From assembly GCA_031281945.1 (NCBI GenBank), contig JAITER010000027.1:1-62123 (forward strand): 62,123 nucleotides of DNA, in the 5' to 3' direction. The translations under genes were made by a program, and so were the position numbers. This DNA comes from Spirochaetaceae bacterium. GTDB taxonomy: Bacteria; Spirochaetota; Spirochaetia; Treponematales; Breznakiellaceae. The notes beneath the pieces were generated by a model that was given only the letters and a program-made list of their open reading frames with translations, did no database searches and was not told the origin of the DNA. Position 1 is the stretch's first letter. Every line of letters starts with the position of its first letter. Shown here piece after piece: positions 1-62,123 of this stretch.

Positions 1-646
1 TCTCCCAGTAGTTGTAAAAACCTAAACGCAACCGAGATGTAAACGCATCCTATTAGGTTTATATTTGTATTTATTTGAGTTTGCAGAAAAGGATGTATTT
101 TAAAAAGTTCGTAAAAAAGGATAGAAAATTCTTTTTCTACGGTACTCATATTTGTATAAATATGAATTTGTTTGTAATTTCCCGCAAAAAACCGCCTGGC
201 AAAAAATCCGTATCTGTAAGGTATGAAACATGGTTTTGAATATTTTTTGTTGTAGTATATTTCGTTGCGCGAAATTTTCCAGTCGTAAACATTAGGAATT
301 AAATATTCATGTAATTCAAAAGGATATGTAAAATTAATTTTAAAGTTTAGGTTTAATTCTTTACAGATTTTATACACGGAGACTATACCTTTCAGCCTGT
401 CGGCCAGTCCGCCATAAGTTAATTTTTCATCCGCCATAAATATAACGGTTTTTGAATGTGTAGACTGCGGGGGGGGGGGGGGGGTTTATAGTGTTTTAAA
501 AGGTCCTGACATTTTGAAATATTCTCAAAATATACGCCTATAAACGGAAAAATTAAATTTCTTTTTCGGGCTAACACAATCCTTGTTTCGATAGGGATTA
601 AAGAATGGTAAATTTTTCGCAAAAAATCATAACAGTTTCTTAACAT
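1..646 (-). CDS. phase-variable glycosyltransferase-like protein, OFF register, partial
   Basis: Reading leftward from ATG 644-646 there is an N-terminal segment of about 53 residues (FLRKIYHSLIPIETRIV and so on). It runs into 16 C on the coding strand, read as five prolines, and then stops 15 codons later near 419. A different frame directly after the tract is open to the window edge, about 155 codons. It contains YGGLADRLKGIVSVYKI followed by NFTYPFELHEYLIPNVYDW. A GGLxDRL-type motif near the N-terminus recalls nucleotide-sugar-dependent fucosyltransferase-like enzymes; that assignment is inference. With 14 or 17 C the two halves would join in frame; with 16 the product is truncated. The alternative is that translation begins at the ATG at codon 11 of the downstream half (MADEKLTYGG) and the tract lies in the leader. 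No good Shine-Dalgarno is visible at 646. The C-terminus lies outside the window. Confidence 0.6.
469..484. repeat. homopolymeric G16 tract (phase-variation switch)
   Basis: There are sixteen consecutive G on the + strand, by far the longest homopolymer of its kind in the window; the next G run is 8 bases, at 6848-6855. It sits at the exact junction of two open frames of one minus-strand gene. Tracts of this length slip readily during replication in other bacteria. A sequencing miscount is the main alternative. Confidence 0.9.
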
Positions 647-792
647 ATAATAGTCTATACATACATTGTAAATAATGTAACAAATAAAATCAATTGCGTT
701 TTAATGCTTAATTTATTCAAATTATCAGACGGGGCGTTTGGGCGTAGCGTGAAATTGGGCTCGTATTGGCGTAAAACCGGCGGCGAAAAATA

Positions 793-823
793 AAAACCGC
801 GCAAGAACTCCCCGCGCGGTTTT
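793..823 (-). terminator. rho-independent terminator of gap
   Basis: A 10-bp stem (793-802 with 814-823, AAAACCGCGC/GCGCGGTTTT) is followed on the minus strand by a T-rich tail. It starts 17 bases past the gap stop codon. Confidence 0.85.
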
Positions 824-839
824 AAACTTTTGTTTGCCG

Positions 840-1898
<1,059 letters not shown>

Positions 1899-2097
1899 TT
1901 ATCCTATTGATAAAAAAATATCTTAAAATTAGACTTTATGCAAGAGCGCAATATTTGAAATATCAACAATTTAACATTAAAAAGATTATTGGCCGTATTT
2001 TAATTAAATGAACTAAAACTTAAACTTCAGTGTTTTGAAGCTTCCGTAAAACACAATATTTTTACGCTTTGATTTTAGCCCTAATTAAAAACGGGCT

Positions 2098-3111
2098 TTA
2101 ATCGTCTGTGTTTTCGTTGCATAAAAGGCACATTTCGGCGGCCAGGTCATTAAGGCCGGTTCTTGAATATACTGAGACCCCAAGCACGCGCTCGTTAGGG
2201 TGGCGCCGGGTCAAGGCTTCAAGGTTTTCCCTGGCGCCCTCTTCGTCCAATTTGGTGCCGACGATAAGGCGTTTCTTTTTAAGAAGCGCGGAGTCGTAGG
2301 CGCCAAGTTCCGCGCAAAGCGCCTCGTAGGCTTCCAGATAGCCGTCTGCGCTTAAATCAATAAGAAAAGCGAGAGCCGCCGCCCTGGAAATATGCTTTAA
2401 AAATTGAAAACCCAGCCCCGCCCCTTCGGAAGCGCCTTCTATAAGACCTGGAATGTCGGCGAGTATTATGTCCCTGCCGCCGCCTTCCGCGCCGCCCCCC
2501 GCTCTAAATACGCCTAAATTTGGTATTTTTGTAGTAAATGGATACGGCGCGATTTTTGGTCTGGCGTTTGTAAAAGCGTCCAATAAACTGGATTTTCCGG
2601 CGTTTGGAAAGCCTACAAAACCTATATCCGCCATAATTTGCAGTTCAACGCGCAATAAACGAGTTTCTCCGTCCTTGCCGCTGTAGGCTATTTGAGGAGC
2701 CTGGTTTGTGGAGGATTTAAAATGAATGTTGCCCCAGCCGCCGTTCCCGCCGCGTAAAAAAACAAAATCCGCCGAATCTTTTGAAAAATCGTGTATGCGC
2801 TCTCGAGTTTCTTCGTCAAATATGACCGCGCCTGGCGGCACTGGGATGACCACATTCTCGCCATTTTTTCCGTAACGGGAGCGGCCTTCGCCGTCATGCC
2901 CGTTTTCGGCTTTGAAAGTATGCTTGTAACGAAGATGATAAAGGGTTCTAAGGTTTTGCCGGACTGTAAATACAACATCGCCCCCGCGGCCTCCGTCCCC
3001 TCCGGCGGGTCCGCCTTTGGGAACGAATTTTTCGCGCCGAAAAGCGGCGCATCCATTGCCGCCTTTGCCGGAGCTTACTTCAATTACAGCCTCATCCGCA
3101 AACCGGTTCAT
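2098..3111 (-). CDS. obg: GTPase Obg/CgtA
   Basis: Obg is an essential GTPase that binds the 50S ribosomal subunit and links ribosome maturation to the cell's nucleotide state. The N-terminal glycine-rich Obg fold is plain (VSSGKGGNGCAAFRREKFVP, then GGPAGGDGGRGGDV). The G domain follows with GFPNAGKSS near residue 170, DIPGLIEGA near 219 and GTKLDEE near 283. At 337 aa it has the Obg and G domains but little room for the variable C-terminal OCT domain. It lies after rpmA in the conserved rplU-prp-rpmA-obg order, 61 bases downstream of rpmA and probably co-transcribed. Confidence 0.96.
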   Translation of the reverse strand: MNRFADEAVIEVSSGKGGNGCAAFRREKFVPKGGPAGGDGGRGGDVVFTVRQNLRTLYHLRYKHTFKAENGHDGEGRSRYGKNGENVVIPVPPGAVIFDEETRERIHDFSKDSADFVFLRGGNGGWGNIHFKSSTNQAPQIAYSGKDGETRLLRVELQIMADIGFVGFPNAGKSSLLDAFTNARPKIAPYPFTTKIPNLGVFRAGGGAEGGGRDIILADIPGLIEGASEGAGLGFQFLKHISRAAALAFLIDLSADGYLEAYEALCAELGAYDSALLKKKRLIVGTKLDEEGARENLEALTRRHPNERVLGVSVYSRTGLNDLAAEMCLLCNENTDD

Positions 3112-3172
3112 GTTTTATGAAAAACAAACGCGCCTGGCTCCCGCCTTACAAAAAAAGGGCGCAAACACATAG

Positions 3173-3439
3173 CTAGACCGCTACGGGCTCTTGCTGGATT
3201 ATGGAGGCTAATTTGCGGCCCCGCCTTTGCGAAAAGGCGACTTTGCCGTCTTTTAAGGCGAAAAGCGTGTAATCCCCGCCCACCCCTACATTGTCGCCGG
3301 CGTGTATTTTTGTGCCGCGCTGTCTTACTATGATGGTTCCCGCACTAACTTGCGTCCCGCCAAAAGCTTTAATTCCTAAATATTGCGGGTTCGAATCCCG
3401 CCCGTTCTTCGCGCCGCTTCCGCCTCTTTTACGCGCCAT
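3173..3439 (-). CDS. rpmA: 50S ribosomal protein bL27
   Basis: bL27 reaches towards the peptidyl transferase centre. The 88-aa protein starts [22 protein letters not shown] and keeps the family core ([18 protein letters not shown]). The start is set by GGAGGA just before the ATG. There is no cleavable N-terminal extension of the LQFFA type, although a Prp-type protease gene lies directly upstream and overlaps it by 11 bases. See the matching finding. Confidence 0.97.
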
Positions 3440-3767
3440 AAACTTTCCTCCGAACAGTAATTTTGCAGTATTCTGGATACTCCAGTGACACTGACTGCAA
3501 GCCTTCTATTAAAAAACTGCCTGCCGCAAATAAAAAAACGCGGCCTTTTTCTGTATAGTCCGCATTAAAAGCTATAAATCCTTTTTGAGTATCCGCCCTA
3601 ACGATTACGCCGTCCCTAAACTCGGTTATACGCAAAAAAGTACGCAATAAAACCGAGACCGCCGCGCATACTATGTCTTTTCCAGGACGATCGGCAAGCG
3701 CGTGCCCTTGTGAACGGCAAGCTCTTATTATTCCCTCTTGATCCATCGTTATGTCTATGGTAATCAC
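3429..3767 (-). CDS. prp: Prp/YsxB-type ribosomal-processing cysteine protease
   Basis: This 112-aa protein belongs to the family (formerly DUF464) whose Firmicute members clip the N-terminus of bL27. The conserved pair is visible: His in [11 protein letters not shown] (about residue 22) and Cys in [11 protein letters not shown] (about residue 34). It sits between rplU and rpmA, the classic position. The frame opens with GTG at 3765-3767; an internal ATG eight codons in (MDQEG) is an alternative start. Its target is uncertain because the neighbouring L27 lacks the usual extension. Confidence 0.85.
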
Positions 3768-3834
3768 AACGCCCGCCGGAATATATCACAAAAATAGCAA
3801 CATCGCCGCGTTAAATGCGCAAGGTACATATTTT

Positions 3835-4146
3835 TTAAACGGAGATATCCTCTACCTTCAGTACGGAATACGGTTGTCTATGCCCTCGTTTGCGCCGGTA
3901 ATCCTTTTTTGGTTTGTATTTAAAAACAATAACCTTTTTGTCCTTTTCGTGCGATTGCACCGAAAAAGACGCTTTTGCTCCGGCTACATAAGGAGCGCCT
4001 ACTTTTAGAACATCGCCGGAAACTAAAAGCACGGAGTCCACATCCAGTTTAGATCCGGGTTCCTGGGGCACAAGTTCTGTTTTAAGTACGGTTCCTTTTT
4101 CGATCCTGTACTGTTTGCCCTTGAATTCAATTAAAGCGTACATCAT
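3835..4146 (-). CDS. rplU: 50S ribosomal protein bL21
   Basis: bL21 binds 23S rRNA. The 103-aa sequence starts MMYALIEFKGKQYRIEKG and ends with the basic KPKKDYRRKRGHRQPYSVLKV-like tail typical of the family. It is the first gene of the rplU-prp-rpmA-obg cluster. Two adjacent ATG codons exist; GAGAGG lies just upstream. A structured leader precedes it. Confidence 0.97.
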   Translation of the reverse strand: MMYALIEFKGKQYRIEKGTVLKTELVPQEPGSKLDVDSVLLVSGDVLKVGAPYVAGAKASFSVQSHEKDKKVIVFKYKPKKDYRRKRGHRQPYSVLKVEDISV

Positions 4147-4164
4147 AAACCTCTCAATCGGTAA

Positions 4165-4224
4165 ATTTACACGACAGACGGCTTTGCGTCTAGTAACCGC
4201 CTTTTAAATGTTGGCGGTTTTTCG
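4165..4224 (-). promoter_or_regulatory. possible structured 5' leader of rplU
   Basis: Upstream of rplU, the minus strand can form two hairpins in a row: AACCGCC...GGCGGTT and AGACG...CGTCT. Ribosomal-protein leaders, including L21 leaders in other phyla, are known autoregulatory RNAs. Read on the plus strand, the first hairpin is followed by a T run and could instead be a terminator, but no plus-strand gene precedes it. Confidence 0.35.
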
Positions 4225-4388
4225 TTGAAAAATACCGGAATTCGTTTTAACAACTGTTTGTAGGGGTGAAATTGACTGCGCGGCGTTGTTTTTGCGGAAA
4301 TGAGCGCATTTCCGCCGCTCTGCTTACAGATTGTTTTAAAATACAAAAAATTAAAAAAATATTTTCAATTTTTAACAGGATGCGGACT

Positions 4389-4416
4389 TTCACTTTTAAT
4401 AAAAGAGTTTTAATAT
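4389..4416 (+). promoter_or_regulatory. promoter of the exonuclease gene (leaderless)
   Basis: TTCACT, a 16-base spacer and TAATAT place the expected +1 at about 4423, the A of the start codon. No Shine-Dalgarno is present. Each hexamer matches 4 of 6 consensus bases. Confidence 0.4.
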
Positions 4417-4422
4417 TATTTT

Positions 4423-4989
4423 ATGAAATACGGCGATTTTGTCGCGTTGGACTTTGAAACAGCGGATTATCGTCCGGACAGCGCTTGTTCCATAGGTTTG
4501 GTAAAATATATAAACGGCGCGGAATGCGCTTCGTATTATTCGCTTATACGGCCTCCGCAACTGTATATACGGCCTGATTTTACGGAAATACACGGCTTAA
4601 CCGTGGATGACGTCAAAGAAGCGCCCTTTTTTTCGCAAATATGGGATTGTTCTTTGGCCCCGTTTATAGGCGGCCTGCCCGTGGTTTGCCACAACGCCGC
4701 CTTTGATATAAACGTGCTAAGGGCGGTTACATCCCGCTACGCCCTTAAACAGCACAAAATAAACTATTTTTGTTCATTAAAAATAGCCCGCAAAATATGG
4801 CCTCATTTTCCATCGCGCGCGCTAACGGCTTTAGCCGGGCGCTTTAACATAGTCTACAACGCCCACAACGCGCTGGACGACGCCCGCGTGTGCGGCAAAG
4901 TGGTGACGCTGGCCGCGCAAGAGCTGGCCGCGCAAAATGTGGAAAGCCTTCTGGCAAAAACAGGCCTGTATATGCAAATCTTTCCGTAA
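4423..4989 (+). CDS. DEDDh 3'-5' exonuclease, DnaQ/epsilon-like
   Basis: This 188-aa single-domain exonuclease carries the DEDDh signature in order: ALDFETADY (residues about 8-16), a middle block IHGLTVDDV, HNAAFDINVL, and the C-terminal HNALDDARV supplying the catalytic His and Asp. Such proteins remove 3'-terminal nucleotides with two metal ions, either as the polymerase III proofreading subunit or as stand-alone nucleases. There is no polymerase-binding tail of the length seen in E. coli epsilon, so a stand-alone role is possible. The gene is alone, divergent from rplU, and its mRNA appears leaderless. Confidence 0.88.
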   Translation: MKYGDFVALDFETADYRPDSACSIGLVKYINGAECASYYSLIRPPQLYIRPDFTEIHGLTVDDVKEAPFFSQIWDCSLAPFIGGLPVVCHNAAFDINVLRAVTSRYALKQHKINYFCSLKIARKIWPHFPSRALTALAGRFNIVYNAHNALDDARVCGKVVTLAAQELAAQNVESLLAKTGLYMQIFP

Positions 4990-5048
4990 TTTAGCGCTGT
5001 TAAAAAGCGCGGGGCGTAAAACCGGTTTTTAATCTTGCGTCCCTGCCT

Positions 5049-5076
5049 AAAGTGAAGTTCAGTTTAACTTCACTTT
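5049..5076. other. perfect 11-bp inverted repeat (hairpin)
   Basis: AAAGTGAAGTT and AACTTCACTTT flank a 6-base loop, 60 bases after the exonuclease stop. No T run follows, so it may be a weak terminator, an RNA-stability hairpin or an operator for the next gene. Confidence 0.5.
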
Positions 5077-5172
5077 CCGCAACTTCTAATTTGTTCTAGA
5101 ATAATCGTACGGGTGAAAATAATACGGTCAATGGCCGCGTTTTTGCCGGATGGTTGTCAAGAATAAAAAAAT

Positions 5173-6441
5173 ATGCGCTTAAACCCTGTTTATTTTTGTG
5201 CGGATGTAGGAACTACTTCCATGAAGGCCGCGCTTATTGAATGGCCTCTGGAACCGGGGCTTAAACCTAAAGCGCTAAACTTTGTTCGCGAGGAGTATCC
5301 AAAAGGAACGCAGGCGGATGTTTTAGAAACGGTTTTTTACAAAGCGTGCAACTGTTTGTTAGATAAAAACGCGCCGGCCCCGCAAGCGGTCTGCATTTCC
5401 TCCGCCGGGCCTAATATAATACCAGTAACGGAAAAAGGCCGCCCGTTAAGCGGTTTGTGGTGGTTTTCTCCCGCTTGCCGCGAAGAAAGATTAAAATCTT
5501 TCTTTTTGCCTTATATTTTACATCAAAAAAAACATAAAGAACAGGATTTCATTAAAACAGCCTTCTATTTTTCATGTCAGGAGTATCTTTGCTGGAAACT
5601 GGGTTCGCAAGCTGTTACAACGCTTCCTTCGCCGGAATACGAGCCGTTTTATTGGGAAAAGGCTGAACTAAAGAAAATAGGTGTTGAAGCCTCTAAATTC
5701 CCGCCATTTGCGGCTTTGGGTTCCGTTTCTGGACGGGTTTCGGCTGAGGCTGCGGCTAAAAGCGGCTTGCCGGAAGGAACGGCTATTGTTCCAGGCGGGA
5801 CGGACTTTATCATGGCGCTAATAGGTTGCGGCGTTGTTTTTCCGGGCCTTGTATGCGACAGGGCCGGCAGTTCCGAAGGTATAAATGTTTGCGTGGAAGA
5901 TGCGGATGTTTCACGTTTGGCGGCTTCTGGAATAAGAGTTTTACCTCACGTCTTAAAGGGGCGCTGGAATATAAGCGTGGTAATACCGGAATCCGGCGCG
6001 CTTTTTGAAGACTACCGCCGCCGGTGCGGTCTTTGCGGTTTGGACTACGCGCCTTTGCTAACCGCGTTGTTGCCGGATTATGGCGGGCCGGATGATATGG
6101 AAGAAGCTCCCAAACTGCCGGACGGCGTCATTAAAAAAGGCGAAGCCGTTCTTAACACTATAGCGGGTAAAGTGTGCGACGCGCTGGATTTACTGCAAAA
6201 AAGCGGCTTTAACGTAACAGAAATGACGGTTTCCGGCGGCCAGGCGAAAAACGCCCGCTGGAATCGCTATAAAGCGGAAAAAACCGGCTGTAGACTGTAT
6301 ACGCCGCCGGTTGCGGACGCCGAACTTGCGGGGGACGCGGTATGCGCGGCGATTGCCGCAGGCGCCGGCGGCGGCATAGAAGAAGTATGCCGCGCCATTT
6401 TAGCGCCCAACCGCGCGCCCGCTTTTAGCGTTAAAAAATAA
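5173..6441 (+). CDS. FGGY-family carbohydrate kinase
   Basis: These proteins phosphorylate sugars such as xylulose, gluconate, glycerol or ribulose with ATP. The N-terminus CADVGTTSMKAALIEW is the phosphate-1 loop. GGTDFIMALIGCG sits in the middle, and VSGGQAKNARWNRYKAEKTG near residue 355 is the family's second signature. At 422 aa it is shorter than the usual 480-520, so the substrate cannot be read from length or motif. There is no sugar isomerase or transporter beside it. No strong Shine-Dalgarno is present. Confidence 0.82.
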   Translation: MRLNPVYFCADVGTTSMKAALIEWPLEPGLKPKALNFVREEYPKGTQADVLETVFYKACNCLLDKNAPAPQAVCISSAGPNIIPVTEKGRPLSGLWWFSPACREERLKSFFLPYILHQKKHKEQDFIKTAFYFSCQEYLCWKLGSQAVTTLPSPEYEPFYWEKAELKKIGVEASKFPPFAALGSVSGRVSAEAAAKSGLPEGTAIVPGGTDFIMALIGCGVVFPGLVCDRAGSSEGINVCVEDADVSRLAASGIRVLPHVLKGRWNISVVIPESGALFEDYRRRCGLCGLDYAPLLTALLPDYGGPDDMEEAPKLPDGVIKKGEAVLNTIAGKVCDALDLLQKSGFNVTEMTVSGGQAKNARWNRYKAEKTGCRLYTPPVADAELAGDAVCAAIAAGAGGGIEEVCRAILAPNRAPAFSVKK

Positions 6442-6475
6442 AACTATGCGTTAAACGGCGTTTGCGAATTGTGGA

Positions 6476-7927
6476 TTAGGGGGTTGGTTCTAATGTTATT
6501 TCCGCGATAAGAGTCATGGAAAGGCCGTTTTTGTCTGGAACAAAAACGGTTGCTTTTACAGTAATTGTTTGTGGTGCGGTTAAATTTGACGATCTAAAAA
6601 TAGAAAGCGAACCGTCAGGATTTTCCATGCTGGTGAAAGCGTCTTCGGTTCCTTCGATTTCCCACTCAACCAGCCGGTTTGACGCAGTTTCAGGATAAAA
6701 CACAGGAAGAAGATTAATAGTAGTAGAACCGACATTACCCCCTATGGTCGCCGTATATACACCGGATTCGCCAGCTTTTGCTTTTAAGTTTTGTTTGTTC
6801 TGGTCTAATATATAAGGGTAAGGGCCGGGCTCGGGGAGAGTTTCGGTGGGGGGGGTGTAGGATGGAGCTGTAAGCACAGCTAATGTAACCTTGATGCCGC
6901 TAGGGTCGTTTGGGTCTGACAAAGGAGGCATATAAAGCGGTAATTGATTGGGATAGTTGGCGGCGTCATCTGCGTATCTGCTGTAAAACCAAAAAATCTG
7001 AGGCTGGACGCTGTTAAAAACAACGCGGCTGTAATCAATTTCAGCTTTTGTTTTGCCACCGTCTAAATAACTTATTGTAATATAAATTTTTTTGTTTACA
7101 GCGCCGTCCCAAATTAAAAAAGGAAGCCCCCCGCGCTGTATGTAGGTATCGCTGTAGACGTCTTTTTCCGTAAAATTCAAGGGAGTTGTAGCCGTATAAT
7201 AGTCTGTTCTTATCGGTGGATTTGCGTATGAGTTAATCGTAAAAGACCAGACTTCGCTGCTCCCGCCCCGCGCCGTTGTGGCGTCAGCCGTTAAAAGCAA
7301 CGCTTCGTTGCGTTGTTCTACAACCACGCCTTTGGAGAGGTCGCGTTTGTTGCCTTTTTTGTCCAGTTCTTCCAGAATTCCAGATATTGTTACAGCCGAA
7401 TATTTTGTGCTGCGATTTCCCACCGCCGTATTTAAAGCGGAAACATCTATATCGCGCGGGGTATAGTTTGGGTCTGTTATAGTAAAGGCTGGATCCGGCT
7501 GATACCCAGAACTAGATGACGACGGCCATGTTTGTATGGGGAAATGGCCGTAACGGTAATATGGCGGTTCGGTTTGAGGCATTACGCCCTCGACATATTC
7601 AGGATTAATCCGCGAGTAAAGTTTAAGGCCGGAAGGGATGCCGGCGTTCACGGTTCCCGTTAAAGTTATAACATAAACGTCGTCGCTTCTTTTATGCCAC
7701 TGTAAATATAGACCGTTTGGATTTACAGTTATAGTAAAAGGGTAGGCGTCTTTATAGGCGTTATTGCTGTTAGCGAACAAATCTTTTGGGTCTATGTTTT
7801 GCGGCGGCGTAAGCTGAATGTCAAGGTCGCCGCGCTTAGTCAATTCAGGTAAACCGACTTCTTTGCAAGTTGTAAAAAAGAAAGTTGTAAGAAAAACAAC
7901 AAAAAACGCGGTTGTTTTCAGTTTCAT
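6476..7927 (-). CDS. lipoprotein of unknown function
   Basis: This 483-aa protein starts with a signal peptide ending in the lipobox FFFTTC (Cys near residue 21), so it is predicted to be lipid-anchored outside the cytoplasm. The rest is rich in Pro, Thr, Ser and aromatic residues. Predicted beta-strand segments alternate with loops such as SSSSSGYQPDP, with an Ig-like or adhesin feel and no motif I recognise. It contains a short G8 run (C8 on the coding strand, 6848-6855) in frame at TPPTET. It stands alone, convergent with the FGGY kinase gene. Confidence 0.75.
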   Translation of the reverse strand: MKLKTTAFFVVFLTTFFFTTCKEVGLPELTKRGDLDIQLTPPQNIDPKDLFANSNNAYKDAYPFTITVNPNGLYLQWHKRSDDVYVITLTGTVNAGIPSGLKLYSRINPEYVEGVMPQTEPPYYRYGHFPIQTWPSSSSSGYQPDPAFTITDPNYTPRDIDVSALNTAVGNRSTKYSAVTISGILEELDKKGNKRDLSKGVVVEQRNEALLLTADATTARGGSSEVWSFTINSYANPPIRTDYYTATTPLNFTEKDVYSDTYIQRGGLPFLIWDGAVNKKIYITISYLDGGKTKAEIDYSRVVFNSVQPQIFWFYSRYADDAANYPNQLPLYMPPLSDPNDPSGIKVTLAVLTAPSYTPPTETLPEPGPYPYILDQNKQNLKAKAGESGVYTATIGGNVGSTTINLLPVFYPETASNRLVEWEIEGTEDAFTSMENPDGSLSIFRSSNLTAPQTITVKATVFVPDKNGLSMTLIAEITLEPTP

Positions 7928-7968
7928 TATATCGTTATCTCTGCCATTAGGGGTGAAATCCGTTTTTC

Positions 7969-7986
7969 ACTCTTTTTAAAAAGAGT
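7969..7986. promoter_or_regulatory. perfect 18-bp palindrome upstream of the lipoprotein gene
   Basis: ACTCTTTTTAAAAAGAGT lies 42-59 bases before the start of the lipoprotein gene, where an operator would sit. The rest of 7987-8212 is AT-rich and I see nothing coding in it. Confidence 0.35.
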
Positions 7987-8212
7987 ATTCAAGGTTAATG
8001 TTTTTCGCGGTTCATTTGTTCCGGCTGGCGCACCGCAACTTTTGAAAAACAAGCTTTATATACAAATATTCGAATTCACGAATAAAACAACTACTACAAA
8101 CATCGGATGTTTTTACAATAAACTTTATCTCTTAAAAAGAGCTCTCCGTAAATTATAAACGGCTTGCAACTATTGGTTTTTATAAGATGTTGAATATAGT
8201 TTGGGTAAAAAG

Positions 8213-8254
8213 TTTTACAACCGGGCCGTTAAACGGCTTAAACCGGTTGTAAAA
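8213..8254 (-). terminator. terminator downstream of rpsI
   Basis: Nested inverted repeats: outer stem TTTTACAACCGG/CCGGTTGTAAAA and inner stem GCCGTT/AACGGC. Both ends are T or A rich, so it could act in both directions. Confidence 0.75.
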
Positions 8255-8285
8255 ATACGTTCAGTGAAAGGCGCGGTTGTAAAAA

Positions 8286-8687
8286 CTAGCGCTTGCTGAA
8301 CTGGAAGCGCCGCCGGGCGCCGCGTCTGCCGTATTTTTTTCGTTCCACCATACGGGAATCACGGGTTAAAAACCCGTTCTTGCGAAGCGGAAGATAGTTT
8401 TCTTGATCTACTTGGCAAAGGGCCCTGGCAACGCCGTGCCTGCACGCGCCGGCCTGACCGTTAACCCCGCCGCCGAAAACGTTTATCAGAACATCGAGCT
8501 TGGAGGCGCTGGAGGTTACAAGTAAAGGCTGTCTTACGGTTTGCGCGTGTTCAACCTGCACAAAATAGGCGCTTATATCTTTGCCGTTTATGACTATATT
8601 GCCCACGCCGTCACGCAAATAAACGCGCGCCACCGACGTCTTGCGTCTGCCTAATCCAATACCCAAATTCTTTTTTGCCACATCCAA
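8286..8687 (-). CDS. rpsI: 30S ribosomal protein uS9
   Basis: uS9 contacts the P-site tRNA through its basic C-terminal tail. The 133-aa protein has GLGRRKTSVARVYLRDG near the N-terminus, GGGVNGQAGACRHGVARAL in the middle and ends KKYGRRGARRRFQFSKR, the classic tail. It lies 6 bases after rplM, the universal L13-S9 pair. Confidence 0.98.
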   Translation of the reverse strand: MDVAKKNLGIGLGRRKTSVARVYLRDGVGNIVINGKDISAYFVQVEHAQTVRQPLLVTSSASKLDVLINVFGGGVNGQAGACRHGVARALCQVDQENYLPLRKNGFLTRDSRMVERKKYGRRGARRRFQFSKR

Positions 8688-8693
8688 CCTCTT

Positions 8694-9122
8694 TTACAAA
8701 TTAACAGCTTGCGGATTTTGCGCCTGGTGCGGATGCTCGCCGCCGGCGTACACTTTTACGCTGTTAAACAATTTGCGGCCCAAAGGACCTTTAGGAAGCA
8801 TACCTTTAACCGCCAATTCAAGCGGCGCCTCCGGCTTGCGCGCTGAAAGCTTGCCGTAAGTTTCAGTTTTAAGTCCGCCGGGGTAACCCGTGTGATGATG
8901 ATAGAGCTTGTCTTCCGCTTTACGCCCGGTAACTTTGATTTTTGCGCTGTTAATAACAACTACAAAATCACCCATTTCCTGGTGCGGAGCGAAATAAGGT
9001 TTTTCTTTGCCGCGAGCTATAGCCGCCGCTTTAGCCGCGACACGCCCTAAGCTTTTACCTTCAGCGTCAATAAGAAACCACCGGCGTTCCACCGCCGCAG
9101 GCTTTTTAAAAATAGTCTTCAT
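8694..9122 (-). CDS. rplM: 50S ribosomal protein uL13
   Basis: uL13 is an early-assembling 50S protein. The 142-aa sequence contains WFLIDAEGKSLGRVA, then GDFVVVINSAKIKVTG and AVKGMLPKGPLGRKLF, all family hallmarks. It starts the rplM-rpsI operon, and GAGGAA lies upstream of the ATG. It is divergent from the MFS-HEAT gene, with 74 bases between the starts. Confidence 0.98.
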   Translation of the reverse strand: MKTIFKKPAAVERRWFLIDAEGKSLGRVAAKAAAIARGKEKPYFAPHQEMGDFVVVINSAKIKVTGRKAEDKLYHHHTGYPGGLKTETYGKLSARKPEAPLELAVKGMLPKGPLGRKLFNSVKVYAGGEHPHQAQNPQAVNL

Positions 9123-9161
9123 AAAATTCCTCGTTTCAAAGTTTCTTAAAAATTGGATTTC

Positions 9162-9190
9162 TTGTCAAGGGTGGTAAGGGAAGTTACACT
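9162..9190 (+). promoter_or_regulatory. promoter of the MFS-HEAT gene (leaderless)
   Basis: TTGTCA, 17 bases, TACACT. The expected +1 is 9197, the first base of the GTG start codon. There is no Shine-Dalgarno at a usable distance. Confidence 0.6.
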
Positions 9191-9196
9191 ATTTTT

Positions 9197-11476
9197 GTGA
9201 ATAATCTTACACCATACAAGCAGGCGAAAGCCCGTGAAATTTTTAATTTTTTTACCGTGCTGAATTCCGCTTCGTGGACTTTTATCGCCGGTAACACAGT
9301 TACGCTTTTCGCGATGCGGTGCAAGGCGCCGTCTTTTGTGATAGGCGTTCTAAGTTCACTCGCGTATGTTTCTTATTTCTTTCTGCCGCTAGGTAAAGTG
9401 GCTGTAAAACGGCTGCCCATAATTAAGGTTTTTTCCGGAGCCTGGATTATACGTTCACTCTGCATGACGCCGGTAATCGCGGCGCCTTTCGCCCTTATGC
9501 TGGGTAAATCCCAAACGGCTTTGATTATTCTTCTGATTTCGGTTGCGTTTTTTCAAATATTTCGCGGGATAGGCATGGTGTCCAACAACCCCGTGCTTAA
9601 CTTTTTAGCTTCCGGCCCGGATAAATCAACATATATGACGCAAACGCAGGTTATAAACAACGCCGTGAGTATGTTCGCCGGATTTATCGTAGCGTTATGT
9701 TTGGGGTCGGGCTCCGCTGTTTGGATGTACTCGCTGATTACCATAACCGGCGTGGCTTGCGGCTGCGGGGCCGGCGCGTGTATAAGGCGCGTGCCGTCTC
9801 CGCAAATGGAGGAAGCCAAGGGGCCGTCTTTTAAAGAGGTGTTAAAAAAAGCGCTTGCGGACGCGCCCATAAAAAATTTTATAATCATATTTTTTTTTGT
9901 GGCGCTTTGCTCCGGCGTGGCCCGCACTTTTATCGTGGTGTATGCGCGTGATGTGTTTACGCAAAGCGACGGCATGACGTCTTTGTACGGCGTTTTTGGC
10001 GCTTTCGGTTCGTTCCTTATTGGTTTGTGTATAAAATTTTTAGTTGAACGCATAGGCGCAAAGCCGATTTTTATAATTTGCACGGGGCTTGGGCTTGTAA
10101 GCCTTTTAGTTTTGGTTTTTTTGCATCCGCCGGCGATTCTTGGAAACGAAAGCGGAACGATCCTGATTTTGGCGCTGATATTTCTTTTGTTGAATTTCGC
10201 TTTTATAGGCGCCGAAAACGTAGGCCAAACTTATTTTTTATGCCTGGTTCCAAAAGAATTTATGCTGGATATGGGGATTGTGTACTTTGTGGTTTTTGGC
10301 GTGGCCGGCGCGACCGGCTCCATAGCTTCCGGCATGATTTTGGATGCGTTAGGCGGTTTTGGCATTGACAGGATGCTTGCTTTTAAATTGTTGTTTATCA
10401 TTTTAGTCTTGCTTTTGGCGACGGCTTTAATTTTACAGCGCGGCCTTATCTCGCTGGGGGCTCTTACCGTAAAAGACGCGCTGGAAGTGATTTTTTCTTT
10501 TCGCGACTTAAAAGCGATAGCCATTTTAGATAAGCTGGAAAAAACCAAAAGCGTAGAACGGGAAGGGGCGCTAATAGCCGCTCTGCAAGAAAATTCATCG
10601 CCGCTCGCTATGGCGGGGCTTTTGGAAAGGGCGAAGTCGCCTCGTTTCGCCACGCGAACCGAGGCCATAGACGCCCTGCGCACGCAGGAAACGTTGAGCG
10701 AAGAAGCCGAAAAAGCGTTGATGGAAGACGTTATGCGCAATTCGTACACCACAGCCCATCAGTCGGCGCGTATACTTGGAACGCACAAATGTTCGGCGGC
10801 TATCCCCCTGCTGCGGCAGTCTATACACTCAGGCGACTATATGCTCGCCGGAGAAGCGATGATAGCCCTTGCGAGATTAAACGATGAAAAATCCCGCCCT
10901 GAAATTGAAGCGATTATTAAAGAAACCGCGAACCCCCGCCTTAAAATCATGGGGGCCGAAGCTTTTGGCGTATATAAATCTGTACATTCTTTGCCGGTGC
11001 TTTTTCAAATGTATAAAACCCCCAACCCGCCGCCATATCTTCGTGATGAAGCGGCTCTTGCTATAGCGAATATTCTGGACATATACAACAATTTTCACAA
11101 AACGCTTATATTGTACCGCGAAAATCCGGAAATGACGCCTGCGCTGGCTCTGGACGAGGTTGAAAGCGCATTTGGATACTACAAAAGCCTGCTTGGAGCT
11201 CAACGGCTTAAAAACAAAGAATTGCCCGACGTTATAGCGGCGCAAAGTTTGGAAGCCGCCGTAAAAGCTTTTACAAACCCGAAAAAAAACGACCCCGCGC
11301 CTCTTTCACGCTGGTTGCTGGGGATTCCGGATTCTCTTAGCCGCGAGGGGGAAGCGTTAATTTTATCGGAAGCCATACTTCAGGAAGACATACGCTCTTT
11401 CCAGCGCGTTCAACTTTTAACGGTGCAATGGGCCGCATACATTTTGCGCCTGTGGGCGGCGGTCGTAAAGGGTTAA
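9197..11476 (+). CDS. MFS-type transporter fused to C-terminal HEAT repeats
   Basis: This is a 759-aa fusion. Residues about 1-435 hold roughly twelve hydrophobic segments with short basic loops, as in major facilitator transporters. Residues about 455-700 are soluble and made of repeated helical pairs (for example ALIAALQENSSPLAMAGLLE and AAIPLLRQSIHSGDYMLAGE) with the HEAT/PBS-lyase spacing. The HEAT part should lie in the cytoplasm and could serve as a protein-interaction platform; the substrate is unknown. The start is GTG at 9197, placed directly after a -10 box. Spirochaetes carry proteins of this kind; I infer no specific role. Confidence 0.8.
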   Translation: MNNLTPYKQAKAREIFNFFTVLNSASWTFIAGNTVTLFAMRCKAPSFVIGVLSSLAYVSYFFLPLGKVAVKRLPIIKVFSGAWIIRSLCMTPVIAAPFALMLGKSQTALIILLISVAFFQIFRGIGMVSNNPVLNFLASGPDKSTYMTQTQVINNAVSMFAGFIVALCLGSGSAVWMYSLITITGVACGCGAGACIRRVPSPQMEEAKGPSFKEVLKKALADAPIKNFIIIFFFVALCSGVARTFIVVYARDVFTQSDGMTSLYGVFGAFGSFLIGLCIKFLVERIGAKPIFIICTGLGLVSLLVLVFLHPPAILGNESGTILILALIFLLLNFAFIGAENVGQTYFLCLVPKEFMLDMGIVYFVVFGVAGATGSIASGMILDALGGFGIDRMLAFKLLFIILVLLLATALILQRGLISLGALTVKDALEVIFSFRDLKAIAILDKLEKTKSVEREGALIAALQENSSPLAMAGLLERAKSPRFATRTEAIDALRTQETLSEEAEKALMEDVMRNSYTTAHQSARILGTHKCSAAIPLLRQSIHSGDYMLAGEAMIALARLNDEKSRPEIEAIIKETANPRLKIMGAEAFGVYKSVHSLPVLFQMYKTPNPPPYLRDEAALAIANILDIYNNFHKTLILYRENPEMTPALALDEVESAFGYYKSLLGAQRLKNKELPDVIAAQSLEAAVKAFTNPKKNDPAPLSRWLLGIPDSLSREGEALILSEAILQEDIRSFQRVQLLTVQWAAYILRLWAAVVKG

Positions 11477-11543
11477 GTTTTTAGAAAATGAAATTATGGC
11501 TTTGAAAGTTTCGCGTGTTAAAAACAGAGGGAAAAGATATAAT

Positions 11544-11626
11544 TGCCGAGGATGAGATTCGAACTCACACCCCATTACTGAGAGGGGATTTTAAGTCCCC
11601 GGCGTCTACCATTCCGCCACCTCGGC
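11544..11626 (-). tRNA. tRNA-Leu (anticodon UAA)
   Basis: The minus strand reads GCCGAGGTGGCGGAATGG at the 5' end, with a matching CCTCGGC acceptor strand. The anticodon loop CTTAAAA gives UAA, and a long variable arm shows class II structure. The discriminator is A and CCA is not encoded. Confidence 0.95.
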
Positions 11627-11806
11627 AGTTGCACCCGTAGAAGTTGTAAAAAACGGGATTGAAGGCTGGCAAATCCGGCCCGCAAGCCGTATAAAACAGC
11701 AACTTTAATGCGGCTTATTATACCGGCGGCGCCTGATATGGTCTAGATAACCGTTAAAACTTTGTTAAGACGCTAATTAGCGGCGTCCGGCGGCTTTCGG
11801 GCGGGC

Positions 11807-12280
11807 TTAAAACCAGTATCTAAGGCCGGCGGAGATGTATAGCGCGAACCAGCCGTTTTTTTCTTCCCCGGCCAGGACTGCGGAGGGGGCGGCGTTTATA
11901 AAAAAATCCATGCGTTTTATTTCGTATTGTACGCCGAAAGGGAAGCGTATCCCGCCCGATGTTTTTTCGGTTATGTTGATGAAGATTCCAGCCCCCGTAA
12001 AAAGAAACATTCTGCCGTAATTCACCCCCCAATCGGCTATTTTCGGTCTAAAAATCCAGTAATCGCCGTAAATTCCAAGCCTGCGGTTGTATGGAGGCGA
12101 AGCGTCCGAGCTATAATCCAGGGCGAGATGCAACTGTTTTAACGGGCTTGTTAAAAGAGAGACGCCGAAATAAGGGCTGCTAGCGCACCAAACGCTGCTT
12201 TGAGCGCCCAACCCGAAGCTTCCAAACGCAAAGCATGGAAACGTTAAAAACAGGGCGGCGCACAAAGCCTTTTTTTTCAA
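11807..12280 (-). CDS. small outer-membrane-type beta-barrel protein (paralogue 1)
   Basis: This 157-aa protein has a clear signal peptide (MKKKALCAALFLTFPCFAFG) and a mature part of alternating hydrophobic and polar residues. It ends in GLRYWF, an aromatic C-terminus typical of outer-membrane barrels handled by the BAM machinery. It is a diverged paralogue of the gene immediately upstream (12291-12779): both share the FG(L/I)G(A/V)Q opening, SLLTSP/SLLISP, a Phe-rich end and similar length. The function is not known to me. Confidence 0.65.
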   Translation of the reverse strand: MKKKALCAALFLTFPCFAFGSFGLGAQSSVWCASSPYFGVSLLTSPLKQLHLALDYSSDASPPYNRRLGIYGDYWIFRPKIADWGVNYGRMFLFTGAGIFINITEKTSGGIRFPFGVQYEIKRMDFFINAAPSAVLAGEEKNGWFALYISAGLRYWF

Positions 12281-12290
12281 TTTTTAGTTG

Positions 12291-12779
12291 TTAAAACCAG
12301 AACCGGACGCCTGCGGCGGCGCTAAATCCAATCCAGTCGTTAAGATTAAAAGACGGTATGAATTTTATATCAAGCGCGGGCGCTATCAGCACAAACGGGT
12401 CGAACCCTTGAACTCTCCAATGCACGCCGACCGGGACGCGCACGCCCGCCGCCATGCTAAAATCGCCGTTTTTATAAAGACCCACCCGCCCGTACGGCCC
12501 AGGCCCTACGAAAAGCGAAAGATTCCCCGGCCCTAATTGAGTCAAACTTATGTCTAGAGCCCATATATCGGCTCCAAAGGCGACAATTGTGTCATCCCCT
12601 ATATACCAGTCTATAATAAAATGAAGCCTTTCGTTGGGGCTTATAAGCAATGACGGCCCGCCTAAAGATCCTCCCGCATAACCCCCGCTGAATTGAACGC
12701 CTATTCCAAATTCAGCGTAAGCCCCCGCTGTAATGCCGGCGAATAAAATTGCGGCTAAAATTCCTGTTTTTTTGTTCAT
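12291..12779 (-). CDS. small outer-membrane-type beta-barrel protein (paralogue 2)
   Basis: The 162-aa protein has a signal peptide (MNKKTGILAAILFAGITAGA) cut near AYA. Its strands end in AAAGVRFWF. I start at ATG 12777-12779 because GGAGG lies just upstream; the frame extends to 12872 without support. It is followed after 10 bases by its paralogue, so the two are probably co-transcribed. Both look like 8-stranded barrels, but their length and the absence of named motifs prevent a closer call. Confidence 0.65.
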   Translation of the reverse strand: MNKKTGILAAILFAGITAGAYAEFGIGVQFSGGYAGGSLGGPSLLISPNERLHFIIDWYIGDDTIVAFGADIWALDISLTQLGPGNLSLFVGPGPYGRVGLYKNGDFSMAAGVRVPVGVHWRVQGFDPFVLIAPALDIKFIPSFNLNDWIGFSAAAGVRFWF

Positions 12780-12872
12780 AAATCCTCCGTTTGCAAATAA
12801 TACAGAAAAGCGCCGCTTCGTTACACCCCGATACGAGACGTCTGACGAGCTTGGCGCCTGTAAGCGGCGCAC

Positions 12873-13240
12873 TGGAATTAATGTTTTTGGGAATGAGCCT
12901 TGAAAAAGAAGCCGCCTAATCCCGCCAATCGTTTGATTGCGTGAATTGCGGAATCGCCAAGCGATAAAACGCTCCGCATTTTATCGTCATTGTTTACGAA
13001 ACAAAAATAACATGATAAATAGCTGAATACTGTTTCAACCTCAAATATTGGAACGGCAACCTTGAAAAACGCGGTTTCGCAAGGCTTTAGCTGATAAACC
13101 GCCGCTGTTAAACAAGCCGGAAAACCGCCGCGTGTTTTTGAGGTTTTTTAACGCGATTTCTTGTGAACCCGCGCCATATTACGGACAAATTTGTTAAAAA
13201 CCGGCTAAAATGTGTTGTTTAGGTTGTAAATCTGTAAAAA
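12873..13240. other. intergenic region before parA
   Basis: About 370 bases without a supported gene. I looked for ParB binding sites (TGTTTCACGTGAAACA) and found only TGTTTACGAAACA near 12990, which lacks the centre. No tRNA, terminator or repeat element was recognised. Confidence 0.5.
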
Positions 13241-13248
13241 TACGGACT

Positions 13249-13276
13249 TTTATAAAAAGTGTATTTCAATTATAAT
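13249..13276 (+). promoter_or_regulatory. parA promoter
   Basis: A perfect -10 box TATAAT (13271-13276) ends 8 bases before the ATG. A weak -35 (TTTATA) lies 16 bases upstream. The mRNA would be leaderless or nearly so. Confidence 0.45.
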
Positions 13277-13284
13277 AGGTTTAA

Positions 13285-14040
13285 ATGGGTAAAACTTTTG
13301 TTTTTGTAAACCAAAAAGGCGGCGTTGGCAAAACTACTTCCGCCATAAACTTGGGAGCGTACTTTGCGGAACACGGAAAATCAGTTTTGTTGATAGATTT
13401 CGATTCGCAAGCCAACCTTACAAGCGGCGTCGGCGTTAAGCCGGAAAAAAACGGAGTTTACGAAGTGTTAGCCGGAATTTTGCCGGTTCAAAAAGCGATA
13501 CGTAAGACGGTATGCTCGAATCTTTTTGTTTTACCCGCAAGTATAGACCTTTCCGGCGCAACGGTGGAGTTGATAGGGGAGGAAAAATCCGACTTTTTTT
13601 TACGCGAGGCGATTTCTCCGATTCGCGCTGAATACGACTATATGCTGATAGACTGTCCGCCTTCTTTGGGGGTGCTTACAATAAACGGCCTTGTGGCGGC
13701 TGACAGCGTGCTTATCCCTATGCAGTGCGAATATTTTGCGCTGGAAGGGCTTACGCTATTGTTGCAGACGATTCAGCGCATCAAAAGCAATCAAAATCCA
13801 GGCCTCGCTATAGAAGGCATTTTTTTTACCATGTTTGACCAAAGAACCCGTTTGGCGCAACAAGTTGTGCGCCAAGTGGGCGTGTACTTTAAAGACAATG
13901 TTTATTCCACGATTATTCCCCGCAACGTCCGTTTGTCCGAGGCGCCTTCGCACGGTTTGCCAATTTCGCGCTACGACCCTTCTTGCGCGGGAGCGATTGC
14001 GTATAAAAGTCTTTGCAAAGAAATTCTAAGTAAGATTTAA
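13285..14040 (+). CDS. parA: chromosome-partitioning ATPase ParA/Soj
   Basis: ParA is a deviant-Walker ATPase that binds DNA non-specifically and drives movement of ParB-bound origins. The 251-aa protein has QKGGVGKTTSAINLG at residues about 9-23, DFDSQANLTSG near 40-50 and the switch block LIDCPPSLGVLTINGL. It matches the chromosomal Soj type in length and lacks the N-terminal DNA-binding domain of plasmid ParA. parB follows after 9 bases. Confidence 0.95.
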   Translation: MGKTFVFVNQKGGVGKTTSAINLGAYFAEHGKSVLLIDFDSQANLTSGVGVKPEKNGVYEVLAGILPVQKAIRKTVCSNLFVLPASIDLSGATVELIGEEKSDFFLREAISPIRAEYDYMLIDCPPSLGVLTINGLVAADSVLIPMQCEYFALEGLTLLLQTIQRIKSNQNPGLAIEGIFFTMFDQRTRLAQQVVRQVGVYFKDNVYSTIIPRNVRLSEAPSHGLPISRYDPSCAGAIAYKSLCKEILSKI

Positions 14041-14049
14041 GGTGTTTGC

Positions 14050-15039
14050 ATGGCGAAAAAATTTGGTTTGGGGAAAGGGCTTGACGCATTACTGCCTTTG
14101 GTGGATGTAGAAAAAGCTGAAGCTCCGCGCGGCGGCGGCGAAATTCTTATTCCGCTTGAAAAAATAAGCCCCAATCCAGGCCAGCCGCGAAAATTCTTTG
14201 ACGAAACCGCTTTGGAAGAGTTGGCGTCTTCCATACGCGAACACGGCGTTTTGCAACCTGTTATTGTAGAAGAAGGGCCGGACGGAGGTTATACGATAAT
14301 CGCCGGGGAACGCCGTGTTAGAGCCGCTAAATTGGCCGGAATGCGGGATGTTCCCGCGCTTATACGTAGCTACACTGACGAAAAACGGCTCACCGTTTCT
14401 ATAATCGAAAACATACAACGCGCGGATTTAAATCCAATAGAAGAAGCGGCGGCTTATAAAAGCCTTATCGATTTAACCGGGCTTTCGCAGGATGAGGCGG
14501 CTTTACGGCTAGGTAAAAAACGTTCTACTTTGGCAAACGCTTTGCGCCTTTTAAAATTGCCGCCTTCCATGCAACGCGCCTTGATTTCCGCCGAAATTTC
14601 CGCCGGCCACGCCCGCGCAATCCTTTCCCTAAACTCTGCGGAAGACCGCGATAAACTTTTTTTACGCATCGTTAACGAGCATCTTAACGTGCGGCAGGCG
14701 GAAAAGATTGCCGGAATAATATCCGGCGGCGATGCGGCGGATGTTGCGCTTGCGGAGTTTACGGAAGCGGGCGGCGCAAACGAAAACGGCGCTTTTGACG
14801 CGGAAAAAGACCCTGCGGCGAAAACGCTTGTAAACGATACTTTGTCTGGCGAAGGATCGCGAGAAGAAGAAACGCCGAAACGAGACCCGAATCTTTCCGC
14901 CATGGAAGAGCGATTTATAGAAACGCTTGGCACAAAGGTGAAAATAGACGGCGATTTTTCCAGCGGGGTTATAAAAATTGATTATTTTTCCGCGGACGAC
15001 CTAGACAGACTGTACGATATTTTTTTGAACGGAAAATAA
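14050..15039 (+). CDS. parB: chromosome-partitioning protein ParB/Spo0J
   Basis: ParB binds parS sites near the origin and spreads as a CTP-dependent clamp. The 329-aa protein opens KKFGLGKGLDALLP, the typical basic N-terminus. The CTP-binding block follows (NPGQPRKFFDETALEELA, then GERRVRAAKLAGM near residue 100), then a helix-turn-helix (LSQDEAALRLGKKRSTLANA) and a C-terminal dimerisation domain. An acidic linker of about 60 residues before the C-terminal domain is longer than usual. AAGGTG before the ATG serves as the ribosome site. Confidence 0.95.
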   Translation: MAKKFGLGKGLDALLPLVDVEKAEAPRGGGEILIPLEKISPNPGQPRKFFDETALEELASSIREHGVLQPVIVEEGPDGGYTIIAGERRVRAAKLAGMRDVPALIRSYTDEKRLTVSIIENIQRADLNPIEEAAAYKSLIDLTGLSQDEAALRLGKKRSTLANALRLLKLPPSMQRALISAEISAGHARAILSLNSAEDRDKLFLRIVNEHLNVRQAEKIAGIISGGDAADVALAEFTEAGGANENGAFDAEKDPAAKTLVNDTLSGEGSREEETPKRDPNLSAMEERFIETLGTKVKIDGDFSSGVIKIDYFSADDLDRLYDIFLNGK

Positions 15040-15168
15040 CAGGTGCGCGGCTTTATACGCTTACCCGTAAGCGCGTTTGATTTTTGGAAAGTTGAAGCGT
15101 GAAGTAAAGGCTGAGTTTTGGCCGCTTCGCGTACTAAAGCCCTTAAAACCGGGCGTTTTTAAGATTTT

Positions 15169-15783
15169 ATGCAAATTGTATGCGGTTTGGATGAAGCCGG
15201 ACGGGGCCCCCTCGCCGGCCCTGTTTACGCGGCTGCGGCGGCTCTGCCGGACGGGTTCCCTGTTGAAATGCTTGACGATTCAAAAAAAACGCCGGAGAAA
15301 AAGCGGCTGGAGGTTGCGGCGTTTATAAAATCATCCGGCGCGGCCTACGGCGTAGGTTTTGCGTCTCATACAGAAATTGATGAAATTAACATTTTGCAAG
15401 CGAGCCTTTTGGCTATGGAACGGGCTTTTGCCGCCCTGCTTGCGGACTTCCCTGATTGGGCGCCGCGCATAAACGAAGCCGTTGCGGACGGCCTTTTCAT
15501 TCCAAAAATAACGATTCCCGGGAACGCGCTTTTTAATGTTCGCGCTCTGGTTAAGGCCGACGCTTTGGTTCCTTCTGTTATGGCGGCCTCGATTTTGGCT
15601 AAAACTGAGCGCGATGCGGAAATGGCGAGGCTTGCTTTACTATACCCGGAATATGGTTTTGAGAAACATAAAGGCTATCCGACGAAAAGCCATCGTCTTA
15701 AAATAAAAGAATTCGGCCCTTCTCCCGTCCACAGGTTAAGTTTTCGCCTGCTTAAAGAAGAATCCCTTTTTATGGACGTCTAA
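15169..15783 (+). CDS. rnhB: ribonuclease HII
   Basis: RNase HII cuts RNA in RNA-DNA hybrids and removes single ribonucleotides from DNA. The 204-aa protein has LDEAGRGPLAGPVYAAA (Asp8, Glu9), LDDSKK, a central VADGL and VKADALVPSVMAASILAKT near residue 125, which together supply the acidic metal site. The C-terminal GYPTKSHRLKIKEFG with HRLSF fits the family. There is no clear Shine-Dalgarno. It converges with the phosphopantetheinyl transferase gene, overlapping by 4 bases. Confidence 0.95.
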   Translation: MQIVCGLDEAGRGPLAGPVYAAAAALPDGFPVEMLDDSKKTPEKKRLEVAAFIKSSGAAYGVGFASHTEIDEINILQASLLAMERAFAALLADFPDWAPRINEAVADGLFIPKITIPGNALFNVRALVKADALVPSVMAASILAKTERDAEMARLALLYPEYGFEKHKGYPTKSHRLKIKEFGPSPVHRLSFRLLKEESLFMDV

Positions 15784-16421
15784 AACGAATTGTTTGAGTT
15801 TAATTCAGCTTCGTTAATCATGCGCATCAGCGGCTTAAAAGGTTTTCCGGCGCAAGCAGACAAATGAAAGCCTTTAAACTCCATTGAAAAAAAATATTTA
15901 TCATAAGAACTGAACGTTTGAAACGGCGCGTAAGCGGAAAAATCTATTTTGGCGGGCGGCGGGGCCGGCGGGGAAAAACCGGTTCCCAGACATTTTAGAT
16001 AGCTTTCTTTAAGCGTCCAAAATTTCGCCGCATAGTCTTTACGCCGCATTTCCTTTGATGAAAACGCCTTTTTTAAAGATTTAAGCCGCTGCTCTGGGAT
16101 AAAATCTTCAACGTCAACGCCTATTTCCCCGCCGGTTTCATCTTCCACCGCTACGGCTACAGCGGTTTTTGAATGGGATATGTTAAAAAACGCGGATTGG
16201 GGATCGCCTTCTTTTGATAAAAACGGCTTGCCGTAAGCGTTTCTGGAGATTGAAGGGGTGAATCCCAGCGCGCCGCTTAACATTCTATACGCCGCCGCCT
16301 TGGCCTTTCCGCCGGCGGACGGCCCTAAGCCGGCTTTTATTTCAGGCGGCAAGCCGCAAATTAAGTTTAAATAGACTGAGTTAGAAATTGAGGGGTAATT
16401 AGCGTATATGAATATCTTCAT
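15780..16421 (-). CDS. 4'-phosphopantetheinyl transferase, Sfp type
   Basis: It transfers phosphopantetheine from CoA to a carrier protein. The 213-aa length and motifs fit the Sfp/Gsp group: FFNISHSKTAVAVAV, then IGVDVEDFIP (metal-binding Asp and Glu), then FWTLKESYLKCLGTGF. It is longer than the AcpS type. No polyketide or peptide synthetase lies nearby, so its substrate may simply be the fatty-acid ACP; that is inference. Confidence 0.88.
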   Translation of the reverse strand: MKIFIYANYPSISNSVYLNLICGLPPEIKAGLGPSAGGKAKAAAYRMLSGALGFTPSISRNAYGKPFLSKEGDPQSAFFNISHSKTAVAVAVEDETGGEIGVDVEDFIPEQRLKSLKKAFSSKEMRRKDYAAKFWTLKESYLKCLGTGFSPPAPPPAKIDFSAYAPFQTFSSYDKYFFSMEFKGFHLSACAGKPFKPLMRMINEAELNSNNSF

Positions 16422-16476
16422 TTGAAGAAGAAAACGCGCCGGCCTTAAACTTTAGGCCGGTAGGAAAATTGCCGTT

Positions 16477-16549
16477 TGAGCCGCCCGGAGATCGAATCCA
16501 GGACCCACGCCTTAAAAGGGCGTTGCTCTGCCAACTGAGCTAGCGGCCC
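16477..16549 (-). tRNA. tRNA-Lys (anticodon UUU)
   Basis: The 73-base gene on the minus strand starts GGGCCGCTAGCTCAGTTGG. The anticodon loop is CTTTTAA (UUU), the T loop GGATTCGATC and the acceptor GCGGCTC with discriminator A. Its acceptor arm matches the tRNA-Lys(CUU) at 47848. CCA is not encoded. Confidence 0.96.
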
Positions 16550-16560
16550 GGCTTTTCCGC

Positions 16561-16706
16561 CATTGGACTTGTTTAACAACCTGGCTGGTCGTCTGCTAAC
16601 CTGCGGTTAACTTGCAAGCCTTGCGGCTTTTCAGGCTAAAGCCTTGTAAAACCGCATTTTTAACGGAAGCTGTTTAGAAACTTGAAGCTTCTAAACAACT
16701 CTATTA
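16561..16706. repeat. two-hairpin intergenic element, copy 1
   Basis: It begins CATTGGACTTGTTTA and ends TAAACAACTCTATTAT. It holds the linker GCATTTTTAACGG, then the hairpin GTTTAGAA/TTCTAAAC. Both outer ends carry TTGTTTA facing inward, an imperfect terminal inverted repeat. See the repeat-family finding. Confidence 0.7.
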
Positions 16707-16731
16707 TAAAAAACAGTGAAGGGAAAGTCTA
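16703..16731 (-). promoter_or_regulatory. promoter reading into repeat copy 1 and tRNA-Lys
   Basis: On the minus strand: TAGACT, 17 bases, perfect TATAAT. The -10 box overlaps the outer edge of the repeat element, so the element would form the start of the tRNA-Lys transcript. Confidence 0.5.
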
Positions 16732-16787
16732 GCGCCCGGAATTTATACGCCCGGTTTTCTAAAGCAGACTGTGTTTTTGTAAAAAGA

Positions 16788-16846
16788 TGTTTGAGGCTGT
16801 TCCAAAACACGGTTGGTTTTGGCGGGCTCTTGCGGTTTTTGCCGGC
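16788..16846. repeat. partial copy of the intergenic element
   Basis: GAGGCTGTTCCAAAACAC... and GGGCTCTTGCGGTTTTTGCC repeat both ends of the element at 30482-30577, joined with little between them. Confidence 0.45.
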
Positions 16847-16870
16847 GGCGGCGTTTATAACAGCGCAAAA

Positions 16871-16907
16871 CCGCCGTAAAATATGTTAAAAACGCATTTT
16901 ACGGCGG
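16871..16907 (-). terminator. hairpin downstream of hsp20
   Basis: A perfect 12-bp stem (CCGCCGTAAAAT/ATTTTACGGCGG) with a 13-base loop, 24 bases after the hsp20 stop. The T tail on the minus strand is short (TTTT). Confidence 0.6.
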
Positions 16908-16930
16908 GGGCCGCGTCAAAAATCAGTTGT

Positions 16931-17452
16931 TTAGGTTGAAGGGGCCGCTTCTATGCGTACGGTTTTTTTGCCGTCCGGTTTGTTTTTGGGAGGCGCTGTT
17001 ACGGTTAAAAGCCCGTTTTTGAAGACGGCTTTAACTTTTTCCTGATCGAATTCATCTTGCGGAACACGGAATTTCCAGTTTTCCACCGGTTTAATCTTAA
17101 AATCCCTCCGTATGTACTCCTCGATTTTTACGCCGTTTTCAGCGGATTCCCCGCCAGTTCCCGCCGGAACGGGGCTTGTTTCGCAAGAAGCCGAAAGCGC
17201 CATTTGGTCGCCCTGGAAAGATAAATCTATGCGGGCCTCTGAAAAACCAGCAAGCGCGAATTCAAAAACAAGCGCGCCGTCCGACAATTTGTAGATGTTT
17301 ACGCAAGGGTGCGCCTGTGCGGTTTCGGTTACATCCCTTTCGGTTTCGTTAAAAGCGGAACCGCTCTCTTTTAAAGTTTGCTGTAAGTCCTGAGCCATCC
17401 TTGAGACGCCTTCGAAAAATGAATCCATGCCAAATCCTGAATTGTATTGCAT
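16931..17452 (-). CDS. Hsp20/alpha-crystallin small heat-shock protein
   Basis: These are ATP-independent holdase chaperones in the cytoplasm. The 173-aa protein has a variable N-terminal arm of about 45 residues and then an alpha-crystallin domain (VNIYKLSDGALVFEFALAGF, EEYIRRDFKIKPV). It ends with the diagnostic VKAVFKNGLLTVTAPPKNKP. A Gly/Thr/Glu-rich loop in the middle (SPVPAGTGGESAENG) is an insertion relative to compact members. A good AAGGAG precedes the ATG. It is monocistronic. Confidence 0.88.
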   Translation of the reverse strand: MQYNSGFGMDSFFEGVSRMAQDLQQTLKESGSAFNETERDVTETAQAHPCVNIYKLSDGALVFEFALAGFSEARIDLSFQGDQMALSASCETSPVPAGTGGESAENGVKIEEYIRRDFKIKPVENWKFRVPQDEFDQEKVKAVFKNGLLTVTAPPKNKPDGKKTVRIEAAPST

Positions 17453-17558
17453 ATAAGCTCCTTGTAGTTTGCAAGCTTTCCTAAAACTTTAGCTTTGGGA
17501 AAGCAATTTTATAATTTGAACCGTAAAAGCGGGTTTTCGCCGCCTTTTTAGCCTTTCC

Positions 17559-17592
17559 TAAACCTAAAACCGCGCAACCAGGTTTAGGTTTA
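17559..17592 (-). terminator. hairpin downstream of the TolC-like gene
   Basis: TAAACCTAAA and TTTAGGTTTA form a perfect 10-bp stem just past the stop at 17597. No T run follows, so termination is uncertain. Confidence 0.4.
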
Positions 17593-17596
17593 ATTG

Positions 17597-19123
17597 TTAA
17601 GGCTGGGTGGTTTTTTTAAGCAACTCCCCGAAAGGCGCCCCCACGGCGTATTCCAGGTCTATTATACCGGTAAGAAAGTTTACCTGCTGTTGCAACAGCC
17701 CTATGCGGGCCTGGCGCAACTGCAACTCGGCGTTTTGCACTTCAAGCAGGTTTTGCAAGCCGGCTTGGTACGCCTCGTTTGTAAGGCGGTATGTTCTGTC
17801 GGCCAGGTTTACGGTAAGGCGGCCCGCCTCGGCGGAAACACGGGCTTGCTCCAGACTGGCTATGGTGCTGTAAACTTCGATTTCGGTTCCGCGAACGGCT
17901 TGCGCAAGCCCTACGTTCATGGAGCGGATGTTGTCGTCCATGTCTTTTATGTTGGCCGCCTGCGATGTAAAGGGCAGAAAGCCGTTCAATGACCATGAAA
18001 GCGACAGGGTGAAAGAGTCGCGCACGGTAAAGTCGCTCCAGCCTTCTGTTGTGCGGTCTATAAGCGGGTTGCCGGAACCGGAAAGCGCGGTTTTTGTAAA
18101 GGCCGTTCCCCCGCTTACGCCCCAGCTTAAATTTATGCTTGGCGTCAGCAACTGGTAACTTAGCGCTTTTTTGGCGCTTTTTAGCGCTTCTATTTGCCCT
18201 TTTAACTCGGCTATGTCCGGTTTGTTTTTCGCCGCGTTTTTAATCATGTCTTGAACGTCAAAAGGTATAAAATTGGCGCCAAGGCTGATTGGAACAAGGT
18301 CAAAGTCTTCCTCAAACGGAATCCCCAGATTCATCGCGAAAGAAGCCTTGCTTAAATGCAAGCCTGTTTCCGCCTGATCCATCTGCGGTTTAAGGTTTTC
18401 GCGCGCCACTTGCGCCTGCATCGAATAAAGTTCCGGGGCGAGTCCGGCCTGGTAGTTGGCTCTAGCCGATTCTTCCTGCCTTTGGGCGTTGTTATAACTT
18501 TGACGTAAAAGCTCTATTTGCTCCTGCATAAGAAGGATGTTGTAATACGCCTTACGGACGTCCCGCTCAAGTTGAATTTTGGCCTTGTTGTACGATATGG
18601 CGCCCGCTTCGTAATCTTTTTTTAGCTTTTTTAAACCTTCAAAAAGCGCGATGTTAAGCCCCGACCAGGCGATTTGCCCCTGAAAGGCAAGCTGGGTCTG
18701 CGAAACTTCCGTGGTGATATTGTCTATCGGCGTAGTCCCGTAAAATCCACTTCCTTTGGCGGGATATTCCACAGGAGCGTTTAAGGTTCCCGTGCTGGAA
18801 TTTGGGGTGAAGCCGCCGCCCAGCGAAGCCCCCGCGCCTATCACCGGTAAAAATTGATTCCAGGAAAGGTCTGAAACGCGCTTTTTTGAAAGCATTGAAA
18901 TCCTTGCGCTCTCTAAAGAAAGGTTGTTTTCTACGGCCAGCTTAACGGCCTCTTCCACCGTAAGCGTTTTTTTGGCCGGAGCAGCCGGCGTTTCTTCCTC
19001 GCCGGGGGCCTCTTGCCCGAACACCGGAAAAACCAGCGCGGCGGCGAAAAGCAATGCGCCCGCTTTCCGTAAAAAAAGGTTTAGCGGGCGTTTTTCCGTC
19101 CGTTTTTTTATAGGGTCAGTCAT
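17597..19123 (-). CDS. TolC-like outer-membrane efflux protein
   Basis: Members form the outer-membrane tunnel of type I secretion and multidrug efflux. The 508-aa protein has a basic N-terminus and signal peptide (AGALLFAAALVFPVFGQ). Two long coiled-coil halves, each opening with a SLESARISMLSKK- or KPDIAELKGQIEALK-like repeat, are typical of the OEP fold. I start at ATG 19121-19123 because AAGGAG precedes it; an upstream ATG (19154-19156) has no such site. No membrane-fusion or pump gene lies next to it, so the partner is elsewhere. Confidence 0.85.
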   Translation of the reverse strand: MTDPIKKRTEKRPLNLFLRKAGALLFAAALVFPVFGQEAPGEEETPAAPAKKTLTVEEAVKLAVENNLSLESARISMLSKKRVSDLSWNQFLPVIGAGASLGGGFTPNSSTGTLNAPVEYPAKGSGFYGTTPIDNITTEVSQTQLAFQGQIAWSGLNIALFEGLKKLKKDYEAGAISYNKAKIQLERDVRKAYYNILLMQEQIELLRQSYNNAQRQEESARANYQAGLAPELYSMQAQVARENLKPQMDQAETGLHLSKASFAMNLGIPFEEDFDLVPISLGANFIPFDVQDMIKNAAKNKPDIAELKGQIEALKSAKKALSYQLLTPSINLSWGVSGGTAFTKTALSGSGNPLIDRTTEGWSDFTVRDSFTLSLSWSLNGFLPFTSQAANIKDMDDNIRSMNVGLAQAVRGTEIEVYSTIASLEQARVSAEAGRLTVNLADRTYRLTNEAYQAGLQNLLEVQNAELQLRQARIGLLQQQVNFLTGIIDLEYAVGAPFGELLKKTTQP

Positions 19124-19203
19124 TTTTAACTCCTTATTTGTACGGCGCGTATTCAAAAGCCGGCTGCTTTTTAGGTATACGCCGCATTTTCAAAGCTCTT
19201 TTT

Positions 19204-19385
19204 AATAGAGTTGTTCGGAAACCTCAAGTTTCCGCAAGCCGAATCAAGCCTAAGCTTGATTGTCAAGCCTAAGCTTGATTCAGCCAACTTCCACTTGAAA
19301 CCGCAAAATGCCAGGCATTTTGCAAGACTTGCAAGCTTGCCCGCAGGTTAGTAGACAACCAACCGGGTTGGCGAACAAGTCCAAT
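19204..19385. repeat. two-hairpin intergenic element, copy 2 (inverted), with internal tandem repeats
   Basis: Read on the minus strand it begins ATTGGACTTGTTCGCCAACC and ends near CGAACAACTCTATT, like the copy at 38898. It also carries two tandem units of CAAGCCTAAGCTTGATT. Confidence 0.7.
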
Positions 19386-19431
19386 CTGTCAAAACGCCAA
19401 TTTTAACGCGGCTTTAAGCCCGTAAAGCGGC

Positions 19432-19577
19432 TGCGTTATGACCGGCCTCTAGACGGCGCTCATCCGCGAAGCGACTGGATTTTCGGACGGACGCATTTTC
19501 CCGCTTGACGGCTGGGAAAATGCGGTTTTTAAGGACGTCTGTTCATAACGAGTCTGAGTTATGGACAGGCTCTATAT
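19432..19577. repeat. two-hairpin intergenic element, copy 3
   Basis: Hairpin 1 is GCATTTTCCC/GGGAAAATGC (perfect 10 bp), the linker is GCGGTTTTTAAGG, hairpin 2 is GTTCATAAC/GTTATGGAC, and the tail is AGGCTCTAT. The plan matches copies 1 and 5 with different stem sequences. The rest of 19578-19870 is AT-rich, with nothing coding seen. Confidence 0.6.
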
Positions 19578-19871
19578 ATAAAAACAGATTAAATCATGTT
19601 GGTTTCAAAAAATCGCAATGTGATTTTTTTGCGCAACCGGCTCTATAAAAAACCTTTAAAAACATAAACCGGTTCAACATTTTGCCGTTTAGTTTACGAC
19701 CGTTCGTTAACATAAAAATATAAAAGGCGTAAAAAAATGTCAATCGTCATTTACGCGCGATTCTGACCGGAGCTTTTTGTTTGTAAAGAGGGCGCTTTGC
19801 CTCCCCGCGTCTTGTCGCGGCGGTTTTTGAGCGCCCGGTTTAACTTTTACGGCGTATTGAAAAGACGCCCC

Positions 19872-19901
19872 TTTACAACGAATGCGATTCTTTGGTATTA
19901 A
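19872..19901 (+). promoter_or_regulatory. arsR-type promoter
   Basis: TTTACA, 18 bases, TATTAA. The operator-like repeat at 19914-19932 lies at or just after the expected +1. Confidence 0.5.
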
Positions 19902-19913
19902 TATATGTTCACA

Positions 19914-19932
19914 CATTCAACTGTTGTGAATG
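19914..19932. promoter_or_regulatory. putative ArsR-family operator
   Basis: Inverted repeat CATTCA-N7-TGAATG just downstream of the promoter. The 9-mer AGTTGAATG (complement of CATTCAACT) recurs about 30 bases before the P-type ATPase gene, which would fit control of both genes by one metal sensor. Confidence 0.45.
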
Positions 19933-20316
19933 GAGGTGATTTTGGAAAAAGAAGACGTTAAAGAAAAGCACGGCGAGGATTGTGATTGCTGTGTAATTCA
20001 TGAAGATGTTGTTTTGGCGGTTAAAAAAGAGATGCCGAATGATGAAATTTTGCTGGAACTATCTGATCTTTTTAAAGTTTTTAGCGATTCCACAAGAATC
20101 AAAATTATTTGCGCTCTTTTACACAACGAAATGTGTGTGTGCGACATCGCTTCTTTGCTTGGAATGAGCAAATCGGCGATTTCTCATCAATTGCGCACGT
20201 TGCGGCAGACAAGGCTTGTAAAATACAGGCGCGATGGAAAAATTGTTTACTATTCGCTGGATGACGACCATGTTGGAACCATTTTTCACCAAGGCCTCGT
20301 TCATGTGTGCGAGTAG
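19930..20316 (+). CDS. ArsR/SmtB-family metal-sensing repressor (CadC-like)
   Basis: This 128-aa winged-helix repressor would release its operator when metal binds. CDCCVIHEDV near the N-terminus and MCVCDIASLLGMSKSAISHQ (near residues 70-90) supply the cysteines of the alpha3N-type site found in Cd/Pb/Zn sensors. KYRRDGKIVYYSLDD is the wing. ATG 19930 overlaps the putative operator; a TTG at 19942 with GGAGG five bases upstream is the better start. A P-type ATPase gene lies 200 bases downstream, the standard partner. Confidence 0.9.
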   Translation: MEVILEKEDVKEKHGEDCDCCVIHEDVVLAVKKEMPNDEILLELSDLFKVFSDSTRIKIICALLHNEMCVCDIASLLGMSKSAISHQLRTLRQTRLVKYRRDGKIVYYSLDDDHVGTIFHQGLVHVCE

Positions 20317-20516
20317 CGCCGCCAAAACAGCTTGGCGTTTCCTGATAAAACAAAGTTTGGGCGTCTTTCGCAAAAACGCGGCTTTACCGGACGTTGACGC
20401 GAACCGCTTAAAAACGGGGGCTTTTTACAAGCCGGCGCGTCCTTGAATAGTAGCGAGGGCGTTTTTTAAATAAATAGTTGAATGGATTATCAGTTGTTCC
20501 ATATTAAGGAGTTTGT

Positions 20517-22661
20517 ATGTTAAAAAAGACTTATTTTTTGGAAGGGCTTTGCTGCCCGGTTTGCGCCTCGAAAATCGAAAAACGGGTGAGCGCTTTAGAC
20601 GGATTGAGCGGCGTTCTTGTGGACTTCGCTTCGCAACGGCTTACGGTTGAAACCCAGGAAAACGCCTTTGCTTCCGGCGTTACAGAAAATATAACTTCGA
20701 TAATTAAGGGTTTGGAGCCTTCGGTTGTTTTGCGGGAAGGATCCTATGCGCCGGGCGAAAAAAGCTTGGCTTTACAAGCGGGCGCGGGAGCCGGCGAATG
20801 GTTCAGACGCGCAACCCTGGTTTTAGGGGCGCTTCTTTTTATAGCGGGCGTTGTTTTGGAGCGTTTTTTTACGCAATACGGCCCCTTCGTCTGTTTCGCC
20901 GTCTTTTTGGCGAGTTATATTTTGGTTGGCGGCGAAGTTTTGGTGAAAGCGGTTAAAAATATCGTAAAAGGGGATTTTTTTGACGAAAACTTTTTAATGG
21001 GCGTCGCGACTATCGGGGCGTTTGCTATAGGCGAGTTTCCAGAAGGCGCCGCCGTTATGATATTTTACCGTGTGGGCGAAGCTTTTCAGGATTACGCTGT
21101 GGGGCGCTCGCGCAGGTCTATATCGGCGCTTATGGACATAAGGCCGGATTACGCTAATCTAAAAAAGGCGGGCGGTTTGGAGCGGGTTTCTCCAGAAGCC
21201 GTTAATATAGGCGATGTTATTGTTGTGAAAGCGGGTGAAAAAATACCGCTGGACGGCGTTGTTGTGGAGGGGTTCGCCGCTTTGGACGTGTCCGCCCTTA
21301 CCGGGGAAGCCCTGCCTAAAGACGTGGAAAAGGGTTGCGAAGTTCTTTCCGGGTCAATCAACAAAAGCGGCCTGCTTACGATACGGGTAAACAAAATTTT
21401 TGGCGAATCCACAGTTTCTAAAATTTTAAATCTTGTGCAAAACGCGAGCGAAAAAAAATCAGTCACCGAAAATTTTATAACCAAATTCGCCCGTTACTAT
21501 ACCCCGGCGGTGGTTTTTGCGGCTGTCGCTATAGCTGTAATCCCCCCGCTGGCTCTTTCCGGCGCAAACTTTGCGCAGGCGGATTTTTCCGGCTGGATTA
21601 ACCGCGCCCTCGTTTTTTTGGTGGTTTCCTGCCCTTGCGCCCTCGTCATCTCCATACCGCTAAGTTTTTTCGGCGGAATAGGCGCTTCATCGGCAAACGG
21701 CGTTTTGATAAAAGGAAGCAACTACCTGGAGGCGCTTTCCAGCGTAGAAACGGTGGTGTTTGATAAAACCGGCACTCTTACAAAAGGCGCCTTTAACGTA
21801 ACAAAAATAATACCGCAAAACGGCTTTGATTCGGGAAGCCTGCTTTATTTGGCCGCCGCGGCGGAGTCGAATTCCAATCATCCCGCGGCCCGTTCAATTG
21901 TAAAAGCGTACGGAAAAGAAACAAATGATGAAGAAATAAAAGATTATGAAGAATTTTCAGGAAAAGGCGTAAGGGTGAAAGTAGGCGGAAAGACGGCGGC
22001 GGCTGGGAATTCCAGGTTTCTTCAGGAATTGAATGTTGATTTTCCCGAACCGCGCGAAACGGGAACCGCTGTGCATATCGCCCTGGACGGGGTGTACGCA
22101 GGTTGCGTCATTATATCTGACGAGATAAAACCGGATAGTAAAAAGGCGGTGAAAGACTTGCGGGACGCCGGAGTAAAAAAAATAGCGATGTTTACAGGGG
22201 ACGCGAAACCGGTTGCGGAGGCTATAGGCGCGGAAATAGGCGTTGACGTTGTGTATTCGGAACTTCTGCCGCATCAAAAAGTTGAATGTCTGGAAGCCCT
22301 GGAAAAAGAACGCTCAAAGGGCGGAAAAATTGTGTTTGTGGGAGACGGCATAAACGACGCCCCCGTACTGGCCCGTAGCGACATAGGCGTAGCTATGGGC
22401 GGCGCAGGTTCGGACGCCGCGATAGAAGCCGCCGACGTCGTGCTTATGACGGATGAGCCTTCAAAAGTGGCCGCCGCCATAAAAATAGCCCGCCGCACCC
22501 GTGTAATAGTTTGGCAAAATATAATTTTCGCCCTTTCCGTAAAAGGAGTTATTTTAATCGCCGGCGCGGCGGGCCTGGCCTCAATGTGGGCGGCGGTTTT
22601 TGGCGATGTGGGCGTGGCGCTTATAGCGGTGCTTAACGCGGTGCGGGTGATGAAAAAATAG
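20517..22661 (+). CDS. P1B-type heavy-metal-exporting ATPase (Zn/Cd/Pb group)
   Basis: It pumps divalent metal out across the inner membrane. The 714-aa protein has an N-terminal metal-binding domain with GLCCPVCASKIEKRV (Cys12, 13, 16). The membrane metal site is CPCALVIS near residue 373, then DKTGTLT near 415, NSNHPAARS, TGDAKPVAEA and GDGINDAP near 608. CPC in the sixth helix and the adjoining CadC-like regulator favour Zn, Cd or Pb over copper. A clear AAGGAG precedes the ATG. Confidence 0.92.
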   Translation: MLKKTYFLEGLCCPVCASKIEKRVSALDGLSGVLVDFASQRLTVETQENAFASGVTENITSIIKGLEPSVVLREGSYAPGEKSLALQAGAGAGEWFRRATLVLGALLFIAGVVLERFFTQYGPFVCFAVFLASYILVGGEVLVKAVKNIVKGDFFDENFLMGVATIGAFAIGEFPEGAAVMIFYRVGEAFQDYAVGRSRRSISALMDIRPDYANLKKAGGLERVSPEAVNIGDVIVVKAGEKIPLDGVVVEGFAALDVSALTGEALPKDVEKGCEVLSGSINKSGLLTIRVNKIFGESTVSKILNLVQNASEKKSVTENFITKFARYYTPAVVFAAVAIAVIPPLALSGANFAQADFSGWINRALVFLVVSCPCALVISIPLSFFGGIGASSANGVLIKGSNYLEALSSVETVVFDKTGTLTKGAFNVTKIIPQNGFDSGSLLYLAAAAESNSNHPAARSIVKAYGKETNDEEIKDYEEFSGKGVRVKVGGKTAAAGNSRFLQELNVDFPEPRETGTAVHIALDGVYAGCVIISDEIKPDSKKAVKDLRDAGVKKIAMFTGDAKPVAEAIGAEIGVDVVYSELLPHQKVECLEALEKERSKGGKIVFVGDGINDAPVLARSDIGVAMGGAGSDAAIEAADVVLMTDEPSKVAAAIKIARRTRVIVWQNIIFALSVKGVILIAGAAGLASMWAAVFGDVGVALIAVLNAVRVMKK

Positions 22662-22665
22662 GCGG

Positions 22666-22696
22666 GCGGTTCCAAAACTTCAAATTTTGGAACCGC
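22666..22696 (+). terminator. hairpin after the P-type ATPase gene
   Basis: A perfect 12-bp stem (GCGGTTCCAAAA/TTTTGGAACCGC) directly after the stop. The GTTCCAAAA arm is the same as in the intergenic repeat family (30482-30577), so it may be a fragment of that family serving as terminator. Vague similarity continues to about 22800. Confidence 0.6.
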
Positions 22697-22960
22697 AGCC
22701 TTTAAAAACTCAGGTTTCGTAATGCTTTAGCCTGGAAAACGGCGGGAGCCTGGTAAAAACCAGCCGGATTTTGGCCAGGCTCAAATTGAACTTGTTTTCT
22801 AACTTTTTGAACAACCTTAAAAACGCCGCCGCATCTGGTGTGGTTGACTGTTGTATTTCACCGTGTTATACAGAACTCCAATAGCGGTATGAATGCTACT
22901 ACCGTGTGGAAATTTTATTCCCGCCAGAATGTCAAAACCGCCGAAACAAAATGGAGAAAT

Positions 22961-24130
22961 ATGGATTATTCTAAAGAATCGTTGCGAAAACATTATGAAT
23001 GGCGTGGAAAAATAGAAATAAAACCCAAAATGCCTGTTTTTAACCGCGAAGATTTGTCTATTGCGTACACGCCCGGAGTGGCCGCTCCTTGTTTGGAAAT
23101 TCAAAAGGACGTTCAAAAAAGTTATGAACTAACAGGCCGCTGGAATACAGTGGCTGTAATTACAGACGGAACGGCGGTTTTAGGCTTGGGCGATATAGGG
23201 CCGGAAGCGGGTATGCCTGTTATGGAAGGCAAATGCGTGCTTTTTAAATCATTCGGCGGAGTGGACGCGATACCGGTGTGTATACGTTCTAAAGAAACGG
23301 ATGACATCGTAAGAACAATCGCCCTTATCGCGGGGTCTTTTGGCGGTATAAATCTTGAAGATATATCGGCTCCGCGCTGTTTTGAAATTGAACGAAAACT
23401 AAAAAGAATATGCGATATTCCAGTTTTCCACGACGACCAGCACGGGACGGCTATAGTGGTTTTAGCGGCGCTTTTGAACGCGCTAAAAGTAACGGGGAAA
23501 GAAATAGGTTGTATACGAGTGGTGGTAAGCGGCGCGGGAGCCGCTGGCATTGCGATAGTTAAACTTTTGCTTGCTGTAGGTTTGCACGATGCGGTTATAT
23601 GCGATAGCAAAGGCGCTATTTACCGTGAAAGAGGCGGCCTTACCGCCGAAAAATGGGACGTCGCCGCGGCCAACCTTTCCGGTTTAAAAGGAACGCTATC
23701 GGACGTCATAGCCCAAGCGGATGTGTTTATAGGGGTGTCAAAGCCTGGCCTTGTAACGGCGGATATGGTTAAATCTATGGCGGAAAAACCCATACTTTTT
23801 CCTATGGCGAACCCTACGCCTGAAATTTTCCCGGACGAAGCGATAGAAGCCGGCGCCGCGCTGGTAGGCAGCGGGCGTAGCGACTACCCAAACCAGATAA
23901 ACAATGTGCTGGCTTTTCCGGGGGTTTTTCGGGGCGCGTTGGACGTGCGGGCGAGCGACATTAACGACGAAATGAAAATAGCCGCCGCCCGCGCCCTGGC
24001 CAGTCTTGTTTCGGACGCTGAATTAAGGCAAGGTTGCATCATACCGGCCCCATTCGACCCGCGGGTGAAAGACGCCGTGTCTTTGGCGGTAGCCCAGGCC
24101 GCCCGGTCTTCCGGTGTAGCGCGAATTTAA
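22961..24130 (+). CDS. malic enzyme, NAD(P)-dependent
   Basis: It oxidatively decarboxylates malate to pyruvate and CO2. The 389-aa length is that of the short bacterial form without a phosphotransacetylase tail. Motifs: SIAYTPGVAAPCLEI, ALGDIG-type turn GLGDIGPEAGMPVMEGK, FHDDQHGTAIVVLAALLNAL, and the NAD loop VVSGAGAAGIAIVKLL. I start at ATG 22961 because the family begins near DYSKESLRKHYEWRGKIE and GGAG lies upstream; the frame reaches back to 22838 without support. Confidence 0.93.
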   Translation: MDYSKESLRKHYEWRGKIEIKPKMPVFNREDLSIAYTPGVAAPCLEIQKDVQKSYELTGRWNTVAVITDGTAVLGLGDIGPEAGMPVMEGKCVLFKSFGGVDAIPVCIRSKETDDIVRTIALIAGSFGGINLEDISAPRCFEIERKLKRICDIPVFHDDQHGTAIVVLAALLNALKVTGKEIGCIRVVVSGAGAAGIAIVKLLLAVGLHDAVICDSKGAIYRERGGLTAEKWDVAAANLSGLKGTLSDVIAQADVFIGVSKPGLVTADMVKSMAEKPILFPMANPTPEIFPDEAIEAGAALVGSGRSDYPNQINNVLAFPGVFRGALDVRASDINDEMKIAAARALASLVSDAELRQGCIIPAPFDPRVKDAVSLAVAQAARSSGVARI

Positions 24131-24151
24131 CGCATAAGGATGAGTTAATTT

Positions 24152-25111
24152 ATGGCTAAAGTTATGGCTGTTTGCCTGAGCGAAAAAAAAGGAACGCCAA
24201 AACAAAACGTTTTTTCCGCTCTTTTTATAACAGGGCACGGCGCCTGGGGCGACGCCCACGCCGGAAATTGGCACAGGCAGGTTAGCCTGCTTTCGCTTCA
24301 AAAAATAGAAGATTTTAGGGCGAAAGGCGCACAGGCGGAATTCGGCGCGTTTGGCGAAAATATCGTTGTTGACGGCGTGGATTTAGCCTCGTTGCCTGTT
24401 GGAACGCATCTTAAAGTTGGCGAGGCGGTTTTAGAGATAACGCAGATTGGCAAAGAGTGTCAAAAGCCTTGCGCCATCTTTAAGCGTATGGGTGAATGTA
24501 TAATGCCTTCGCAAGGTGTTTTCGCCCGCGTTTTAAAGGGAGGGCGGATTAGTTGCGGCGATGAGGTTTTTATTCAGGAAGCTGTTAAGCCGGGCCCGGA
24601 CGCTGAAAAAAAAGAAACGCCGTACCGCGCCGCAATTTTAATTTCCAGCGATAAATGTTTTTCTAAAGAACGGGAAGACGCAAGCGGTCCGGTTATACGC
24701 GCTCTGCTTGCAGACGCCGGTTATGATGTTTGCGTTTGCGATATTTTGCCTGACGAAAAGCCGTTGCTGGAAGCCGCGCTAATACGGTTTTGCGATGAGT
24801 TAAAAGCCGATCTTGTAGTTACCTCTGGCGGCACGGGTTTTTCACCCAGAGACTGTACGCCGGAAGCTTCCGTTGCGGTGGCGGAACGTCTGGCTCCCGG
24901 AATAGCGGAAGCTATGCGGGCCGCAAGCCTGGCCGTTACAAAGCGGGCCATGTTAAGCCGGGGCGTAGCGGCTATACGGGGTAAAACGCTCATAATAAAC
25001 CTTCCCGGCAGCCCAAAAGCGGCTAAAGAAAACCTTTCTTTTGTTATTACGGAATTAAAACACGGTCTGGACATTCTTACGGGCCGCGCCGGAGAATGCG
25101 CGCAAATTTAA
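24152..25111 (+). CDS. MOSC domain-MogA/MoaB fusion (molybdenum cofactor)
   Basis: A 319-aa fusion. Residues about 1-145 form a MOSC domain with the conserved cysteine in GKECQKPCAIFKRMGEC. Residues about 155-319 are a MogA/MoaB-type domain with ILISSDKCFSKEREDASG, VVTSGGTGFSPRDCTPEA near residue 226 and INLPGSPKAAKENLSF, which in relatives adenylylates molybdopterin. The pairing suggests a late step in cofactor handling. No other Moco gene is in the window. It follows malic enzyme by 21 bases and is probably co-transcribed. Confidence 0.88.
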   Translation: MAKVMAVCLSEKKGTPKQNVFSALFITGHGAWGDAHAGNWHRQVSLLSLQKIEDFRAKGAQAEFGAFGENIVVDGVDLASLPVGTHLKVGEAVLEITQIGKECQKPCAIFKRMGECIMPSQGVFARVLKGGRISCGDEVFIQEAVKPGPDAEKKETPYRAAILISSDKCFSKEREDASGPVIRALLADAGYDVCVCDILPDEKPLLEAALIRFCDELKADLVVTSGGTGFSPRDCTPEASVAVAERLAPGIAEAMRAASLAVTKRAMLSRGVAAIRGKTLIINLPGSPKAAKENLSFVITELKHGLDILTGRAGECAQI

Positions 25112-25258
25112 CAGGGCTTGATTTCCGCGCCTGTTTCCAGCGCGGGTTTGCAAACCGGGCGTTGAACAACCGCTTTTTAATGCAACGGCCTTAGATTATT
25201 GAATAATTGTAGCGGAAATTAGATTGCAAAACGTCCGGCAATTAATAAAATAAACCGG

Positions 25259-25735
25259 CTATATGGCGCCGAAGTTAGAGTTTTCTTCGTATTTTTTAAT
25301 TATAGAATAAACTTCCGCCGGCGTTTGCGCGGAAACGGCGTCTTTGAAAAAAGCCGGAGTGCGCAATACTTCCGCTATGCGTTGCAATAAATGCAGGTGC
25401 TGTTCGGCTTCTACAGGAGGGGCCAAAATCATAAGCACCAAATGAACCGGCGCTCCGTCAAGCGAATCGTAATCGACGCCTTTTTTCGATACGCCGAGTA
25501 TGCCGTAAGAGCGTTCAATTGCGGTGGTTTTGCCGTGCGGTATTGCGATTCCTTTTTGTATGCCGGTGGACATCTTGGCTTCCCGCTCTTTAAGAGCGGC
25601 GAGGACCTGTTCCGAAACGTTCAGTTTCGTTACATTGCAAAATTGATCGACTAATTCTTTAAAAACATCATATTTTTTGGACGCTTTAACGTCACAATTT
25701 ATAAATTCCGGCAGAAACACTTCACTTAACAACAT
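25259..25735 (-). CDS. PTS EIIA domain protein, PtsN/fructose type
   Basis: This 158-aa EIIA domain receives a phosphate from HPr or its nitrogen-type cousin. The phospho-accepting His is in GIAIPHGKT near residue 63, with PVHLVLMILAPPVEAEQHLHLL following. No membrane EIIB or EIIC gene is adjacent, so a regulatory role is more likely than transport; this fits other spirochaetes, which carry incomplete PTS sets. It follows secG by 15 bases, and AGAGG precedes the ATG. Confidence 0.88.
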   Translation of the reverse strand: MLLSEVFLPEFINCDVKASKKYDVFKELVDQFCNVTKLNVSEQVLAALKEREAKMSTGIQKGIAIPHGKTTAIERSYGILGVSKKGVDYDSLDGAPVHLVLMILAPPVEAEQHLHLLQRIAEVLRTPAFFKDAVSAQTPAEVYSIIKKYEENSNFGAI

Positions 25736-25750
25736 ATAAGAACCTCTTGG

Positions 25751-26176
25751 TTACCGGCTCGTAGCTTCTTGCCCGCCGTTTTCCTCTTCGGAGGCTTCTA
25801 GCGGCGGAATCGTCAAAGATCCATCCTCAATAGAGGAATCTAAAACTTCGGCCCCAGGAGAGGGCGGCGCCGTTTCTTCTTCCAAAAACCAGTCTGTTTC
25901 CGACCCGCTCTGCCGTCCCGCGGCTTCTACGCCGGCGTCGCCAGGGGTGCGGTTAATTATAGCGATAGAAAAAGCAAGCGCAAAAAAAAGAATTCCCAAA
26001 ATTGAAGACGCTTTTGATAAAATATTTCCTGACCGTGAACCAAACGCGGTGTTACTGCCGCCCGCAAAAAGCCCCCCCATGCTGTCGCCGTCTTCATTCT
26101 GCACCAAGACCAGCAGAATTATAAAAATTGAGACAATAATAAACAGTACAAGTAAAAAGCCGCTTAAAACACCCAT
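25751..26176 (-). CDS. secG: preprotein translocase subunit SecG
   Basis: SecG is the small two-helix subunit of the SecYEG channel. The 141-aa protein has helix 1 (LLVLFIIVSIFIILLVLVQ), then the signature QNEDGDSMGGLFAGGSNTAFGSR, then helix 2 (ILGILFFALAFSIAIIN). A Glu/Ser-rich cytoplasmic tail of about 60 residues is longer than in E. coli. Confidence 0.93.
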   Translation of the reverse strand: MGVLSGFLLVLFIIVSIFIILLVLVQNEDGDSMGGLFAGGSNTAFGSRSGNILSKASSILGILFFALAFSIAIINRTPGDAGVEAAGRQSGSETDWFLEEETAPPSPGAEVLDSSIEDGSLTIPPLEASEEENGGQEATSR

Positions 26177-26352
26177 TCTAAAACTCCAATGTAAGTAAGT
26201 TTACAGGTTTCTTTTGTTTATGGTCAATACTAAAAAGCTTTTTCATAGCCTGGCGGCGTTTTTCATTGAATTTAAACAGACGCTAAAAAAATCCGCAATA
26301 CAAAAAAGCTTTTCTTCGTTTTTGACGGCGCCAGTTGTAAAAAGGTTTGTTT

Positions 26353-28176
26353 TTAGCGCAACAGCAAATCTGGATAAAGCATATTTGGCTTCCACATCCA
26401 TATATTATCGAAATCCCAGCCTATTTCGAAGAGTGAAAGCCATGTTATTTTTGTTTTCATCTCCCCGTCGTTGCAAGCTTCATTTTCTGTAGAGCTTCTG
26501 GGTTTTCCATTAAACGTGAATACGCATTTTTCTTCAAACATATTGTTTAAAAAATGAAAACCACCCGGCATCTTGTTTTCACAACCGCATTCCATCTGTT
26601 TGGGGCCGGTATTCCCGCCGGCGTTGTTGTTTACAAGACAGATTGAGTTTGAATTTAGGCAATCTATGCACTGATATTCCGTAACGCCGTTAGTAAAACC
26701 GGCGAAAAGAACGCCGCTTTTCGCCGATATGCTTATTGTTGAGGCGAAAATCGCGCACCCTGATATTTTATTGCCCTTTTGCGCCTCGGAAAGGCCCAAA
26801 ATGCCTCCGGCGTAAGCGTAAGTTTTATCCGTTATCGTAACAGCCGAAATATTTCCGGCGGAATAACAGTTTTCTATATTCACGGGGGATTGCGCTGACA
26901 AGCCCGCTATTCCTCCGGCGAAAGATGTTTCGCCGGAGGAACTAACTGTGCTGTGAGAACAGGAGTTTTTGATTTGAATAGAAGGATAAGGATAAATGGA
27001 TTCATTGGCTATATAAACGCCGCCCGCTATTCCGCCCGCAATTCCACCGGAAGCCGCGCCGCCTTCCTTGTTAGAGGCCTGTATGTTTCCGCTGGTGTAG
27101 CATTGCTCTATTTTCGCGTTATCATCAATAATTCCGGCTACGCCGCCCGCATACGCCGTCAAACTTGGGCTTGTTACGTTAACGATAATATTTAAATTTA
27201 CAACGGTGTTTTTTATTACGGAGTCGTCTTTCATAATTCCGGCTATTCCTCCGGCGTAAAATTCAGAAATGCCGTTGCGTGTGCAGATGAGTTTTGTTCC
27301 GCTCAATTCAACATTTTCAATAAGCGTTCCGCCTTCTATACATCCGGCCAAAACCCCAAACGCCTGATTGTTTTGCGTGTCAAAAGAGACGCCGACGTCT
27401 TCCACGTTAATCTTTAAATTTTGAATCTTGGCCTTGCCGGATATGCGCGCAAAAATGCCGGAATACAAATTTGTTCCGCCTGGAAGATAGCGCACATTTA
27501 TAACGTTGTTTCTGCCGTTCAATTTCCCGTTAAACGGTTCGGCGCCGCCGACGGAGTCAATGGGTTTCCATGGAGCGGTAATATCTATGTTATGAATAAG
27601 AATATAGCTGCCGTCCGCTGGATGCAATTCATCTTTGCCTATATTTTGCAGGTCGTTAGGAGACAATATGGGCCGTTGCACAATGGCTCCTTCAGTTATT
27701 GTGTCTATATAAAGTTCGTAATACATGCCGTCCGTTATTTTTTCTATGTTGCCGCTGTTATAGTACACGTCCCGTTTGCTGATCATTTCCACCCAAAAAA
27801 GCGCGTCAACGCCGTCTTCGGATGTTACCACGCTCTCCCAGCTGTCATCTTTTTCGTTCACATCCGCGCTTCCCAAATATTCTTGGTCTTTTGTGTAAAT
27901 ATGAACGCGCTTTATTTCGTAACTGATGGGAAGCGTTCCTTTTTCGTATATTATTTTACCGCGTATGGAAGCCGTATGCGGCGGCTCAAGAACAGGGCAG
28001 GAGGTCAAAAACATGGTGGAGAAAATAAGGGCGTAAAACACGGCGGCCTTAAAAAAAACAAGGTTTTGCTGAATTTTCAGCCGCTCCGGCCAAAATCTGA
28101 AAAACCGCGCAAGAGCGTCAAAAAACGGGTTTTGGAAGACGCGCACTTTACCGGCTTTCCGCGGGCTTTTCAACAT
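26353..28176 (-). CDS. lipoprotein with GLUG-like repeats (adhesin-type)
   Basis: The 607-aa protein has a hydrophobic stretch ending in the lipobox FLTSC near residue 60, an unusually long N-region; a later start is possible. A beta-sandwich-like region follows. From about residue 210 there are repeated units such as YAGGVAGIIDDNAKIEQC, FAGGIAGLSAQSPVNIENC and YAGGILGLSEAQ, each 30-45 residues long and typical of GLUG/right-handed beta-helix surface proteins. It overlaps the TPR gene upstream by 29 bases and has no Shine-Dalgarno, so translation is probably coupled. A role in surface binding is inference. Confidence 0.72.
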   Translation of the reverse strand: MLKSPRKAGKVRVFQNPFFDALARFFRFWPERLKIQQNLVFFKAAVFYALIFSTMFLTSCPVLEPPHTASIRGKIIYEKGTLPISYEIKRVHIYTKDQEYLGSADVNEKDDSWESVVTSEDGVDALFWVEMISKRDVYYNSGNIEKITDGMYYELYIDTITEGAIVQRPILSPNDLQNIGKDELHPADGSYILIHNIDITAPWKPIDSVGGAEPFNGKLNGRNNVINVRYLPGGTNLYSGIFARISGKAKIQNLKINVEDVGVSFDTQNNQAFGVLAGCIEGGTLIENVELSGTKLICTRNGISEFYAGGIAGIMKDDSVIKNTVVNLNIIVNVTSPSLTAYAGGVAGIIDDNAKIEQCYTSGNIQASNKEGGAASGGIAGGIAGGVYIANESIYPYPSIQIKNSCSHSTVSSSGETSFAGGIAGLSAQSPVNIENCYSAGNISAVTITDKTYAYAGGILGLSEAQKGNKISGCAIFASTISISAKSGVLFAGFTNGVTEYQCIDCLNSNSICLVNNNAGGNTGPKQMECGCENKMPGGFHFLNNMFEEKCVFTFNGKPRSSTENEACNDGEMKTKITWLSLFEIGWDFDNIWMWKPNMLYPDLLLR

Positions 28177-29347
28177 GAGGTTTTTTTAATTGGCCCAGCG
28201 AGCGGCCCGCCCATTCCCCGGCTTCCGCCGCGCCCGCTGTAAAAGCCCATATTTCACGGGCGGGTTTTTCTTCGCCGGTTGCGTACAAAGCCAAAGCTAA
28301 AGAATAAAGCGTGCGGTAATATTCAACTGTTTGCATATAATTTTTTAATTCTTTTTTGCGCTCTAAAGCGGTTTGCAAATCATTCAAATTTGTAAACGTA
28401 TAATCAAATTGTTTGCGTATAACTTCTTCGATTATTGTTGAATTCTGTATTAAAAAAGCAAACATTAAATGGTCTAGCGCTTTTTCATGCCTGCCGGAAT
28501 TAATGTAGTAAAACCCGGCTTCGCGGTGGGCGTGTTCAGTTTGACTGTTTTTGTAACGGTACATAACCAAAAAAGCATTAACGCCGTCTGTTTTTAAAGT
28601 GCGCGTCATAGCGCCGCGTACAAATCTTTCGGATTCCCGCCATAATGCGTCTTTTTTAAAGATTTCATCGTAACATTCTTCCATTTCCTGAAACCGGCCC
28701 ATCTCTTTTAAAATAAGCGCGAGTTTGTATTCAATTTCGAGCACTAAAGCCGGGCTTTCCATAAGATTGCGGTTTTGCAACGCTTTACGGTACTGCTTCT
28801 CTGATATAGCCAGCTCGCCTTCCATCCGGTAGGTTTCTCCTATCCAGTAATCCGCTTCTGGATACGCTTTTAGCGTTTTTAAAGTTTGAAGGACGTTGTT
28901 TACGCTGTTTTTTAGATTTTCTTTTCCAACGCGGTAATAGAGCTCGTTTAAAGCTTCCCCCGCCCGAAACTGGCCGCGCTCTTTTATGTAGTTTTCCACC
29001 AAAGTTAAATCGTCTTTATAGCGCCTAACCTCGCTTATGGAAAGCACGTCTATCATATCCTGTTCCATGCGGGTGTACATGGCGAGTCTGGCGTTACGGG
29101 CGTCTTCAAAATCCAAAAGGGCCGCGCCGTATTCGCCCTTGCCAAAATTGCGCTTGCCTTCTTCCAGGACATACCAAAAAGGCCGCGCTTCCGTTTTAGA
29201 GTTCCAGTTTTGAGCGCAAAGCGGCGCGGTGAACACGCCGGAAAATATTGCGAAAACGGCAAAAAAAGCCGTTTTAACGCCTGTTTTTATAGCCGGCGCG
29301 CCTGTTTTAAAGGCCGTCCAGCTCTGCTTTAAAAGCTTCATCCGCAT
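28148..29347 (-). CDS. exported TPR-type protein
   Basis: The 399-aa protein has a signal peptide (AFFAVFAIFSGVFTAPLCAQ). Helical pairs of about 34 residues (for example NFGKGEYGAALLDFEDAR, MEGELAISEKQYRKALQNR, YYINSGRHEKALDHLMFAF) are typical of tetratricopeptide repeats, which act as protein scaffolds. It would lie in the periplasm. It overlaps the end of ispG by 41 bases and the lipoprotein gene at its own 3' end. The exact partner is unknown. Confidence 0.75.
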   Translation of the reverse strand: MRMKLLKQSWTAFKTGAPAIKTGVKTAFFAVFAIFSGVFTAPLCAQNWNSKTEARPFWYVLEEGKRNFGKGEYGAALLDFEDARNARLAMYTRMEQDMIDVLSISEVRRYKDDLTLVENYIKERGQFRAGEALNELYYRVGKENLKNSVNNVLQTLKTLKAYPEADYWIGETYRMEGELAISEKQYRKALQNRNLMESPALVLEIEYKLALILKEMGRFQEMEECYDEIFKKDALWRESERFVRGAMTRTLKTDGVNAFLVMYRYKNSQTEHAHREAGFYYINSGRHEKALDHLMFAFLIQNSTIIEEVIRKQFDYTFTNLNDLQTALERKKELKNYMQTVEYYRTLYSLALALYATGEEKPAREIWAFTAGAAEAGEWAGRSLGQLKKPHVEKPAESR

Positions 29348-30431
29348 CTTCTTTGTTGATGGTTCTAACCACCACGCCTTTTTTAAAAATAAGCGTTTTA
29401 TCGCCGGCTCCGGTAATTCCCAAATCGGCGCGCTTGCCTTCTTCCGGCCCGTTTACAGCGCATCCCATAACAGCCACCGTTATGTTTTTTTTAAGGCTGT
29501 ATAAATAATTTTGCCATTTCGCGGTAAAACCATGCGTATCAAATCCGCATCTGCCGCATCTTGGACATGAAATTAACCGTACGCCAGTGTTAACATTATT
29601 TTCGGCATTTACGCCGCGCTCGTAAACAGACCCTATGATTTCACGCGCCGCTATTATTTCACTTTCCATATCGCCGGAAATTGACGCCCGTATCGTGTCG
29701 CCTATACCTTCGCAAAGGAGCGTGTATAAAGCCGCCGCGTTACGCGCAACTCCGGCGATAAGCGGCCCCGCCTCGGTGACGCCCAAATGAACCGGAACGT
29801 CCGTGCGTTCCGCGAGCAGGCGGTTGGCGGCTATGGTTTGCGCCACGGAAGACGCTTTTACGGAAACGCATACGTTTTCAAAGCGGGCCTCTCTAAACAC
29901 GGCGAGCTCTCTTTCGGCGGCGGTTACAAGCGCTTCCTCTACGGCTAACGCCCCGGAATTCACCTGCGCGCGCAGGTCTAACGGAAGGCTGCCGCCGTTT
30001 ACGCCTATACGGATTGGAACGCCTTTCGCCGCCGCTTTTTCCAGCACGGCGCGCACACGCTCTTTAGAGCCTATGTTGCCGGGATTTATACGCAATTTTG
30101 AAATTGGATAGTCCAGGGCGCATAAAGCTATTTTGTAATCAAAATGAATGTCGGCTACAACCGGGACGTCCGTTTTTGACGCAAGTTCGCCTAAAACGCG
30201 GGCTTGCTGTATATCCGGCGCGGCGAAACGTATCATTTGAGCGCCCAGCTCCGCTAAAGATTTTATGCGTTTTAAAATAGAGCCGTCCGCTAAATCTTCG
30301 TCCGCAATCGCGTCCTTCCACATGGTTTGAATCACGACGGGGCGTCCGCCGCCAATGATTACGCAGTTTACGCCGTTTTTCCCGCCTACAACGATGGCTT
30401 TTGTATTTTTTCTTAAAATTGACGCAGTCAT
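29307..30431 (-). CDS. ispG: 4-hydroxy-3-methylbut-2-en-1-yl diphosphate synthase (IspG/GcpE)
   Basis: It is the penultimate enzyme of the MEP isoprenoid pathway and a [4Fe-4S] enzyme. The 374-aa protein has VNCVIIGGGRPVVIQTMW, VADIHFDYKIALCAL, LRINPGNIGSKERVRAV, and the cluster-binding block ISCPRCGRCGFDT near residue 290 with VMGCAVNGPEEG. All three cysteines are present. No Shine-Dalgarno was found. It leads a three-gene chain with the TPR protein and the GLUG lipoprotein, held together by overlaps. Confidence 0.95.
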   Translation of the reverse strand: MTASILRKNTKAIVVGGKNGVNCVIIGGGRPVVIQTMWKDAIADEDLADGSILKRIKSLAELGAQMIRFAAPDIQQARVLGELASKTDVPVVADIHFDYKIALCALDYPISKLRINPGNIGSKERVRAVLEKAAAKGVPIRIGVNGGSLPLDLRAQVNSGALAVEEALVTAAERELAVFREARFENVCVSVKASSVAQTIAANRLLAERTDVPVHLGVTEAGPLIAGVARNAAALYTLLCEGIGDTIRASISGDMESEIIAAREIIGSVYERGVNAENNVNTGVRLISCPRCGRCGFDTHGFTAKWQNYLYSLKKNITVAVMGCAVNGPEEGKRADLGITGAGDKTLIFKKGVVVRTINKEDADEAFKAELDGL

Positions 30432-30481
30432 AAACGCATAGCCCTAAGCTTATTAAGCCTATCAAATTCCGGCTGGTTTTG

Positions 30482-30577
30482 ATAGGCTCTTGCGGTTTTG
30501 AAAAAGTTTAGCCTTGCGAAACCGCATTTTTTAAGGGCGCCGTTCCAATGCTTGAGGTTTTGGAACAGCCTCTATTT
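30482..30577. repeat. two-hairpin intergenic element, copy 5
   Basis: It begins ATAGGCTCTTGCGGTTTT. Hairpin 1 is TGCGGTTT/AAACCGCA, the linker GCATTTTTTAAGGGC, hairpin 2 GTTCCAA/TTGGAAC, and the tail AGCCTCTATTT. Confidence 0.65.
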
Positions 30578-30704
30578 AAAATGATTTTGTAAACTTGTAA
30601 AAAACCGCCGTCCGAATGAGGGCGTCTTTTTTAAGAGCGCCGCTCTTTCGCCCCCCCGAAAACGAAAGCTTTTAGGGGCGGCCTGTTTATGTTCGGCGGC
30701 GTTT

Positions 30705-31895
30705 TTAAGAGACGGAACAACCTTTCCAGTCGTCATAAATGAAAAACGGCGCGGGAAAAGCGTTTTTATCGCAAAGCAACGCTATAAGCGCCAGGACGCC
30801 CGGGTACCCGTCCGGTGTGGTGCGGCAAGTAACAAACCCGCCGTCAACCGATACGGCGTAGGCGCTTCCAGCCGGCGAGAAAAAACGCCCGTTGTTTCCA
30901 GAAGCCGCGCGGAAATATCCCTCTGAATCAATAAGCGGATTTCCGCCGGTTCCAGGACTGCACCATTGCTCATAACTGGCGTAAGATTTTAAATCAAATG
31001 AACCGTTTTTCCAAAAAAGGTCTGTATCTTTCTCGTAGGGCGCAGTCCAACCCCAGCCGCTTTGGAATTCATCCAGCGCTGAGTGCGTGGTTACAGAACG
31101 CCCGTACAGTATTGATTTTTCTGTAAGCGGGTCAAGAGTTTGCAGAATTGCAAGGGCTCCGTTACATTCACCCATAATGGGTTTTCCCAGCCTGTTGAAA
31201 GCTAAAATTAAACCGTGCAACCCTCTGTCAAACATAAAGCCGGGTATGGCGCCGGAGCCGCCGGCTATACATAAAGCGGAATAATCCCGCGCTATGTTTA
31301 ACGCGCTCTCCAGGGCGGCGGCGTACCGGGAAAATGTCTGCTTGTCTTTAAGGTAATCGCCGGCTTGCGGGGGCTTTGACAGGGCGCTTAAATCTAAAAT
31401 ATTTTCTTTTTTAAGAAGGGCCCGTTCAGCGCTTTCCGGATTTAGGAATTTAAACGCCAGTTTTTGTTCGCCGCTTGACACAACAGACGACCGCCAGGCG
31501 CCGTCTGCAAAATCCGCGTCCATGCTTACGCTTAAAAAATGCGGCGGCGAGCCGTCTTCGGAGGCTATCTTTACTTTATAGCCCGCTTTAAGCAGGGTTC
31601 CGGCTACAAGGGTGAGTTCGGACGCCCATGTTCCAAATTTGGAAGCTAAAACCAACACCGGTTTTTGCTTTTCGCAGCCGCATAATTTAACGTTTACGCC
31701 GGTTATGCGTTTAACTTCCGCGGCTACGTCAAGATCGCCTGACGCCAGCCGCTCCGCCGCGTTTGATACGGGCCGCTTCCCCGTCCAATTTTGTTCCGCT
31801 TCTTTAAAACGTTTTTCCCAGAACGCGCATATATCTTTGCAGGCGCGTTTTATAACGTCAGTTTCGTTTGCGTCGGTATTTGAATTGTTTCCCAT
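30705..31895 (-). CDS. DJ-1/PfpI-superfamily protein (Hsp31-like), second copy in operon
   Basis: A 396-aa member of the class I glutamine amidotransferase-like fold. Motifs: KPVLVLASKFGTWASEL, YSALCIAGGSGAIPGF, and the nucleophile elbow GECNGA near residue 243. Related proteins act as glyoxalase III or chaperones. It is larger than compact DJ-1 (about 190 aa), with an N-terminal region of about 90 residues and a C-terminal extension ending WKGCSVS. It is the last gene of the operon, 156 bases after the GH13 gene. Substrate unknown. Confidence 0.8.
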   Translation of the reverse strand: MGNNSNTDANETDVIKRACKDICAFWEKRFKEAEQNWTGKRPVSNAAERLASGDLDVAAEVKRITGVNVKLCGCEKQKPVLVLASKFGTWASELTLVAGTLLKAGYKVKIASEDGSPPHFLSVSMDADFADGAWRSSVVSSGEQKLAFKFLNPESAERALLKKENILDLSALSKPPQAGDYLKDKQTFSRYAAALESALNIARDYSALCIAGGSGAIPGFMFDRGLHGLILAFNRLGKPIMGECNGALAILQTLDPLTEKSILYGRSVTTHSALDEFQSGWGWTAPYEKDTDLFWKNGSFDLKSYASYEQWCSPGTGGNPLIDSEGYFRAASGNNGRFFSPAGSAYAVSVDGGFVTCRTTPDGYPGVLALIALLCDKNAFPAPFFIYDDWKGCSVS

Positions 31896-32051
31896 AGCAA
31901 TATTCCTTGTTTAAAATGAATACGCGAAACGGCGTCCCGCGTATTTCCGCCGGATTAAATCAGCCTTTGTTAAAGACCGCGAAATGCGCGGCGTTTTGCA
32001 AAACTTGCATCGCTCTTTAAGAGCGGCGCAACCGGCGGGGCGCCTAACCGG

Positions 32052-34613
32052 TTAATTCTCTCCCGTCCACCGCAACACCACAAATCCGGCGAACGGGACT
32101 ATGGGATTAATGTCGCCGTTGGCGCAACGCAGAACGCCCGCGGAGTTTCCAACGTTGCCGCCGCCGTAAAGCGCGGAATCGCTGTTAAACTCTTCCGCCC
32201 ACAGGCCGGGTTTTAGGTTGTCGCCGTGCACTACATAGCCTTTGTCGTAGGGGGCGTCCGCAAGACTCGCGACTATCAAGAAAGATTCGTTTTCGTCCCA
32301 GCGCCGGAACGCGATGACGCGGTTGCTGTTATGGGCGTGTATAACCTCGATTGAACGGCTTCTAAGCCCCGTATGGGCGCGTCTTAGCGCATTGACGTCC
32401 GAATAAAACCGGTATAAAAACCGTCCTTCGCCGCCTTCTTTCGCCATGCCGGCTATATCTTCCTTGTTTTTTAACACCGCGTTGTATTTAAAACGTTTTT
32501 GCGCCCCAACCTCCTCGCCAAAAAGAAACATCGGGACGCCGGCGGAAAGCGCCGTAATCCCCCACGCAAAGCGGCAACGCGCTTCCGCGTACTTGCGAGT
32601 GTCGCCTATCAAAGGCGCGGCGTTTGAAGCCGTAACTATTCCGCGCGCCGAGGTGTACTGTTTGCCCGCATCCCCGTTCCAGTCAGGGTCTAAAAACGGC
32701 CCGGAACTATTGCCGGCCTCGTCATGAGACTCGCTGTAAACAACTTTTCCAAAGGCCGTCTCAGAAAGAACTCCGGCGAAATTATCCATTGGGAGCGGGC
32801 TTCCGGGCGAGGTTGCGGCGCGATATATCAGTTTCGCCGCGTCTCCCTGGTCTGTGTCGCCCATAAGGTTGTGGTAAAACGAGGAGTGCCAGCGGGCGTC
32901 AAAACCCATGCCGCCTTCCTCCACAGGTTTGGTTACTTCATCCCAGTCCGAATGATCTTCGGCCATAAGGAAAATTCCGGGTTTAAACATACGCACAGTG
33001 CGCCCAAATTCCCGCAGGAATTTAGCCCCAAACATATTCGCCGTTCCAACGGCGTTTCCATTCGAATGCAGTGCATTATAACCGTGCATTGAAGTCGTTT
33101 GGTCTAAACGAAAGCCGTCGACGTGAAATTCCCGCAACAGGGAGACCGCGCTGCTGATAAACAGCTTCCGCACCATTTTTTCGTAAAAGCGCGGCGCCCA
33201 GCCCGTAGACATATTGTCCAGGTAGCCGCCTTCTGGAAACGAATAATCCCAGGGTTTGCCTTCGTACCAGTAGTATATGTTGTGTTGAGGGAGGCTTGCG
33301 TCGTAGTCAAACTCGGCTCTCTCGCCGTCCTGGCTGTAGTGGTTGTAAACCACGTCCATTATCACCGCTATGCCGCGTCTGTGGCATTCTTTAATAAAAA
33401 ATTTGAACTGGTCGCGCCCGCCGCCTGAGTATTCAATCGCGAAATAATGCGAAGTCGAATATCCCCAACCTTCTACGCCGTCTCCCCCGAATTCAGACAA
33501 GGGCAGCAATTCAATAGCGTTAATGTTCATCGCCTCTACATGGTCAAGCAGAGCGAGGGCGTCTTTCAGAGTTCCAGGCCCATTCCGGCCAAAACCCAGC
33601 GCCCCAAGGTGCAATTCGTAAATGATAAGGTCATCGCAACTTTGCGGAAGTTTTTTGCCGGTAAACTCATCCTTCCAGAATTCCGCCGCGTCTATAAACT
33701 CTTTTTCCGGCCAAACCGCTTCTTCAAAGTTTTTGGTGATTTTTTCGGGATCGACTGTCACCGAACAACTTCCAAGCCCCCTTAAATCGCGGGTGAGCCC
33801 TTCGTAACGGCCGCCGTTTGGATTGAATGAACCTGACCCTATTTGGCAACGGGAATACAGGTCTGTGCGGTAGGCGATAAAACCGTCTTCCCGCGTTATT
33901 TTGAACATATACGGGCGATGGTTTAGGGCGTCAAACGAAGAATTTTTGAAATCGGGGTGAACGTTGAAAGCGTCCGGGCCGGTCTCCCAGATTCCGTCTC
34001 CGTTTCGAACCATAGGTATGGAAGGCGGCAGCGGGTTGACGCCTGAGCCGTCGGCGGCTATGTACCCGCCCGCCATTAACGCTTTGGGTGTGGAGACGTC
34101 CGGCCCGACGGGTTTTTTATCCGCGTCTGAGGCGTTCCAGATAGCGCCGAAAACCAGTTCCACGGCGCGGGCGTGAGGCGCCCACACCGCGAAACGCGCG
34201 CCCCACGAGCCGTCTTTTCGCCTTACCTTGTTGGCTCCCAGCCGCCTGCAATGGGTTAGATAGTAGCGGCGTTCATCATCAATTCCGTTAAACCGGAACC
34301 GGCAAGTACGCTCGTTTGAAGCGGGATCGTCAATTTCGGAGGCTATAGCCCATGTTTCCCGGCCGTCTTTGCCGCGAAAAGAAACGCCCCAATAAAATTC
34401 TTCGCCCAGGGCGCCAGAGTCCAATTGAACTACGGCGCGGAAACAAACGCCGCCGTCTTCCCAGGGTTCACGCGACATGGGCGAAACAGTCCACGGCTCA
34501 GTTTTTGCTATAGCCGCGCCGGTTTTGCTCCAACTGCCTTTAAGCAAAGCGTCCACATCTTCAAACGCGGGCCCAAAAACACCGGGAATATATAAAAAAG
34601 TTATATTCGCCAT
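32052..34613 (-). CDS. GH13 alpha-amylase-superfamily enzyme (branching/isoamylase-like)
   Basis: This 853-aa enzyme acts on alpha-glucans. An N-terminal region of about 320 residues includes a CBM48-like unit (GARFAVWAPHARAVELVFG). The barrel starts at LIIYELHLGALGF. The four GH13 regions are visible: DVVYNHYS near 421, VDGFRLDQTTS with the nucleophile near 501, LMAEDHSDW with the acid/base Glu near 551, and YSESHDEAGN near 628. A beta-sandwich C-terminus follows. Branching enzyme, isoamylase or trehalohydrolase are all possible. The start follows the DJ-1 stop by 3 bases. Confidence 0.88.
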   Translation of the reverse strand: MANITFLYIPGVFGPAFEDVDALLKGSWSKTGAAIAKTEPWTVSPMSREPWEDGGVCFRAVVQLDSGALGEEFYWGVSFRGKDGRETWAIASEIDDPASNERTCRFRFNGIDDERRYYLTHCRRLGANKVRRKDGSWGARFAVWAPHARAVELVFGAIWNASDADKKPVGPDVSTPKALMAGGYIAADGSGVNPLPPSIPMVRNGDGIWETGPDAFNVHPDFKNSSFDALNHRPYMFKITREDGFIAYRTDLYSRCQIGSGSFNPNGGRYEGLTRDLRGLGSCSVTVDPEKITKNFEEAVWPEKEFIDAAEFWKDEFTGKKLPQSCDDLIIYELHLGALGFGRNGPGTLKDALALLDHVEAMNINAIELLPLSEFGGDGVEGWGYSTSHYFAIEYSGGGRDQFKFFIKECHRRGIAVIMDVVYNHYSQDGERAEFDYDASLPQHNIYYWYEGKPWDYSFPEGGYLDNMSTGWAPRFYEKMVRKLFISSAVSLLREFHVDGFRLDQTTSMHGYNALHSNGNAVGTANMFGAKFLREFGRTVRMFKPGIFLMAEDHSDWDEVTKPVEEGGMGFDARWHSSFYHNLMGDTDQGDAAKLIYRAATSPGSPLPMDNFAGVLSETAFGKVVYSESHDEAGNSSGPFLDPDWNGDAGKQYTSARGIVTASNAAPLIGDTRKYAEARCRFAWGITALSAGVPMFLFGEEVGAQKRFKYNAVLKNKEDIAGMAKEGGEGRFLYRFYSDVNALRRAHTGLRSRSIEVIHAHNSNRVIAFRRWDENESFLIVASLADAPYDKGYVVHGDNLKPGLWAEEFNSDSALYGGGNVGNSAGVLRCANGDINPIVPFAGFVVLRWTGEN

Positions 34614-34616
34614 AGT

Positions 34617-35306
34617 TTAAACACAACCCGCGCAAGATTTCGCGTTAGCCTTGCGAGAGACCGCGGCGGCTATGGCTTCTATAAAAGGCACAACTTCATG
34701 TTTGCTAAAGCCTGTCGCCAAATCGTCGTCCACAACCACTTTCGCCGGTTCTTTTCCGCCATTCGCCGAATCTTCAAAAACTATTTCGGCTCCGCAGTTT
34801 AGTATGTCGGCCATAACCACCGTATGGCAGGTTGCTTTCCTGCCTTTTAAAAGTTCGGGATAAGGGGTGAGCGTCCACAAACCGTGGCAAAGCGCCCCTT
34901 TTACAATATCCCGCCGGGGCATCGCTTCCGCGAAAAAGCGGGAGACCGGCGCGGAGCGAACCAGCTCGCGGGCGTCCTTAAAATCGGTTTTTTCCGACCA
35001 CCGCAGACGGACGCTGACATAATTCGCCGTTATAATTACGGCGGCGTAGTCGTCAAGGTTGATGGCGGAGACGTCTTTTGCGACAGTTAGTTTTTCGGGC
35101 GACTGCCACGGCTCCTCGTCCGAGGGGTCGACGTCGCTGTAAAAAACCGCCGATTCCGGCTTGTAGTCTCCGTACCATATACGCGATACAAAATCCACTT
35201 CCGCGCCGTACAGCCGGAAACCGGTTTGATAAGCCTGAATTTCTTCGGGTATGAACTTATTTTCCACTAAAACCGCTATTTTTTTGCCGGCAAGCGTTTT
35301 TTCCAT
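34617..35306 (-). CDS. DJ-1/PfpI-family protein, first copy in operon
   Basis: The 229-aa protein has KKIAVLVENKFIPEEIQAY at the N-terminus, DYAAVIITANYVSVRL, and the nucleophile motif GALCHGLWTL near residue 139. It ends AKSCAGCV. Members act on small carbonyls or as stress chaperones. The ATG (35304-35306) overlaps the previous gene's TAA by one base (TAATG), a translational-coupling arrangement; the frame extends to 35330 but that part lies inside the upstream gene. Confidence 0.85.
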   Translation of the reverse strand: MEKTLAGKKIAVLVENKFIPEEIQAYQTGFRLYGAEVDFVSRIWYGDYKPESAVFYSDVDPSDEEPWQSPEKLTVAKDVSAINLDDYAAVIITANYVSVRLRWSEKTDFKDARELVRSAPVSRFFAEAMPRRDIVKGALCHGLWTLTPYPELLKGRKATCHTVVMADILNCGAEIVFEDSANGGKEPAKVVVDDDLATGFSKHEVVPFIEAIAAAVSRKANAKSCAGCV

Positions 35307-37477
35307 TAGCGTCCGCCCGTAGCGCAACAAGAGGAATCTAACGCGCCTTCGCGCTCTTTTCGTATCTGGTGTTCAGCGGAGGCCGAGTCTTCCCGTCTAA
35401 TAGGCATAAATTCCACCTCGATTTTTGTTCCAGCCGGAATGTCCTCGATGTCAATTTGAAAACGTGAAGGATCGCGGATTTCACGCGGAACGCCGTTAAA
35501 TTTCACGCTTATAATTTTAAGGTCTCCTGGCCGGAAAAAGTCTGGCAGTACGTTGAAGGTTTTAACGCCCTCGCAATTTTGAGGCTGGAATGACAGGCAG
35601 AAGCTTTCGTCCTGCCCCTTGGATTTGGCGGTGTAGGTTCGTATGTAAATGTGGGCCAAATAATTTAATTCAAATGAATGGTAGCCGGCTATCGCGTGTC
35701 CGCCCTGTATCCCGTACCCGTCCTGAACAACCGGCGCGCCGCTTTCCGTTACGCGGAAATAAATTTTGCGGTTTTCCTGGTCTATGAAATATGCGTTCCA
35801 GAACATCGCGCAATAGCGGGCGAATTCAAGAAAACGGCCGCCGTCTTCTTTCGTTTGATATTCATCGGGGATGCCGGCCATGATGTAAAACGCGAGAATC
35901 GCCTGTTCCTGCTGCCAAAAATCCTTTGTCGTCTCCCAGGCGAACTCTGTGGGCGTACCGTTGCCGGGATTCCGCTCCAAAGCGTCGTAAATGCCGCCGC
36001 GAATTAAATCCACGCCGGCTTCTTCCATGTTTTTACCCAGTTTTTGCGCGGTTTCGTAGCAACGTTTGGAGAAATCAAGGTATTTTTTCTCTCCCGCGCC
36101 GTCTCCTTCGTTGCGGAAATGTTCGGATAGATAAGCGTAATAATGCCCGCAACGGGTTAAATTCCATGATATTTTTAAGTTATGGCCCACGATGCCGCGG
36201 TTTTGCTGCCAACCCCACTCATGATCCGGCGACCAGTCCGCGTAAAAACGCTCGTTTACAAATTTGGAATCGTCTTTCGGCGGAAAATGAGTGATGATGT
36301 TTTCAACGCAATCATCAAGTATTTTGCGGCATAAAGTTAAAAGCCGTTTCCAGGAATCGTTTTCCAAAGCGACCGGCAACGGGTCTATAGCCAATAGAAG
36401 GTTTATTAAATACGCCGGAATATGGTCTCCTACGGAATTCCAGTTTTTGCGCATACTGTTTTGCTTTAAGCTTGGCGAGTCCGGCCTCATGGTTACAGGG
36501 TCTATATGCGAAAAATAACCTCCCGCTCCTGTAAAACAAGGGTCGCCGGGGCGGTTTTCGTCAAGAAAGAATTTTTCAAAAGCGTTTATGGAGCGCGTAA
36601 TATAAAACAAAATGGAAGTGTCTTGCGTTATTCTGTAATACTGGGTGAGTCCGGCGAGCGCGTATATTTGCTCGTATAAAGCGTAAGTTCCAAAATCATC
36701 GCCGTTTTGCGAACTGATAATGTCTTTTACGCTTTTTCCGTCATGTTTGCGCCCGAATTTCCAGAAACAATACATGTGGTCGTGCGTTAACGTTGAAAAT
36801 GCGTTTACAAGATATTTAGCGCAGGCGGAAGCCGCCGAAAAAGCGCGGTTGTTGCCGGTTAAAAGATACGAAGACGACAATCCGTACAAAAAACGGGACA
36901 TTGTGGCGCATTCCTGTGTGTCGTTTCCGGTTTTCCCTCCCAATAAATCCAAATTGGTCCGGTAAAAATATGAAAAATCGTTTTCCGTCAATTCCCGCCT
37001 GTTATCGAAAAGAACGTCCATCCATTGTTCAAACAAAACCCCGATTTGTTGTAGCCACCAATGGGTGTCTTCCCACCCGTAGCGATCAGGCATGGAGTGC
37101 ATAAGCGTTACAACGCGGGCCGACAGCGAAAAATCATCCCCGTTTTGACTGCTCACGCCGCGTATGGCGACCATAACGCCCACTCTTATATATTTTAAAA
37201 GCTGGTATTTAGCGTCCCAAAGCGCCTGGTCGGAGGCGTCTTCCCGTTTGCCCAGCGCCTTTTCTACATCAGCGGTTAGAGGATCCGGAACGCGGTCCCG
37301 CGCTTCATCCCCCACATTAGACAAAACCCGGTACCATGTGGACTTGGCTACGTCAATCCGTATAACATCACCGGACAAAAGGGACGCCGTCATAAATCCC
37401 TGGGCCGGTTCAACTTTCTGTATAATTCCCGCTACGGTCATACTCCCGTAATTCTTGTTCAACTTTATAGACGCCAT
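35306..37477 (-). CDS. N-acylglucosamine 2-epimerase (AGE)-superfamily protein with extra domains
   Basis: The 723-aa protein has an N-terminal beta-rich domain of about 100 residues and then an (alpha/alpha)6-barrel region. Motifs match the AGE/cellobiose 2-epimerase superfamily: GHNLKISWNL near residue 434, KDFWQQEQAILAF near 520, and GYHSFELNY later. Family members interconvert sugars by opening the ring to the aldehyde form. A C-terminal beta segment follows, ending SSCCATGGR. SSQNGDDF occurs twice (near residues 110 and 260). At 723 aa it is far longer than the usual 390-410. GAAGGAG precedes the ATG. First gene of the operon. Confidence 0.75.
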   Translation of the reverse strand: MASIKLNKNYGSMTVAGIIQKVEPAQGFMTASLLSGDVIRIDVAKSTWYRVLSNVGDEARDRVPDPLTADVEKALGKREDASDQALWDAKYQLLKYIRVGVMVAIRGVSSQNGDDFSLSARVVTLMHSMPDRYGWEDTHWWLQQIGVLFEQWMDVLFDNRRELTENDFSYFYRTNLDLLGGKTGNDTQECATMSRFLYGLSSSYLLTGNNRAFSAASACAKYLVNAFSTLTHDHMYCFWKFGRKHDGKSVKDIISSQNGDDFGTYALYEQIYALAGLTQYYRITQDTSILFYITRSINAFEKFFLDENRPGDPCFTGAGGYFSHIDPVTMRPDSPSLKQNSMRKNWNSVGDHIPAYLINLLLAIDPLPVALENDSWKRLLTLCRKILDDCVENIITHFPPKDDSKFVNERFYADWSPDHEWGWQQNRGIVGHNLKISWNLTRCGHYYAYLSEHFRNEGDGAGEKKYLDFSKRCYETAQKLGKNMEEAGVDLIRGGIYDALERNPGNGTPTEFAWETTKDFWQQEQAILAFYIMAGIPDEYQTKEDGGRFLEFARYCAMFWNAYFIDQENRKIYFRVTESGAPVVQDGYGIQGGHAIAGYHSFELNYLAHIYIRTYTAKSKGQDESFCLSFQPQNCEGVKTFNVLPDFFRPGDLKIISVKFNGVPREIRDPSRFQIDIEDIPAGTKIEVEFMPIRREDSASAEHQIRKEREGALDSSCCATGGR

Positions 37478-37570
37478 TAAAACTCCTTCAATAAAAAACT
37501 GGTGAAAAAACTTTAGATAAAACTGCGGAAAATCCTTTACTTTCGCTCAATTTTAACGTAATGCTAATGA

Positions 37571-37599
37571 ATTATACGCGATAATATGACAAACGTCAA
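37571..37599 (-). promoter_or_regulatory. promoter of the epimerase-DJ-1-GH13-DJ-1 operon
   Basis: On the minus strand: TTGACG, 17 bases, TATAAT, about 90 bases before the ATG. The inverted repeat TGAC-AAAC-GTCA, flanked by AATA/ATATT, overlaps the -35 box and is a candidate operator. Confidence 0.7.
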
Positions 37600-37779
37600 T
37601 ATTTGTCCAGACTAACTTTTGCGAATATGAGGTTGCGCGTCCTGGATGTTTAATCCGGCTTTGGGGAAGAATTTTGTCGTCATGAAAAAAAACCGCTTTT
37701 TCAAAGGCCGGCGGAACCAGCCGCCGCAAGCCCGGCGCTCGCATATTCCTTAAAAAACAACGTTCGCCCGCCGGTTTGC

Positions 37780-37958
37780 GGCGCGTTACCGGCGCCCAAT
37801 CGCCTACGAGCCGCCGCCGTAAAATCGCGCCGCTTCCGCAAAACGGCTCTGTCCGTCCTGCCGGCGAGCTTGCGGCAGTTTTCCCCGCCGCAAAACGTTC
37901 CGCCAAAACCGGCGGCGGCGAGGCGCGTTACCGGCGCCCAATCGCCTGCGAGCCGCCG
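37780..37958. repeat. 37-bp direct repeat at the radical SAM gene's 3' end
   Basis: 37780-37816 and 37922-37958 match at 36 of 37 positions. The second copy encodes the last residues (GGSQAIGRR) and stop of the radical SAM gene. The first is a stray copy 142 bases away. The rest of 37600-37927 is GC-rich and I see no gene in it. Confidence 0.7.
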
Positions 37959-38758
37959 TGATGAAAGAAGATTTGCTTGTCCGCGTGATTGACGCCGGCG
38001 ATTTCTTTTTCCGCTTCGCGCCAGTACGCAAGATTTTTGCGAATATAAATTTCTTCGTAAAGTTCCGTTAAATGCGGGTAATTATGTTTAATTAACGCAA
38101 GAATGGTTTTTTTGTACGGTTCGCGCAGGTTAAGGTTTTCAAACATTATTTTACCGGCGTAAGCGCCCAGCGCGTTGGCTAGAGCGGTTATGCCGGTGAG
38201 CCCCGGTAAAATTGGGCTGATAAAAAGATATGTTTTTACGCCGGCCGCTTTTAGCTGTTTAAGGGCGGCGATGCGGCGCTCCGCCGAAGGCGCCCCCGGC
38301 TCAAAGACGCGGCGGACGCCGTCATCATCCGAAACCAGCGAAACGCCCACTGTAAGATGGGGCGTGGTTTTTAGTAAATCAATATCACGTAAAACCAAAT
38401 CGGATTTTGTTAAGATTTCCACCCGCGCTTCCGTAGGCCGCAACAACTCCAAACACCGCCGCCTCCCCCCGTATTGTTTTTCGGCGCCTTGGTACGGGTC
38501 GGTAACCGAACTTAACAAAACAACTTTTCCTTTAATTTTTTCCGCTTGTATTTTGGCGTCTTTGTAGTCTTTCACCATGATGTAACTTCCCCACGGGGCG
38601 GCCTTAAAAGCCTTGCATGGCGTAAACCGTTTTGTAAAAACCGCGTAACAATAGCGGCAGGCGTGAGAACAGCCGGTGTATGGGTTGACGCAATAATCGG
38701 CGGCGGGCAATCGCGATTTTACCAGCGGGGAAGAAGCCGGTATGACGTCAATTTGCAT
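37928..38758 (-). CDS. radical SAM protein, SplB-like
   Basis: The 276-aa protein has CVNPYTGCSHACRYCYA with Cys30, Cys34 and Cys37 forming the CxxxCxxC motif for the [4Fe-4S]-SAM cluster. VVLLSSVTDPYQGAEKQYGG follows, a hallmark of the Rv2578c/PA0069 and spore-photoproduct-lyase-like group. Related proteins of unknown chemistry are common. There is no adjoining DNA-repair gene. Its start overlaps the end of a small membrane-protein gene by 11 bases. Confidence 0.82.
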   Translation of the reverse strand: MQIDVIPASSPLVKSRLPAADYCVNPYTGCSHACRYCYAVFTKRFTPCKAFKAAPWGSYIMVKDYKDAKIQAEKIKGKVVLLSSVTDPYQGAEKQYGGRRRCLELLRPTEARVEILTKSDLVLRDIDLLKTTPHLTVGVSLVSDDDGVRRVFEPGAPSAERRIAALKQLKAAGVKTYLFISPILPGLTGITALANALGAYAGKIMFENLNLREPYKKTILALIKHNYPHLTELYEEIYIRKNLAYWREAEKEIAGVNHADKQIFFHHGGSQAIGRR

Positions 38759-38900
38759 ATTTCTTCCGGTAAATTAGCATCCGTACACAAGATATAAACG
38801 CAAAACCGGCGCTAACTATAAAAATTGTTTCCAAAACTAAAGACGTCCCATGCGCGTCTAAAAACATCAACAAATGAATTAAAAATACGGCGGTAGTCAT
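38748..38900 (-). CDS. small membrane protein (50 aa)
   Basis: ATG 38898-38900 opens MTTAVFLIHLLMFLDA, then ETIFIVSAGFAFISCVRMLIY and a basic end RKKYAN: two predicted membrane helices. The frame is open up to 39005, but that part is the repeat element. Its stop overlaps the radical SAM start. The start codon is at the very edge of the repeat, so the original upstream region may have been replaced. It may be a real small protein or a remnant. Confidence 0.45.
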   Translation of the reverse strand: MTTAVFLIHLLMFLDAHGTSLVLETIFIVSAGFAFISCVRMLIYRKKYAN

Positions 38901-39012
38901 TGGACTTGTTCGCCAACCCTGTTGGTTGCCGCCCAAGTCTTGCAAAACGCGGGCGTTTTGCGGTTGTTTAGCGGTTGTTGTTCGGAAACTGAAGTTTCCG
39001 AACAACTCTATT
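38898..39012. repeat. two-hairpin intergenic element, copy 6
   Basis: It begins ATTGGACTTGTTCGCCAACCC and ends TTCCGAACAACTCTATT. Hairpins GCAAAACGC/GCGTTTTGC and GTTCGGAAA/TTTCCGAAC are perfect. TTGTTCG occurs inward-facing at both ends. Confidence 0.75.
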
Positions 39013-39037
39013 CATAAAAGCCGCCGCCGCCTTTGTT

Positions 39038-39880
39038 TCACCCTTCCTTTGAAAGAAACTCGCAAAGCGCGTGATAAACGCCGTCTTCATCGTTGCTAAG
39101 AGCGCGTTGTTTTATCTGTTCTTTTAGCGCGGGGTTGGCGTTGGCCATAGCTACGCCGTAGCCTACATTTTTGAGCATTTCCAGGTCGTTCAATTCGTCG
39201 CCAAAGGCTAACGCCGTTTTTTTGTCAATATTAAGCCTGTTAAAAATAGCTTCAAGAGCCGTCCATTTGCTGGTGTTTTTAGCGGTTATTTCGATGTTGG
39301 TTAAATAAGTCAATACAACTGAAAATTCGTCTAAACCGTTGTAATCAAGGGAGTTAAGGCCGCCGCCGTCCGTAAAAATAGATATTTTAAGCAGTTTGGA
39401 CAGATCGCGGGCCCCGCCGGAAAACGGGGTTGATTGATTTAAAAGTATCTTTTTGTAAATTGCCGCTTCATCTTCCACGCTGTCTTTGGCGGTTAGTTTG
39501 GCTATATCCAATAGTTTTTGTTCATAATCCGCCGGCAAATGATAATAATCCTGGTCCGCCGTAAACAGCTTAAACAAGTAATTCTTTTTGATAAGCGCCG
39601 CAATCAGGCCGTCCGCCCCATTTAAATAGGCGGCGTAAATTTCGTTGAAGGCGGCGTCAAAAACCTGGCAGCCGTTGTTGCAAATAAAAAAATCAGCCTT
39701 TAACTGCTGAATCTCCGGTATTTGACAGACGTCGCGCAAACTGCGCCCGCTGGCGATAATAACAGGCGTTTTATAAGCGCTAAAGCGCTCGTTTAAAATT
39801 TCCAGAGTTTTAGGCGTGATGGTTTTTTGAGAAGTTAGTAAAGTTCCGTCTAAATCCAACGCGACAGCCGAAAAATTCAT
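39038..39880 (-). CDS. HAD-superfamily hydrolase, Cof type
   Basis: The 280-aa protein has AVALDLDGTLLTSQKTI at the N-terminus (nucleophile Asp9, acid/base Asp11), VIIASGRSLRDV, and LAFGDELNDLEMLKNVGYGVAMANA near the C-terminus. A large C2 cap lies between, so it belongs to the Cof/YbiV sugar-phosphate or nucleotide phosphatase group. Substrate not determined. No Shine-Dalgarno; a promoter with +1 at the ATG is visible. Confidence 0.9.
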   Translation of the reverse strand: MNFSAVALDLDGTLLTSQKTITPKTLEILNERFSAYKTPVIIASGRSLRDVCQIPEIQQLKADFFICNNGCQVFDAAFNEIYAAYLNGADGLIAALIKKNYLFKLFTADQDYYHLPADYEQKLLDIAKLTAKDSVEDEAAIYKKILLNQSTPFSGGARDLSKLLKISIFTDGGGLNSLDYNGLDEFSVVLTYLTNIEITAKNTSKWTALEAIFNRLNIDKKTALAFGDELNDLEMLKNVGYGVAMANANPALKEQIKQRALSNDEDGVYHALCEFLSKEG

Positions 39881-39885
39881 AAGTA

Positions 39886-39914
39886 ATGGTAGCGTCGCCT
39901 GTAAGGAAAGTCAA
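39886..39914 (-). promoter_or_regulatory. promoter of the HAD gene (leaderless)
   Basis: Minus strand: TTGACT, 17 bases, TACCAT, then five bases and the ATG at 39880. Expected +1 is the start codon. Confidence 0.65.
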
Positions 39915-40023
39915 CAAAACCATCCGTTTTGCGGTTTACGGGCGGCGGGTTAGCCCCGCGCATACGGCGGAAAGCCGCGTCCGGATGCGGCCGCAGGATG
40001 CGGACGCAGAATGCGGGGAGAGT

Positions 40024-40051
40024 TTGTAAAAAAAATATATTGGTTTAGAAT
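40024..40051 (+). promoter_or_regulatory. promoter of the ABC-Bat operon (leaderless)
   Basis: TTGTAA, 16 bases, TAGAAT, then eight bases and ATG at 40060. There is no Shine-Dalgarno. Confidence 0.55.
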
Positions 40052-40059
40052 AACGGTTT

Positions 40060-42315
40060 ATGAGCGATTCTTTTGAAGGCGAAACTTACGTTAAAAGTTA
40101 CGACGGAGCGCTGGTTAAGCGCATTATGGCGTACTTAAAGCCGTATTCCCATTTTGCGGCCGTCATCGTTCTCGCGCTCGCCGTTTCCACCGCCGGCGAG
40201 CTTGCGGTTCCTGTTTTGCAGCAGCGCCTGATAGACGGGCGTATTTTGCCAAAATATATAGCGTTAAACCTGGAAGCGGCGGATGACGGGCTTTCCTGGC
40301 GCGAGGCTTTAAGCGGGGTTTTGAGCGCCTCAATTCCGCCGCAATTGCGCGAAGAAGTTTTACGCATCGTCCCGCCCGAAATCGCGGACGGCGGGAAGGC
40401 GTCTTTTTTTTCGGGGCCTCTTTTTTCCGGCCCGCCTCCCGTTTTTACGGGAAAAGCGCTTTTTATAGCGGAAACCTCCCGCCTAAAAATGAGCGCGTCA
40501 TGCGCGCTGGCGTTGCGAAACGCCGGAATTCTGGACGGCGAAAAGTGGTACGCTTTTCGCGTTAACGCGGAAAGCGGGGAGAAAGAGGCCGCCCTGGCCG
40601 GTTTTGTAGCACATAACAGCGGGAGCGGCGGTTTTTTTAGCGCTCTGGAAGAAGCGGACGGTACGGTTGCGGCGGCGATTCGTTTAAAAGACATGGATTT
40701 ACTTTCCGCAAGCGAGCGGGAGCTTTTGCGCGGCGGCGATTTAAAAGCCATAGTGTACGTGGTTTTTCTTTTGCTCTCCGCTTTACTTGTTACTTTTGCG
40801 GCTACGTTTACGCAGATGTATCTTTCTTCAGCGGTGGGTCAACGCATAATGAAAGATATACGTTTGCAATTGTATTCAAAAACGATAAATCAATCTTCGG
40901 CGTTCCTGTCCAGGAATCCGGTGGGGCGCATTGTAAGCCGCGTTACAAGCGATGTGGAAACTATTAACGATTTTTTTACATCCGTTCTTACAACGTTGTT
41001 AAAGGATTTGGCGTTAATGGTAGGCGTTATGGTTACCATGATAGCGCTTTCGCCCCGGCTGGCTCTGGCGGCGGCTTTGTGTATGCCGCCGGTTCTGGTG
41101 ATTACGATAATAAGCCGCGTTAAGGCGCGTTCCGCGTTCCGCGACCAAAGGGCGGCCACTTCCGCGATAAATTCTTATCTTTCTGAGCGTATTTCAGGAA
41201 TGTCTGTAGTGCAGATGTTTTGCGCGGAAGAAAAAAGCGAAAAAGATTTTGAAAAACGCAATTCAAGTTTATTAATCGCTTCGTTACGCGAAATTCGAAT
41301 TCTTTCCATTTTTAGGCCGTCTGTGGAATTCATCTCCATATTTACGACCGCCGCCGTTATAGCCGCCGGCGCGGCGTTTGTTTTAAATTTATCGCTTTCC
41401 ATCGGCGTGTTGATAGCGTTTATAAATCTTACAGCCATGTTTTTCGCTCCTGTTTTGGATATTGCGGAAAAATATACGATACTTCAGTCGGCTATGGCCG
41501 GAGCCGAGCGGGTTTTCGCCCTGCTGGACGTAGAGCGGCGGATTCCGGACGCCGGAAAAATAAAACAACTGCCGCAAAACCGCCGCATAGAGTTTTCCAA
41601 CGTTCATTTTAGCTACGAAAAAGGCGAAGAGGCGCTAAAAGGCCTTTCTTTTTGCGTTGAAGACGGCGAAACGGCGGCTATTACAGGATTCTCCGGCGCC
41701 GGAAAAACCACGATAACCAACCTAATCCCGCGCCTGTGGGATATAGATTCAGGGGCGCTGACTATAGGCGGAATCCCCGTCCGCGACTTTTCGCTTCCCG
41801 TTCTGCGCGCGAGCGCTTTGCCCGTTTTGCAGGATGTGTTTTTGTTTTCGTTTACGGTGGCCGAAAACATCAGTTTGGGGCTGGATATAAGCCGCGAACA
41901 GATAGAAAGCGCGGCTAAAGCCGCTTACGCGCACGATTTTATTATGAGTCTGGAAAACGGCTACGATACGCGCCTTTGCGAGGGGGCGGCGAACATATCG
42001 CAAGGGCAGAGGCAGCTCATCAGTTTCGCCCGTGTTATAGCTCATAACCCATCTATAATTATTCTGGACGAAGCCACCAGTTCAATAGACGCCGAAACAG
42101 AAAGTTTGGTTCAATCCGGCTTAAAAAAAGTTTTGCGGGGAAGAACCTCCATAGTTATAGCGCATAGACTTTCCACGATAAGGGGCGCGGATAAAATTCT
42201 TGTGCTTTCCGGCGGCGTTTTGGCGGAATGCGGCGGCCACGAGGAGCTTATCGCCAAAAATGGAATATACGCGGGCCTTTACCAGCTTCAGTTTGAGGAG
42301 GCTGGAATTGCGTAA
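40060..42315 (+). CDS. ABC exporter with an extra extracytoplasmic domain
   Basis: The 751-aa half-transporter fuses a membrane domain and an ATPase. TM1 (about 33-55) and TM2 (about 228-255) are separated by about 170 residues instead of the usual 20-odd, so an extra domain faces outside. ATPase: Walker A GFSGAGKTT near 543, signature ISQGQRQ near 646, Walker B IIILDEATS near 667, H-loop IVIAHRLSTI. It lacks a specific substrate cue. The next gene starts inside its end, so the following Bat-type genes are co-translated. Confidence 0.88.
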   Translation: MSDSFEGETYVKSYDGALVKRIMAYLKPYSHFAAVIVLALAVSTAGELAVPVLQQRLIDGRILPKYIALNLEAADDGLSWREALSGVLSASIPPQLREEVLRIVPPEIADGGKASFFSGPLFSGPPPVFTGKALFIAETSRLKMSASCALALRNAGILDGEKWYAFRVNAESGEKEAALAGFVAHNSGSGGFFSALEEADGTVAAAIRLKDMDLLSASERELLRGGDLKAIVYVVFLLLSALLVTFAATFTQMYLSSAVGQRIMKDIRLQLYSKTINQSSAFLSRNPVGRIVSRVTSDVETINDFFTSVLTTLLKDLALMVGVMVTMIALSPRLALAAALCMPPVLVITIISRVKARSAFRDQRAATSAINSYLSERISGMSVVQMFCAEEKSEKDFEKRNSSLLIASLREIRILSIFRPSVEFISIFTTAAVIAAGAAFVLNLSLSIGVLIAFINLTAMFFAPVLDIAEKYTILQSAMAGAERVFALLDVERRIPDAGKIKQLPQNRRIEFSNVHFSYEKGEEALKGLSFCVEDGETAAITGFSGAGKTTITNLIPRLWDIDSGALTIGGIPVRDFSLPVLRASALPVLQDVFLFSFTVAENISLGLDISREQIESAAKAAYAHDFIMSLENGYDTRLCEGAANISQGQRQLISFARVIAHNPSIIILDEATSSIDAETESLVQSGLKKVLRGRTSIVIAHRLSTIRGADKILVLSGGVLAECGGHEELIAKNGIYAGLYQLQFEEAGIA

Positions 42316-43219
42316 AAAAAATCCGCTTTTTTTAATATGTATAAATCTTTTTATGATTAAAAATTTTATATACGCGCAGGTTTTGGACAAACCGTATCAA
42401 ATTCCAGGGGAAATATATGTAGGCGACTCTGGAAAACTTGTTTTTCCGCTGGACGACTTTTTTTTGAACACAAATAATGGCGGCGTAACCTGGGAAGAAG
42501 CGCCGGACGGTTCCGTAACTATACTTGCGGCGGAGATAAACCGGAACGCCGGAAATATCACCGTTACTTTTCAGGCGTGGCGGACTGGCGCCGTTATGTT
42601 TCCGGCTATTATTATAGGCGGTGAAAAATTAAGCGGCCTGCAAGCGAACATCAATTCGGTGCTGGAAAAGGAAGGGGCGTCCATAGCGCTTTTGCCGCAA
42701 AAAGAACCGCTTGCGGCTCCCGGCGCTTTTTGGATAATTTCTTTATTTGTTTTTATTATTTTTATTTTCGCGGCTCTCGTTGTTTTTGTAATTATATACG
42801 GAAAAAATATATATAAAATATTGTACGATTCTTCTAAAGTAAGGCGGCCTAGAGCGAGAGTTATGCGTTCCATAAAAAAATTAAAAAACAAATTAAAAAA
42901 AGACCGCATACAAACAGGCGAGTTCCTGGCTGCGATTTGCCGTGAATTTCGTGTGTTTATAAGTATTTTACACACGATAGATTGTTATGCGCTAACGCCG
43001 AATGAATTTTACGGCCTTAACATCGCGGGCCGCAGGCGTCTGTCCGCTTTTTTAAGTTCCGCTGATGAAATGCGTTTTAGCGGCAGAGAGCGCGGCAAGG
43101 ACGAGGCTTTGGTTTTTGCGGACGAAATGGAAAAAGAAGTTGAGCGGCAATGCGGCGTGTATACGCGGGCCTCCTTTAACGGCGCCGGCGGCGAGAGCGC
43201 AAAGGACGCGCCATGCTGA
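42308..43219 (+). CDS. Bat-operon membrane protein (BatD-like)
   Basis: I choose TTG 42308-42310 as the start because GAGGAGG lies six bases upstream and the product opens with a clean signal (LFLICINLFMIKNFIYAQ); it overlaps the ABC gene by 8 bases. The 303-aa protein has an extracytoplasmic beta region, a membrane helix (IISLFVFIIFIFAALVVFVIIY) near residues 140-165 and a basic cytoplasmic tail. This layout is like BatD-type partners of vWA proteins, but the sequence motifs are weak. Position between the ABC exporter and two vWA genes supports the call. Confidence 0.55.
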   Translation: MRKKNPLFLICINLFMIKNFIYAQVLDKPYQIPGEIYVGDSGKLVFPLDDFFLNTNNGGVTWEEAPDGSVTILAAEINRNAGNITVTFQAWRTGAVMFPAIIIGGEKLSGLQANINSVLEKEGASIALLPQKEPLAAPGAFWIISLFVFIIFIFAALVVFVIIYGKNIYKILYDSSKVRRPRARVMRSIKKLKNKLKKDRIQTGEFLAAICREFRVFISILHTIDCYALTPNEFYGLNIAGRRRLSAFLSSADEMRFSGRERGKDEALVFADEMEKEVERQCGVYTRASFNGAGGESAKDAPC

Positions 43220-44217
43220 ATTTCGCCCGTCCGTTTTTGGTTCTAGCCGCGATTTCAATTCCGTTGATAGTCCTTATCCTCCGCCGCTTTTTTGTGGATG
43301 TTTTCGCTATAAAACTTTCGCTGGGCCCTCCCGGCGGGGCTTCTTTTAAGCCGGCCTGGACTCAACTGTGGATGCAAAAAGCCGTTTTGCTTATGGAACT
43401 GGGCGGCGTTTTCTCGCTGATTTTCGCCGCCGCCGGCCCCCGTATAGTTTCCAGGCAGCTCGTTTACCTGGACAGGGGCGCCGATGTGCTTTTTGTCCTG
43501 GATTGCAGTCCCAGCATGGCCGCGTTGGATATGGAAGGTAAAAGCCGTTTTGACGCCGCCAGGGAGCTTATCGCGGATTTTATAAAAGAAAGGCCGGCGG
43601 ACGCGATAGGGCTTGTAGGCGTAGGCGATGACGCGGCTTTGCTCATTCCGCCTACGTCAGATCGCAACGCCCTGTTAAAACGGCTGGAAACCCTGCGGCT
43701 GGGAGAATTTGGAGACGGCACGGCGCTTGGAATGGGTATAGCGACCGCCGCGCTTCATCTTTCGACGTCCAGGGCGCACGGCAAAGCCGTGGCGCTTATA
43801 ACTGACGGCGAAAACAACTCAGGCGCCGTACACCCGGAAACAGCCGCCGCGGTTTTACGGGATTCGGTGGAAAACCTGAATTTTTTTGTGTTCGCCGTAG
43901 GCAGTTTTGGGGATGTGCCGGTGGATTACATAGACCCAAAAACCGGAGTGCGCCGCTCCGGGACTTTTCAGTCGCGGTACAACGAAAACAGCTTTATACG
44001 CATAGCGGAGGCTGGCGGAGGGCTTTTTTTAAGCGCGCAAACGGAAGACGCTCTTAAATCCGCGTTTTACACGTTAAACAGCAACCAGTCGTATGTAAGC
44101 CGTTCCGCGATAAGCGAAAGGTCAAAACCGGTTCACATCCCGTATATATGGGCGGGAATTATACTGTTATGCGCTCCGTATTTTTGGCGAAAAATTGTTT
44201 GGGGGGCTTTTTTATGA
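43213..44217 (+). CDS. batA: vWA-domain protein, BatA type
   Basis: The 334-aa protein has a two-helix N-terminal anchor (residues about 7-25 and 57-78), a vWA domain facing the periplasm and a C-terminal helix. The MIDAS metal site is VLDCSPSMAALD near residue 96, GDGTALG and LITDGENNSG. The Bat proteins were named for a proposed role in oxygen tolerance in Bacteroides; function here is unproven. Overlaps its neighbours by 7 and 4 bases. Confidence 0.85.
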   Translation: MLNFARPFLVLAAISIPLIVLILRRFFVDVFAIKLSLGPPGGASFKPAWTQLWMQKAVLLMELGGVFSLIFAAAGPRIVSRQLVYLDRGADVLFVLDCSPSMAALDMEGKSRFDAARELIADFIKERPADAIGLVGVGDDAALLIPPTSDRNALLKRLETLRLGEFGDGTALGMGIATAALHLSTSRAHGKAVALITDGENNSGAVHPETAAAVLRDSVENLNFFVFAVGSFGDVPVDYIDPKTGVRRSGTFQSRYNENSFIRIAEAGGGLFLSAQTEDALKSAFYTLNSNQSYVSRSAISERSKPVHIPYIWAGIILLCAPYFWRKIVWGAFL

Positions 44218-45296
44218 ATATTTTTTTTATGCAATATTTTGAAAAACCCCAAAACCTTAAGTGCTTGGTTGTAATTCCTGTTATTGTAATATTTTTAATA
44301 GTTCATTTTTATATACGTCATTCTGTTATAAAAAGACTTTTGGGGAAAGAATCCGTTTCTTCCCGCCAATTAAAAATTGACGCCATATCGTTGCGCTATT
44401 TTTTTTCCGGTTTATTTTTTGTTGTTTTCGTTTCATGCCTTATAATCGCATTATCCGCCCCGCGCATGGGAAAAAAACTTGTCCGGGAATTTAGGCGCGG
44501 CGCGGATGTGGCTTTGGCTTACGACGTATCAAAAAGCATGGATTTAAAAGACGTGAGCTCTTTTTCCAAATTCTTATATTCCTCCGGGAGCCGTTTGGGT
44601 GAAATTCAGGCGCAATCGCGGCTGGAACGCGCCGCAGAACTTGGGGAGGCTTTGGTTCTTTCGTCCATGGATGATATAGAAAACAGGAGCGTGAAAGCTG
44701 TGATTCCTTCCGATATACACATACGTTTCGCGCTTGCGCTTGGAAAAGGAAACGGATTTCTCGCCGTCCCGCTTACTTCGGACGCGGAAGCGATTCTCGC
44801 AATGCTTTCATCCCTTTCATCAGATTTGGTTACATCCAGGGGCACTAATTTGGAAAACATTGTGGACGCCGCCGCCAGCTGTTTTGACGACAATTTTTCC
44901 ACGGCTAAAATGATCGTTCTTTTTTCGGACGGGGAGGCTCTTGACGGCGAACTGTCGCGCGCCGCGGAACGTTGCAAAGAAAACGGGGTTGTTTTGTACG
45001 CGGTGGGTGTGGGCGGCAAAGAAGGCGCCGTCATTAACGTGGAAGGCTTGGGCGGCGTAACAAGCGCTCTTAATGAGGCGTCTTTAACTTCCGCGGCTTC
45101 TTTGACTGGCGGCGCTTATATAGACGGCGGTTCCAGCGCGGCTCCCGCAACCTTGGCCAAAATTACAAGCTCCGCGGGCGAGTCCTCCTGGAATTTTCGT
45201 GAAGAAACTATTTCCGTATGGCACATTTTTATAATCGCCGGCCTTTTTTCCCTGCTTTTTTCCAAATTATGCGGCAAGAAACTAAAAAGGCCGTAA
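44214..45296 (+). CDS. batB: vWA-domain protein, BatB type
   Basis: A 360-aa relative of BatA with N-terminal helices, a vWA domain (AYDVSKSMDLKD near residue 102, TSRGTNLEN, LFSDGEALDG) and a C-terminal helix. ATG 44214 overlaps the batA stop (ATGA). The C-terminal tail lacks the TPR repeats seen in BatB/BatE fusions of other groups. The MoxR ATPase and DUF58 protein that usually head Bat operons are missing here. Confidence 0.85.
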   Translation: MNIFFMQYFEKPQNLKCLVVIPVIVIFLIVHFYIRHSVIKRLLGKESVSSRQLKIDAISLRYFFSGLFFVVFVSCLIIALSAPRMGKKLVREFRRGADVALAYDVSKSMDLKDVSSFSKFLYSSGSRLGEIQAQSRLERAAELGEALVLSSMDDIENRSVKAVIPSDIHIRFALALGKGNGFLAVPLTSDAEAILAMLSSLSSDLVTSRGTNLENIVDAAASCFDDNFSTAKMIVLFSDGEALDGELSRAAERCKENGVVLYAVGVGGKEGAVINVEGLGGVTSALNEASLTSAASLTGGAYIDGGSSAAPATLAKITSSAGESSWNFREETISVWHIFIIAGLFSLLFSKLCGKKLKRP

Positions 45297-45399
45297 CAAT
45301 TCCGCTGGTTTAAATCGTGTTTTAAGGTTTTCCCCGAGTGCGCGAAAACAACTCTTTTTAAGCCTTAAACTGCTGATAATACAGCATTTTAATCAACTG

Positions 45400-45427
45400 T
45401 TGACAGTATGCCTTGCTAAAATATACC
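45400..45427 (+). promoter_or_regulatory. promoter of the 497-aa membrane-protein gene (leaderless)
   Basis: TTGACA (perfect), 16 bases, TATACC. Expected +1 about 45434, one base before the ATG. Confidence 0.6.
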
Positions 45428-45434
45428 ATCAGAT

Positions 45435-46928
45435 ATGGAAAAAATCGCTGTAAAAGACGAAGAAGCCTATCAAAAAGTCGTAAACGTTTTCAAAAAGCAG
45501 GAAACAGGCCTTACAACGGCGGACGTTGTGGCCAGAACGGCTCTTTCGGTGGACAAGGTGAAGGAATTGCTGCCGGTCGCCGCGGACGAATTTTCGGCTA
45601 GGCTTCGTGTAACTGAATCCGGTGAAATACTATACACTTTTCCTAAGCATTTAAAAAGCAAATACAAAGGCCCGGGCGTTTTTCTGCGCCGCGCTTTTAG
45701 AGCCGTGCGGAAAGGCGTAAAAACCGTAAGCGCAATTCTTTTTAAAGGCTGGATTATGGTGATGCTGGTGGGTTATTTTGTGCTTTTTATGCTGATAGCT
45801 CTGGCGGCCATGCTTCTTTCGGTTGCGGCCAGCGCCGCTAATAATAACAGCGAAAGGCGCGATTCCGGCGGCGGTTTTTACCTTCTTTCCGGCATATTCA
45901 ATCTAATCATACGTATATGGTTTTATTCGGAGTTAACAAAAGCGGTAACCGGAGATTACGGCGCCCCCCGCCAAAAACGGCCTAAAGGCAAACCTCTTTA
46001 CAAAGCCATATTTTCTTTTGTTTTTGGCGATGGAGATCCAAACGCAGATATAGAAACACGCGAAAAAAAGGCGTTTATAGCGTATGTGCAGGCGAATAAC
46101 GGCTTAATTTCACTGCCCGAATTTATGACCATAACCGGTTTGCCGCCTGTTGAAGCGGAGGAAAGAATTGTTTCGTATTGCGCCCAGTTTGCGGGCTATC
46201 CAGAAGCAAGCGAGGACGGGGTTGTGATGTACCGCTTTAACCAGCTGTTGCTTAACGCGGCTAAAACCGGAACCGTGTACAACGAATTTTCAGCCCCCAT
46301 AAAGCGGCTAAAAACATTTTCCTCCAATCAAAAAAAACTCAATTTCTGGTTCAGTTTGCTAAACGGCGTAAACCTGATTTTTGGCGGGTATTTCTTTTAT
46401 AACGCTATGCATACAGGCCAAATACTTACGCAGGCGCAATTTAACGAGGCTTCGCAACTATACGGAATAACCTACCTGATTTTTTACCAGATGCTGGGCA
46501 TAGGCGATCCCGTGCCTTTGCTTTTATACGGTCTTGGCCTTGTTCCGCTTGTTTTTTCCGCTTTTTTCTGGGGGACTCCGGCGATACGGTCGCTTTTGGT
46601 AAAAAAAGAAAACCAAAAAATCAAAATGGACAACTTGCGCAAATTCGGTTATAAAGCTGTTTTGGATTCACCGCTTTGCGTAACGCCCTCCGCGATAAAA
46701 CCTACCGCCCCTGAATGTACGCCTGATTCTCCGCAAACGGCGGCGTCCCAGATAATAAAAGAAATAGGCGCGTATTCCCAGCCCGAAGTGCAAATATCCG
46801 AAAACGGTGAAACGGTTTATGTTTTTAATGATTTGGAACGCGAATTAAAATCTATGGATAAAGCCCGAAAATCAAGCCGCGGCGAATCGCTTGGCGGTGT
46901 AGTTTTTGACTCCGGCGAGGAAGTGTAA
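45435..46928 (+). CDS. membrane protein with repeated winged-helix-like units
   Basis: I do not recognise this 497-aa protein. A soluble unit (TTADVVARTALSVDKVKELL, then LRVTESGEILYTFP) precedes a membrane helix pair near residues 105-140. A second similar unit (ISLPEFMTITGLPPVEAEER, then EDGVVMYRF) follows, then two or three more helices near 310-385, and a partial third unit (QPEVQISENGETVYVFND). The units look like diverged copies of a small winged-helix. It could be a membrane sensor. It lies 27 bases upstream of fliR and may be co-transcribed. Confidence 0.65.
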   Translation: MEKIAVKDEEAYQKVVNVFKKQETGLTTADVVARTALSVDKVKELLPVAADEFSARLRVTESGEILYTFPKHLKSKYKGPGVFLRRAFRAVRKGVKTVSAILFKGWIMVMLVGYFVLFMLIALAAMLLSVAASAANNNSERRDSGGGFYLLSGIFNLIIRIWFYSELTKAVTGDYGAPRQKRPKGKPLYKAIFSFVFGDGDPNADIETREKKAFIAYVQANNGLISLPEFMTITGLPPVEAEERIVSYCAQFAGYPEASEDGVVMYRFNQLLLNAAKTGTVYNEFSAPIKRLKTFSSNQKKLNFWFSLLNGVNLIFGGYFFYNAMHTGQILTQAQFNEASQLYGITYLIFYQMLGIGDPVPLLLYGLGLVPLVFSAFFWGTPAIRSLLVKKENQKIKMDNLRKFGYKAVLDSPLCVTPSAIKPTAPECTPDSPQTAASQIIKEIGAYSQPEVQISENGETVYVFNDLERELKSMDKARKSSRGESLGGVVFDSGEEV

Positions 46929-46955
46929 AAACGGGCGCGGCTGGTGGAAGGCTAT

Positions 46956-47747
46956 ATGATAAACGAAATACTTGGCTCGGCGCCTGTTTTTTTATTGATT
47001 GCCGTCCGCGCTATCGCTCTTGTGGAAACCGCTCCCATACTTTCTTCTGAATCAATACCTCAAATCGCAAAAATAGCTCTTGCGGGGTTCGCCGCTTTTT
47101 CCGTTTTTCCTACGGCGGGCGAAGCGTGGCAAGCGGCGAGCGGTATTGAAACTGTTTCTACGCTTAATTTTTTACTTATGCTGGTTGGTGAAGGAATTAT
47201 CGGTATAACCACCGGATTTTTTATGACAATAATTTTCGCCGCCTTCTCCACAGCCGGTCAATTTTTTTCTTTGCAAATGGGCTGGAGCGCTTCGGAGACT
47301 TTCGATCCTTTGGCCCAGGTGGAAAACCCGATTTTGGGTCAATTTTTCAACCTGGCCGCCATGCTTACATTTCTGGCTGTAGACGGATTGTATAATCTGT
47401 TTTTGGGCGGATTTTGGCGGTCTGTGCAGTCTTTAAGCATGGCGGAACTTATAGCCGGCAGGGAAAACGTTGTAAAAATGATGGCGGGCGGCCTTACGCG
47501 CCTTTTTTTCGACGCAATTATGATAAGTATGCCCATACTTGGGACGCTTTTTTTAACAACTTTAGCGACCGGGCTTATATCCAAAGCGGCTCCTCAAATC
47601 AACATGATGAGCGAAGGTTTTCCTATATCCACGGCTGTGGCTTTTATTTTGATTCTCGCTGTAACGCCTTTTTTGATAGAAGGTTTCGCCCGTGTAATAA
47701 ACGCGGCTTTTGAAACCATGCAAGATTTATACATTCAAATAAGCTAA
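46956..47747 (+). CDS. fliR: flagellar type III export protein FliR
   Basis: FliR is part of the export gate at the flagellar base. The 263-aa protein shows about six hydrophobic helices, with the family blocks ALVETAPILSSESIPQIAKIAL, GEGIIGITTGFFMTIIFAAF, GWSASETFDPLAQVENPILG and PQINMMSEGFPI. I start at ATG 46956 because GGAAGG lies just before; GTG 46944 is an in-frame alternative. No fliP, fliQ, flhB or flhA is adjacent, unlike the usual cluster. Confidence 0.92.
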   Translation: MINEILGSAPVFLLIAVRAIALVETAPILSSESIPQIAKIALAGFAAFSVFPTAGEAWQAASGIETVSTLNFLLMLVGEGIIGITTGFFMTIIFAAFSTAGQFFSLQMGWSASETFDPLAQVENPILGQFFNLAAMLTFLAVDGLYNLFLGGFWRSVQSLSMAELIAGRENVVKMMAGGLTRLFFDAIMISMPILGTLFLTTLATGLISKAAPQINMMSEGFPISTAVAFILILAVTPFLIEGFARVINAAFETMQDLYIQIS

Positions 47748-47774
47748 CCGGTTTTTTTGCGGCCAAAGCGTCCC

Positions 47775-47803
47775 TTGACAAACGCCATGTTGTTTTTTAG
47801 CAT
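47775..47803 (+). promoter_or_regulatory. tRNA-Lys(CUU) promoter
   Basis: TTGACA (perfect), 17 bases, TAGCAT, about 45 bases before the tRNA. Confidence 0.6.
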
Positions 47804-47847
47804 AAAGGGGGTTGCTTGCGGGGAAATATCCGTAACTTCCATGTTTT

Positions 47848-47920
47848 GGGCCGCTAGCTCAGCTGGTAGAGCAGCAGACTCTTAATCTGCGGGTCCTGAG
47901 TTCGATCCTCGGGCGGCTCA
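47848..47920 (+). tRNA. tRNA-Lys (anticodon CUU)
   Basis: The 73-base gene starts GGGCCGCTAGCTCAGCTGG. The anticodon loop is CTCTTAA (CUU), and the acceptor GCGGCTC with A discriminator matches the UUU isoacceptor at 16477-16549. CCA is not encoded. Confidence 0.96.
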
Positions 47921-47971
47921 ATTTGTAAAAAATAACGCGCTTGTGCGCCAATTTTTGTCCAAAAATCACTT

Positions 47972-48595
47972 TTAACCGCTATTTCTAACTTTTTCAACTA
48001 AAATTCGCATTTTTTCCAAGTCTTTAAAACCGTTTGTTTCGGCGCCGCTGGAGACGTCTATTGCGTAAGGTTTGTATTTTAAGGCCGCATTTATGTTGAG
48101 CGCGTTTACGCCTCCGGCTAGAAAGTAAGGTTTTGCGTTAAGACCGGACTTTGCGGCGTTTAAAACGCTCCAATCAAATAGCTCGCCGCTTCCGCCTGAA
48201 GACGAGTCCAGTAAAAGATAGTCCGCTGGAGTGGAAAAGGCCGCGATTATTTCTTCCGCGCTCTTTTTGCCGCACGACAACGCCTTTATTACAGGCGCCG
48301 GACACATATCTTTAAGCGTCCGTATATAAGAGGCCGTTTCGCAACCGTGCAGTTGAACCACCGAAAAAACGCCGTTTTTGTAAATTTTGGTTATGTTTTT
48401 AGGGTCTTCATCAACAAAAACTCCTACGGTGATTATTTCGGGGTTTATGCGTTGACGCAGTTTTTCCGCGTCTTTAGGGCTTATAAAACGTTTGCTTTTT
48501 TTAGCAAAAACGAATCCCGCGTAATCGGGAGCCGCTTGATTCACATAGTCTGAGTCCGCTGGCCGGAAAAGGCCGCATATTTTTATTTTGCTCAT
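47972..48595 (-). CDS. trpF: phosphoribosylanthranilate isomerase
   Basis: It carries out the third dedicated step of tryptophan synthesis. The 207-aa barrel starts SKIKICGLFRPADSDYV, with the catalytic Cys in KICG (Cys7) and the Asp in VGVFVDEDP. DYLLLDSSSGGSGELFDW and FLAGGVNALNI bind the phosphate, and AIDVSSGAE closes the barrel. No other trp gene is in the window, so it sits apart from any trp operon. AGAGG precedes the ATG; recG lies 10 bases upstream in the same direction. Confidence 0.93.
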   Translation of the reverse strand: MSKIKICGLFRPADSDYVNQAAPDYAGFVFAKKSKRFISPKDAEKLRQRINPEIITVGVFVDEDPKNITKIYKNGVFSVVQLHGCETASYIRTLKDMCPAPVIKALSCGKKSAEEIIAAFSTPADYLLLDSSSGGSGELFDWSVLNAAKSGLNAKPYFLAGGVNALNINAALKYKPYAIDVSSGAETNGFKDLEKMRILVEKVRNSG

Positions 48596-48605
48596 ATCGC
48601 CTCTT

Positions 48606-50876
48606 TTAAAACGAAGCGCCGTGGAACGTCCGCGTGCGGCGTAATACTTCAGCTACAACCATATTTTCTTCCAATTTAAAATGCGGGTCTTTTTTTACAA
48701 GGGTGAATGCGTCCTCCCGCGCTTTTTCAAGTTCCGCTGAATCGCGGATGACGTCGGCCAGGCCCAGGGTAAGGTAGCCGGACTGTTCGGTTCCGGTAAT
48801 TTGGCCCGGCCCGCGCAACTTTAGGTCTTCTTCGGCTATAACAAAACCATCGTTTGTTTCGAGCATGACTTTAAGCCGTTTCTGCCAAATTTCAAGCTTT
48901 TCTCCGTCAGCTTCCCTGGCGACAGGAGCCGCGGGATCGTCAGTCCATACTAAAAAACAGGTTGACTGTTCTTCTCCCCTGCCGACGCGCCCGCGTAATT
49001 GATGCAACGCGGAAAGCCCGAAACGCTCGGCGTGTTCTATCACCATGCATACAGCGTTAGGCGCGTCCACGCCCACTTCCACGACGCTTGTAGCGGCGAG
49101 TATGTTGATTTCATTTTTTCTAAAGCTTTCCATAATTTTCTTTTTTTCTTCATCTTCAATTTTTGAATGAATTAACGCTGTTTTATATTCTGGGAAAATT
49201 TCATTTGCAAGACGGCCGGCCATTGTTTTTGCGTCTTTAAGTGAATTTTCTTCATCCGCGCAGTTTTCTACATCCGGTTCTTCGTCAACGCCGCCTATAA
49301 GCGGGTATACAAAGTAGGCCTGGCGGCCTTTTTGCAACTCACGGCGGACCAGGCTGTAAACTTTGTTTTCATTGCTTTGAGAAAAGGCCCGCGTAATTAT
49401 TGGTTTGCGCCCCTGGGGAAGGCCGTGTATAACAGAAACATCCATGCCGCCAAAAAACGTCTGCGCTAGGGTGCGCGGAATAGGCGTCGCGCTCATCATC
49501 AAAAGGAGCGGCGGCGGAGCGCCGGCGGCGCTTTTGTCTAAAATGGCTTGGCGCTGTGTTACGCCAAACCGGTGTTGTTCGTCAATTACAACTAGCCGCA
49601 GGTTTTTATATGTTACATCCCGCGAAAAAAGCGCGTGCGTTCCTATAACCACATCAATATCGCCGCAAGACGCCGCTCGCAAAAGGTTTTTTCTGCCGGA
49701 ACTTTTTACATTTCCGGTAAGAAACGCGACTTTTACGCCTATAGGCTCTAAAAGCCGCGCCGCGTTTTCCGCGTGCTGGAACGCGAGTAGTTCTGTGGGC
49801 GCCATTATCACGGCTTGCCCGCCCTGTTCAACCGTTTTTAAGGCCGCCAAAAACGATACAAGCGTCTTGCCGGAACCTACATCGCCCTGCAAAAGCCGGG
49901 ACATGACATTCGCGTCCATATCGCGGTTTATTTCGTGTACGGCGCCCATTTGACCGGGTGTAAGCGTAAAAGGAAGGCGTTCCAGAAGCCGCCGCTGTAA
50001 AAGTGTAATCTCGCCGCTTCCCGTTGGCGCGGCGGCGTTTAACCCCCGGCGCTCCAGCGACTGCAACGCTATTATTATTTCCAGATAAAACAATTCTTCG
50101 TAAATTAAGGATCGCCGCGCCTCTTTTAATTCCGCAAAGCTTCGCGGAAAATGAATTGCGCGTAAGGCTTCTTTTTTGGGAAGCAGACGGTGTTTTTCCA
50201 TAATTGAAGCGGGGATTTCATTTTCAATCTCCGCGCAGTACTGGTTTATCGCGTTTTGAATAATGGTTCGCAGGTTCCACTGGCGAAGCCCCGCGAAAAG
50301 CCTGTAAACGCTTAGAATTTCGCCAAAATTATTTTTTGATTTAGGAATCGCCGGTTTTTCACGGCCAGCTTCCACGGCCTCCAATTTTTCATCTTCCAGC
50401 CGGTTTTTGTATTCTTCTATTTCAAAATCGCTGGATTGCAAAACGCCGTATCTTTCGGAAAGACTAAAATGGCCCCACAACCTGTAAACCACGCCGGGTT
50501 TTGTTTTACGAAGAAAATCCGCGTTTTTAAAACCAAAAAGAATCGCGGAAGCGGAACCATCCGAAACTGAGACGCGGGGTATCAATTTTTTTTTTACATA
50601 AATATTCGATTTGTCATAAATTTGAACAAAAGTGTTTACTTCCCTTTTTTCTTTTGAATCAAGGTTTTTTGTAAAAAAAAAATTACGCGCTTCTTTTTTT
50701 TGCGGAACCTGCGCGAGCGGTTTTTGTGTTATGTGGTCTTCGTATTTACCCTGCCTTGGATAATAAAGCAAAACATCCGCAACCGAATAAATTCCGCCTT
50801 TGCTAAGTTTGGCGCATAACGCCGGCCCCGCGCCTTTTATGGCGCTTGCTTTTTGGCTGAGTTCGCGCAGGAACAT
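48606..50876 (-). CDS. recG: ATP-dependent DNA helicase RecG
   Basis: RecG remodels stalled replication forks and branched DNA. The 756-aa protein has an N-terminal wedge/OB region, Walker A LLQGDVGSGKTLVSFLAA near residue 334, DEQHRFGVTQR near 432, SATPIPRTLA, and the C-terminal motifs LRGRVGRGEEQSTCFLVW and FVIAEEDLKLRGPGQITGT. The start is ATG 50874-50876, seven bases after the upstream lipoprotein gene; the frame reaches to 50969 inside that gene. It holds two runs of 10 identical bases (near 50586 and 50673) in frame. Confidence 0.96.
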   Translation of the reverse strand: MFLRELSQKASAIKGAGPALCAKLSKGGIYSVADVLLYYPRQGKYEDHITQKPLAQVPQKKEARNFFFTKNLDSKEKREVNTFVQIYDKSNIYVKKKLIPRVSVSDGSASAILFGFKNADFLRKTKPGVVYRLWGHFSLSERYGVLQSSDFEIEEYKNRLEDEKLEAVEAGREKPAIPKSKNNFGEILSVYRLFAGLRQWNLRTIIQNAINQYCAEIENEIPASIMEKHRLLPKKEALRAIHFPRSFAELKEARRSLIYEELFYLEIIIALQSLERRGLNAAAPTGSGEITLLQRRLLERLPFTLTPGQMGAVHEINRDMDANVMSRLLQGDVGSGKTLVSFLAALKTVEQGGQAVIMAPTELLAFQHAENAARLLEPIGVKVAFLTGNVKSSGRKNLLRAASCGDIDVVIGTHALFSRDVTYKNLRLVVIDEQHRFGVTQRQAILDKSAAGAPPPLLLMMSATPIPRTLAQTFFGGMDVSVIHGLPQGRKPIITRAFSQSNENKVYSLVRRELQKGRQAYFVYPLIGGVDEEPDVENCADEENSLKDAKTMAGRLANEIFPEYKTALIHSKIEDEEKKKIMESFRKNEINILAATSVVEVGVDAPNAVCMVIEHAERFGLSALHQLRGRVGRGEEQSTCFLVWTDDPAAPVAREADGEKLEIWQKRLKVMLETNDGFVIAEEDLKLRGPGQITGTEQSGYLTLGLADVIRDSAELEKAREDAFTLVKKDPHFKLEENMVVAEVLRRTRTFHGASF

Positions 50877-50883
50877 ACGGATT

Positions 50884-52047
50884 TTATTTTTCCGCCGCGT
50901 TCCATATTCCGCGGTAAGACCACAACCCGTTCTGCTGGGTGGACGCGAAAACAAGCGGGCGGGCCGCATCTTTGTAAGCTTCCGGTTGCGCCGGCATAAA
51001 TATTGAATTTAGAGCGCGAATCCCTATCGTCGAGCTGTATTTTTCGGTGTTTTCTACACTCGCCGCTGGTTGGCCGTAGGCGTCTAGCTTTACAACGCCG
51101 TTTTCCAGGGTAAGTTTTATTTCGCGGTACCCGTTTGTGTAAGAAGATCCTTGTATGCCGCATAACAAATAAAACGCATCGCCGCCAGTCCAAAAACAAA
51201 GCGCGCTTGTAAAAACGTACGAATCTTCTTTTTGTTTAATAGATGGTTTTCCCGAAACGTTTTTTAGGTATACAAAACCATCGCGGCTTGTCGCGGCTAA
51301 AACCGGGATTCCCTTAACTTCGCCCGATACAATGTTCATCCATTGTTTGTCCTTGGTTCCTGGATCCTCCTCGGTTCCTTCATCTATTCTCGTGGCGGCA
51401 GTTAAGTCGCCGCTCTGGTAAACGCCGTTATTCGCGGCGAAATAGTATTTACCGTTAAAAAACGCCGCGCCAAAAATCCGTTCTTTAAAGCCGTCTATTG
51501 GTTTTAAAGAATCGCCTGGGTTTTCAATATAATAAACCGCGAACTCATTCGCGGCGTTGCTTGCGCAGGCGAAAAAGGCGCCTTTGGCGGCGCCGCCGCC
51601 GGTAGCGCCGTAGGCTCCAAAAATACTTTGCACGGTGTAATTTTGCGGAGATTCAATGGGCGCCCATGCGGCGTTTGACGCATTCGCATCCTGCTTTTGC
51701 GCGTATATTTTTGTTGAAGACCCGCCTACAGACAGCGCGTACAAAACTTCAGCGTTTGAGTGTTTAACGTAGGCGACGTCTCGCGCTGTTTTGAAAGTTG
51801 TGGATATTTCGCTCCACGCATCGGTTTTATTGTCCCAACCCCACAATTTGCCGTTGGCTGTATACAGTTTATCAGCGCCTTCGTTTGAAACAATTTTGGA
51901 AGGCGACCCTGGTATTTTCGCCTGCAAAGGTTCAACTTCCAGTTCTATTTGATGAAAAATAGGGTCGTTGCAAGAAGCAAAAAAAACGCAAGACAAAAAA
52001 ACAAAAAGTATATATTTTTTATTATTTATTATTTTTTTCATACACAT
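50884..52047 (-). CDS. lipoprotein, possible beta-propeller
   Basis: The 387-aa protein has the lipobox VFFASC (about residue 26) after a signal (KKYILFVFLSCVFFASC). The mature part contains repeated segments ending in short strands (DKLYTANGKLWGWDNK, KYYFAANNGVYQSGDL, DGFVYLKNVSG), consistent with a propeller-like fold. No catalytic motif seen. It follows a beta-barrel gene by 4 bases and precedes recG by 7, so a membrane-protein pair is co-transcribed with recG. Confidence 0.7.
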   Translation of the reverse strand: MCMKKIINNKKYILFVFLSCVFFASCNDPIFHQIELEVEPLQAKIPGSPSKIVSNEGADKLYTANGKLWGWDNKTDAWSEISTTFKTARDVAYVKHSNAEVLYALSVGGSSTKIYAQKQDANASNAAWAPIESPQNYTVQSIFGAYGATGGGAAKGAFFACASNAANEFAVYYIENPGDSLKPIDGFKERIFGAAFFNGKYYFAANNGVYQSGDLTAATRIDEGTEEDPGTKDKQWMNIVSGEVKGIPVLAATSRDGFVYLKNVSGKPSIKQKEDSYVFTSALCFWTGGDAFYLLCGIQGSSYTNGYREIKLTLENGVVKLDAYGQPAASVENTEKYSSTIGIRALNSIFMPAQPEAYKDAARPLVFASTQQNGLWSYRGIWNAAEK

Positions 52048-52051
52048 CCGC

Positions 52052-52714
52052 CTAAAAATGATACCGCGCTGCGAGCATTATATCCAAAAAATGACCGTCT
52101 ACATTCTTTTTGGGCTCGTCCGTCCATTCCGGAGTCCACCACCAGCCGGCGTTAATTCCAAAAGACCAATCGTTGTTGAACCTAAAAAACAAAGACGCCT
52201 GCGGCCTTACAAAAAAGCCCCAATACGCGGGGTCGCCTGAAACCGAGTATTTGTGCGTAGCCATGCCTATTAGCACGGACAACGGAAACTCAAAGCGCCC
52301 CGCCACAAACTGGTAGCCGGACTTTATTCCTATAGGTATAAAATACAAAAGTTTTTCCGCCAAAGTTCCGGAAAATGAACCCTGCAACTCGCCGCCCAAA
52401 AAAAACGAAGGCGTAATGAAATGCACATAACTTAATGAGCCTGTTCCGCCTATATTTATGTGCATATCATCGGCTTGCGGCCCATAACCGGATATTACGG
52501 TTCCATCGTTGTTGACCATAAACATGGGAAGCAAAAGGCCCACGCTAATGCTGAAAGTCTGGTCGCCCTTCGTGTAAGGCGCGGCGTACGATTTAGACCA
52601 TGCGGGCGCTTTTTTATTTGCGTCGTCTTCAACTTCTTCTTCCTGCTCCTGAGCGGGAAGAAACGCTGAAAGAAATACAAATAAAAAAATAATACATATA
52701 TTTTTTTTTAACAT
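52052..52714 (-). CDS. outer-membrane beta-barrel protein
   Basis: The 220-aa protein has a signal peptide (FLFVFLSAFLPAQ), a short acidic stretch (EQEEEVEDDANKK) and then alternating strands (FSISVGLLLPMFMV, FFLGGELQGSFSG, SLFFRFNNDWSFGINAGWW). It ends MLAARYHF, with a C-terminal Phe as in outer-membrane barrels. Size suggests eight to ten strands. A specific role is not readable. Confidence 0.7.
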   Translation of the reverse strand: MLKKNICIIFLFVFLSAFLPAQEQEEEVEDDANKKAPAWSKSYAAPYTKGDQTFSISVGLLLPMFMVNNDGTVISGYGPQADDMHINIGGTGSLSYVHFITPSFFLGGELQGSFSGTLAEKLLYFIPIGIKSGYQFVAGRFEFPLSVLIGMATHKYSVSGDPAYWGFFVRPQASLFFRFNNDWSFGINAGWWWTPEWTDEPKKNVDGHFLDIMLAARYHF

Positions 52715-52719
52715 TCGTT

Positions 52720-53505
52720 TTATTCCTTTAATTTAAGATATTCAATCAAAATGGGATACTTTGTTAAAAGTTCTCCGTATTTTTCCAGTTCGTCCAGGCG
52801 AAACTGCGAAGCAACCTGAGATTGCGCCTGATTTAAAGCCTCGTTTTTAAGAATTTCCGTTTGGCGTTCAATATAAGCGTTGTACAGGTTTTGAGCAAAA
52901 TAGTACAGTTCAAAATTCGGCTCTTGTAAAGCGGTCGGCGAAAATCCGTCTGGTTCCAGGTAAGGGAATTCTTTTTCCAGAACATCCTTCAATTTATTTT
53001 CGATTTCAGGCTCGTTTATTTTTTCAAGCGTTTCTTTGTCTTCCGCCATGGAAATTAAAAAGTTTTTCATTTCCAGCGATACTTTTTCGTCCAGGCCGGA
53101 AAGAAAAGCGTCCAACTCTTCCTGCTTAAATATATTGTTTTCGGAAACAAGTTCCGGCAGGGCTTTCGTGTTTATGGAATATGTTAAAGCCGCTTCTAAA
53201 TTGAAAGTAAAATCGGAAACGCTTCCGGCGAAAGACGTATACGCGCCGGCCTGCGGCAAAACGTTTTCTACCTGCGTAAATACCGTACGGGGCGTAAGTT
53301 TGAAAACGCTGATTTTAACATTGGACGGTATAAGTTTGTACCACACCCACCTGACGGCGCCAGGCTCGATTACTTGATTTTCCAGGCCGTGCGATTTGCT
53401 GCGCATAACGCCGTAACTTCCATGCGGAACCGCAAACTGAGTCCAACCCGCAAAAAAACCCGCGCAGATAAGGATAATAAACATCGCGATTAAAAAATTT
53501 TTCAT
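52720..53505 (-). CDS. SPFH/prohibitin-like membrane protein
   Basis: The 261-aa protein has one N-terminal helix (FLIAMFIILICAGFFAGW), then a beta-rich region resembling the SPFH core (FAVPHGSYGVMRSKSHGLENQVIEPGAV region) and a long charged helical C-terminus (YIERQTEILKNEALNQAQSQ). SPFH proteins organise membrane domains or modulate proteases. The family call rests on layout and the VPHGSYGV opening, so it is moderate. It starts a four-gene chain with the beta-barrel, the lipoprotein and recG. Confidence 0.55.
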   Translation of the reverse strand: MKNFLIAMFIILICAGFFAGWTQFAVPHGSYGVMRSKSHGLENQVIEPGAVRWVWYKLIPSNVKISVFKLTPRTVFTQVENVLPQAGAYTSFAGSVSDFTFNLEAALTYSINTKALPELVSENNIFKQEELDAFLSGLDEKVSLEMKNFLISMAEDKETLEKINEPEIENKLKDVLEKEFPYLEPDGFSPTALQEPNFELYYFAQNLYNAYIERQTEILKNEALNQAQSQVASQFRLDELEKYGELLTKYPILIEYLKLKE

Positions 53506-53647
53506 GTGCTATTCTCCAAATCTTCACATATTTACAGGCTTTATAAGCGCAAACAAACCCTGTTGGATTTTATCATGAACGCCGACGCTTAAGCGTATAG
53601 CCGGTTTTGAACTTTACCCGCCAAAAAACGCGCCTGTAAAAACGGCC

Positions 53648-54961
53648 CTAATTTAGCGCGTCCGAAACTGATATATTAGAAATCAGCATATTTTCCATCA
53701 AAGATATGTCGCGGAATAAAAAATAGTCCTCCAAAACATCCGCGCTCGCTGTAAGGGTTTTGGCCTTGGCGTAAAGCTCGTCCCGCTCCTGCGGAGACGC
53801 CGTAAAAACGTCTTCGGCCCTGTCGATAGCCCCCGCCGCTTTCGCCAAAATACTTTTCTTTGAATTTAAAAACTCTAAAAAAATAACCGCCCCGTCAACT
53901 TGGGATGAATCTGACGGAATTCCGGCGAACCAGCTTTGGGCGTTGAACACCGGCTTGCCTGAATATGCTCCAGGCGCCGGAACAGCGGTTAAATTAAAGT
54001 TTAAATCGCCGTTAAGCGCCCGTATCCTGTTTACCGCATAAACAGGCGCGCACATCATGGCGACCCTTCCAGAACTAAAAGCCCTGATTTTTTCGTCCTC
54101 GTTAAAAGACAGCGGAAAAGGTAAAAGATAACGGTTTTCGTTGATTTCCCGCAAAAAAGCCCCTGTTTGCCTCACCTCTTTATCCTTAAAAAAAACTTCC
54201 GGTTGGACGCCGCCGGCGTTAAAATCCTCCGCCGCGTACCGGTATGCGGCGCTCTGCCACAACCAGGGGAAGCAATCCGTCCACACATTTTCCGAAACCG
54301 CATAACCGTACACGCCAAAAGCGCCGGAACTTATTTCTTTGCACATCGCGTAAAAATTTTCGCGGGTTTTAGGCGGCCTGTCGAAACCGGACGCAAGCAA
54401 AAGGTCTATGTTGTAAAATAAAAAATTTTCAAACAAAACGACTGGAACAGCGTACAAACCGTCAGTTTCCGCAAAAAACGCCCCGCTTTCGCGCCCGTAT
54501 TCATCATCAACAGACGCGCCGGCGCTCGCTTCCTCAATCTCCAAAACCGGATCATCCCAAAAAAGGCCGTCCAGGTTATGCAAATAGTTTTTTTGGATAA
54601 GTTCAGGAACCCAATACGGGTCTAACGCGACGACGTCAAATAAACGGCCCTTTGAGAGGCCGTCTTCCCTTAAAGCGCGCAATATGTCGTTCTTGCCGCG
54701 TGAATCAAGCTTTACATTAACGGCGGGATTCGACGCTTCGAACTCGGCGATAAGGTTTTGCAAGACGCCGCTTTCCATTTCCGCATCCCACCACTGTGAA
54801 AAAACAATGGTGTTTCTTTTAAAAGCGACCTTTTTTTTAGGCGTCCACACAAAAGAACAAACTAAAACAATAAGCGCAAAACCAAAAAAAACTCTGTCGA
54901 AAGTAAAAAAGCCTTTGATTTTTCGCTTGTTTTCTCCACCCGCAAAAAAAGTTGTCATCAA
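53648..54961 (-). CDS. ABC-transporter sugar-binding-type protein (family 1)
   Basis: The 437-aa protein has one N-terminal helix (VFFGFALIVLVCSFVW) without a proper lipobox, so it may be anchored by the helix. It continues NTIVFSQWWDAEMESGVLQNLI, VVALDPYWVPELIQ, SENVWTDCFPWLWQ and GRVAMMCAPVYAVNRI, the pattern of extracellular solute-binding proteins for oligosaccharides. No permease or ATPase gene is adjacent. TTG 54961 is the first codon; ATG 54958 follows. Confidence 0.75.
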   Translation of the reverse strand: MMTTFFAGGENKRKIKGFFTFDRVFFGFALIVLVCSFVWTPKKKVAFKRNTIVFSQWWDAEMESGVLQNLIAEFEASNPAVNVKLDSRGKNDILRALREDGLSKGRLFDVVALDPYWVPELIQKNYLHNLDGLFWDDPVLEIEEASAGASVDDEYGRESGAFFAETDGLYAVPVVLFENFLFYNIDLLLASGFDRPPKTRENFYAMCKEISSGAFGVYGYAVSENVWTDCFPWLWQSAAYRYAAEDFNAGGVQPEVFFKDKEVRQTGAFLREINENRYLLPFPLSFNEDEKIRAFSSGRVAMMCAPVYAVNRIRALNGDLNFNLTAVPAPGAYSGKPVFNAQSWFAGIPSDSSQVDGAVIFLEFLNSKKSILAKAAGAIDRAEDVFTASPQERDELYAKAKTLTASADVLEDYFLFRDISLMENMLISNISVSDALN

Positions 54962-54967
54962 TTCAAA

Positions 54968-54996
54968 ATTTTATCCGAAAAAAGGTATTTTTGCAA
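54968..54996 (-). promoter_or_regulatory. promoter of the solute-binding-protein gene
   Basis: Minus strand: TTGCAA, 17 bases, TAAAAT. Expected +1 is at or within three bases of the TTG/ATG start; no Shine-Dalgarno. Confidence 0.55.
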
Positions 54997-55061
54997 TTCG
55001 CCTTTCACCCGCACATGAAATTCGTTCTAAAACCGGATTTTGACGGCTTGTGAACGAGCCC

Positions 55062-55724
55062 CTATTTTAAATTAAACGCCTTTAAGAGCTTGTCCGCTTG
55101 TATTGGTTTGCCGTTTTCGTCATCCGCCGTAACGGACGAGAGATTCCAGCCGTTTATGTTGGAGACGTCCGCTCCGGCGGCGGCGAAAGGCTCCGGATTC
55201 AGCGCAAAAACTATGTCTTTATCGTTGGACTCTATGTCTTTGGCCCATTCAAAAAGAAAACCGCCTCCCAAACTTACGCCGTAATGGTTGAGCGCGGCGT
55301 GATAGCCTATGGCGCCGCGATGCAACCGCGCAAATTCATGGTATCCTGAAAGCGGCGAAGACAAAGCGGAACCCCTGCGGGCTTCGCCTTCAAGTTTCGC
55401 TTCCACAACTATTTCGCCGTCTTTAACGCTAAAATCACCCGCCGGCGCCTTGGACGGGTCAAGGCCCGCGGCTATAAAAGGCGAAGCGTCCAGCCGCAAA
55501 GCGGCGTAATTCGCGTCAAAAAGAAAACGCGCCCCGCCGTCCGGCGCGGACAAAGACCAGGCGCCGTATTGCGGATCCTGCGTGACGGTCTGCGGAAGAT
55601 TCCGCAATATGTTTTCGAAAGAGACTTCCGAGTATGAGGCTACAACGTCCAGTTTTGCGCAAGAAACGGCTAAAACAACTAAAGCCGCCTTCGTAACGGT
55701 TAAAAAAACGCTTTTTTTATTCAT
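55062..55724 (-). CDS. lipoprotein of unknown function
   Basis: The 220-aa protein has a signal ending in the lipobox LAVSC (about residue 22). The mature part is strand-rich with Gly/Ala/Asp-rich loops (GARFLFDANYAALRLDASPF, HYGVSLGGGFLFEW). I recognise no family. AGGAG precedes the ATG. It lies downstream of the copper ATPase gene but is separated by a repeat element. Confidence 0.7.
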   Translation of the reverse strand: MNKKSVFLTVTKAALVVLAVSCAKLDVVASYSEVSFENILRNLPQTVTQDPQYGAWSLSAPDGGARFLFDANYAALRLDASPFIAAGLDPSKAPAGDFSVKDGEIVVEAKLEGEARRGSALSSPLSGYHEFARLHRGAIGYHAALNHYGVSLGGGFLFEWAKDIESNDKDIVFALNPEPFAAAGADVSNINGWNLSSVTADDENGKPIQADKLLKAFNLK

Positions 55725-55741
55725 TGTTAAAACTCCTGTAA

Positions 55742-55905
55742 ATAGGCTTGTTCGCTAACCCGACTGGCCGCCTGCCAATCCTGCGGGAGGGGCGCCTTGC
55801 AAAACGCCCGCATTTTGCTGTTTTTAGCGGTTGCCGGCCAAGCCGCGCAAGCCAAGCCTGGACTTGGTTCAGCTTGCGGAAACTTCAGTTCCTGCGTTTG
55901 TTAGC
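55742..55905. repeat. two-hairpin intergenic element, copy 7 (diverged)
   Basis: It begins ATAGGCTTGTTCGCTAACCC and continues through GCAAAACGCCCGCATTTTGC-like and GCGGAAACTTCAGTTCCTGC segments. It includes one CAAGCCTGGACTTGGTTC unit as in copies 2 and 8. Confidence 0.6.
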
Positions 55906-55921
55906 CGGACGCGCTCGCCTT

Positions 55922-58393
55922 TTATGCTTTCGGTTTTAATCCCCCGCTGTGTTCCAGCTTTAGAGGGTTGAAACGTTTAAGCCGAAGGGCGTTGGTTAAA
56001 ACTGAAACCGAACTCATGCTCATGGCGGCCGCGGCGAAAATCGGGTTTAAAAGCGGCCCGCCGAACAGGTACAGCAAACCGGCGGCTATTGGAACGCCCA
56101 GCGTGTTGTAGCCGAAAGCCCAAAATAAATTCTGTTTAATTATACGCATGGTTTGTTTGCTTAAATTTACAGCCGCCGGAACGTCTTGCAAATTGCTGTG
56201 CATAAGCACTATATCCGCCGATTCGATAGCGACGTCCGCGCCGTTTCCTATAGCCATTCCCACATCGGCCTGAGCTAGCGCGGGCGCGTCGTTAACGCCG
56301 TCTCCAACCATAGCCACAAAACGTTTGGGGCCCGCGCCTTCCCCCCCTTGCAGCCTTCTAACCTCGGCGGCTTTGTCTTGCGGCAAAACTTCGGCTAAAA
56401 CACGATCTATTCCGGCTTCTTTTGCTATGGCTGCGGCTGTTTTGGAGTTGTCGCCGGTTATCATGGCGACCTCTATCCCCATTTTGTGAAGCATTTTTAC
56501 GGCTTCGGCGCTAGTCTTTTTTAGTACGTCCGCAACCGCGATAATTCCGGCGATTTTCCCGTCCAAGGCTATGAACATAGGCGTTTTGCCTTGGCCGGCC
56601 AATTTTTCGCTTTCTTCTTCAAGAGGCCCTAAATCCACCGCGTTTTCGTCCATTAATTTGCGGTTTCCGGCCAAAACTAACGTTTCGCCGCCGCCGGCAA
56701 GCGAAACGGCCGCGCGGACGCCCCTGCCCGGCAATGCGTTAAAATCATTTATAGGCAGGCTTTCCTGGCTTTTGTTTTGGGATTCCGCGACTATAGCCTT
56801 TCCAAGCGGATGCTCCGAGCCTTTTTCCGCCGAGGCCGCTATTTGCAATAAAACATCCTCCGCCGGCGCCCCCCCGCCGCTTTGAAGCGCGTCCGGGGAC
56901 TGTAGAAGCGCTTTTCCGGCTTCACTTGCAACGACGTCTGTAACGCGGGGTTTGCCTTCTGTAAGGGTTCCAGTTTTATCAAAAACTACAGTGTTGATTT
57001 TATGTGTTATTTCCAGCGCTTCGCCGCTTTTAATCAACACTCCGTATTCGGCGCCTTTACCGGCGGCGGCCATAATGGCGGTGGGCGTGGCCAGCCCAAG
57101 CGCGCAGGGGCAGGCGATTACAAGGACGGAAATAAAAATGGTTAGCGAGAATTCAACTACGGTTTTTCCGGCGGGAAGGCTTACAACGCCCGCCTGTGAA
57201 GCCGCGAACCAGGCCGCGCCCGCCGCAATCGCTATTAAACAGATTATGGGGACGAAATAACCGGAGACTACGTCCGCAAGACGCGCTATCGGCGCCTTGG
57301 AACCCTGCGCTTCTTCCACCAGCCGTATAATTTGCGCCAGCGTGGTGCCGGATCCTACTTTTTCCGCCTTAAACAGGATAAGGCCGTTGGCGTTTATTGT
57401 GGCCGCGTACACTTTGTCTCCGGGTTTTTTGTCAACAGGCATACTTTCGCCGGAAAGCATTGATTCATCAATTGAAGATGAGCCTTCGATAATAACGCCG
57501 TCCACCGGAATTTTGGAGCCCGGTTTTACCGCTACAATGTCGCCTATTATTACTTCATCTATCGCTATCTCTTTTTCAACGCCGTTCTGCATGATAAACG
57601 CGGTTTTTGGAGAAAGGGACATTAAACGTTTTATGGCTTCGCCGGTGCGCCCTTTTGACACGGCTTCCAGCGATTTTCCAAGCAGTATCAAAGTGATTAT
57701 CACGCCCGCGGTCTCAAAATAAAGCGCTTCCACCGCGTGAAAGTCGCCCAGGGCTATTTGAATCACGTTGTAAAGGCTGTACAGGAAGGCGGCGGAGGTT
57801 CCCACCGCTATAAGGCTGTCCATGTTGGGGCTGCGCCGCAGAAGGTTTTTAAAACCCGAAACATAAAATTTGTTCCCCGCAATAATTACCGGAATGACCA
57901 GCAAAAGTTCCAGCATGGCGTAAACAAGCGGGAAATTCATGGGCGAAAGCGCTTTGGGAAAAGGCGCCGTAAAAGCTTTTATCATTGGAGCCATCGCTAT
58001 ATAAAGCAACGGCGCTGAAAAAACGGCGGAAACTATAAATTTAGTCCAAAGAGTTTTAATTTCCAGCTCTTTTAGCCGTTTATGCTCGTCCGCGGCTCCG
58101 TAGCCGGAAAAATCCAAAACTTTGTAACCGGCTTTTTCTATCGCCGCCTTTATACCCTGCGCCCTAACTACCGCCGGATTGTAAATTACCGAGGCTTTTT
58201 CCGAGGCTAAATTTACGGAGGCTTTTTCCACCCCGTTCACTTTGGCCAGAGCCTTTTCTACGCGGGCCGAACAAGCGGCGCAGGTCATTCCCCCAACCGG
58301 TATTATAATTTGCGCGGTTTCCGCCTGAGCGCCGTACTCCGCCGTCTGTGCCTGAGTATACGGCGCCGCATTTGTTTTTATACTCCCGCTCAT
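55922..58393 (-). CDS. copA: copper-transporting P1B-ATPase CopA
   Basis: It pumps Cu(I) across the membrane. The 823-aa protein has one N-terminal metal domain [11 protein letters not shown] (Cys38, Cys41), the membrane copper site [14 protein letters not shown] near residue 429, [11 protein letters not shown] near 472, [20 protein letters not shown] and [11 protein letters not shown] near 699, with [11 protein letters not shown] in the later helices. ATG 58391-58393 is preceded by GGAGGG; it lies one base past the DUF2318 stop, so the two are co-translated. Confidence 0.95.
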
Positions 58394-58394
58394 G

Positions 58395-58904
58395 TTACAC
58401 CCTCCGCCATTTCGCAAAAATCGACTTCGCTTCTTTTAAAAATTTGTAAGAAATAGTGAGAGAGTCCCCGTTTTGAACCCTGTTAGCTTCGGTTATTGGC
58501 GCGGGATTGCAACCGCCGGATTTCACCCCCACCTGGTTCATTCGGAAACGGTTGCCGCAATTTTGGCAAACAAGAAAGGACGCCTGTTGTTTGTAAAATC
58601 CGCGCCCAGACGAGTAGCACACCTGGCAGGTGTTAAAAGCCGTGCGTATGGAGCCGTCCGGCGCCCTTACCGCAAGCACCTCCATCCGCGTCCCTTCCAC
58701 GTCCACCGGATAAAAAACGGCGTTCCCCGTGATTTCCTGGAAAGGAATCACCAAATCTTTATCGGAAACCACGGATTTTATTACGTTAAGCGCCCCCGGC
58801 TGGTTTGATTTTTGACCCGTGGAACCGCTTTGGGCGAAAATCGCGCCGGCGCAAGATAGCGCAAAAACAACCGCAAATATGTTTTTTAACATAAAATTAT
58901 ACAT
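58395..58904 (-). CDS. DUF2318 Fe-S/metal protein, exported
   Basis: The 169-aa protein has a signal peptide ([17 protein letters not shown]) and the DUF2318 pattern [20 protein letters not shown] near residue 92, [10 protein letters not shown] near 114 and SGGCNPAPI near 131. The two CxxC pairs and the extra Cys suggest bound metal. DUF2318 proteins elsewhere accompany FTR1/P19 iron or copper uptake genes; here the partner is a copper ATPase. ATG 58902-58904 follows GGAGG; a TTG at 58916 is an upstream alternative. Confidence 0.85.
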
Positions 58905-59085
58905 TTTTACCTCCAAAGTATGTTTTTTTAGCGTTTAACGGCTTGTTTTCCGCCGGTTTTTTAAGCCGCGGGGCGCAAACGGCCCTCGCCGCGGCGGTTT
59001 CCATTTCGCCCCGCGCGCGCCGCCTTCCTTTCCGCGTCCCGCCAATGGAAAGCGGATTTAACCTTTTACAAGACAAACAACACAT
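58897..59085 (-). CDS. small Cys-rich ORF, possible leader peptide
   Basis: 62 codons beginning MCCLSCKRLNPLSIGG, with AAGGAG six bases before the ATG, the best ribosome site in the neighbourhood. It overlaps the start of the DUF2318 gene, so its translation would pass over that start. The C-terminal two thirds is Arg/Ala-rich and unlike a folded protein. It may be a metal-responsive leader, a small copper-binding peptide, or an accident; I lean to one of the first two. Confidence 0.4.
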   Translation of the reverse strand: MCCLSCKRLNPLSIGGTRKGRRRARGEMETAAARAVCAPRLKKPAENKPLNAKKTYFGGKNV

Positions 59086-59277
59086 ATTTCACTCCTTTAT
59101 AATTTTTCCAAAAATGAGGTTTTGAGAGCGCGCCGCCCGGCGCCGCTAATTTTAGTTTTGACGCCGTTGTTTTTTGCGCTTAACGTTTAGAAAGCGTATT
59201 AAAAGCCGCGCCGCTATAATCGCGGCGGGCGCTATGCAATGCCAATGCGCCTGTAAAAAAGCCGCTTTAACGCCTCC

Positions 59278-61203
59278 TTAATTAGCCGCCGCGCCGGCGC
59301 CGTCTTGCCGCGCGCAACAACCGGGCGGCGCGTCTTGTTCAAACCAGGCGTCCGGGTATATCAGCGTCTCCGTTTCTTCCGCCTGTTCTTTAACGGCGTC
59401 CAGGTCTACGTTGTTTAAATCTTCCACCACCTTTACAAACCCGTAAAAAACATTATCCGCGGTGGAAAAATCAAAATCATCGTAAGGTAAAAATTGTATT
59501 ACATTTTCCCCCGGTTCAATATCCAGGCGTTCATGGTAAACAGGAAAAACAAGAGAACTGTTTCCGCTGTCAAGCGAATCGTTGTTTACCGTCCACAAAG
59601 CGGGGACGTCCTTTTGCAGGACTATTACAGCGGGTTCTATACCGTCGTCTTTTAAGGTTATCGCCGCCGTTTGGTATCTCCCGCCTTCTTTAACGGAGGC
59701 CAGCTCAACTTTTTTGGTTGAAATTGAAACGCCGGCGGGCGCCGGCTCCAAACCGGAGGCCGCTTTTGAACCGGCGGCGCTTTCGCCTTCGGCCAGTACG
59801 GTAATAGAACCGCGCACCATTCCCATCCAGCAGGAGTAGGTGAACCGCCCCGCTTTTTTGGGCGTGAATTCAACTATGTTCGCGCCGGGGCTAAAACTGC
59901 GCTCAATCCCGTATTCGCGTATAATCATCCGGTTGTTGCAACCGTTTATGCTTCCCTGCGGCGCGTCTATAGTCCAGCGTACGGGGATTCCTTCCTGTAC
60001 GGTGATTGCCGGATAGCGCCCGCCGGATAGCGTTGAATTTACAATTTGAAAACCGCCTTCAATTACCGGATAAAAAGCTTCGCCGCCAGTTTCCCCGGCG
60101 CCGTAACGCACGCGGCTTTGGCTTCCGCCGCCCCGCGCCAGGGCGGTAAAATCAAGGTTTACGCCGGATAAATTAATCCCGTATGTGAACATCATAAGCC
60201 CCATAGCGGTTACAATGGCGGCGCCTATTTGGGTGACGCGGCGGGTGAAGGCGCCCCCTCCGGCGCCGGAACTTAAAAAAGAGGCCAAAGCTCCGGCGGC
60301 GAACATAAGCGGCGTGGTTCCCATGCCAAAAAGGAACATGGAAAAAGCTCCGGCGGCGGGGCTTCCTGTAGAAAGGGCGTAAAGTTGCATGGCTTGCAAC
60401 GGCCCGCATGGCATAAAGCCGTTCAAAAGGCCTATAAAAAGAGGGCTTTTTCCGCTTGCTTTTAAAGCGTCAATTTTTTTTGCCAGGAAACGCGGCGGGC
60501 GTGGGATAAGGCGGCGCAGTACGGGGAACATTCCCAGCATGTTTAAGCCCATAATCACCATAAAAAATCCCGCCGCAAGCTGAATCGCGGCCTGAATTTG
60601 AGCGGATGCGGTTACAACCCGCCCCAAAGAACCGGCGAGCGCTCCTACGAATGTGTACGAAGCCACGCGCCCGCCGTTGTACATAAGAGCCGGAAAAAGC
60701 GCGGCCTTTTTGCCGGGGGAGCGCGGGTTTTTCTGCAAAACAGCCGTTCCCGGTTGCGGGATTTTAGAGAGGCACTGGGACAGGTTGATTCCGCCGCACA
60801 TGGCTACGCAGTGAACGGAGGTTACAAGCCCCACCACAAAAAGCATACCGTAAGCCGTCCCGTTTTCGGCGAGCGGGAAAGCCACGCCGTTCAGTCCGAA
60901 AAAATTCATCACAACGTAAAGGCCGCCTATTATAAGTGCGGCGGCGGCGATTTCCCAAACCGGCGTTTTGGGCGGACGCCCGTCTTTCCCAATCCCGTAA
61001 CCCAGAGAGCGCACGGCGCCTTCCACCGTGGAAGCGTCAACAGAACCGTCAAAACAAACTACGGAAGCTTTGCCGGTTTTATAATCGACTTTCGCGTCTT
61101 CCACACCTTTTAGGGATTTTAGCGCGTTTTCTATCCTGTTTTGACAGTTTAAACAGCTCATCCCCCATATTTGAAAAACAAGCGTTTGTGTGTTTGACTG
61201 CAT
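59278..61203 (-). CDS. HMA-SafE/DsbD_2-type membrane domain-cupredoxin fusion
   Basis: A 641-aa fusion. Residues 8-72 are a heavy-metal domain with GMSCLNCQNRI (Cys17, Cys20). Residues about 85-345 carry several membrane helices with HCVAMCGG near 134 and FMPCGPLQAMQLY near 266, as in the SafE/UreH-like family. Residues about 365-475 form a cupredoxin-like domain (GCNNRMIIREYGIERSF, FTYSCWMGM near 459). A second, degenerate cupredoxin-like unit follows. The tail holds CCARQDG. The array suggests copper capture and delivery across the membrane. Confidence 0.82.
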   Translation of the reverse strand: MQSNTQTLVFQIWGMSCLNCQNRIENALKSLKGVEDAKVDYKTGKASVVCFDGSVDASTVEGAVRSLGYGIGKDGRPPKTPVWEIAAAALIIGGLYVVMNFFGLNGVAFPLAENGTAYGMLFVVGLVTSVHCVAMCGGINLSQCLSKIPQPGTAVLQKNPRSPGKKAALFPALMYNGGRVASYTFVGALAGSLGRVVTASAQIQAAIQLAAGFFMVIMGLNMLGMFPVLRRLIPRPPRFLAKKIDALKASGKSPLFIGLLNGFMPCGPLQAMQLYALSTGSPAAGAFSMFLFGMGTTPLMFAAGALASFLSSGAGGGAFTRRVTQIGAAIVTAMGLMMFTYGINLSGVNLDFTALARGGGSQSRVRYGAGETGGEAFYPVIEGGFQIVNSTLSGGRYPAITVQEGIPVRWTIDAPQGSINGCNNRMIIREYGIERSFSPGANIVEFTPKKAGRFTYSCWMGMVRGSITVLAEGESAAGSKAASGLEPAPAGVSISTKKVELASVKEGGRYQTAAITLKDDGIEPAVIVLQKDVPALWTVNNDSLDSGNSSLVFPVYHERLDIEPGENVIQFLPYDDFDFSTADNVFYGFVKVVEDLNNVDLDAVKEQAEETETLIYPDAWFEQDAPPGCCARQDGAGAAAN

Positions 61204-61400
61204 AATACTAAGACAATAAAGTTTTAAAAAAGTAACAAGCGGCGGCGGGCGTCTTTTGCGGGATAAAGGGGCGTTTTTCGCTAAAACTGCTTGCGCGCGC
61301 CGCCGGACGCCGGGCGAAAAGCGCGGAGCCTTTGACTGGCAGTTGCCGGGACGGTTGGTTTTAGCGGCTGTAATTTGCGCGGGCGGGTTTTACGGCGTTT

Positions 61401-61494
61401 TGGCGGAGGCGCGTGAGAATCGAACTCACCAAGGACGTTTCCGCCCTTTGCCGGATTTGAAGTCCGCAACAGCCGCCAGACCGCATTCGCCTCC
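61401..61494 (-). tRNA. selC: tRNA-Sec (selenocysteine, anticodon UCA)
   Basis: On the minus strand the gene starts GGAGGCGAATGCGG, has anticodon loop CTTCAAA (UCA), a long variable arm around GCAAAGGGCGGAAACGTCC, T loop GTTCGATTC, and ends CGCCTCCGCCA with CCA encoded. The 94-base length and extended acceptor/T arm fit tRNA-Sec. It implies selenoprotein synthesis in this organism. Confidence 0.92.
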
Positions 61495-61720
61495 GTTACG
61501 TTAAATGTAAACGCCCCGTTCTTATTTTTCAAGATGCGTTTAACCGCCGTTAAATGGCTGTAAAATATGTTTGTTGTTAAACAGGGCGCGTTTTTTAACC
61601 GCGCCATCCGCTCAAATTTCGCATAACACGCCAAGCGGGGCGCCGTTTTGAATCGCGGCGAATCACAAACAAAACCAATGCGCCGCAAATTGTAGAAGAC
61701 GAAGTTTTTGGGGTGAAATT

Positions 61721-61875
61721 ATAGTTGTCCGGCGGCTTCAGTTTCCGCAAGCTGAATCAAGCCTTGGCTTGATTACCAAGCCTGGGTTTGATTGCCAGGC
61801 CTGGGCTTGGTTCGGCCAACTTCCGCTTGAAAACGCAAAATGCCAGGCCTGGGCTTGGGCCCCGCAGGTTGGCGC
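61721..61875. repeat. two-hairpin intergenic element, copy 8 (inverted), with three tandem units
   Basis: The outer end reads ATAGTTGTCCGG and continues CAGTTTCCGCAAGCTGAATC. It holds three 20-base tandem units related to CAAGCCTNGGCTTGATT and ends near GCAGGTTGGCGCA. The copy is inverted relative to copies 1 and 6. Confidence 0.65.
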
Positions 61876-61921
61876 ATACAGCCGTAAAAAGTGCGTTATG
61901 CGACATACGGATTTAAAATAG

Positions 61922-61950
61922 TTGAAATTATCAGGAAAATGATACATAAT
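61922..61950 (+). promoter_or_regulatory. promoter of the Fic gene (leaderless)
   Basis: TTGAAA, 17 bases, CATAAT; the expected +1 is 61957, the ATG of MDVNERLK. Confidence 0.6.
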
Positions 61951-61956
61951 ATGATT

Positions 61957-62123
61957 ATGGACGTTAATGAAAGGTTAAAGTGTATCGACGGCCTCAAAAA
62001 CGAACTCGACGGGCGCCGTCCTTTGTCCAGGGAATTGATGACGGGGTTGAAACAATTATTTGATGTGGACTTTACATACAATTCAACGGCGATAGAAGGA
62101 AACACTTTTTCATTTCAAGAAAC
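61957..62123 (+). CDS. Fic-family protein, N-terminus only
   Basis: The frame runs off the window end. Reading MDVNERLKCIDGLKNELDG, then DVDFTYNSTAIEGNTFSF, it matches the N-terminal helix block of Fic proteins, where the S(T/A)xIEGN motif lies before the catalytic HPFxxGNGR region (outside the window). Fic enzymes add AMP or other groups to proteins. ATG 61951 and 61939 are in-frame alternatives; 61957 is chosen because the predicted +1 falls there and no Shine-Dalgarno is seen. Confidence 0.75.
   Translation, partial: MDVNERLKCIDGLKNELDGRRPLSRELMTGLKQLFDVDFTYNSTAIEGNTFSFQE

Follow-up and report, generated by a model that had tools for sequence, protein, structure and literature searches.

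A run of 16 identical bases lies near one end of a 62,123-nucleotide contig from a Spirochaetaceae bacterium, and it raises the question of whether the gene that it interrupts is broken, misassembled or switchable. The whole contig (C38, referred to here as the window) was analyzed; it is one of 99 contigs in a draft assembly of 2.49 Mb. By sequence count, positions 469-484 hold 16 consecutive G on the plus strand, that is, C16 on the coding strand of a minus-strand gene. Two open frames of this gene meet at the run, as the initial annotation had stated. The minus-strand ORF 646-419 reads into the tract and ends after 75 residues, while the downstream frame has a stop codon immediately before the tract, followed by 155 open codons to the contig end. 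As the downstream frame is closed directly before the run, the frame change must fall inside the run itself. The halves are offset by one step, and adding one base or removing two fuses them, which bears out the earlier claim that a tract of 17 or 14 would join them. The upstream coding half comprises residues 1-54 (MLRNCYDF...LLKHYK; 485-646, minus strand), and the downstream half occupies 3-467 on the same strand, where the gene is truncated at base 1 of the window, the contig edge. The next G/C run by length has 8 bases in this window, and under a first-order Markov model the expected number of runs of at least 16 in 62 kb is 3.8e-5; the homopolymer is far longer than chance would produce.

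We consider it likely that this is a phase-variable, or contingency, gene for a fucosyltransferase-fold enzyme, controlled by a poly-C translational switch. In such a switch, slipped-strand mispairing at replication would lengthen or shorten the C run that follows codon 54. The whole protein would be made from one frame in three, and the other frames would stop shortly past the run, giving, at a run length of 16, a predicted OFF product of 75 amino acids (419-646, minus strand). As the length of a run in a draft assembly cannot be trusted to one base, the statement that the gene is currently OFF is weaker than the statement that the junction is switchable, and the window copy is only putatively OFF. 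The run length presumably varies in living cells.

If the run is a switch, then a second copy of the gene may carry it at another length. A single full-length relative was found in the same genome, on contig C78, with 65% identity. At the matching codon position this paralogue carries 14 C, and the frames of its two halves show the identical offset. Run length thus differs between the homologous copies, 16 in the window and 14 in the paralogue. Elsewhere, the genome contains 152 G/C runs of at least 10. Among the runs examined that lie 300 bases or more from a contig end, lengths are bell-shaped with a mode of 15 (5 runs of 13, 16 of 14, 24 of 15 and 8 of 16), where chance predicts a falling tail. 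Where 50 or more codons are open to either side of a run, and leaving out two runs in a GC-rich repeat block, 8 of 11 runs sit at a frame change; of 2738 coding points drawn at random from the window, 218 do. The figure of 8 of 11 is close to the two thirds expected under random phase.

These counts bear on the alternative that survives best, namely that the cell has an intact gene with a fixed-length, proline-coding run that was miscounted in assembly. Several of the 99 contigs of the draft end in G runs and long runs commonly carry one-base errors, both of which favor a miscount. However, the two copies differ in length and are both out of frame, run lengths elsewhere spread over 12-16 about their mode, and coding runs open on both sides interrupt the frame about as often as random phase predicts. 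We regard a fixed and miscounted run as improbable. The initial annotation had also raised assembly error: a one-base error in the window's run is possible, but an error cannot explain the run itself, given the run of the 65% identical paralogue, the roughly 150 others with their bell-shaped lengths and the runs of congeners.

The two copies also show whether the gene is still under constraint. Their upstream halves both start with ML, and the predicted frame is the only one in which they align as protein, with a score of 86, compared to at most 26 for other frame pairs and 50 for the best of 1000 shuffles. Between window gene and paralogue, pS is 0.85 and pN 0.36 in the upstream half, and 0.67 and 0.22 in the downstream half. 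By this measure, pN being well below pS, both halves are conserved as protein in the two copies. A decaying pseudogene, in which slippage inactivated the gene for good, would fit the observations that both copies are out of frame as assembled and that the gene of a relative, G579, appears frameshifted as well. But nonsynonymous change is held down upstream and downstream of the run, neither copy contains an additional stop or shift in its aligned part, and promoter-like sites are kept in both; permanent decay is thus quite improbable.

A contingency switch in the coding sequence further predicts that the run lies inside the gene. Among 393 phylum genomes searched, two convincing relatives lie outside the source genome, in another family of the same order, and the gene is thus rare. 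A scan of a contig collection (genome_contigs) with the two-sequence alignment found no relatives, nor did searches of viral contigs and plasmids. The homologue in G563 (locus L171) has no run and codes through the tract-equivalent site. Its coding start lies about 45 residues ahead of the strand that, in the window gene, comes after the tract, and the tract is therefore inside the gene. A homologue beginning after the tract would speak against a switch, as the initial annotation pointed out, and L171 begins before the tract site. The stop before the run, the coding constraint on both sides and this tract-free homologue together show that a change in run length would alter the frame of a real gene.

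Upstream of the gene, a sigma70-like promoter, TTGATT-17-TACAAT, lies at 665-693 on the minus strand, 19 nt before ATG646, and the paralogue has TTGAAA-17-TATAAT at the matching place (11 of 12 positions); both are consensus matches only. Farther upstream on the minus strand are a terminator-like hairpin at 793-823, also a consensus match only, and then gap, the glyceraldehyde-3-phosphate dehydrogenase gene, at 840-1898. The hairpin separates gap from the window gene; in the congener G002, a different gene follows gap. We saw no clear ribosome-binding site before ATG646, and a consensus scan found no promoter-like site between the tract and an internal ATG at 435-437 (ATG437, minus strand). 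As the gene's own promoter-like site is about 180 nt upstream of a run that lies inside the ORF, the run would act via translation and leave promoter spacing unaffected. This placement separates it from the poly-G runs of Treponema pallidum, such as that of tprL (PMC7864442). T. pallidum belongs to the same spirochete order and has many loci with poly-G length variation, but the tprL run is in the promoter region and has 7-11 G, whereas the window's run has 16, lies in coding sequence and not in a promoter, and belongs to a glycan gene in a different family.

Translation might nevertheless start at ATG437, past the run, in which case the run would lie upstream of the gene or in its promoter and control transcript level, as happens in the tpr promoters of T. 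pallidum. The initial annotation had likewise listed a start inside the downstream half. ATG437 is only 31 bp past the run, and many runs in this genome sit 26-260 bp ahead of an ORF start. Yet L171 begins about 45 residues earlier, and ATG437 falls within the first predicted strand (VIF-M-AD), where the preceding residues VIF belong to a conserved segment. The upstream half is conserved as protein, and the promoter-like site precedes that half, with none found after the run. We consider this start very improbable. Long homopolymers can make RNA polymerase and ribosomes slip, and both assembled copies need the identical shift, but recoding on the C run to yield some full-length protein at any DNA length is just as improbable, as run length is not conserved between the copies and many runs are intergenic, where recoding is meaningless.

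The initial annotation had called the product glycosyltransferase-like. The proteins of the window gene, its paralogue and its homologue matched no Pfam or NCBIfam family above threshold, and sequence searches of the PDB gave one chance-level match or none. An AlphaFold model built from the paralogue alignment was dropped (pLDDT 39.7). A model of L171 from five sequences reached a mean pLDDT of 57.8, mostly 65-91 across residues 170-330. When this model was compared to the PDB with Foldseek, the leading matches were all fucosyltransferases, namely NodZ (E 2.6e-6), POFUT2, FUT8, plant FUT1 and POFUT1. VIA-align gave NodZ a Z of 13.6 over 199 residues and placed fucosyltransferases in the first 43 rows, with other folds at Z of 8.7 or less. 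An ISxxxR segment that comes after a strand shows conservation in the family alignment and is a candidate for the superfamily's arginine motif that binds GDP-fucose. The predicted fold is closest to the alpha-1,6-fucosyltransferase NodZ (PDB 2hhc, 3six) and to FUT8/POFUT, at about 13% identity and without a sequence-family match. We conclude that the gene encodes a predicted fucosyltransferase-fold protein of the NodZ/FUT8/POFUT type, with partial model confidence; it resembles this superfamily by fold and is a member of no named family. The earlier assignment is in this way supported and narrowed, and the encoded protein may well have fucosyl activity, presumably toward a surface target.

The window's downstream half ends near residue 168, at the contig edge. 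Contig C34 opens, at 7-342, with residues approximately 187-300 of the same family. Two contig ends with complementary, non-overlapping pieces suggest one gene, and the window gene probably continues on C34. The next gene on C34 encodes a GT10 fucosyltransferase (Pfam PF00852, PF18025; L081:329-1415) with a G13 run in its 'GCIPIYTG' region, and its last 74 codons are out of frame. It is followed by a Maf-like glycosyltransferase gene and then by a weak FkbM methyltransferase match. By analogy, the logic of the window locus is best read as close to that of Helicobacter pylori futA, futB and futC (PMC2752801), which are likewise fucosyltransferase genes with a poly-C run in their 5' part. There, slipped-strand mispairing switches expression, whereas here switching is proposed from sequence; both genomes have more than one fucosyltransferase gene with a run. 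The present gene differs from the H. pylori genes in that it belongs to a NodZ/FUT8/POFUT-like fold subgroup without a Pfam match, beside a GT10 gene, in a spirochete.

The window locus therefore belongs to a known type, and the genome-wide repertoire is more interesting than the single locus. We studied the context of runs in stretches around the first approximately 100 listed run positions. Among 30 tract-associated ORFs, which were chosen non-randomly, 10 are genes for glycan transfer or modification: a GT2, two of GT4 type, a GT8, a GT92, two pyruvyl transferases, an acyltransferase-3, a UDP-sugar dehydrogenase and an FkbM methyltransferase. Two further ORFs of the 30 encode surface-repeat proteins, and a background set of ten other window genes contained no glycosyltransferases. 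As one of a genome-wide poly-G/C set with many members on glycan genes, the proposed switch would contribute to differing mixes of surface sugars within one population. The Campylobacter poly-G phasome likewise consists of genome-wide poly-G/C loci, mostly in reading frames, according to the PhasomeIt report (PMC6321876). It gives lengths peaking at 9-10 and 81 putative loci, at a cut-off of 7, in one rich strain, compared to roughly 150 runs of at least 10 with a mode of 15 here.

Relatives carry such runs as well. Across 59 genomes, runs of at least 11 number 147 in the source genome, 0 to 95 in the rest of its family and 0 to 10 outside it. The mode of run length in congeners is also 15-16, and in G024 it is 11-12. 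At orthologous runs in congeners the flanks mostly mismatch, and these gave no clean comparison of length at the same locus across species. The source genome (G000), which has more G runs than any other, has possibly lost mismatch repair. MutL (PF01119), present in 57 of the 59 genomes, was not found in this genome, which is 94.9% complete, and a full congener MutL used as query returned nothing from it even at E 10; MutS is intact (L236:3378-6029). An assembly gap could explain the absence of MutL. In Neisseria, phase-variation rates tend to be raised where MutS or MutL has been lost, according to work cited in PMC5084427.

A 2025 review (PMC11868660) describes the apparent restriction of genomes rich in phase-variable loci to pathogens as a major open question. 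Neither a paper on Breznakiellaceae (PMC13067680) nor a spirochete-genome preprint, both from the open-licence literature, mentions phase variation or homopolymers. Many candidate loci are present in this genome and in several relatives, in a lineage not described as pathogenic. Breznakiellaceae are known mainly from termite guts and from free-living species, and the source organism presumably comes from a termite-type gut. It is possible, although we hold the idea only tentatively and think it doubtful, that a lineage of gut-type spirochetes with no known pathogenicity has one of the largest homopolymer phasomes recorded, favored in this species by loss of mutL, and that it thereby shuffles surface glycans, including fucose added by two or more switchable fucosyltransferases. 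Should read data show the runs to vary, then the restriction to pathogens may be a sampling artefact. A gut symbiont that randomly varies its sugars would, if real, suggest pressures from phages, protists or hosts that are testable outside disease.

A single mobile repeat was rejected as the source of the runs, as flanks are common only within small clusters and such a repeat would not account for most runs. A GT4 gene at C1:27949 was considered as split by its own run and was also rejected, because the upstream ORF stops ahead of the run. At L021:1737-1752 (C9:16936), the gene for a large protein without a Pfam match contains a C16 run, which separates a short start (MKTKSYS) from a hydrophobic, signal-like segment. 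A GC-rich repeat family with embedded G/C runs, which differ in kind from the genome's other runs, occurs at L031, L032, L033, L049 and L022 (contigs C9, C20 and C36). The C78 paralogue and L171 each adjoin a related-looking methyltransferase-like gene, a similarity judged by eye; these neighbors are in keeping with a role in glycan building. Also on C78 (L050:6941-6955 and 8090-8103), two intergenic C runs approximately 1.1 kb apart, with flanks that are 91% identical, precede a methyltransferase-like and an acyltransferase-3 gene.
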